Below the pieces are notes generated by a model. That model searched no databases and was not told the DNA's origin. It saw only the letters and a program-made list of their open reading frames with translations. A DNA stretch of 29,040 nt, taken from a virus. Of this stretch, positions 1-29,040 are shown one piece after another. A program made the translations under genes and the position numbers. Where the stretch lies: positions 1 to 29,040 of IMG/VR virus record IMGVR_UViG_3300044613_001457; one strand, written 5' to 3'. Every line of letters starts with the position of its first letter. Position 1 is the stretch's first letter.

Positions 1-1616
1 GGCACCGTAATGTCTGGGCGCCCTGCAACCCCTTGAATAAGGTCATACAGATTCTGATCTTCGGCAGATAAAGGTACCTCTGCGGATTCTTTTTCTCTTT
101 GGAAAGCGTCCTGTGCTGCCTGATACGCCACACTCAATGGCGCCCCACTGGCTAGTGCATCAAGATATGCTTGAACTGCAGCATCAGACTTCGATAGCTC
201 TGACCCTATGGTCTCCTGCGGATCGGCGGACCTGAGCGTCTCCGTAACCGCACTTCCAGCCTTGTTAAACAGATTTGCACTCTCAGTGCTTAATGTATTT
301 ACGAAGTTATTGTATTCACCAGACAACGCCGTCAATTGCCCATTAAGTCGATCAAATTCGGTTTTTGCTTCATTGTATTGAGTGAAGAAGTTGCGGTCTT
401 CAAGTATCTTGTATTGGGCATTAAGATCTTCAATCCTCTTTGGTAAATCTAGATTTCTGTGTAAATCGGCTTGCTCCTGATAATACTGAGCCTCTCGCTC
501 TACAACGGGTACCATGTTAAAACCGGGTTGATCTGCCCATGCCCGCCAACTGGGATCATTAAGCTGTCGATTCGCTTGGTCGGCTCTCTTTTGATAATCG
601 TTTATCATTTTCTCAGTATCTTGATACCGAGCTTTATAAACATTGAAGTTATTAATGTCTTGACTATTTGACTTTATTAAATTGTTTACTTTTTCTGCAG
701 CGGTGTTTGTGTCTTTCTGAAGACCTTCAAGTTGTTGATGCTTCTTCTGCGCTTCAGACAGAGTGGTGCCTGCCTGTTGAGCTTTTAAAGCATCCATCAT
801 CACCTGACCAGTGGTGCGTGCAAGACTACCAATCACCGCATCATTTACATCTTTGTCAAGGAGCTTGGCCATCAAAGCGGAATTGGTAGCCCCGACCACA
901 TAACGACCAAATGTTGGATTATCTTGAATCAGCTTTCCTAATTCAGGCACTTCATTGATCGCCTTTGCAACGATCTGCGTTGACTGCAGAAGCGATGACA
1001 CGGCAGCGGTCTCAACGTCCTGTCCCATAACTGCCGCCTGGGCGGTTGAAGAAAGTACATCCTGCACCGGCTGTGGTAATTTACGAAAATCTGCCGATTG
1101 GCCAAGCGAGAATGGGATCGTCTGCGCCACGCCCGTAAGCAACGCCTGATCAATCGGTCTACCTGTGATCGCCGCCTCTACCGCGCGACCCGCCATATTA
1201 CCCGCAAGCGCTCCAAGAACGGTAGGCGCAACACCAGCACCTAGGGCAGCACCAGAACCCGCTGCTATACCCGTTCCTAGACCGGCGGCAGTCGCGCTCG
1301 TGGCACCCGCCGTCAAACCTGTAGTAGCTCCAGCACCAGCGGATACGCCAGATCCCAAAGCGGTGCCTGTCGCGGAGCTCACGGAGCTTGTTACAGCGCT
1401 GGACACCATAGACCCGACTTGAGCACCAACACCTGAAAGCACTGCGCTTTTTAGTACATCGCTAGCGCTGCCACCCTGAACAGCGGTTAAGGTACCGGCA
1501 ATCACGCCAGTTCCTACTGCGGTTGCGAATACCGACGCTCCGACAATAGCGGTGCCGATTGCTGCAGCAGCTCCGGAAGCAACTGCAGCGCCTAAGATAA
1601 TTGGGGCGGCGGGCAT
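1..1616 (-). CDS. Large internal/ejection-type virion protein, partial (C-terminus off window)
   Basis: I translated an open frame of 538 codons from an ATG at 1616-1614 to the left window edge without meeting a stop, so the C-terminus lies outside. The start directly abuts the TAG stop of the upstream gene. Residues 1 to about 170 are extremely rich in Gly, Ala, Ser, Thr and Val, with long weakly hydrophobic stretches. Residues from about 270 onward are polar with many Gln, Lys, Asp and Glu, and look like long helices or coiled coils. This build (flexible hydrophobic N-terminus plus helical body), placed last after the hub and a GNAT-like protein, fits podovirus internal virion or DNA-ejection proteins (T7 gp14-16 and P22 gp7/16/20 are functional analogues). 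That role is inferred from composition and position, and I see no diagnostic enzymatic motif in the visible part. A tape-measure-like protein is the alternative. Confidence 0.75.
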   Translation of the reverse strand, partial: MPAAPIILGAAVASGAAAAIGTAIVGASVFATAVGTGVIAGTLTAVQGGSASDVLKSAVLSGVGAQVGSMVSSAVTSSVSSATGTALGSGVSAGAGATTGLTAGATSATAAGLGTGIAAGSGAALGAGVAPTVLGALAGNMAGRAVEAAITGRPIDQALLTGVAQTIPFSLGQSADFRKLPQPVQDVLSSTAQAAVMGQDVETAAVSSLLQSTQIVAKAINEVPELGKLIQDNPTFGRYVVGATNSALMAKLLDKDVNDAVIGSLARTTGQVMMDALKAQQAGTTLSEAQKKHQQLEGLQKDTNTAAEKVNNLIKSNSQDINNFNVYKARYQDTEKMINDYQKRADQANRQLNDPSWRAWADQPGFNMVPVVEREAQYYQEQADLHRNLDLPKRIEDLNAQYKILEDRNFFTQYNEAKTEFDRLNGQLTALSGEYNNFVNTLSTESANLFNKAGSAVTETLRSADPQETIGSELSKSDAAVQAYLDALASGAPLSVAYQAAQDAFQREKESAEVPLSAEDQNLYDLIQGVAGRPDITV

Positions 1617-2039
1617 CTAGAACTCCACTACATAAATATATATGGTTTTGCCGTCCATCTCTTCCTTTAATTCTTTGATCGGCAGTCGAGTCTGACGGGC
1701 AATACGTGCGAACCTGCGGTCTTCGGTGTAGGTATAGGCAAGCGTTACCCCGATGCTCTTTAAGTATTCGGCGAGTTTTTTAAACCCGGCGACCATATTC
1801 GCTGGAATCAAATCCGCAGCCATCGTGTGAACTTCCACGGCGCCCTTACCACGCACAAGAATTAAAAATACTATATTATTAATATCTACGAGTTTGGCTC
1901 CGGGTTCCTGCAACACAGTGGCGAGCTTTCCCATCATCTCGTCCGCTTCGCGCTGATTTCCACCGGTTTCACGCAAGAAATATTTATTAACGGTGCTAAG
2001 CAGCCGACGCTCTTGACCTTCAAATTTGTCGAAGTTCAT
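1617..2039 (-). CDS. GNAT-like (acetyltransferase-fold) virion-associated protein, tentative
   Basis: This is a 140-aa protein. Its ATG overlaps the TGA of the upstream 87-aa gene (ATGA overlap) and its TAG abuts the start of the large internal protein. The second half has a beta strand with VEVHTM, a helix ending KLAEYLKSIG, then AYTYTEDRRFARIARQ and a closing strand. That order resembles the later part of a GNAT fold, where a neighbouring residue pair reports a relative's position along the chain. Small GNAT-like proteins at this place in podovirus gene order include T7 gp13 (internal virion protein A), which has lost catalysis. I see no clear acetyl-CoA pyrophosphate loop (Q/RxxGxG/A), so activity is doubtful. 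A structural role near the ejection protein is the more cautious reading. Fold assignment is by eye. Confidence 0.6.
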   Translation of the reverse strand: MNFDKFEGQERRLLSTVNKYFLRETGGNQREADEMMGKLATVLQEPGAKLVDINNIVFLILVRGKGAVEVHTMAADLIPANMVAGFKKLAEYLKSIGVTLAYTYTEDRRFARIARQTRLPIKELKEEMDGKTIYIYVVEF

Positions 2040-2299
2040 GGTCCTATCACCTGTGGGTTTATCGCAGCAAGAAGTGCCGAAGCCCAGTCGAACCAGTCAT
2101 CAAATTCGCTCGTTCCGGGGATAGCCTCGTTGGTGAATACGTCGATTGCCTTAAGGCCATCACCCCACTCCTTCCAATCGGTCTGCGATGTGGGGATTGA
2201 TAACTGATTCGCAGCGTATTGCTCGACCATAAGCGAAGCCCAAGATTCAAAGGTATGAAACCGAGGATCGTAGACGAGTGGAGGGGAAATCGTGGACAT
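2036..2299 (-). CDS. Small acidic protein of unknown function in tail cluster
   Basis: This 87-aa protein is acidic and Trp-rich (Trp in WASL, WKEWGD, DWFDWAS). The ATG at 2299 shares a base with the TAA of the hub gene (TAATG), and the 3' end overlaps the next gene by four bases (ATGA), so translation is probably coupled on both sides. I do not recognise a named domain and see no membrane segment or signal peptide. Tight placement between the hub and the GNAT-like gene suggests a tail or ejection accessory protein, but that is inference from context only. Confidence 0.7.
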   Translation of the reverse strand: MSTISPPLVYDPRFHTFESWASLMVEQYAANQLSIPTSQTDWKEWGDGLKAIDVFTNEAIPGTSEFDDWFDWASALLAAINPQVIGP

Positions 2300-4527
2300 T
2301 AGTAGCCTCGGACATCGCCGAATGTGGCGCTAAGCAGCAAACGACCTAACTGGTAATTACCGCCCGCCTCATCCGACTCGCATTTAATACGCAACTCGCG
2401 GCGCTGCTCCTTCATATCGATCTTCTTCGTATTAGGTCCAAATATGTAAGGGCTTGACGTTTCGTCCTCGGCTTGTGCATACGGGCGCCCAGTGATATAG
2501 AGCTTCATATTCCCAGTCATGATAAAGTCGGGTTCCACACGCTCCAGCCGCAGCCACCGATTCAGGCCTTCAACGTCTGGTCGTGATGGGCCACCTGTGA
2601 CCAGCCCCAGATCACTAGTCTCGAAGTATGACTGAATAGCAAGCGTGTTCTGCCCATCCACTTCATCGGTGCCGATTTCATGCTGGTAAATCTTCACGAG
2701 GTCGCCTTGGGTGCGGAAGGCTAGTATCTCGGTACCTGAGGCGGTGGCGTCATCATCCATTACAATATTCTGGACCCAGATCGTGTCGACGTCAATGCTG
2801 AACCCGGTCCCACCGCCGATGTCGGCGTCATCCACCGCGATTGTGTCTCCGACCTGATACCCCGAGCCCGGGTTCACGATTGACACGACAGTAACAACAC
2901 CACCGGCCACCGTAATGTCCGCCGTAGCACCGCCACCAGAACCGCCAGTGATTTCAACTCCCGTGTAGGTATTGTCTGCATACCCAGACCCGGGAACAAG
3001 ATTAGTCAGCGCGTTTATGGCGCTGGTCTGCAGCTCCAATACCTGTGTACCCACAGGGATTCCTGGACCAACGATTACCTGCCCCACCTGCACCTGAGTA
3101 TTGTATGTGTTTGAGGGCAAATACGGACTGTTATTCGTCGTGGTGTAGCTCTCTGTGAACACAATCTCCGATACCGTGGCTGGCCAAGCAGCAGCAATCG
3201 GGTATGCGAACACCTGCGAGAAGTAACCCGCAGTCCGACGTGCGCCTAATGCCTCACCCGCATCGTACCAAGTGTTCTCACGGACGTTATAAATGATAGC
3301 GTCATTGCACTCGGTGGAATCGCCCCGAGGGTAATACCACCAGATCTCTCCATAGCGGGGAACCTTCTGCGCCCAGACCTTCTGGCGTTGATTGTAATTC
3401 AGATTATCAAAGAAGTAGTTTTGATTCATCTGATTTGGAATCTCTTTCACCGTTCCGTTATACAACAGGAATCGGTCCACACCACACCAGTAATAGATAC
3501 CATCATACTCGATTACGCACTGCGAGGACATGATGGAGGTCTGACTTGATATTATATCATACCGCCAGAAGGTGGGTGGGGCGAAGTTCGCGGTGCCGGG
3601 AATTCCGAGTGATTGGGGAGCATAGGAGACCCGAATCAAGCTGTCCAAGCTCCAGAAAAGGCCCGAGGGACTGTTCGAACCACCCCGGACGGGGAGGCCC
3701 TGAACAATCTTGCCTGTGGCAGCATTTACTTCGTTCGCGTCGGCAGACACCCAGTCTTGAGCGTTACCCGCCGCACAATTCCTGATAAGGCCGTTGTTAC
3801 CATACACAAACACGTAGGGGTGCAGCACCACCACACCACCCGATACAACGACATTATTATCAAAGGTTGCCGTAACGGTCGCTGAGGCCGTGGCATTGGC
3901 GCTTAGAGTAACAGTGGTCCCGATCACCGACACTACTGTAGTATTGGCGGGAATCCCGGCTCCGGTTACCGTTTGTCCTGCACCGATTAAAGTGTTTATG
4001 GCGGCGAGCGTTACATTAGGACTACCATTTACGGTCGTGACCGAGTCCGTAAAGACGCCAATCTTGCTCATGGTCGTGCCGTTTATGTCGCCAATCAGCA
4101 CCGGGGTGTTTATCGTATCATCAATCGACCCTAAGTCCTGTCCGGGATGCGCGACTAGGCTTTGAACCCCGGCGCCACCCACATCGAAGAATCCGTCGAA
4201 TTGCCATAAATTTAAGTCAGACGCTGTAAAGTCGCTAAGTGTAAAATTCTGAATCCCCGCTCCGATCCCATTATCATCGATGGTTAGCACTTGCAGGCCA
4301 TCGTTGTACCCGCTGAAGATCTGCGTAAAATTATTCTGACTATTAATCCAAATGCCCCGGCTTGGGCCTTTAAGCTCATCGGAGATTACCTTGAACCCAC
4401 CCATCTTACGGGGGCGACCACGCTGGAACCTTACCCAACGCCCGTCGTTGTAGAACTGTTTGTCCAGTATCGTGCCGTCACGCTGAATTCCTGCCTGCGT
4501 GTCGATGGAAAAGACTTTTTGAGTCAT
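2299..4527 (-). CDS. Tail hub/nozzle-like protein (P22 gp10-like head-completion class) with inserted modules
   Basis: This 742-aa protein starts at an ATG sharing one base with the upstream fibre stop (TAATG). The N-terminus carries YNDGRWVRFQRGRPRKMGGF followed by a strand-rich body with repeated aromatic blade-like motifs (GIWINSQ, VIEYDGIYYWCGVDRFLLYNG, VPRYGEIWWYYPRGDS, YNVRENTWYD). This resembles the beta-propeller-like hubs that close short-tailed phage portals (P22 gp10 and podoviral nozzles are functional comparisons). The core is interrupted by two related modules starting FT(D/E)S, at about residues 159-222 and 457-604. The second is itself split by a GSGY repeat module at about 508-582. 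The C-terminal 140 residues return to core-like sequence (LNRWLRLERVEPDF). Position next to fibre and adaptor genes supports a tail-completion role. Confidence is good for a structural tail protein and moderate for hub specifically. Confidence 0.8.
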   Translation of the reverse strand: MTQKVFSIDTQAGIQRDGTILDKQFYNDGRWVRFQRGRPRKMGGFKVISDELKGPSRGIWINSQNNFTQIFSGYNDGLQVLTIDDNGIGAGIQNFTLSDFTASDLNLWQFDGFFDVGGAGVQSLVAHPGQDLGSIDDTINTPVLIGDINGTTMSKIGVFTDSVTTVNGSPNVTLAAINTLIGAGQTVTGAGIPANTTVVSVIGTTVTLSANATASATVTATFDNNVVVSGGVVVLHPYVFVYGNNGLIRNCAAGNAQDWVSADANEVNAATGKIVQGLPVRGGSNSPSGLFWSLDSLIRVSYAPQSLGIPGTANFAPPTFWRYDIISSQTSIMSSQCVIEYDGIYYWCGVDRFLLYNGTVKEIPNQMNQNYFFDNLNYNQRQKVWAQKVPRYGEIWWYYPRGDSTECNDAIIYNVRENTWYDAGEALGARRTAGYFSQVFAYPIAAAWPATVSEIVFTESYTTTNNSPYLPSNTYNTQVQVGQVIVGPGIPVGTQVLELQTSAINALTNLVPGSGYADNTYTGVEITGGSGGGATADITVAGGVVTVVSIVNPGSGYQVGDTIAVDDADIGGGTGFSIDVDTIWVQNIVMDDDATASGTEILAFRTQGDLVKIYQHEIGTDEVDGQNTLAIQSYFETSDLGLVTGGPSRPDVEGLNRWLRLERVEPDFIMTGNMKLYITGRPYAQAEDETSSPYIFGPNTKKIDMKEQRRELRIKCESDEAGGNYQLGRLLLSATFGDVRGY
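2716..4053 (-). repeat. Two copies of a FT(D/E)S...GIP module inside the hub, the second split by a GSGY module
   Basis: Module A covers residues about 159-222 (bases 3862-4053): FTDSVTTVNGSP, then GQTVTGAGIP, then ANATASATV. Module B covers residues about 457-604 (bases 2716-3159): FTESYTTTNNSP, then GQVIVGPGIP, then DDDATASGTEI. Between the last two blocks of B lies a 75-residue segment (bases 2782-3006) with two short repeats, each starting PGSGY and followed by a Gly-rich GG/GGTG strand. The parallels are visible directly in the translation. The nested-insertion reading is inference. Confidence 0.65.
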
Positions 4528-5768
4528 TAGAAGGTTCCACCCGACATACCTGCGGTAAACGTTCCGGTGCCAGTAATCGTAAGACCAGTAGCGGTAAGGC
4601 CGAACCGTTGACTACCGTTCACCGACATACCGATCTCGAACGACCCTGGACGGTAGATGCCGGTATTCGTCTCTGAAGCAAAGTTCAGCGAGGGAGTGCC
4701 TGCGGTCCCGTCTACCAAAGAAATGCTCGTAGCACCCGCAGCTACCGTAGAAGCGTTAAGCACGTTCAACGAGTCACACAATAAGATTACTTGCTCGCCC
4801 GCCGGCACGACCGCAGTAGCACCACCGGCCACACCAGTCTCGAAGGTAATTGTGTAATTCGCACCCGTTCCGTCGGTCTGGTTCGTTACATAGTACACTT
4901 GAATCGTTGGCGGGATCTGCACAGTCACATTACCTGTGAGCGTTCCCGTGTACTTCTGGATTACATTTGCAGCCTCGGACGAGGTAAGTATCTCGGTGCC
5001 TGAGGATACAGCCTTGGTGAGCTGCGTGAAGTTGAACTGCGTCGATTTGCCCAGACCTACCGTGAAGAACGCCACGCCCGAACAGGTGATGAAGCATGAG
5101 TCGGCGGGTTGCAGCGCGATCGTTGCCGATCCGTTGATCAGATCACCACTTGAGGGGGCGATCGTCAGGGTGCCAGTGCCGCCGTTTCTTACCACCATGA
5201 ACCAATCATTGCCCAAGGTGGGCGCCGAGGTTAAGGTAAGAGTCCCCGCACCACCCGTCCAAACGTAGGTCTCTGCGCGATCATTGGCGACCGCTGTGTA
5301 GTCAGAACCAAAAGTTGTTACACTAAACGCACTATTCAGCGTAGTCGCGATCGCCTTGAGTCCATTACCCGCCAGTGCCGCAGCGTCGATTGCAGACGCT
5401 CCAACACCAAAGGCGATTAGTCCCCAAGTGCCTGCTGTGTTCGCGTTGGTAGTGATGTAGATGTACTTGGCTAACCCCGCCGCCACCGTGGCGATGGTGT
5501 TTCCGTCGTAGTCCGCGACCGTGAAAGTATTAGCACCAACGTTCCGTATTAGGGCGTCTTCACCCACCGAGGCCTGATTGGCCGGGGGCATACGCAGCGT
5601 AAGACTACTCGTCGTGGCGGTCACGTTCATGATCCGTGCCGCGTAGTCGTCCGTGGCGCTGCCATTAATCGGCCAGCTCAGCGTCGTATTCGCAGCAAGC
5701 GTAATCGCCCGAAAGCTTACGTCCGTCGGCTGAATGACGGTACCGGTAAATGGAGAAATATAGCTCAT
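4527..5768 (-). CDS. Tail fibre-like virion protein with C-terminal SGGTF
   Basis: This 413-aa protein is rich in Thr, Gly, Ala and Ser, as expected of phage fibres. The ATG at 5768 overlaps the TGA of the adaptor gene (ATGA). Residues about 1-150 form an attachment-type domain (MPPANQASVGEDALIRNVGAN, then AAALAGNGLKA). The middle contains repeated short strand motifs (TGGAGTLTLTSAP, NGGTGTLTIAPSSGD). The C-terminal 70 residues contain SLNFASETNTGIYRPGSFEIG, a segment shared by many fibres, followed by GLTITGTG. The last residues GMSGGTF match the end of the 1137-aa fibre encoded at 11797-15210. Its direct coupling to adaptor and hub genes suggests it is a fibre or appendage attached at the tail. 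The receptor is unknown. There is no enzymatic motif. Confidence 0.8.
   Translation of the reverse strand: MSYISPFTGTVIQPTDVSFRAITLAANTTLSWPINGSATDDYAARIMNVTATTSSLTLRMPPANQASVGEDALIRNVGANTFTVADYDGNTIATVAAGLAKYIYITTNANTAGTWGLIAFGVGASAIDAAALAGNGLKAIATTLNSAFSVTTFGSDYTAVANDRAETYVWTGGAGTLTLTSAPTLGNDWFMVVRNGGTGTLTIAPSSGDLINGSATIALQPADSCFITCSGVAFFTVGLGKSTQFNFTQLTKAVSSGTEILTSSEAANVIQKYTGTLTGNVTVQIPPTIQVYYVTNQTDGTGANYTITFETGVAGGATAVVPAGEQVILLCDSLNVLNASTVAAGATSISLVDGTAGTPSLNFASETNTGIYRPGSFEIGMSVNGSQRFGLTATGLTITGTGTFTAGMSGGTF
4536..4541 (-). promoter_or_regulatory. Shine-Dalgarno-like site for the hub gene, inside the fibre's last codons
   Basis: The minus strand reads GGTGGA, an 8-base spacer, then ATG of the hub at 4527. 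The purine run encodes the Gly-Gly of the fibre's C-terminal GGTF. The spacer ACCTTCTA is identical to the one before the 394-aa fibre start at 11456. Confidence 0.5.
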
Positions 5769-6400
5769 GAGTCCACCGCGATAGCTTGACGGTCGGCGAT
5801 TCGGAGGTTGTCCTCGGTCTTGAGTGACGTCATAATGATGTCATACTCGGACCGCCACATCGGAATTCGCTCGTCGTTTTTAAGGAATGGCATTGCCTGC
5901 AGCAGCGAGCCGTAGAGCAGCGCCTGGGGGGCGTACTGAGTGAACCAATTCGATTGGTTCGACGAATCCAATGGCTGGACTCTCTGGTAATACAGAATCT
6001 CGAAGTCGTATGCAGCATCGGGCGTCGGACCCACCAGCCAATGGTCATAATCATAATCGCAAAAGAACTTCGGTGTGTCGGTCTGCGCGGGATCCGGCCA
6101 ATATTCACGAATATATTCATACTTGCGCAGCAACACAGGCTGGCGTTGCCCCGCCACGGTAACGTTGAAAGATACCGTCTTGCGCCACCGGGCGGGCTTC
6201 GGGATAATGGCTTCGCCCTGCACCATCTGACTAGTGTTTACGATCAGATTTCCTAGGAATTTTATCTGCGTGGCGATCTGCTGCTCAGCTAGCATAATGA
6301 AGGTCGGGATCTTTGCCAGCGTGGCTTGATCCGTCCGTTCGAGATACGACTCAATGTCGGCCACCAGAGAGTCATACGTCATCACCACTGCCGCAGTCAT
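5765..6400 (-). CDS. Head-tail adaptor-like protein (SU10-adaptor/gp4-like class)
   Basis: This 211-aa protein begins at an ATG at 6400, preceded by AGGTGA five bases upstream. The N-terminal helical part (YDSLVADIESYLERTD, IPTFIMLAEQQIATQI) followed by a strand-rich middle (IIPKPARWRKTVSFNV, VLLRKYEYIREYWPDP, FCDYDYDHWLVGPTP, YYQRVQPL) and a helical C-terminus (QALLYGSLLQAMPFL) is the typical build of podoviral adaptor proteins that sit under the portal. It precedes a fibre and the hub, consistent with a connector role. A second, larger adaptor-like protein is encoded at 15547-16620, so this phage may use two different connector rings. The family assignment rests on pattern recognition, not a database search. 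Confidence 0.75.
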   Translation of the reverse strand: MTAAVVMTYDSLVADIESYLERTDQATLAKIPTFIMLAEQQIATQIKFLGNLIVNTSQMVQGEAIIPKPARWRKTVSFNVTVAGQRQPVLLRKYEYIREYWPDPAQTDTPKFFCDYDYDHWLVGPTPDAAYDFEILYYQRVQPLDSSNQSNWFTQYAPQALLYGSLLQAMPFLKNDERIPMWRSEYDIIMTSLKTEDNLRIADRQAIAVDS

Positions 6401-6408
6401 AGCGTCAC

Positions 6409-6594
6409 CTAAATTTTAAGTACAATGGTAAGAAGTATCGTGATGATGAAGGCCACCGACCCCATCAAAATTTGTTCGATACGCTTAAGTCGAGAATCAA
6501 TCGACGCATACCGAATCTCACATATAGCCTCGTGCTTGTCGATTCGAGCCATGCTCTCTTCGATCATGAGGTTCGCGGTAGCTGCCTTGTCCAT
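6409..6594 (-). CDS. XhlA-like small membrane protein of the lysis cassette
   Basis: This 61-aa protein has a polar helical N-terminus (about residues 1-43, coiled-coil-like, with IDSRLKRIEQIL) and a single C-terminal transmembrane segment at about 45-60 (VAFIITILLTIVL). That topology matches haemolysin XhlA-type phage proteins, which accompany holins and cell-wall hydrolases. The ATG at 6594 lies in an AT-rich leader with AGGA motifs. It follows the M15 peptidase gene and precedes the adaptor gene, so it closes the lysis cassette. With one transmembrane helix it is probably a lysis accessory, not the main pore. Inner-membrane location is predicted, and the exact role is unproven. A short spanin-like function is less likely because no lipobox is present. 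Confidence 0.72.
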   Translation of the reverse strand: MDKAATANLMIEESMARIDKHEAICEIRYASIDSRLKRIEQILMGSVAFIITILLTIVLKI

Positions 6595-6631
6595 TCCTAA
6601 TTTTCCTATAAAAAGTATTATTTTGTCAATT

Positions 6632-7099
6632 TCAGGGTACCAGACCGGGGAGATACACCGTCTTTCCGTCTTTTTTCGTTGCAGTCAAGACCTGTTTCTT
6701 CAGATCTTTATCATCGTAACTAACATGAACCCAACCACTGTCAGGTATGCCAGGAGTATAAAATTCCAAAATAAGCTGTGTGTAAGCCAAGTGGTCTCGA
6801 ATATAAGCAGCCAGATCTGCATTTGGTACTCCCGGTATTTCAATGTCAGCAGCCATTCCCCGGCAATGATCCGAGGTCCTGGACCCCCCTACTTGAGCGT
6901 TTACCTCCGGCGAACGATAGCCCGAATTTACCTTGACGCCCTTCTGGTAGTGGTCACGGATCGGTTGCAACACGTTGGCGCAGAGGTTCAGCAAGTTGTT
7001 CAGTTCGTCTGGGCCAGGGTTATTTTCCATGCCATGACGAAGTGCGGTCTCAGACTTCACCATCTCGGCAAGGCTAAAGTTCTTGGTCAGTTGGGTCAT
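6632..7099 (-). CDS. Peptidase M15-type endolysin (peptidoglycan endopeptidase)
   Basis: This 155-aa protein carries the M15 zinc-peptidase signature. VNSGYRSPEVNAQVGG at about residues 57-72 is followed by SDHCRGMAADIE with probable zinc ligands His78 and Asp85, and WVHVSY supplies the third ligand, His125. The length fits the compact M15_3-like phage and prophage enzymes. It would cut peptide bonds of peptidoglycan in the periplasm at lysis. There is no signal peptide, so export depends on a holin. The two upstream genes encode holin-like membrane proteins, and the ATG overlaps the TGA of the nearer one (ATGA). Family assignment is strong. The precise bond cleaved (L-Ala-D-Glu or a cross-link) cannot be told from sequence alone. 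Confidence 0.9.
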   Translation of the reverse strand: MTQLTKNFSLAEMVKSETALRHGMENNPGPDELNNLLNLCANVLQPIRDHYQKGVKVNSGYRSPEVNAQVGGSRTSDHCRGMAADIEIPGVPNADLAAYIRDHLAYTQLILEFYTPGIPDSGWVHVSYDDKDLKKQVLTATKKDGKTVYLPGLVP

Positions 7100-7494
7100 T
7101 TCTTTTCTTTCATAGCCAGAATCTTCTCAAGCGTACGACCGCCAAAGTAGAAGCTCATGATCAACATGCCCCACTGGCCTAGCAGGGTGACATAGGACTC
7201 GTTGGCGTTGTACCCGTAGGCAGACATCATGGCAAAGACGGTGTAGACCACGAGAATGAAGATCAGCGTCATGGGGCGGATGTTCTTTGACAGCCAAGAG
7301 TCAGATGCCATATCTGCCTTGGCACGCTCCGTGAGGTTGTCCTGCTCATTCATGTCGGCCTGGAGTTCAGCCAACTGTCCCTTCTGTGCCATTTCCATGA
7401 GCTTGGCCTGGGCTTCTGCTTTGGCAGCAGGGTCAGGAAGTACCTTGTCTAGTACCTTTTCACCTATAGATAGCAGTGCGGCAATGGGTAGCAT
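7096..7494 (-). CDS. Holin, 3TM (gene-transfer-agent holin-like) family
   Basis: This 132-aa protein has a short hydrophobic or amphipathic N-terminus (LPIAALLSIGEKVLDKVLPD) and a polar helical middle rich in Gln, Glu and Lys. SKNIRPMTLIFILVVYTVFAM then forms a transmembrane segment at about residues 74-93, and a second lies at about 101-119 (LLGQWGMLIMSFYFGGR). This order, with the SWLSKNIRP lead-in and the FGGRTLEKI tail, is characteristic of the 3TM holin family first defined in gene-transfer agents. It would form lesions in the inner membrane that let the M15 peptidase reach peptidoglycan. The ATG directly follows the TAA of the neighbouring 2-TM protein, and the end overlaps the peptidase start. 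Confidence 0.82.
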   Translation of the reverse strand: MLPIAALLSIGEKVLDKVLPDPAAKAEAQAKLMEMAQKGQLAELQADMNEQDNLTERAKADMASDSWLSKNIRPMTLIFILVVYTVFAMMSAYGYNANESYVTLLGQWGMLIMSFYFGGRTLEKILAMKEKK

Positions 7495-7908
7495 TTACTT
7501 TCCCTTTCCGGTCGTAACCACATCGTCACCTTTCCGTACTATTACCCGCTCGCCATCCACCGTGACTGCCATAGGCTCGGCTTTGTCTGCCAGCTTGTCT
7601 AGTCTGTCGATGAGAGTCTTGATGACCTCAAACTCTGGGCGCTCTTGCTTCGGTGCCGTACCAGCAATGCCGTTCATCATTGAGATCAAGGCGGTAAGCG
7701 AAGCACCCAACAAGCCCATCACCGCAGCCATTTTGCTCTCGTCAAGGAATATGCTGGCAATGACGCCGATGACTACTATGACTGTGATGTAGGGTAGCCC
7801 GTGCTTACCAATTGCTTTACCAGCAACATCCTTGGCAGCGGCCTGGGCTTCTAACTTATCAAGTTCAATCTTGGCTTGCGCCTTTAGCAGTTCGATGTCG
7901 GTAGTCAT
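7495..7908 (-). CDS. Two-transmembrane lysis-cassette protein (possible second holin or antiholin)
   Basis: This 137-aa protein has an N-terminal charged helix (LLKAQAKIELDKLEAQAAAK), two hydrophobic helices at about residues 41-55 (ITVIVVIGVIASIFL) and 60-82 (MAAVMGLLGASLTALISMM), and a soluble C-terminal tail with a charged helix (EVIKTLIDRLDKL) and a basic end. Two helices joined by a short turn is typical of class II holins, but I do not recognise the family. It is first in the cassette, immediately before the 3TM holin gene. Antiholin, second holin or membrane anchor are all possible. The ATG at 7908 has only a weak upstream purine motif. Confidence 0.7.
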   Translation of the reverse strand: MTTDIELLKAQAKIELDKLEAQAAAKDVAGKAIGKHGLPYITVIVVIGVIASIFLDESKMAAVMGLLGASLTALISMMNGIAGTAPKQERPEFEVIKTLIDRLDKLADKAEPMAVTVDGERVIVRKGDDVVTTGKGK

Positions 7909-7917
7909 TTGCTCATC

Positions 7918-10017
7918 TCACATGAATAACATCAACATGTTGCCGGTTGATATCACCGGTGCTGGCGGCGCCGTAAAGATCACATTTATGTTGTTCCCAC
8001 TGTTAGTAGAGTTGGCGCCAGCATAAAATTTATTTGCTTGAGTAACGTTGATATCTCGAATGTTTAAATAATCTATATTGTCTGAAAAACCAATAGCGTT
8101 TGTTAAGACAATATTTGCTCTACTTCCGGCGGTATACGAATCAATTGTTAAAACTCTCCCCGATGCGCCTGTAGCCAACCAATTTGTAAAAGTTTGTGTC
8201 TGAGTGTTTCTAAATCTAACGGCTGCCGCACCAATAGATGAAAAACTATTTGTTATTTTGCTGAATGTATTGTTACCCTCTATTCTTAATCTGGCACTGG
8301 TACCAAGATCAATTGCTGTGTTTTGATAATTTTGACCACCACCTATAAAAGTAACGTCACTTACCCCTAAAACATGGCGTAAAACGGCATCTGTAGCAGT
8401 CCATGTTAAATTAGATCCAGAAACATTCCAAATGTAATTGTTATTATCTCTTGAGTTCATTAACCACAAAGACGTCCCTGCATTTACAGTTCTTGCAATA
8501 CTTCCACCGGAAGAAAAAGAACCCGACCAAGCGCCCCCAGAACACGTGATAGTGTAATTATTAGTAGCAAATGTTCCCCTGGTCAACTGAATACACGCAC
8601 CAGTTGTAGTCTGAGGGGTAAAGGCTGATCCTAAAGCACAAGTTCCATTTAACATGTCAATTGCGATGTTAAATGTGGATTTATTTAATGTAGTGACTGT
8701 TGATGTCACATTTCTTCCATTAAAAACTATAAGTGCCCCAGAACCAGTAAGGGTGCATGTAATTCCGGTGCCATAAATGTAATCTTTGTAAATTATCATG
8801 GGAGACGCGTTTGTAGTTGACAATGTAAGCGCGGTGGTTCTAGCGCTTGCATCCAACGTCCCAAGATTGTACCCAATAAGTCGCAATTGATTAAATGATG
8901 AATTGTCAACAATTGCTGTGTCTTGCGCTAAAGGAAAATTATTTAAATTAACGGCGCCACCGCTTGTTAAAGACCAACTGTCGGACGCCCAAACATTGCT
9001 GCTGCCAACTCGATATACATTTTTTGGCGCAGGAAAAGTAATATTGGAGTTGCCGCCACAATCGCCAGCCCTTGTAATGGTAGCCGGAGATGCAGCACCG
9101 GCTAATGCTATATCTCTAAAATCGCTGTCGGTAGCGGAAATTGCGTTAACGGTAAAAGTTCTCTGCGTGCCATATGTATTAGAAAACAACCAATTTCTAT
9201 TTATTGGACTGGATCCAGAGGAATTTAACGTTCCGTTTACCGTTATATTTCCAGCAAAAGAGTTTCTTATTACACCAGTATTTGCAGTGCCAAGCGTTAA
9301 GTTGTTAAATGACATTGCAGAGTTAAAATTTCTGGTACTCCCCCAAGTCAAATCCATGTTATAAAAATTAACATTTCCTGAGATATTATCCGTTCCCCAA
9401 TTATTACTTGTATTAGCAAATGTGGATGTTCCAGCATTAAATGTTAGATTTGTGGTGTTCAGAACTACAAAGTCGCCGCTATCAATTCTTATGGTTATTG
9501 TGCTAGATCCCAAATTAATTGTTCTTGCGCTCGTTACATTGGACAAAAATGACCAGCACAAAACATTGTAATTATTTGTAGTAAATGTCCCGCCGTCAAT
9601 AAAAAATATTCTATAATCACCGCCAATAGACAATGCAGAGGCCAAGGTAACATTCGCTCCGCTTTGTATGCGAGTTGTGCCTGCATTTTTTCCCGCCATG
9701 TCCAATGTTCCCGTGCCGTACAAGTACAAGGCACGAAAACTGGGGTCATAAGTCATGCCAGCACTAAGAATAAAACTCCCATAAATATTAATATCGGTAT
9801 TTAAAAATATGTGTCCAGTAAAACCAGTGCAGTTAATGGATTTTGCGGTTGTTGAATTCGCAATGGTGCAAGTGCCAGAAGAGTTTGCGTCAAAGAAGAC
9901 ATCGTCTGCGGCTGTTGGAACTGAAGCACCGCCGGGGCCACCAGATGTGGTTGCCCATTTGGTTCCTGCGGTTGCATCCCAAGTGTCTGTCCCACCTACC
10001 CAATAACGATCTGCCAT
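7918..10017 (-). CDS. Beta-rich adhesin/tail-spike-like protein with internal duplication, AT-rich
   Basis: This 699-aa protein starts at an ATG with AAGGA nine bases upstream. It is dominated by Asn, Thr, Ser and Gly with regularly spaced hydrophobic residues, as in parallel beta-helix adhesins. It begins RYWVGGTDTWD, and a clear second copy of this opening occurs at about residue 335 (YRVGSSNVWASDSW). Both halves also contain TF(T/A)TNNY plus ART(I/V)N(L/A)G segments and end with a RDI...GNN or GGNSNITFPAP-like closing motif. The gene is strikingly AT-rich: bases 8041-8100 contain 17 G/C, whereas 25201-25260 in the portal contain 35. Receptor binding or depolymerase activity is possible, but I see no catalytic motif. 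Its place between fibre genes and the lysis cassette suggests an exchangeable host-range gene. Confidence 0.78.
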   Translation of the reverse strand: MADRYWVGGTDTWDATAGTKWATTSGGPGGASVPTAADDVFFDANSSGTCTIANSTTAKSINCTGFTGHIFLNTDINIYGSFILSAGMTYDPSFRALYLYGTGTLDMAGKNAGTTRIQSGANVTLASALSIGGDYRIFFIDGGTFTTNNYNVLCWSFLSNVTSARTINLGSSTITIRIDSGDFVVLNTTNLTFNAGTSTFANTSNNWGTDNISGNVNFYNMDLTWGSTRNFNSAMSFNNLTLGTANTGVIRNSFAGNITVNGTLNSSGSSPINRNWLFSNTYGTQRTFTVNAISATDSDFRDIALAGAASPATITRAGDCGGNSNITFPAPKNVYRVGSSNVWASDSWSLTSGGAVNLNNFPLAQDTAIVDNSSFNQLRLIGYNLGTLDASARTTALTLSTTNASPMIIYKDYIYGTGITCTLTGSGALIVFNGRNVTSTVTTLNKSTFNIAIDMLNGTCALGSAFTPQTTTGACIQLTRGTFATNNYTITCSGGAWSGSFSSGGSIARTVNAGTSLWLMNSRDNNNYIWNVSGSNLTWTATDAVLRHVLGVSDVTFIGGGQNYQNTAIDLGTSARLRIEGNNTFSKITNSFSSIGAAAVRFRNTQTQTFTNWLATGASGRVLTIDSYTAGSRANIVLTNAIGFSDNIDYLNIRDINVTQANKFYAGANSTNSGNNINVIFTAPPAPVISTGNMLMLFM

Positions 10018-10029
10018 TTGAAGTGTTCC

Positions 10030-10272
10030 TTACGCAGCAATTGGTTTTAATAAAAACTGACCGTCGATTTCTACTTTTTCGTAATCCACACCATCAATTG
10101 AAACAATTTCAGGGCGTGGCGTGGGTTGGTTTAACAAATTAAGCCAATCATCTCTTCGACCTTCCTTCATAGATTGAATTTCAGCGTCCGTAAAATTGTG
10201 ATCTTCCGGTAAATACAAGGCATCTCGAAAAGTGCCATGTATTGTTTGAAATTCAAAATCAATCTTAATCAT
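10030..10272 (-). CDS. Small protein of unknown function between fibre and adhesin genes
   Basis: This 80-aa protein is acidic, with a strand-rich start (MIKIDFEFQTIHGTFRDALY), a short helix (FTDAEIQSMKEGRRDDWLNLL) and a closing IDGVDYEKVEIDG. The start at 10272 shares one base with the upstream fibre stop (TAATG), and AGGAGG lies four bases before the ATG inside the fibre's last codons. I do not recognise a named domain. A fibre-assembly chaperone or small virion subunit would fit the position, but there is no sequence proof. Confidence 0.7.
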   Translation of the reverse strand: MIKIDFEFQTIHGTFRDALYLPEDHNFTDAEIQSMKEGRRDDWLNLLNQPTPRPEIVSIDGVDYEKVEIDGQFLLKPIAA

Positions 10273-11456
10273 TACGCCTCCTGTGATATAGCAATGACTT
10301 CCCAGCGACTGCTGGCCGAATTAAATATGCAACCAAAATATGTGGTCTTACTGGCTGTAAGCGCATAAGTAAAATTGCTTCCGGAAACAGTCAAATTGGC
10401 TCCTACTGGTTTAAAGGCATTGCTTGCGCCGCCAGTAAACGTGATTGTTCTAATCGTTCCATCGCAGGTAAACCGAAAGATCATCTTTTGACCGTTAGTC
10501 GGCGTCCCAGCGTCCGCATTAATTGTTAAATCACCTGCTTGAGCGGTCGCAGCATATATGTCGTAATCGTCGCTATCCCAAGCAAGAGGGGAAGATATGG
10601 TCGTTGTGGAACTGACCCGTTGCGTGATCGTTTTGTTGGTAAGCGTCTGGGTGTCTGTAGTGCCTACAATTGCCCCCGATGGAGCGGTCAAAGACGTAGT
10701 CCAGGCTGAACCCGTAGATACCGCTATACCAGCCCCAGGATAGGCTGTAAGGCCCGTATTGGCGATCGTGATAGACCCAGCGCCATTAGTGACCGATATG
10801 CCCGTTCCGGCTGTTAGCGTAGTTTTATTGAGGGTATTGCCGGAGGTGTTTCCGATCAGCAATTGACCGTCGGTGTAGGTTGTTTGCCCGGTACCGCCGT
10901 TAACTACTGCAAGGGTGCCAGTCACTCCCGTTGATAGTGGAAGACCGGTTCCGTTGGTAAGCGTCACCGCAGACGGCGTACCCAAGTTCGGGGTGACTAA
11001 TACCGGAGAGGTTGCAAAAACCAATGATCCAGACCCGGTTTCGTCGGTCACCGCTGAAGCAAGATTCGCTGACGATGGGGTACCAAGCCAAGTTGCTATA
11101 CCAGAACCAAGAGAAGTAATTCCGGTGCCGCCATTACCTGCAGGCAATGTTCCGGTGACTTGAGTTGTCAAACTTACGTTTGAAAGCGTTCCACCAAGAG
11201 TTAAATTTCCAGATGATGTAACCGTTCCTGTAAGCGTAATGCCGTTAACAGATCCCGTGCCACTGACAGAAGTTACTGTTCCGGTTGCTGACGCATCCGC
11301 AAGCAATGTAACTACGCCAGATGCGTTTTCGCAGTACAACTTCATGTCTGCGATGTTGAGCCCGAGTTCTCCTGGGGCCAAATCGGCCGCCAGCGGGACG
11401 GCCGCAGGCGTCGTTGAGTGATAGGTGATGATTGGGGTAAAGCCGGTCTGTGCCAT
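10272..11456 (-). CDS. Tail fibre protein with GNGGTG repeats
   Basis: This 394-aa protein is rich in Thr, Gly and Ser. The N-terminus has the phage-fibre entry motif PAAVPLAADLAPGELGLNIA followed by DMKLYCENASG, likely the virion-attachment end. The middle contains repeated triple-strand motifs (TGTLPAGNGGTG at about 110, TGTLAVVNGGTGQTTYTDGQLLIGN at about 185) and TDTQTLTNKTI. The C-terminal 100 residues (DGTIRTITFTGGASNAF, ALTASKTTYFGCIFNSASSRWEVI) look like the globular receptor-binding tip seen in many fibres. It starts at an ATG coupled by TAATG to a 17-codon micro-ORF, with GGAGGT eight bases upstream. Function as a fibre is well supported. The receptor is unknown. Confidence 0.85.
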   Translation of the reverse strand: MAQTGFTPIITYHSTTPAAVPLAADLAPGELGLNIADMKLYCENASGVVTLLADASATGTVTSVSGTGSVNGITLTGTVTSSGNLTLGGTLSNVSLTTQVTGTLPAGNGGTGITSLGSGIATWLGTPSSANLASAVTDETGSGSLVFATSPVLVTPNLGTPSAVTLTNGTGLPLSTGVTGTLAVVNGGTGQTTYTDGQLLIGNTSGNTLNKTTLTAGTGISVTNGAGSITIANTGLTAYPGAGIAVSTGSAWTTSLTAPSGAIVGTTDTQTLTNKTITQRVSSTTTISSPLAWDSDDYDIYAATAQAGDLTINADAGTPTNGQKMIFRFTCDGTIRTITFTGGASNAFKPVGANLTVSGSNFTYALTASKTTYFGCIFNSASSRWEVIAISQEA

Positions 11457-11509
11457 TAGAAGGTACCTCCGAAAATGCTAAATTGAATACTGAAAAGTGT
11501 TGAGATCAT
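11456..11509 (-). CDS. 17-codon micro-ORF ending FGGTF, possible fibre-tail remnant or leader peptide
   Basis: On the minus strand ATG at 11509 opens a 17-codon frame (MISTLFSIQFSIFGGTF) ending TAA, which shares a base with the start of the 394-aa fibre (TAATG). Its last four residues equal the GGTF end of the fibres at 4527-5768 and 11797-15210, and the final bases ACCTTCTAATG equal those at the 413-aa fibre/hub junction. GGAG lies ten bases before the ATG. It may be a translated leader coupling the fibre, the leftover 3' end of a replaced fibre gene, or chance. Translation is unproven. Confidence 0.35.
   Translation of the reverse strand: MISTLFSIQFSIFGGTF
11465..11470 (-). promoter_or_regulatory. 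Strong Shine-Dalgarno (GGAGGT) for the 394-aa fibre
   Basis: GGAGGT lies eight bases upstream of the ATG at 11456. It is embedded in the Gly-Gly codons of the FGGTF micro-ORF, so peptide ending and ribosome site are the same bases. Confidence 0.65.
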
Positions 11510-11511
11510 GT

Positions 11512-11781
11512 TCAGCAATCTCCGGCACCCTCAAATTCTGGACGCTGCTTAATGATGGCGTACAGTTGTGCGCGATCTGCCCCAGCTACATATTCATCAC
11601 CCGCAATCTGAACCTTACCAGCAGACAGAGGCTGTTTACCAGCGTCTCGCGCCTCTTTCGACGCGTAGCCGTAAAAGGTCACTTCTGTGCCTTTGCCTTT
11701 GAAGTCTTCAGCGACCGCTCCAATGTTCCAGTAGGTAGCAGGAAGTCCAAAGTCGGTGTCAATTGATTTTGAGAGTGCCAT
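11512..11781 (-). CDS. Small virion-region protein of unknown function
   Basis: This 89-aa protein starts MALSKSIDTDFGLPATYWNIG. It continues with a strand-rich stretch (GTEVTFYGYASKEARDAGKQPL), then a helix (DRAQLYAIIKQRPEF), and ends in Cys. The ATG has AAAGGA seven bases upstream, between it and the 1137-aa fibre stop. Small proteins of this kind often sit beside phage fibre genes, but I know no defined function. There is no membrane segment or signal peptide. An assembly factor or minor virion subunit is plausible from context only. Confidence 0.72.
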   Translation of the reverse strand: MALSKSIDTDFGLPATYWNIGAVAEDFKGKGTEVTFYGYASKEARDAGKQPLSAGKVQIAGDEYVAGADRAQLYAIIKQRPEFEGAGDC

Positions 11782-11796
11782 GAAAATTTCCTTTAG

Positions 11797-14700
11797 TTAA
11801 AACGTACCACCAGAAATACCACCAGTAGCGACTATTGCGGCGGCTGTGGTGACCCTTCCTGTTCCTTTGGGTGTTAGTGCTAGGTCTATGTTGGTGTCAC
11901 CGCCTGATGTCGAAAGATTAGGAGCAGCACCAGTAACAGCACCAGAAACATTTAAGTTGTTAACGCTATTAGCGGTGTGTGAAACCGTAAATTGTGTGTT
12001 ACCCGTACCCGAGCCAGAATAGTTTGTAGAAAACGCAATGACCTGAGTACCTTTACTGGCGACTCGCAAGACAATGTTTGCATCAGAACCCTGTGCCGAA
12101 ATAACCGGCGCTGCCGTAGTAGCCGCACCCGTCACCTGTACATAGTTCACCGCAGAGGCGGTGTGGGCTACGCGGAATTGCTCTGTTCCCAATGTATTGT
12201 TGGTGTTGAAACGAAATGAACCAGAACCTTTTACTCTGAAATTTAGCGGTATGTTTGTGTCTGTTCCAACAGTGGTGACTATTGGGCCGTTTGTAGCGGT
12301 CGCTCCTTGTATTTCTAAATAATTTACAGTTGATGCGACATTTAAAACTCGCAAGCCTTCGCCACCGGCACTACCACCTAAACTCGTTTGCCCCGTAGCA
12401 GTCAATGTGGTGAACGTACCGGCATCAGGAGTGGTACCACCTATCGGCCCAGGAGACGCAGGATCAAATGCCGCATTCCATGTGAATGCCGATCCACTCC
12501 ACGAGAGATTGGTGTTAGCAACCGTTGGCGCAGTAATGAACGAAGTCGTTCCCGATGCGGTGTTGTAAACAATCTGGCCTGCTCCACCGCCAGCGACATT
12601 GGTCGCAACCCCCACCGTAACTCCTGCAGGATCACTCCACTGCGGCGCGGTTCCAGAAGATGTGAGAAGGTATGTGCTGGTACCAATAGCGAGCTTTGAT
12701 AGCGCCGTACCGGTCGCGTAATAAACCAGATCTCCTGCAGTGTATGTAGATAGCCCCGTACCGCCATTGCCGGTGGCCAAGGTTCCCGTGATGGCCCCTG
12801 ACTGATCGAGCGCTACCGCACCAAACCCGATTGAGGTGCCAGACCGACGCAAGACCTGATAGTCAGACGCGGCGGTGATGTCTGCCACATTGCCTGTGCT
12901 GTTCGTTGATCTTCCGACCACCGAGAGACCCGCAGACTGTCTAAAGAGCGCGTCTGTGATGCCGTTAGTCGTAACAGAAAACTGCGTGCCGGTAAGCGTT
13001 AGTCCCGTGCCGGCAGAATAGATCTGCGCAGACGATATCTGCACAAATGTGATGGGCGTTGTACCAAAGACGATCGTGCCAACGGTATTGCAGAGATAAA
13101 GCTCACCGGCACCGGTGTCACCTTCTTGCACGAATACGGTGGAGCCTTCTCCCAAGGTGTCTGGGCTTGCTAGACCATATGTGTCTGCGTCAGTGGCCCG
13201 TGTCAATTCCCAGTTTGTTGAGATTGAACCGACATCGCTCACATAGTAAATGCCGTTTTGTGTCTGATCTGTCTGGGTATAAATTAAAACCCGATCGTTA
13301 AGGCTCAAAGTGACGCCATCAATTACGAGCGCAGCCTGGGTGCCAGCGTTGGTCAGCGTCGCTCCTACCCCGGATGCGCCATTGTTGTATGTAGCGTTGA
13401 GGTTTATTGGCGACTCAACCCGTACAGGCGCGTGATAGTGGATTCCAGATACGACCAGACCGTCCACATATTGCTTAGTGGCAAGATCAAGCGCATTAGT
13501 TGGGTTTTGAGTGACCGTTACTGTTGTCAGGCCACCAAGAGTCAACGAAGACGAACCAAGCGATATAGAAGTGGTTCCAATCGTGACAGCACTGTTGTCG
13601 AGCGCCGCATTCGGTATGCTCGTGAAATTGGTACCAGTCAACGATGGAGCGGTGCTGTAAGACGGTGTCGTACCCCCCACCAAAACCCCCGAGGAGGTGG
13701 CCAACATCGCTGTGACGCCCGATGCGGTTTGATAGGGGATAGAACCCGCTGCTCCGCCTGCAAGATTTGTAGATGTGGTGGCGTTTGTTGCTAGACCGAC
13801 GGTGACCGACGCAGGATCAACATATTCAGGAGCAGATGCTCCGGCACGCAATAAGTATGTTGATGTTCCAAGAGGTAGGAACGTGCTGGCGTTGACTCCG
13901 GTCTGATAAGAAATAGATCCAGCAGTACCACCTTGCAGGTTCGTTGCAACTGTTGCTATGCCTATTGTTACTGTTGCGGGATCAACATATTCGGGAAGGA
14001 ATGCACCGGCACGCAACAAATAATCTTGCGGCCCTAATGGCAAAAAATTAGTGATTGAAACGTTTGATTGATATGGAAGAGATCCAGGCGCTCCGCCATC
14101 AATGTTAGTAGCAGACCCTATAAGTATGGTTGTTGGATCACTCCATTGAGGCACCGAACCGCTAGACGTAAGTACGTAATTTGAACCACCAATTGGTAAC
14201 CTTGAAAAACTTGAGCCGGCGCTGTAGTACAAAATATCGCCAGCAGCAAAAGTATCTAAACCAATACCACCACGTTCAATCGGAAAAATTCCACTAACTG
14301 TTTGAAAGGCGTCAATTTGTATAGAAATATTATTGGCGCTAGTAATTTGCCCCTGAGGATTAATTGTCAACTGCGGAACAGAATCGGTAAAGCCATAAAC
14401 ATTTGCAAAAACTCCGGTGTCCGCAATTGAAATGGTTCCGCTAGTCGTAATCGGGCCACCGGTTAATCCCGTACCAGTGTTTATTTGCGTCACCGCGCCA
14501 GACGGAAGCGTGGACCATCCGCCGGTCGTATCAAAAGTCTCGTAGGCGCTCGTCTCGGTATTAAACCGAATCATCCCGTCTATGCCACTTGGCCGCTGCG
14601 CAGTCGTTCCTTTGGGAATAGTGACTGCTCCGGTACCAGGGAGAATAGGGTCAGTCGTAATAGAGATCGTCGGATTCCCGATTCCTAGGCCATTCGCAAC

Positions 14701-15210
14701 CGTAATCTGGTTCGCGGTGCCTAGGATCTCGGAAGTCGTTACCGAATTCGAATTCACTAGACTGATAATGCCCGATCCAGATAGCCCAGCGAGGGCCAAG
14801 AGCGCCCCCGTGAGGCTCACCGTAGGGTTCCCTGCTATACCATTACCGTCCGTTACCTGCAGACCGCTCCCAGAGGCGACGAAGGCCCTCGGAACCACGG
14901 TGCCACCGACCTTAGCCAGCATGCCCGGACCAGAGGATTCGAGACTACCCGAGACACCGTTTAAGGTAATCTGCAGCGAGCTTAACGCCCCACCATCCAC
15001 CAATCCGACACCAGTGCTCCCGGATAACGCACGAGAGGCGGGCAGGGTCGGCTCTTGGTTCAGCGTAATGAATGTCTGGAATTGATTCGGCGAGGCGGCG
15101 ATGGCTGCGGTCGTCGTCTGAACCGTCTGCCCGTTCTGAACGATCGGAACCGATTCGGTGCCGGTTATTGGTCCTGCGGCGGGTAATTGGGTAATAGTTA
15201 CATTGGCCAC
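11797..15210 (-). CDS. Large repetitive tail fibre protein (GTG start)
   Basis: This 1137-aa fibre starts at GTG (15210), and GAGGTG just upstream overlaps the stop region of the previous gene; no in-frame ATG lies nearby. Residues 4-37 (ITQLPAAGPITGTESVPIVQ) match the N-terminus of the 195-aa fibre and probably anchor it to the virion. Residues 312-351 and 814-853 are two copies of a GG(I/T)GL..(F/Y).AGD(I/L)(L/V)YY unit. Residues 345-496 hold three tandem copies of a Y(V/L)L...(W/Y)(S/V)DP unit, with a fourth at 847-885. Residues 577-720 contain TKQYVDGLVVSGIHYHAPVR plus a Gly/Thr module found in many phage fibres. The end (952-1121) has three copies of an F.V.(H)TA..VN repeat, then GISGGTF. 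Fibre function is confident. The target is unknown. Confidence 0.9.
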   Translation of the reverse strand: MANVTITQLPAAGPITGTESVPIVQNGQTVQTTTAAIAASPNQFQTFITLNQEPTLPASRALSGSTGVGLVDGGALSSLQITLNGVSGSLESSGPGMLAKVGGTVVPRAFVASGSGLQVTDGNGIAGNPTVSLTGALLALAGLSGSGIISLVNSNSVTTSEILGTANQITVANGLGIGNPTISITTDPILPGTGAVTIPKGTTAQRPSGIDGMIRFNTETSAYETFDTTGGWSTLPSGAVTQINTGTGLTGGPITTSGTISIADTGVFANVYGFTDSVPQLTINPQGQITSANNISIQIDAFQTVSGIFPIERGGIGLDTFAAGDILYYSAGSSFSRLPIGGSNYVLTSSGSVPQWSDPTTILIGSATNIDGGAPGSLPYQSNVSITNFLPLGPQDYLLRAGAFLPEYVDPATVTIGIATVATNLQGGTAGSISYQTGVNASTFLPLGTSTYLLRAGASAPEYVDPASVTVGLATNATTSTNLAGGAAGSIPYQTASGVTAMLATSSGVLVGGTTPSYSTAPSLTGTNFTSIPNAALDNSAVTIGTTSISLGSSSLTLGGLTTVTVTQNPTNALDLATKQYVDGLVVSGIHYHAPVRVESPINLNATYNNGASGVGATLTNAGTQAALVIDGVTLSLNDRVLIYTQTDQTQNGIYYVSDVGSISTNWELTRATDADTYGLASPDTLGEGSTVFVQEGDTGAGELYLCNTVGTIVFGTTPITFVQISSAQIYSAGTGLTLTGTQFSVTTNGITDALFRQSAGLSVVGRSTNSTGNVADITAASDYQVLRRSGTSIGFGAVALDQSGAITGTLATGNGGTGLSTYTAGDLVYYATGTALSKLAIGTSTYLLTSSGTAPQWSDPAGVTVGVATNVAGGGAGQIVYNTASGTTSFITAPTVANTNLSWSGSAFTWNAAFDPASPGPIGGTTPDAGTFTTLTATGQTSLGGSAGGEGLRVLNVASTVNYLEIQGATATNGPIVTTVGTDTNIPLNFRVKGSGSFRFNTNNTLGTEQFRVAHTASAVNYVQVTGAATTAAPVISAQGSDANIVLRVASKGTQVIAFSTNYSGSGTGNTQFTVSHTANSVNNLNVSGAVTGAAPNLSTSGGDTNIDLALTPKGTGRVTTAAAIVATGGISGGTF
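11848..12357 (-). repeat. Three C-terminal fibre repeats
   Basis: Residues about 952-1121 of the 1137-aa fibre hold three units of roughly 50-60 residues. Each has VN(Y/N), a (Q/T/S)GA core, a (T/S).G.D(T/A)NI strand and a KG turn (VKGSGSFRF, SKGTQVIAF, PKGTGRVTT). They differ enough in bases to be old duplications, not recent ones. Confidence 0.7.
13723..14178 (-). repeat. Three tandem YLL...DP...GG..GS(L/I) fibre repeats
   Basis: Residues about 345-496 hold three consecutive units: VPQWSDPTTILIG with GGAPGSLPYQ, LPEYVDPATVTIG with GGTAGSISYQ, and APEYVDPASVTVG with GGAAGSIPYQ. A fourth copy lies at residues 847-885 (APQWSDPAGVTVG with GGGAGQIVYN). Unit length is about 50 residues. Confidence 0.75.
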
Positions 15211-15211
15211 G

Positions 15212-15547
15212 CTACACCTCGATACCTGTTAGATTCCCGTTGTTGCTTGGGTTGCTATTATTTTGTTGCGTCGACACCACATACCCACCATACCCGGTCG
15301 TGATAAGGTTATTATCTTGCACCGCAACAGAGACATCGGGGCGCGGAAAGCGCAGCGCAATACGCTCGGTCTTGCGTGCTGGAAGCCGGTAAGGGTCCTT
15401 CTGGTCGGCGCAGCCTTGGTCACATACGCGGAGACCCGGAAAATTAGGGTCGTTCCGCATAACAGAATATGGGCGCTTCATCTTGCAGCGGTCGCACACG
15501 GCGATCGCGATAGAAGAATACCCACGAGTATTTAAGAAGAGGGGCAT
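15212..15547 (-). CDS. Cys4 (zinc-ribbon-like) small virion-region protein
   Basis: I take the ATG at 15547, which shares a base with the upstream adaptor stop (TAATG), giving 111 aa. A TTG at 15580 would add 11 residues but lies inside the adaptor gene without a ribosome site. The protein has CDRC at residues 18-21 and CDQGC at 42-46 (Cys18, Cys21, Cys42, Cys46), a spacing compatible with one structural zinc site, with basic residues between (KMKRPYS). The segment PARKTERIALRFPRPDV follows, and the C-terminus is Asn-rich and low-complexity. It may be a small connector or nucleic-acid-contacting virion protein. No named family is recognised. Confidence 0.75.
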   Translation of the reverse strand: MPLFLNTRGYSSIAIAVCDRCKMKRPYSVMRNDPNFPGLRVCDQGCADQKDPYRLPARKTERIALRFPRPDVSVAVQDNNLITTGYGGYVVSTQQNNSNPSNNGNLTGIEV

Positions 15548-16620
15548 TATCGTGTGTACACCGAGATGTTCGGCGCCCAATAGATCGGGGATTTGTCGCG
15601 CTCTTCCTGCTCGACCTCGTACAAGCGTTTTTCGGCCTGCCGTTCCAAGTAGGTGATACGATCCACGGCTACCTGGGGGAGTTCCAGCGCCATCTGGTGG
15701 GCCAGCATATCCTGGACGGCTAAATACCAGCGCTGCGGAATCTCCAACTCATCGGTGAGGTCACCCACGTCTTGGATCTGCCGTGAATACCATACGGTCA
15801 TCTGGATGAACGGATCCGACGGTACCGGCCAAAGATAGATCTCAGGCTGCGGGATCGTCCGATTAAACCAGAACTGGTAGGGCTGATTCGCCGTAAAATT
15901 CTTGTTCGGCAGATTCGTGTAGTCGTCGCGGTTTAGCCGCGCCATTTGGATCTCACGGGAGTTGTTCCCAAAGTACAGTTCCCGCAGCGACAGCGTGGTG
16001 CCGTTGGAGGCCACAAGCCGGTACCAAGGCACGGTTTGCCCGGGTTCGATATCGTGCCAAATCCATTGGTTATCGGTTACGACCACTTCACCATAGTCGT
16101 AGAGGGTGTTCCACGTGGAGCCGTCCACCGAATACTGCAACTCCAGCTCCCAAGTAGCAGAGCCGCCACCGGCCACATACGGGAGAATCCCGACTGAGCC
16201 TATGTATACGGGATCATTTGATCCAAAGTTAACCCCAACGTTGCCGTTGGGCGAAACCTGGGTGAACACCGAATCAATGTCGCTGTCGAAAGCGTTCTGG
16301 ACGTTACCGCCCGCCGAGGTAAAATAACTACCCGTAGGGCGGTTCATGGTGCGGTACAGCACGTTCAGAGCATCATTCGCCCCTACCGGTAGTGAATAGA
16401 CCGCCTGATCAGCCTTAAGGCCAAATACCTTCTTATCGATTGCCCAATACTGAATCCCCTTGTTTATGAGATTCGAGAGCAAGTAATACAGGCTCTGCCG
16501 TGCAGATAGGACCTGTTCCGATGTTAATTCTTCAGCAAGCTTCCCACAACGTCGTGCACCGTGGTCAATGAGCGTTTGCACATTGATTATGGTCGCGCCG
16601 TAAGTTCCCGATGTAGCCAT
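15547..16620 (-). CDS. Adaptor/tail accessory protein (P22 gp4-like class) with inserted discoidin-like domain
   Basis: This 357-aa protein starts at an ATG directly after the TAA of the upstream gene. Residues 10-90 (VQTLIDHGARRCGKLAEEL, ARQSLYYLLSNLINKGIQYW, ADQAVYSLPVG) and 218-357 (QPEIYLWPVPSDPFIQMTVWY, DELEIPQRWYLAVQDMLAHQ) follow the pattern of podoviral gp4-like adaptors that extend the portal. Between them, residues about 97-217 form an extra beta-rich domain (TWELELQYSVDGSTWNTLYD, then WYRLVASNGTTLSLRELYFG) that looks like an F5/8-type C (discoidin) carbohydrate-binding sandwich. The C-terminal helix LERQAEKRLYEVEQEERDK is charged. The connector role is supported by family pattern and position. 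The insert's ligand, if any, is unknown. Confidence 0.78.
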   Translation of the reverse strand: MATSGTYGATIINVQTLIDHGARRCGKLAEELTSEQVLSARQSLYYLLSNLINKGIQYWAIDKKVFGLKADQAVYSLPVGANDALNVLYRTMNRPTGSYFTSAGGNVQNAFDSDIDSVFTQVSPNGNVGVNFGSNDPVYIGSVGILPYVAGGGSATWELELQYSVDGSTWNTLYDYGEVVVTDNQWIWHDIEPGQTVPWYRLVASNGTTLSLRELYFGNNSREIQMARLNRDDYTNLPNKNFTANQPYQFWFNRTIPQPEIYLWPVPSDPFIQMTVWYSRQIQDVGDLTDELEIPQRWYLAVQDMLAHQMALELPQVAVDRITYLERQAEKRLYEVEQEERDKSPIYWAPNISVYTR

Positions 16621-17172
16621 TTAGCATTTCCATCTTGCCAATGACGCCGCTTTTCTCGTCGGACGTCCCTTCTCATCTTTCATCGGACCGGGCATACCAC
16701 TCATTCTGGCGCAGAATGACCTCTTTCTCGGACCGCCCTCAGGCTGGGGAGCCTTTAAATTACTCCCCGTCTCGCGATTATACTTTGCTCGACCCTTTGC
16801 CGTCAAGCCCGCCCCCTTCGACACCGGGAGCTTCTCGCCTCGACCCACGGCGAGTGATACCCCACCACCCGAGGCCTTCTTGACAGTTTTAGCCGACTCT
16901 TTAAACGCCTGTGCCGTAGGGGCGCCAAGAGCACCGGGCTTGCGCATCTTTTCGCCCGACCCGGCGGCAATCCTCGCCCGCTTGGCGTTAATATTCTCGT
17001 ATAAACCGCCATCGGCCATTTTAGCCGGAAGCTTTGCGTAGGACTTCTTCCCCACGTTCGACTCGGTGTACTCTTTGGCTACGGACTGCTTAATCCCGAC
17101 CTTCTTCGCGAATTTTGGATTGTTCTCCGCGGCCTTCATCAGTCGAAACTGCGCTTGGCTCTTGGCGGGCAT
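16621..17172 (-). CDS. Basic three-module fusion protein (DUF3008-like + middle + DUF6321-like)
   Basis: This 183-aa, very basic protein starts at an ATG sharing a base with the upstream fibre stop (TAATG), with AGGTG six bases before it. Residues 1-45 (MPAKSQAQFRLMKAAENN, then GIKQSVAKEYTES) resemble small DUF3008-type proteins. Residues 52-98 (ADGGLYENINAKRARIAAGSGEKMRKPGALGAPT region) form a second recognisable block. Residues 110-183 (GLTAKGRAKYNRETGSNLKAP, SFCARMSGMPGPMKDEKGRPT) resemble DUF6321, including its Cys and the final RWKC. These blocks are, to my knowledge, usually separate small phage proteins. High positive charge suggests DNA binding or a packaged virion component. The function of these families is undefined. 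Confidence 0.78.
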   Translation of the reverse strand: MPAKSQAQFRLMKAAENNPKFAKKVGIKQSVAKEYTESNVGKKSYAKLPAKMADGGLYENINAKRARIAAGSGEKMRKPGALGAPTAQAFKESAKTVKKASGGGVSLAVGRGEKLPVSKGAGLTAKGRAKYNRETGSNLKAPQPEGGPRKRSFCARMSGMPGPMKDEKGRPTRKAASLARWKC

Positions 17173-17759
17173 TAAGACACCTGCTGCACAGAAACAATCA
17201 CTGAGGGGGTCGCCGGTATTGCGGGACTCACAGAAACCGGCGCATGTTCCATCGTGACTAGGGCGTTTGACTTAAGCCAAATCAGTTCTATGTAGTCACC
17301 AGAATTCAGTGAAAAGAACAGATTCCACGCCGCTACAGCGTAACCATAGACGTTATTGTTTTTGCGTGCTGGCACCGTGATGATGGTCGCCGAATTCGGA
17401 ACATCCACGTTATTGACCCGCGCCCAAATCCACACTTCATGCTGAGCATTGTCCGTGTTCTGAAACTGAGCGCTAAACTGAAGATCGTAGACACCGGTAT
17501 TGGGTACGGTGATCTGACTGCCGCTGACAAGCGTGATCCCGTCCGTGACATCTGCGGTGTTGTAAGTCATCGGCACACCGGCCACCGTGCTGCCCGCTTG
17601 ATCGGTATTGTCGCTCCACGACCCATAAGCGCGGTTGTAGGCGTCTATATCAGCGACCGTCGTCTTCTTGTTGACCCCGCCTTGAACAATCGGCACAAGT
17701 TCCACGCCCGTTAGCGGCAGCGCCGCTGCGGTCATCGCCGAGATCTTAGTGTCTGCCAT
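17172..17759 (-). CDS. Short fibre/appendage with C1q-like C-terminal domain
   Basis: This 195-aa protein starts at an ATG with GGAG about nine bases upstream. Residues 4-38 (ISAMTAAALPLTGVELVPIVQ) parallel the first residues of the 1137-aa fibre, suggesting a shared attachment point. The rest (residues about 75-185) is a jelly-roll-like sandwich resembling C1q/TNF-type trimer domains (NTGVYDLQFSAQFQN, EVWIWARVNNVDVPNS, AWNLFFSLNSGDYIELIW). Such domains often form trimeric receptor-binding tips. It lies among small virion genes upstream of the adaptor. The sequence supports a short fibre or head appendage; exact location on the virion is unknown. Confidence 0.78.
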   Translation of the reverse strand: MADTKISAMTAAALPLTGVELVPIVQGGVNKKTTVADIDAYNRAYGSWSDNTDQAGSTVAGVPMTYNTADVTDGITLVSGSQITVPNTGVYDLQFSAQFQNTDNAQHEVWIWARVNNVDVPNSATIITVPARKNNNVYGYAVAAWNLFFSLNSGDYIELIWLKSNALVTMEHAPVSVSPAIPATPSVIVSVQQVS

Positions 17760-17760
17760 C

Positions 17761-17991
17761 TCAAGACTCCAATTCTATCTTGTCATCGTCCTCTTGCAGC
17801 ACATACCCGGAATTCTCCATCAGAATATAGTATGGGCCACCAGGAGGGGGGAGCGGACCTCGAACGATTACTGACTGCCCACCCAGATCTTCTCCAAATC
17901 CGTTACTAGCATCAGCTACCGCACCGGAAGCCGTACCTGGGTAGGTATTGGCAAAGTCGGCTACATTCTCGAAGCCAACACCGCCAGCCAT
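17761..17991 (-). CDS. Small acidic protein of unknown function
   Basis: This 76-aa protein starts at an ATG one base after the upstream TAA and ends one base before the next ATG. It is Gly-rich at the N-terminus (GGVGFENVADFANTYPGTAS), has PLPPPGGPYYILMENSGYVL in the middle, and ends in the acidic EDDDKIELES. There are no Cys residues, signal peptide or membrane span. It sits between two virion genes, so a minor structural role is likely, but no family is recognised. Confidence 0.68.
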   Translation of the reverse strand: MAGGVGFENVADFANTYPGTASGAVADASNGFGEDLGGQSVIVRGPLPPPGGPYYILMENSGYVLQEDDDKIELES

Positions 17992-17992
17992 G

Positions 17993-18298
17993 TTAAGCGA
18001 TTCCCGCTTGGATTAATTTCAGTGTTACTGTACCATCACCCGAATTCATAGTAACTCGAATCGCGGTAACCGGGAAAGCATAGTTGCCATCAGCATTAGC
18101 GATTTCTGCAGCTACGGTCGGGTGAGGAAACCAATTCGATAAGGAGCCGGTAGGATCGTCAAAAGTGTGCTGCACCGTATAATTGACTGTCCCGGTCTTA
18201 ATCACGCCGAAGCCTACATTAAACGGCGTCGCGTTAAGATTCATGACGATCGGAGTGCTTGACCCTACTCCTGTTTGCGATACGGTTTGTAATTTCAT
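17993..18298 (-). CDS. Small beta-rich virion protein of unknown function
   Basis: This 101-aa protein alternates strands and turns (PIVMNLNATPFNVGFGVIKTG, VNYTVQHTFDDPTG, PVTAIRVTMNSGDGTVTLKLIQ), consistent with a compact beta-sandwich. The start at 18298 has AAGGA about seven bases upstream, shortly after a hairpin that separates it from the basic-protein gene. Proteins of this sort occur in the structural blocks of environmental phages. A decoration or accessory structural role is possible, and nothing more specific can be seen. Confidence 0.72.
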   Translation of the reverse strand: MKLQTVSQTGVGSSTPIVMNLNATPFNVGFGVIKTGTVNYTVQHTFDDPTGSLSNWFPHPTVAAEIANADGNYAFPVTAIRVTMNSGDGTVTLKLIQAGIA

Positions 18299-18310
18299 GT
18301 GAAAGTCCTT

Positions 18311-18334
18311 AAAGAATGAGGGCCGAAGCCCTCA
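18311..18334 (-). terminator. Hairpin with UUCG tetraloop, candidate terminator
   Basis: On the minus strand TGAGGGC, loop TTCG, GCCCTCA form a perfect 7-base-pair stem with the very stable UUCG loop, followed by TTCTTT. It lies 7 bases after the stop of the basic protein and before the 101-aa gene. The U-tract is short, so it may attenuate transcription or protect an mRNA end, not fully terminate. Confidence 0.6.
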
Positions 18335-18340
18335 CCCTAT

Positions 18341-19138
18341 TCAGCACGACTTATCCGATTTCTTTACCTTACCGCCACGCTTGAACGTGCCGGACAGCTG
18401 GTTTATAGATACCGGAGTTGACGGTGGTTTGTTCCCTTGCGGCATTGCGACGGGATGGCCAGAATCAACACGCCCCCCCGCCGCGAAATGCTTTTTTGCA
18501 GCCGCACCCCCATGCTTGTAGCCACCAGCATTACCCAGCTTCACATCCCCAGTAGGTGCAGAATTGTGATCGGGCTTGGCCGTCACATGCTTGGTGGTCT
18601 TCTTCGCGGTAGTCTTGATGATCCCACCGTTCTTGAAGCCACCCTGGGCGTTAATCACACCGCCGGTTGCATACTGCGCAGGTTTCGTAGACTTCGCAAT
18701 ACCGCCAGTCTTCAGACCCTTATGAGCCTTGCTTGCGGGCATGTCGGCGTGCTTCTTCAACTTCGCTGCAGCGTCCATCTTGCCGCCCTTCTTCATCACA
18801 GGGGGCGACATCGCCGGACCCGCTGCCATCGGAGGCATCGGGGGTGCTTTAGGACGCCCAATCGACGGGGTACCACGCGGCATTGGTGCAGGACGCTTCG
18901 CCATACGGCGGGTGGCCATTGCCTTTGCTGCCATCGGATTACCCATCGGAGTTGTGGGAGCCGGGGTACCCGCTAAAGCGCCCATTGCCCCACCGTCCAT
19001 CTTTTTTACCGGCTTGAAACCTTCCTTCGCGCCCTCTTTCTTCATCCGATCAAAGGTAGCAGAGCCACCCTTCTTCAGCTTCAGAATAACGGAGGGCTCC
19101 GTGGTCTCCATCTTGACCATTGGCTTGAACTGACCCAT
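18341..19138 (-). CDS. Highly basic low-complexity virion protein (Lys/Gly/Pro/Met/Ala-rich)
   Basis: This 265-aa protein has a strong positive charge. Residues about 48-115 are a Pro/Met/Ala tract (PAPTTPMGNPMAAKAMATRR, then GRPKAPPMPPMAAGPAMSPP). Residues 115-265 contain repeated basic Gly-Gly units (KTGGIAKS, ATGGVINA, KNGGIIKT, NAGGYKHGG, AAGGRVDS, KRGGKVKK) and end in Cys. Low complexity and charge suggest DNA or RNA contact inside the head or a disordered linker. No enzyme motif is seen. The start at 19138 has AAGGAG eight bases upstream. Hairpins flank the gene on both sides, so its mRNA level may be set separately. The small basic fusion protein at 16621-17172 shares the basic Gly-rich flavour and a Cys end. 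Confidence 0.75.
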   Translation of the reverse strand: MGQFKPMVKMETTEPSVILKLKKGGSATFDRMKKEGAKEGFKPVKKMDGGAMGALAGTPAPTTPMGNPMAAKAMATRRMAKRPAPMPRGTPSIGRPKAPPMPPMAAGPAMSPPVMKKGGKMDAAAKLKKHADMPASKAHKGLKTGGIAKSTKPAQYATGGVINAQGGFKNGGIIKTTAKKTTKHVTAKPDHNSAPTGDVKLGNAGGYKHGGAAAKKHFAAGGRVDSGHPVAMPQGNKPPSTPVSINQLSGTFKRGGKVKKSDKSC

Positions 19139-19151
19139 TTCTGGCTCCTTA

Positions 19152-19182
19152 TATTAGAACCCCAAGAGGTCTCCCCCTTGGG
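19152..19182 (-). terminator. Hairpin with GAGA (GNRA) loop, candidate terminator
   Basis: The minus strand reads CCCAAGGGG, loop GAGA, then CCTCTTGGG, forming a 9-base-pair stem with one G-U pair and a GNRA loop. It is followed by a weak GTTCTAATAT tail. It lies between the beta-helix-like gene and the basic-protein gene, 6 bases after the stop codon. Attenuation or mRNA-end protection is as likely as full termination. Confidence 0.55.
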
Positions 19183-19188
19183 AATTCA

Positions 19189-20220
19189 TTAGCTCGGATT
19201 CACGCCGATACCGCCCGCCGAAGCACTCGGCGCAGCCATATCAACATAAATCTGACCCAGGGAAGCAGCATCGGACCCGAACTCGCCTACGCCGATCATC
19301 ATGGAGTTCTGAATCACCACTTGGCCACCGGCGGATGAGGCTAAAGTCGCCAGAGCGGTCATGGTGGTGGAGGTAGAACCCACATTGTTGATAAACGAGC
19401 AGCCCTTAAACATCGCGTAACGATCCATACCGGACGCTGCGCCGACCTTGAGAGCAATCGGAGTGCCAGCACTGCACTGGAACGGGAACACGCAATCCAC
19501 GAATGAATTACGCGCCGTGCCACCGGCCAATTCGACGGTCGCATTGGCTGCGCCACGAGCTACCGTGTCACCGCCGAGCGTGCAATTGATGAACGTGTGT
19601 TCACCGCCGCCGTTAAGCTTCAGGGAACGGGCGTTAGCGCCACCTGCGGAGGCAGCGTCGGCCATTCCATAAATGTTAACGTTTGAATAGGCATTACGCG
19701 AGCCACTATCCGTCCAGGCAATCATGCTTGCGGAACCGGTCGAGAAGCCACAGAACACCGAAATGTTCGCGAAGTAGCAGCCCGAGGCGGTCACATTAAT
19801 GAATGCGTCCGAATTGAAAGTAGCAGCCGTGTAGGTGCCGGTGGGAGGAGCGATACGAGCACGTTGGGCAACGCCGGTGGGAGCGCAGACGCCAATCAGG
19901 TGAGTAGCGTCTTTGTTCCAATTGAGCGTGCCCGTGGTGGCCGACGAATTAATGGTCTGTGCTAGTTCCGTGGAGAGACGCGCAGAACCTGACGCCGCCC
20001 CATTGCCCATAAGCACTACCACATCGTTGTTGCCCGCCGTGCATTTAGCGAGAGCGCCATAAAGGGTCTTGAGGGGCAGCTCAACACTGCCCTCATTACC
20101 GTCGGCACCGTTCACCGGGTCTACGAAATAGTAGTTCCCAGTAAACGGTAATCCGCCGATAGTTCCAAGAACCGGCACCCCGAAGCTAGTGATCCCATTG
20201 GGGAAGTTAGTCAGGGACAT
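19189..20220 (-). CDS. Beta-helix-like head/virion protein downstream of the capsid gene
   Basis: This 343-aa protein starts at an ATG with AAAGGAGA just upstream. The N-terminus (SLTNFPNGITSFGVPVLGTIG, then YYFVDPVNGADGNEGSVELPL) is typical of a phage family I associate with capsid neighbourhoods. The DPVNG.DGN...PLKTL segment is the usual entry to parallel beta-helix (pectin-lyase-like) folds. The rest has regular hydrophobic ladder strands and short turns (GCYFANISVFCGF, GGEHTFINCTLGGD, NSFVDCVFPFQC, YAMFKGCSFINN). No catalytic residues are evident, so a capsid-attached decoration or spike is more likely than an enzyme. It is the first gene after the major capsid protein. Confidence 0.78.
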   Translation of the reverse strand: MSLTNFPNGITSFGVPVLGTIGGLPFTGNYYFVDPVNGADGNEGSVELPLKTLYGALAKCTAGNNDVVVLMGNGAASGSARLSTELAQTINSSATTGTLNWNKDATHLIGVCAPTGVAQRARIAPPTGTYTAATFNSDAFINVTASGCYFANISVFCGFSTGSASMIAWTDSGSRNAYSNVNIYGMADAASAGGANARSLKLNGGGEHTFINCTLGGDTVARGAANATVELAGGTARNSFVDCVFPFQCSAGTPIALKVGAASGMDRYAMFKGCSFINNVGSTSTTMTALATLASSAGGQVVIQNSMMIGVGEFGSDAASLGQIYVDMAAPSASAGGIGVNPS

Positions 20221-20231
20221 GGTGTTCTCCT

Positions 20232-21146
20232 TTAAACGCCGGGCGTGCCGTACATCGCACGGGGATCAGTGAAGCCAACGTCATAACGCTCCGTGGCCTT
20301 GTAACGCATGGAATCGGTCTCAAAATCACCTTCCATGGTCTTCTCAAGCGAACGGCGCATGAGCAGCTTCATACCCTCAGGAGCGTCAGTCTGGACCCAC
20401 CAAGCGTTGGCTGAGGTAAGACGCGACAGAACAGCAGCACCCTCGTCGAGCAGTCCGATGGACTTGATCGGGTTGATGTCGTTGTTCGCGTTACCAGCAC
20501 GCAAGACGGATTTCAGGAGCACCTCGGCTTGGAAGACGTTGCCCGGGGCCACCACCAATTGGCGGGGAACCAGACGGATCTTCTTGCCGTTGTTGTCCAC
20601 GGCCTGACGGATCTGGATGAGCATCTGCTCAAGCGAGGTCTGCGACAGGTTCGCGGGCGTAGTCAGCAGGTTGCTGAAAGTGCCGTTGACGATCGGGTGT
20701 GAAGCGGAGTTCAGCTGAACGCCGTCACCGCCGGGGTACGCGCTGTTAAAGGCGCGGTTAAGCACGTTGGCCGAGAGCGTCTCTTTGGTCTCAATCAGGG
20801 ACTGAGCCAAGTGACGCGCATAAACCTGACCAATGCGGATGTGGTCGCCGTCCTCCACGAGCACTTTGGTCAATGCGAAGGCGAGGCCATACACACTGTA
20901 TACATAGCGCTTGAGGAAGAGCACGCCGCCCTGCTGGTACGATACCGGGGTACCGTCAGGCAGTTGGGGCGCGGCGCCAAATCCGTACAGGACTGGCTCT
21001 TCGTGATAGTTACGGGGAATCCCTTGCTCCTCACGGAACACGCGGGACCACTCATCTTTACGTTGGTCGTAAACACCGTCGAAGCATTCATTGAGGATAG
21101 GCTCAACAATACTCCGAAAGTCTGTACTGCGCATCGGGGCTGCCAT
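20232..21146 (-). CDS. Major capsid protein (HK97-fold, Mu gpT-like class)
   Basis: This 304-aa protein starts at an ATG with AAGGAGG eight bases upstream, the strongest ribosome site in the window, as expected for an abundant capsid subunit. The N-terminal helical segment (RSTDFRSIVEPILNECFDGV) and EWSRVFREEQG precede a P-domain-like stretch (HIRIGQVYARHLAQSLIETKE) and LNSASHPIVNGTFSNLLTTP. KKIRLVPRQLVVAPGNVFQA then matches the loop in Mu gpT-like capsid proteins (usually about 300 aa). A scaffold candidate and decoration-like gene lie upstream, and there is no visible protease gene between them. It forms the icosahedral shell. Confidence 0.88.
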   Translation of the reverse strand: MAAPMRSTDFRSIVEPILNECFDGVYDQRKDEWSRVFREEQGIPRNYHEEPVLYGFGAAPQLPDGTPVSYQQGGVLFLKRYVYSVYGLAFALTKVLVEDGDHIRIGQVYARHLAQSLIETKETLSANVLNRAFNSAYPGGDGVQLNSASHPIVNGTFSNLLTTPANLSQTSLEQMLIQIRQAVDNNGKKIRLVPRQLVVAPGNVFQAEVLLKSVLRAGNANNDINPIKSIGLLDEGAAVLSRLTSANAWWVQTDAPEGMKLLMRRSLEKTMEGDFETDSMRYKATERYDVGFTDPRAMYGTPGV

Positions 21147-21158
21147 GACTTATCCTCC

Positions 21159-21782
21159 TTAAATGGCTGCAGGATAGTACTTGGTGCCGGTAATATCAAT
21201 AGCACCGTACTGGTATTCGGCGATAACGGCGCGAACAATGACATACGGATCACCCCAAGCATTGTCGGGATAAGGCGCGATATCAATGATGCGCATCTGA
21301 GCGTTGTTACCCGATCCAGCAGGTGTAATGCTGAGGGTCGCTTGCGACAGTCCCGTGGTCGTAGAACCAGCGGTCGTGTTGCTCAGATCAAACTCGTCAC
21401 CAATGGAGGTCTGTGGCAGAGTTCCAGCGGTCTGGATCTCGTACACAATATTGGGATCGCTGTAATAATATGCGATCACCGAACCGACCTGGAATGACTC
21501 GTTCGCGGGCCAATAGTTAGAAACGCGGCGACGGCCAGTGGCATCGGTCCACTCGACACCAGCGAAGGCGCCCAAAAAGGCGTCACCGGCTCCAGCGACC
21601 TCGATGTAACCGGCAGTGTTCATCTTGACCGGTTGCCCCTTAAGAATCGTGGTGGCGTAACCAGCCGAGACGTTGCCGCTCGTAGATACTGCTTGAATCC
21701 CGTTTGCAAGCGCCGAAGCACGGTCCAGACCCGAAGGATGGTAGGCTGGGCGCAAGCCAAAGGGAGCACTGGTAGCAGACAT
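21159..21782 (-). CDS. Head decoration/capsid-associated protein
   Basis: This 207-aa protein starts at an ATG with AGGAG eight bases upstream. The opening (TSAPFGLRPAYHPSG) matches a group of phage proteins encoded immediately before the major capsid gene. Strand-rich segments follow (ATTILKGQPVKMNTAGYIEV, DAFLGAFAGVEWTDATGRRR, FQVGSVIAYYYSDPNIVYEI). This is compatible with a small beta-barrel that decorates or stabilises capsid joints. No enzyme motif is present. Placement directly upstream of the capsid gene, with its own strong ribosome site, fits a high-copy head protein. The specific decoration role is inferred. Confidence 0.75.
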   Translation of the reverse strand: MSATSAPFGLRPAYHPSGLDRASALANGIQAVSTSGNVSAGYATTILKGQPVKMNTAGYIEVAGAGDAFLGAFAGVEWTDATGRRRVSNYWPANESFQVGSVIAYYYSDPNIVYEIQTAGTLPQTSIGDEFDLSNTTAGSTTTGLSQATLSITPAGSGNNAQMRIIDIAPYPDNAWGDPYVIVRAVIAEYQYGAIDITGTKYYPAAI

Positions 21783-21821
21783 TGCTGTACTCCTATAAAA
21801 GGTTAATTAAACCCGAAGGTG

Positions 21822-22358
21822 TCATAAGAACACCGGCACGGGTTGAGGTTTTTCAAGTTCACTTGTACCCTCTTCGACCATTCCGAGAGGACGACCCCGG
21901 CTATCGCGCGGAAGGTTCTCAGCCTGAACCCGAATTTTATCGGCTTCGTCCTGAGGGGCATAATGGTGCAGCTCTTCCATAATCTGCTGGTAAATCTCTT
22001 GAGGCAGCTTATAGAGTAGCATTTCATTGCAAGCCACGAACCCTTCATGCTCCCCGGCTTTAACTTTGTAGTTTTCAAAGCCTGGAACTTCTTCGATTCG
22101 GACTGGCTGATAGCCCATGCGCATCCGTTTGTGAATCGGGTCATACCCGTTGGTGGTGGAAAGCCAGCACAAGTGAAACCCCGGAATATCCGGTGGCTTT
22201 GGGAGGGATTCTTGAATCCACTCATTGCGGAACATCCTACGACGCTCCTGTGCGCTTGCCATTTCATCCGTAGCCGAACCACGCAGATTTGCGTCCTGCA
22301 TCGCGCGGGACTCGCGTCCGCCTACTGATAAATCTTTTTTAAGTCTTTCGTCTTTCAT
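21822..22358 (-). CDS. Conserved-looking head-cluster protein of unknown function
   Basis: This 178-aa protein starts at an ATG with GAGGGG six bases upstream, one base after the scaffold gene's stop. The N-terminus is charged and helical (MKDERLKKDLSVGGRESRAM, then SAQERRRMFRNEW). A beta-like middle (PGFHLCWLSTTNGYDPIHKR, YQPVRIEEVPGFENYKVKAG, FVACNEMLLYKLP) and a helical end (EIYQQIMEELHHYAPQDEAD) follow. It lies between scaffold and decoration genes, where phages often place a head assembly factor. I do not recognise a named family and see no protease triad, so maturation protease is not supported. Confidence 0.72.
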   Translation of the reverse strand: MKDERLKKDLSVGGRESRAMQDANLRGSATDEMASAQERRRMFRNEWIQESLPKPPDIPGFHLCWLSTTNGYDPIHKRMRMGYQPVRIEEVPGFENYKVKAGEHEGFVACNEMLLYKLPQEIYQQIMEELHHYAPQDEADKIRVQAENLPRDSRGRPLGMVEEGTSELEKPQPVPVFL

Positions 22359-22360
22359 CT

Positions 22361-23320
22361 TTAGCCCCTCGTGCCATTCTGGCGGTCGTATTCCATGTAC
22401 TTGCGGATCATTTTCTTGCGCTCTTCAAGATTATCCCAGCGCCCAGCATCTTTGATGGCGCGGACACGCTCGGGTGACAGCCTGAACTCGCTGCCGCCTG
22501 CTGATACGCTGCCTTCTCGACCTGACCCAGTAACCACGGAACGGGGTTTCCTATTAATGGACGAAGACCTATCGTCGTTCGACGAATTATAACGGTGCGG
22601 AAGGTATTTTGTCAATCTACTATCGAGCTCCTCCCAATACTCCTCACTGGTGGGATCATATCCCTCCTCGGTCAGAGCCTCGTCCACCTTAATTGCAACC
22701 TTCGAGTCGAGGTCCTTCCCGTTAGGGTCGTACCATTCATTGCGCGCCATCCAGTTCGAAGCGAGCTTCTTGAGGCGCGGATCGGGTGCTTTAGGTACCG
22801 AAGAGCCGTCCGAATTATTTACCGCGCGCTTTTTGAGGGCTTCGAGGGCCTCGGCTTGGCGTCGAGCCTCGTACCACTGTTCCTGAGCATCCGCCAAAGC
22901 CTGTCCGTCGGCAAGCTCCGTGGCCTTTTTGATCTCCATCTTGGCGAATTGCAGCTTCAGATGGGAGTCTTCGATCGCCTTGTCCAGCCGAGCCATATCC
23001 GAACCCGCCGTCCGCTTCTCCAGGACCGACAAACGCTCGGCCATCTGCTCGTTCTGACGCCGAAGCTGGTTGATCAGCTGCTGCGACTCACTGATCTTGG
23101 CCTTCGTGAGCTGCTTCTTGAGCTGTCGCTCCTCTCGCCGCGCCGCCCGAATAGCTTGCCGTTCCGGATCGACCTCCTCGGACCCCTCCGAACTATCTTC
23201 GTGGTCCTCCGAATCCCCCGCCGGGGGGTCCTGGGGCGATGATTCACCCTCCGGAAGCTGCACGACCGCCGAGCCGTCCTGCTCCTCGGCCACCTGTAAA
23301 TCTTTGTCCTGTTCACTCAT
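22361..23320 (-). CDS. Scaffolding-protein-like coiled-coil protein
   Basis: This 319-aa protein has an acidic Ser/Glu/Asp-rich N-terminus (residues 1-52). A long coiled-coil region follows at about 53-170, containing ERQLKKQLTKAKISESQQL and LRRQNEQMAERLSVLEKR. The C-terminal part is more mixed (PRLKKLASNWMARNEWYDPN, SEEYWEELDSRLTKYLPHRY) and ends in a basic helix (RWDNLEERKKMIRKYMEYDR). Acidic plus coiled-coil plus basic C-terminal helix, two genes upstream of decoration and capsid, is the expected build of a phage capsid scaffold. The ATG overlaps the co-chaperonin TGA (ATGA). Role inferred from architecture and position; no sequence-specific signature. Confidence 0.75.
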   Translation of the reverse strand: MSEQDKDLQVAEEQDGSAVVQLPEGESSPQDPPAGDSEDHEDSSEGSEEVDPERQAIRAARREERQLKKQLTKAKISESQQLINQLRRQNEQMAERLSVLEKRTAGSDMARLDKAIEDSHLKLQFAKMEIKKATELADGQALADAQEQWYEARRQAEALEALKKRAVNNSDGSSVPKAPDPRLKKLASNWMARNEWYDPNGKDLDSKVAIKVDEALTEEGYDPTSEEYWEELDSRLTKYLPHRYNSSNDDRSSSINRKPRSVVTGSGREGSVSAGGSEFRLSPERVRAIKDAGRWDNLEERKKMIRKYMEYDRQNGTRG

Positions 23321-23751
23321 AGGAATGCCCTCACTTTCAGCGGATCTCCGGTGACCTTGGCGATCACCTCGTGGTCATTGAATACCGAGAAAAGGGCGGT
23401 CTCGCCTATCGTAGGATCTCCGAAAGGCACTTCCCAGCGATCGCCACCCCATTTCGGCACCCGAACGAAGTCTCCCACCTCGACCCAATTACCCTCGGGC
23501 CAGGGTTCGAGTGTGTCTCGTTTCTTAAATGCCAACGGACCCACGGCGATCACTTTTGCTACCTGATTGTTCCACTTCTCAGTCTCTTTTGTCTCTTCTA
23601 CAAGGACTATGCCTGAGGCAGTGGTCTTTTTGATCGTTTGACGCCATTGCACCAGAATACGACCTCCAACTGGTGCGGCACCCGGGTCCACCTCGGGAAA
23701 TGCTTCCCGTAACGCGGCTTCATTCGAAGCAACCGGTTCATTCATTATCAT
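23317..23751 (-). CDS. GroES-like co-chaperonin (phage-encoded Cpn10)
   Basis: This 144-aa protein carries the Cpn10 pattern. GGRILVQWRQTIKKTTASGIVLVEE at about residues 29-53 is the core strand plus mobile loop, and IVL at 48-50 is the tripeptide with which GroES contacts GroEL. Then VAKVIAVGP, WVEVGDFVRVPKWGGDRW and a closing strand (FNDHEVIAKVTGD) follow in GroES order. Residues 1-28 are an extra acidic N-terminal extension absent from bacterial GroES (about 97 aa). The likely role is to cap host GroEL and help fold phage capsid or related proteins, as T4 gp31 does. It sits between portal-linked small genes and scaffold. Starts at 23751 or 23745 (both ATG) differ by two residues; AGGA five bases upstream favours the first. 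Confidence 0.85.
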   Translation of the reverse strand: MIMNEPVASNEAALREAFPEVDPGAAPVGGRILVQWRQTIKKTTASGIVLVEETKETEKWNNQVAKVIAVGPLAFKKRDTLEPWPEGNWVEVGDFVRVPKWGGDRWEVPFGDPTIGETALFSVFNDHEVIAKVTGDPLKVRAFL

Positions 23752-23929
23752 CTGGTTCCTTTAATATCTCATCGAGTATATCCAGGGCTTTTGCAAGCCC
23801 TTGATGCTGGCCAACGAGGCGCTGGTAAGTCTCAAAATTTACCGCGTGACCCTCGACGAGTGATTGAGAAATTCGACCTTGCTCGGCCTTCACCATAGAG
23901 ATGAACTCCGAAGTCGACCGAACTAGCAT
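23738..23929 (-). CDS. Small helical protein of unknown function
   Basis: This 63-aa protein is almost entirely predicted helix (EFISMVKAEQGRISQSLVEG, NFETYQRLVGQHQGLAKALD, ILDEILKEPDDNE). The ATG directly follows the TAA of the 59-aa protein, and the 3' end overlaps the co-chaperonin start region by 14 bases. Short helical proteins at this position (between portal and head-assembly genes) occur in other podoviruses; the function is unknown to me. There is no membrane segment or metal site. Confidence 0.68.
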   Translation of the reverse strand: MLVRSTSEFISMVKAEQGRISQSLVEGHAVNFETYQRLVGQHQGLAKALDILDEILKEPDDNE

Positions 23930-24109
23930 TTACTTCGACTTCACGCGGGCAAGAGCGCCCTGGGAAGCGTTACCACGGGTGTTGGAAGACGACTTCTTGC
24001 CTTCATTACCCTTGGCCTGCAGCGAGGTGCCGGAAATCTTTGCACCCATCGCGAGACGGGCATGCTGCCGCACCGCTTCGCTCATTTGCTCTTGATCAGA
24101 GGTTGCCAT
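23930..24109 (-). CDS. Small basic 59-aa protein overlapping the portal 3' end
   Basis: An ATG at 24109 opens a 59-codon frame ending TAA directly before the next ATG. AAGGAG lies eight bases upstream (24118-24123), a strong ribosome site. The start overlaps the last 14 bases of the portal gene in another frame. The protein begins MATSDQEQMSEAVRQHARLA and ends in a low-complexity basic tail (GNEGKKSSSNTRGN, then ALARVKSK). I recognise no family. Position and ribosome site argue it is genuine, even though it is very short. Without it, 166 bases between portal and the 63-aa gene would be non-coding. Confidence 0.72.
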   Translation of the reverse strand: MATSDQEQMSEAVRQHARLAMGAKISGTSLQAKGNEGKKSSSNTRGNASQGALARVKSK

Positions 24110-26639
24110 TTTGAGGACTCCTTAAGGTCTCAGATGCGCCTTGCAGCGCGGTTAATGCAGCCAACTGCTGCTCCTGCTGCAAAGCCACCGTGTCTCGGGT
24201 GATCTCTGCAGTCTTGATTCGTTCGTCGGTAAGATTATCCGACGCATTCAGCGCGATCTTTATCTGCTGCTCCCGGTTCGCGCGTATTGCCTCCTGGATC
24301 ATTCGCTCTTTTTCGAGCGCGAGATCTGCCTTGTCCTTTTCCGCCCGCCGCTTCGTCTCGGCCATAGACGTTTCCAGAATGACGCGATCACCACCGTCCA
24401 TCGGCGGCTTCGGCGCGAGCTGCGCCATAACTTGCTGGAGCTGCTGGATGGCGGGCATGACCTTCGCAAATGATTCCTCAACATCAAGAATAGTATGCTG
24501 AGAAGCCAAAGCATAAAGCTTATCAATATCACCTGTAATTCCAGCGATGTGGTAATCTTTAACTTTTCCTCCAAGCGACTCCTCCACATATCCGTTCATG
24601 TGGTTAATGTACCAGAGCATGAGGTGCTGTTTCAAGTGTTCCATTACCATCGGCAGGTACGTAGGTGCAATCATCGGGTTGCTACCCAACATCGGATTCA
24701 ACGCGTAGTCCAGGTGCGCCTGAATGTGTGCAAACTGATTCTGGTGCGGGTACGCGTAGGCAGCACGACCTACCGACATTGCGGCGTTCTCCTCGGCGGC
24801 GTTGATCTCCATAGGCTCGGCCACCGCAGGCATCAATTCGGTGATGTTGGGGATCTTCATTTGCTTCAACGCCCGGTACACCACCGCTCGCTTGTCGAAA
24901 AGCTCCGGGTGCTTGTCCATGTATGCCATGACCGCCTGATTCTGCGCCATCCGTTGCGTTTCGGAGAAGATGTGCGGATCGGACACAGGGATCACGTCGG
25001 ATGAGCGATTAAAGTCCTCGCGCCGAATTTCGAGGTTCGTCGGGGTCTCACCGCCAATCATGTCGTCCAGGTACCAGCGGTTGATACGCTGCAGGATCAT
25101 GAGCGCCCTGCGCTGCGACTCGTGCAATCGGGCGTGAATCGCCGAGAACACCGCCGCACCCTGCTCGATCAACGCCTGGGTGGTGCCGACGGGGGCCGTG
25201 CTAGTGATGTCGGCGATCTTCTCTTCCGAGGTCGTGACTACGCCCTTCGCCGCTGAGGTAAGCCAGCCCAGGAGCTTGAAGAGGGTCTCGCTCGGTGGGT
25301 TGAATGGCATCGGCATAGCGATCTTGCGGATGTCGTCCACGCCCGGTGCGCCCTCGATCTCGGTCACCTGAGTGACGTCGACCGACTGGGACTGACCTGA
25401 AATCTTCGCCCCTTTGAGCTTCAGCATCGTGGCCGAATTGTTGATGTGCGCTGTATCGAGCAACGCACGCAATGCGCCGGTAAGTGCGGCGGACAGCCCA
25501 CCAATCAGGTGCGGCAGTCCAATCGCGTAGGCGCCACGCCAGGGAATGAACTTGTACTCGACCACCCAGTCTAGCTTGGTCATCGTCGGGTCGCCCTGCT
25601 CCCAATTGCGGTACAGGCCCACGACCTCGGTGTCCATTTCGTCGATCATGAGGATGTAGGGCGCGTATTGCTCCTCGGAGAACTTGTCGCCCTGCAGCTC
25701 CATGTAGCAGTAAATGTGATACACACGACGCACGCCGTCTTCGTTCTCGTTCGGCGTCTTGCCTTCGATCTTGTTCGTAGCCTTTTGGGCCTCGGACTCT
25801 TCGGGTTCCATCGTGGCCCGGACGATTGACACGTCACGATACAGGCCCGAGTCGATGCGCTCCTGGAAAGTCTGCTGTGTGATGTCGTGGATCTCAGTCG
25901 CGCGCTGCGCGGTGTAGAAATTGTTCGACGCAAAAGGCAGCAGCACGTTGTCAATCGGCAGAAACTCGACGTCAGGGCGACGCAGGCGAGCATCCCACCA
26001 GAATTTCAGGTACTGCGAGCCACCCAACGGCAGCTGCGTAAGCAAAATCTCCTGCTCATCGCGGAAATTCGGGATCTGCTCGGTGAGCTGCCAGTTCATG
26101 AAATCGCGCTTGCGCTCGGCCCGCTTCGTCTGCTCCTCGGTTGCCTCACCTACCACGTGCGTGCGCACTGGACCATCGGGCGGGAACAGTTCTTTGATCG
26201 CCCGTGCCTCGAAGTCTACACAGGCCTCGGCCATCACCGGGTGCACCACCTTGCTTGCGCCCTGGAAGTCAGCACCACCCGGCGCGTCATTTCCAAGACC
26301 CGTGCGGCGAATGCCCTCTTCGTACTGCTTGTCCCGATCCTTTCGTGCCTGCTTGTCCTTCTCGATCAGCTCCAGATAGCGCAGCGCAAGCTTCTGCAGG
26401 TCATACTCGGGCAGCGTGTCGGCCAGATTCTGGTAAAAGTCCTCGTCCTCGTTCGGCCCTTTGAACTCGTTCATGCGGACGATCGCCGACCCATCGGGCT
26501 GCTCCTCGACCTCAGCGAATTCCTCCTCAAGGTCCACGAGCATGCCGTCCTCGTCTTCCTCCTCAGGCATCATGCCCTCATCGGGCATCATTTCCTCGTC
26601 ATCGACGGGCATTTGCGGTTGTGGGAATTCAATAGCCAT
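24096..26639 (-). CDS. Portal protein (P22-type, long helical barrel)
   Basis: This 847-aa protein has an acidic N-terminal extension (residues 1-50), then a portal core. FQGASKVVHPVMAEACVDFEA at about 124-145 and ELFPPDGPVRTHVVGEATEE are hallmark P22-class portal segments. Further core motifs are LPLGGSQYLKFWWDARLRRP, VEFLPIDNVLLPF, YKFIPWRGAYAIGLPHLIGG and LDTAHINNSATMLKLKGAKI. Residues about 725-847 are an uninterrupted charged helix (ETSMAETKRRAEKDKADLAL, MIQEAIRANREQQIKIALNA), corresponding to the coiled barrel that P22 portals project into the capsid. It forms the dodecameric ring for DNA packaging and tail attachment. It lies two genes after the terminase. Confidence 0.9.
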   Translation of the reverse strand: MAIEFPQPQMPVDDEEMMPDEGMMPEEEDEDGMLVDLEEEFAEVEEQPDGSAIVRMNEFKGPNEDEDFYQNLADTLPEYDLQKLALRYLELIEKDKQARKDRDKQYEEGIRRTGLGNDAPGGADFQGASKVVHPVMAEACVDFEARAIKELFPPDGPVRTHVVGEATEEQTKRAERKRDFMNWQLTEQIPNFRDEQEILLTQLPLGGSQYLKFWWDARLRRPDVEFLPIDNVLLPFASNNFYTAQRATEIHDITQQTFQERIDSGLYRDVSIVRATMEPEESEAQKATNKIEGKTPNENEDGVRRVYHIYCYMELQGDKFSEEQYAPYILMIDEMDTEVVGLYRNWEQGDPTMTKLDWVVEYKFIPWRGAYAIGLPHLIGGLSAALTGALRALLDTAHINNSATMLKLKGAKISGQSQSVDVTQVTEIEGAPGVDDIRKIAMPMPFNPPSETLFKLLGWLTSAAKGVVTTSEEKIADITSTAPVGTTQALIEQGAAVFSAIHARLHESQRRALMILQRINRWYLDDMIGGETPTNLEIRREDFNRSSDVIPVSDPHIFSETQRMAQNQAVMAYMDKHPELFDKRAVVYRALKQMKIPNITELMPAVAEPMEINAAEENAAMSVGRAAYAYPHQNQFAHIQAHLDYALNPMLGSNPMIAPTYLPMVMEHLKQHLMLWYINHMNGYVEESLGGKVKDYHIAGITGDIDKLYALASQHTILDVEESFAKVMPAIQQLQQVMAQLAPKPPMDGGDRVILETSMAETKRRAEKDKADLALEKERMIQEAIRANREQQIKIALNASDNLTDERIKTAEITRDTVALQQEQQLAALTALQGASETLRSPQNGNL
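24118..24123 (-). promoter_or_regulatory. Shine-Dalgarno (AAGGAG) that identifies the 59-aa gene start
   Basis: AAGGAG lies eight bases upstream of the ATG at 24109, within the last codons of the portal gene. It is the main support for the short overlapping gene. Confidence 0.65.
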
Positions 26640-26648
26640 GATTGTGCC

Positions 26649-27866
26649 TTAATCTAAAAGATCGCCAAAATCGTCGCCATGCTCTTGGGCGAGATCGCGA
26701 AGCTCATCACCATACGCGTCGCCCAGAAAATCATCAATGTCGCGCGATACCTGTTTAAGCTTCTCGTAGTGCTCGGGGTTCAGTTCTCTCACCTGCCGCA
26801 GGACTTGCCTTAGGTCTTGACTGCGCTTGATGTCCATCATGTCCATCATCAGACCTAAGGGGCCAGGAGACTCACGATACACGCCCGCTATGTCGAATGA
26901 TTCGGGATCTGCCATGTCAAGAATTCTAATACGAAGATTGTCCTCGCCTTCCTCGGTGCGCGGACGCATGCGGGGCTTTTGCGCTATGACTCGCTCCATC
27001 AAATCGTCGCCACTCAATTCGACTCCTGCATCCCGAGCCTCTTTGATCGCCTTGGCTATCATTGCCTGAACCGAAAGCGGGGCTGCCATTGCAGCTTTAG
27101 CGGGACTTAATGCCGGTTGGGTAATTGCCTGCTCAATGACCCCTGTGGGTGACCCTGCTGCCTTGACAAGAGCACCCAGCGCGCCACGCGGTGCCATAGC
27201 AGAGATCGCTTGACCAGCGCCAGCTCGCAGCACGTCACGACGGCTCATCGGTATGTTCATCGCCTCAGTGAGCGACACGGAGGTTTCGCCCTTCTTCGGG
27301 GCCTTCTTGACCTCTTCCTTCACCACTACCTCACCCGGCTTGGGCGTCAGGTCCTTGGGCAGGCCGAGTGCGGCACGACGGCCAGGGTCAGGCTGATCCT
27401 TGGTGGGCTTAGGCTTTGCTTTGCTGCTGCCCTTTAGGATTTCGGCCAGGAGGTCCACGACCTTGCCGCCTTTAGCATAGCGCTGCGCCTCGACCGCATC
27501 CAAGATCGACGAAAGCTCATCTGCCTGCGGCTGCATGCGCTGCCCCAATGCACGACCGGCACGCGCTGCACCCTGCGCCATTGGTGCCACTGTACCCGCA
27601 CCAAATAGCGCCTCCATCAGGTACTCGCGATCAGCGGTCATCGGAATGCGTGACCCCGTGCCTGCCGGTGCCTGACGAAAGAACGGGTCGCCGTAGCTAA
27701 GTTTCTCCAGGAATTCGGACGACACAGGCAGGAAGATGTCGAGCGGCAGCTCGGCGTACTTATCAATCGCTCCCTCGACGCTTGCCAGCGCTTTTGCGGC
27801 GCGCGCTAAAGCGGCATTTTGCTTCGGTGCACGAAGCTCGGGTACTTTACGGTCATCAGACGGCAT
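26649..27866 (-). CDS. Virion-region protein of unknown function with internal SRRDVLR motif
   Basis: This 405-aa protein lies between terminase and portal; its ATG overlaps the terminase end by 11 bases. The N-terminal 130 residues are helical and Ala-rich (ALARAAKALASVEGAIDKYA, TVAPMAQGAARAGRALGQRM). Residues 135-200 form a Lys/Pro-rich linker (KGSSKAKPKPTKDQPDPG, VVVKEEVKKAPKKG). Then SRRDVLRAGAGQAISAMAPR at about 208-227 resembles a twin-arginine or virion-membrane segment, followed by an Ala-rich weakly hydrophobic stretch. The C-terminal 130 residues are acidic and helical (LMMDMMDIKRSQDLRQVLRQ, DDFLGDAYGDELRDLAQEHG). No named family is recognised. Packaging, portal or ejection roles are possible from position. 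Confidence 0.75.
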   Translation of the reverse strand: MPSDDRKVPELRAPKQNAALARAAKALASVEGAIDKYAELPLDIFLPVSSEFLEKLSYGDPFFRQAPAGTGSRIPMTADREYLMEALFGAGTVAPMAQGAARAGRALGQRMQPQADELSSILDAVEAQRYAKGGKVVDLLAEILKGSSKAKPKPTKDQPDPGRRAALGLPKDLTPKPGEVVVKEEVKKAPKKGETSVSLTEAMNIPMSRRDVLRAGAGQAISAMAPRGALGALVKAAGSPTGVIEQAITQPALSPAKAAMAAPLSVQAMIAKAIKEARDAGVELSGDDLMERVIAQKPRMRPRTEEGEDNLRIRILDMADPESFDIAGVYRESPGPLGLMMDMMDIKRSQDLRQVLRQVRELNPEHYEKLKQVSRDIDDFLGDAYGDELRDLAQEHGDDFGDLLD

Positions 27867-29040
27867 AAGGGTTCACCTTTTGGCGACGCTCGTCCTCGTC
27901 GTAGTACTCGGACTCGGGCGGTGCGGGGTCAATCGAAAGGAAGGTCAGGTCGCGCAGCAAACGCAACGCCTGCGACACAGTGTCGGTCAAGTCATCACGC
28001 TGCGACTCGGGGAAAGAGCAGACCTGCGACACGAGAGGCTCGGCCCAATCACGCGGCTGGCCTGCGTGTTGTGTGGACTCAGGTATGTAGACGCGGCCAC
28101 GGGCGATTATGTTGGCCACCAAATGCAAGCGCTGCACCTTATCTGCCCGCCCCGGGTTGTACGCACGGCACGGGATCCCTGCGCGCTGCAGGTCCTGGAT
28201 GATCGAAATGCCTGCGGCCTTGTCCTCAACCAGCACCATGTCGACCTTTTTGCCCGGGTCGCCGTAGATCGAGCCGTACTCCTCGATGATCTTGGGTCGA
28301 AGGTCCGGGTAAGCCAGGAAGTCCTCCCAGCAGTCGATGAGCATGGCGCAAAAGGGCGAGTCATCATTGGGACGAAAGATGCCCCAGACGCTGCACGCGG
28401 TCGGGTCGTTGATCGTCTTCTCGGTGTAGGCGCAGTCGTAGGACTGCAGCACGTAAACGAACTCGGGGAAGGCGCGATCGGCAGGCCAGAGGCGAAACCA
28501 GTCGCGTTTGATGATGCCGTAATCCTCGGGGTCAATGACCTCGGCGTACAGCTCCTGGCGTCCGATGCGTGTGCCCTCGTACTGCGCAATAATTTCGTCG
28601 CGGAATGATGAGGCGAGATTGCCGAAATTCTCGTGCGTCGTGCCCGTGGTCAGGAACGTGCGATCGTCCTCCATCAGGCGACGAACGATCGGAATGGGCT
28701 TGGGCGTCGTAGTTACCACACCACGCGGTCGCACACCAAGACGCAGGCCGAACATGAGGTTCGACCACATCTCCTCGGTGTTGCGGAACTTGGCCAACTC
28801 GTCTACCCAGAACAGGTCGTGCTGCGGTCCCCGGAGCGTCTCGGGGTCATTGTCCGAGTAGATCGTGGCGATGGCGCCATTGGGCCACTCCAGGCGCCTC
28901 TTGGATGGCACGAAGGTAGGCTTACACTTGGGGTGCGAGATGGCCAGGATGCCTGACTCGCCCTCAATCATCACGTCGCGTGCGTCGCCCGCGTCCTCAG
29001 CGATCAGCGCAATGCGGGAGGCGAGCTGATTTTCGACGTG
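27856..29040 (-). CDS. terL: Terminase large subunit, partial (N-terminus off window)
   Basis: The frame stays open to the right window edge, giving 394 visible residues; the Walker A region is missing. ATG and GTG codons at 28971-28974 are internal and are not the true start, because the preceding 22 codons continue TerL-like sequence (ENQLASRIALIAEDAGDARD). Visible motifs are Walker B DLFWVDE with following acidic residues, coupling motif VVTTTPKP, and an RNase H-type nuclease domain with SYDCAY, LVEDKAAG and DDLTDTVSQAL supplying metal-binding Asp residues. The enzyme cuts concatemeric phage DNA and, with ATP, translocates it through the portal. It is the first gene in transcription order within this window. 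Confidence 0.93.
   Translation of the reverse strand, partial: HVENQLASRIALIAEDAGDARDVMIEGESGILAISHPKCKPTFVPSKRRLEWPNGAIATIYSDNDPETLRGPQHDLFWVDELAKFRNTEEMWSNLMFGLRLGVRPRGVVTTTPKPIPIVRRLMEDDRTFLTTGTTHENFGNLASSFRDEIIAQYEGTRIGRQELYAEVIDPEDYGIIKRDWFRLWPADRAFPEFVYVLQSYDCAYTEKTINDPTACSVWGIFRPNDDSPFCAMLIDCWEDFLAYPDLRPKIIEEYGSIYGDPGKKVDMVLVEDKAAGISIIQDLQRAGIPCRAYNPGRADKVQRLHLVANIIARGRVYIPESTQHAGQPRDWAEPLVSQVCSFPESQRDDLTDTVSQALRLLRDLTFLSIDPAPPESEYYDEDERRQKVNPYAV

Follow-up and report, generated by a model that had tools for sequence, protein, structure and literature searches.

An open reading frame of the GroES co-chaperonin type, lying between a phage portal gene and a capsid gene, raises two questions: whether it encodes a genuine GroES, and, if so, which proteins that GroES would help to fold. 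The locus lies on a viral record of 29,040 bases (hereafter the window), a length that marks it as a genome fragment. Its minus strand carries, in order, a terminase, a 405-aa protein, a portal, two small ORFs, groES, a putative scaffold, genes for proteins of 178 and 207 aa, and the major capsid protein (MCP) (Table 1). The second small ORF and the start of groES share 14 nt. Two Pfam profiles match the MCP above their cut-offs, Phage_capsid_4 at 46.9 bits and Mu-like_gpT at 26 bits. The 319-aa protein (36.2 kDa) is a putative scaffold, so designated from its place between portal and capsid and its highly charged sequence.

Table 1. Features of the head module and of the groES product; positions refer to the window, except in the last two rows, which refer to the loci named there.
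Feature	Position	Strand	Size	Evidence or remark
Terminase gene	27856-28974	minus		
Portal protein gene	24096..26639	minus	847 aa, 95.7 kDa	PHROG 1216 portal protein, 4.4e-13
Small ORF between portal and groES	23930-24109			
63-aa gene just upstream of groES	23738..23929	minus	63 aa	Retained in freshwater relatives
groES (Cpn10) gene	23317..23751	minus	144 aa, 16.0 kDa	Pfam Cpn10, PHROG 3188, AlphaFold/Foldseek
N-terminal extension, residues 1-26	23674..23751	minus	26 aa	Net charge -4; helix predicted at residues 10-17
I48-V49-L50 codons, hydrophobic tripeptide of the mobile loop	23602..23610	minus	3 aa	Predicted GroEL contact; alignment of relatives
Putative scaffolding protein gene	22361..23320	minus	319 aa	PHROG 28737, function unknown
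Conserved head-module gene	21822..22358	minus	178 aa	PHROG 36003; order kept in 107/107 loci
Conserved head-module gene	21159..21782	minus	207 aa	PHROG 37556; order kept in 107/107 loci
Major capsid protein gene	20232..21146	minus	304 aa, 33.7 kDa	Pfam Phage_capsid_4, Mu-like_gpT
Cpn10 relative with altered loop, L260 (Alcaligenes phage vB_Af_QDWS535)	3531-3872			
Cpn10 relative with altered loop, L295	3774-4091			

The first-pass annotation had read the ORF as a GroES homologue and proposed a Cpn10 HMM search as one check. With an ATG start and 144 codons, the ORF fills its assigned interval exactly, and a Shine-Dalgarno-like AAAGGAA precedes the ATG in a 100%-identical relative. Its product matches Pfam PF00166 (Cpn10) with an E value of 6.3e-8 and 33 bits (cut-off 21.1) over profile positions 3-91 of 93, as well as PHROG 3188, "co-chaperonin GroES" (2e-9). 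A profile of seven phage relatives, built without any bacterial GroES and hence not circular, retrieved solved Cpn10/GroES chains from bacteria, mitochondria, and chloroplasts at 1.9e-21 to 1.8e-6. The AlphaFold2 model, computed from 82 aligned sequences, has a beta-rich core (mean pLDDT 84.5, pTM 0.79). When this model was compared with the PDB using Foldseek, the top matches were all Cpn10/GroES (best E value 7.9e-7), with TM-scores by target of 0.53-0.73 across the 15 matches at E <= 0.001; T4 gp31 (1g31) was matched at 6.4e-4. The HMM match and the GroES fold together exclude the contrary outcome, in which neither would have been present. The gene is under purifying selection, with a median dN/dS of 0.088 in the freshwater clade, between that of the capsid gene (0.052) and those of neighboring genes (0.117-0.166). 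The ORF is thus a genuine Cpn10/GroES family gene of a freshwater phage.

The protein shares the core barrel and a mobile loop containing IVL with bacterial GroES (Escherichia coli, Mycobacterium tuberculosis, and Thermus thermophilus), and differs from them by an N-terminal helical extension, a loop region longer by five residues, an insert preceding the last strand, and a tail at the C-terminus. An acidic extension of 28 residues had been claimed; an extension exists and is mildly acidic, but it is shorter. In the alignment with E. coli GroES, Pro27 falls opposite Pro5, which places the N-terminus ~22 residues beyond that of the bacterial protein. Residues 1-26 include five acidic residues, and their net charge equals the median of 248 relatives. 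AlphaFold2 assigns the helix at residues 10-17 with high confidence, so the extension is more than a plain tail. The GroEL-contacting motif described in the first-pass annotation is present as IVL, and its three positions are hydrophobic in 82/82, 73/82, and 81/82 aligned relatives, respectively. The mobile loop (residues 41-60) has low AlphaFold2 confidence, as expected for a disordered loop, and forms the main uncertain stretch of the model besides both ends. Measured between equivalent anchors and re-read by hand, the mobile-loop region spans 32 residues against 27 in E. coli GroES, and in relatives it is mostly 3-5 residues longer than in E. coli. Two Cpn10 relatives adjoining a capsid gene (L260 and L295) lack the usual GGIVL and have a longer or rearranged loop. 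At the place of the GroES roof hairpin, the window protein retains a segment of ~18 residues, PLAFKKRDTLEPWPEGNW.

The location of the gene had been regarded as unusual. Within this lineage it is standard, the usual order being portal, groES, putative scaffold, two genes, and MCP: a scaffold homologue directly follows groES in all 224 relatives with enough flank, and the order groES, scaffold, two genes, MCP is complete in each of the 107 groES-anchored loci with at least 4.5 kb downstream, where the MCP start lies 2.0-2.3 kb past groES. Because those loci were selected by groES, the converse, capsid-anchored test was made. Two sets of loci, derived from two distant capsid proteins, include 90 whose upstream flank is 3.5 kb or longer, and all 90 encode Cpn10 on the same strand ~2 kb upstream of the MCP. 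Cpn10 is likewise present in 21 of 21 annotated phage records with a related MCP type, 18 times in the head cluster and three times elsewhere (MW202601, MW202604, and vir526), the last being the three most divergent records of the set. In vir526, the gene is upstream of the terminase, outside the head cluster. In the divergent capsid relative MW202601.1 (L435), it is found near a single-strand-binding protein gene (13699-14163), also outside the head cluster. MW202601-type records and vir526 had been candidates for capsid relatives without groES and were dropped when the whole-record Pfam search located Cpn10 elsewhere in them. The groES of the window is therefore ordinary for its lineage, a known gene type but the fixed companion of one entire capsid lineage, and this linkage gives good support to the earlier proposal that it is embedded in the head module and has a role tied to the capsid pathway. 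Such fixed pairing suggests that the phage needs its own GroES for folding head proteins.

Negative results from the whole-record Pfam search are not proof of absence, since it gave no Cpn10 for the window record, though hmmscan of the translated ORF exceeds the cut-off; L292 and L295 illustrate the point as well. The same caution applies to the rough base rate from an independent sample of viral contigs, each 20 kb or longer and chosen with an unrelated 15-mer, in which 3 of 40 carry Cpn10. Two of these three are the only contigs of the 40 that clearly match this MCP, a co-occurrence put at about 0.004 by a hypergeometric count made by hand. Distances between GroES proteins follow those between MCPs (Spearman 0.875), and correlations of about that strength with both are also seen for the scaffold and for the 207-aa gene. 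The groES-capsid linkage could reflect one module inherited together, not client specificity. A host assignment from MAG contigs was abandoned: the eight bins that contain relatives span Gammaproteobacteria, Betaproteobacteria, Chthonomonas, and Opitutae, as expected of mis-binned phage contigs.

Cpn60/GroEL (PF00118) was not found in 27 records (the window, 20 related viral contigs, and 6 complete phage genomes) by a search whose control matched in 14 of 14 genomes, a negative subject to the caution just given; host GroEL is thus the most likely partner. Since groES is so closely paired with the scaffold and capsid genes, their products are the likely clients. We therefore favor, with a probability of roughly 0.8, a phage Cpn10/GroES co-chaperonin that serves as a lid on host GroEL in the folding of phage head proteins. 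This reading is based on family, fold, conserved loop, purifying selection, and the fixed pairing with a capsid lineage. Seven copies would assemble into a dome, whose mobile loops would dock through IVL onto the apical domains of host GroEL, and the resulting hybrid cage would fold head proteins of the phage. The MCP is most likely the main client, and the neighboring scaffold, together with which the phage GroES would be made, is a possible one. The gene may have been retained because host GroES folds these clients worse or is too scarce for the capsid burst. A larger supply, an altered chemistry of the inner surface, or the N-terminal helix may be what the phage protein contributes. The first-pass annotation also held that a capsid protein or a fiber needs a modified GroEL chamber. 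Nothing here supports a fiber as client, and the need for an enlarged chamber does not follow: at its size the MCP would fit the ordinary GroEL-GroES cage, and both it and the scaffold are well under the mass of T4 gp23 (~56 kDa), which leaves the chamber-size argument weak. The literature yielded no experiments on this phage GroES family.

A different role is conceivable, though we consider it doubtful: the protein could be a general GroES booster for all late proteins, or during the shutdown of host synthesis, without any particular client, and would sit in the head module simply as a late-operon gene. The fold and loop resemble those of ordinary GroES, and the distant relatives with a relocated gene (MW202601 and vir526) would suit such a role, but groES stays with scaffold and capsid in every capsid-anchored and groES-anchored locus. 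In the Roseobacter phages CRP-901/902, moreover, ~9 kb part the portal from groES, yet groES, scaffold, and MCP stay together, and few other sampled viral contigs carry Cpn10, which further argues against a general function.

The closest experimental precedent is T4 gp31, which is essential for gp23 folding (PMC3012670, PMC6318259). GroES cannot substitute for it, which is usually put down to chamber size, although less obvious properties have been suggested as well (PMC3012670); the enlarged-chamber argument was made for gp23, a protein of about 56 kDa (PMC6318259). Like gp31 and RB49 CocO, the window protein is a phage-encoded Cpn10 fold with a lengthened mobile loop, and, as with gp31, a phage Cpn10 is present with no phage GroEL found in the 27 window-related records. 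Gene 31 is located among nonstructural genes, whereas the window groES belongs to the head module. As a refinement of the co-chaperonin reading, the protein could be a cage modifier like gp31, with the longer loop and extra parts producing a larger or chemically different chamber. This is a tentative proposal. It draws on the loop region, which exceeds that of E. coli GroES by five residues in the window protein and by 3-5 in nearly all relatives, as the gp31 loop is also longer (22 against 16; PMC6318259), and on the Foldseek match to gp31. It sits poorly with a capsid protein of 33.7 kDa, if the MCP is the client, in place of 56 kDa, with the very low sequence similarity to gp31, and with the long segment at the roof hairpin, which gp31 lacks and the window protein retains in some form.

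A broader version of the co-chaperonin reading is more speculative still. An entire lineage of tailed-virus capsids, found in phages of alpha-, beta-, and gammaproteobacteria and of cyanobacteria and perhaps in a methanogen virus, might depend on a phage-encoded GroES although its capsid protein is not unusually large, through chamber chemistry or the N-terminal helix and not through volume. If so, the phage lid of this capsid lineage would work unlike T4 gp31. Capture of a host gene without a capsid role, for example in stress or cold adaptation, as Southern Ocean viral GroES and GroEL have been interpreted (PMC8407431), is very improbable in view of a pairing extremely conserved in lakes and seawater and among hosts from several groups, and of groES distances that track the capsid gene.

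GroES genes of this lineage are already annotated in many records, including Caulobacter phage RW; a search of the open literature, with subscription papers largely outside its reach, found no report of the lineage-wide pairing with this capsid type. In Caulobacter phages RW, RLK, KcrB, and GB2A and Manatee Spring phage ctpbd312 (MW202545), which share synteny with the window, GroES is 56-59% and the capsid protein 76-89% identical to the window proteins, and the GroES differences fall in the mobile loop and the insert ahead of the last strand. In HTVC023P, HTVC027P, and CRP-901/CRP-902, groES likewise precedes scaffold and capsid. GroES proteins of HTVC023P-type pelagiphages and of CRP-901/902 are ~29-32% identical to that of the window, and their N-terminal extensions, of up to ~50 residues, are unrelated to it in sequence. 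GroES is one of the 13 core genes of HTVC023P-type phages (PMC9599517) and is labeled in CRP-901-type genomes (PMC10149686). Pseudoalteromonas siphovirus B8b also encodes GroES among structural genes, but directly before the tape measure gene, whereas the window groES is ahead of the capsid gene (PMC4294664). For T4 gp31, the usual account invokes client size. A large and globally common phage lineage in which a GroES gene is retained beside that for a 34 kDa capsid protein would offer a clean second case in which to ask what a co-chaperonin of phage origin contributes that host GroES does not, and the cultured Caulobacter phages make that question testable. The virus BK063670.1 (L434), attributed to Methanomicrobiales archaea, also carries an annotated groS near its terminase (42826-43182). 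GroEL is not expected in most archaea, so the partner of this groS is in doubt.

Co-expression of groES with the capsid pathway had also been suggested, and it holds in part. The groES stop and the scaffold ATG overlap as ATGA in the window and in 65 relatives, coupling the two genes. Extending this to the capsid gene is too strong, as there is a candidate separate promoter: a perfect sigma-70 consensus, TTGACA-18-TATAAT, on the minus strand at 22615-22586, inside the 3' part of the scaffold gene and ~230 nt ahead of the 178-aa gene. Judged by its sequence, the site may drive the capsid gene separately; if active, it would provide that gene, but not groES, with a promoter. Its position and synonymous codons are conserved in relatives. 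Within the freshwater clade, codon use at the site is skewed toward the promoter letters, with TTG in 49/53 (against a background of 25%) and ACA in 34/36 (against 21%), counts that come from related sequences and so are not independent. In other clades, a strong promoter-like site of their own is present between these two genes, scaffold and 178-aa.
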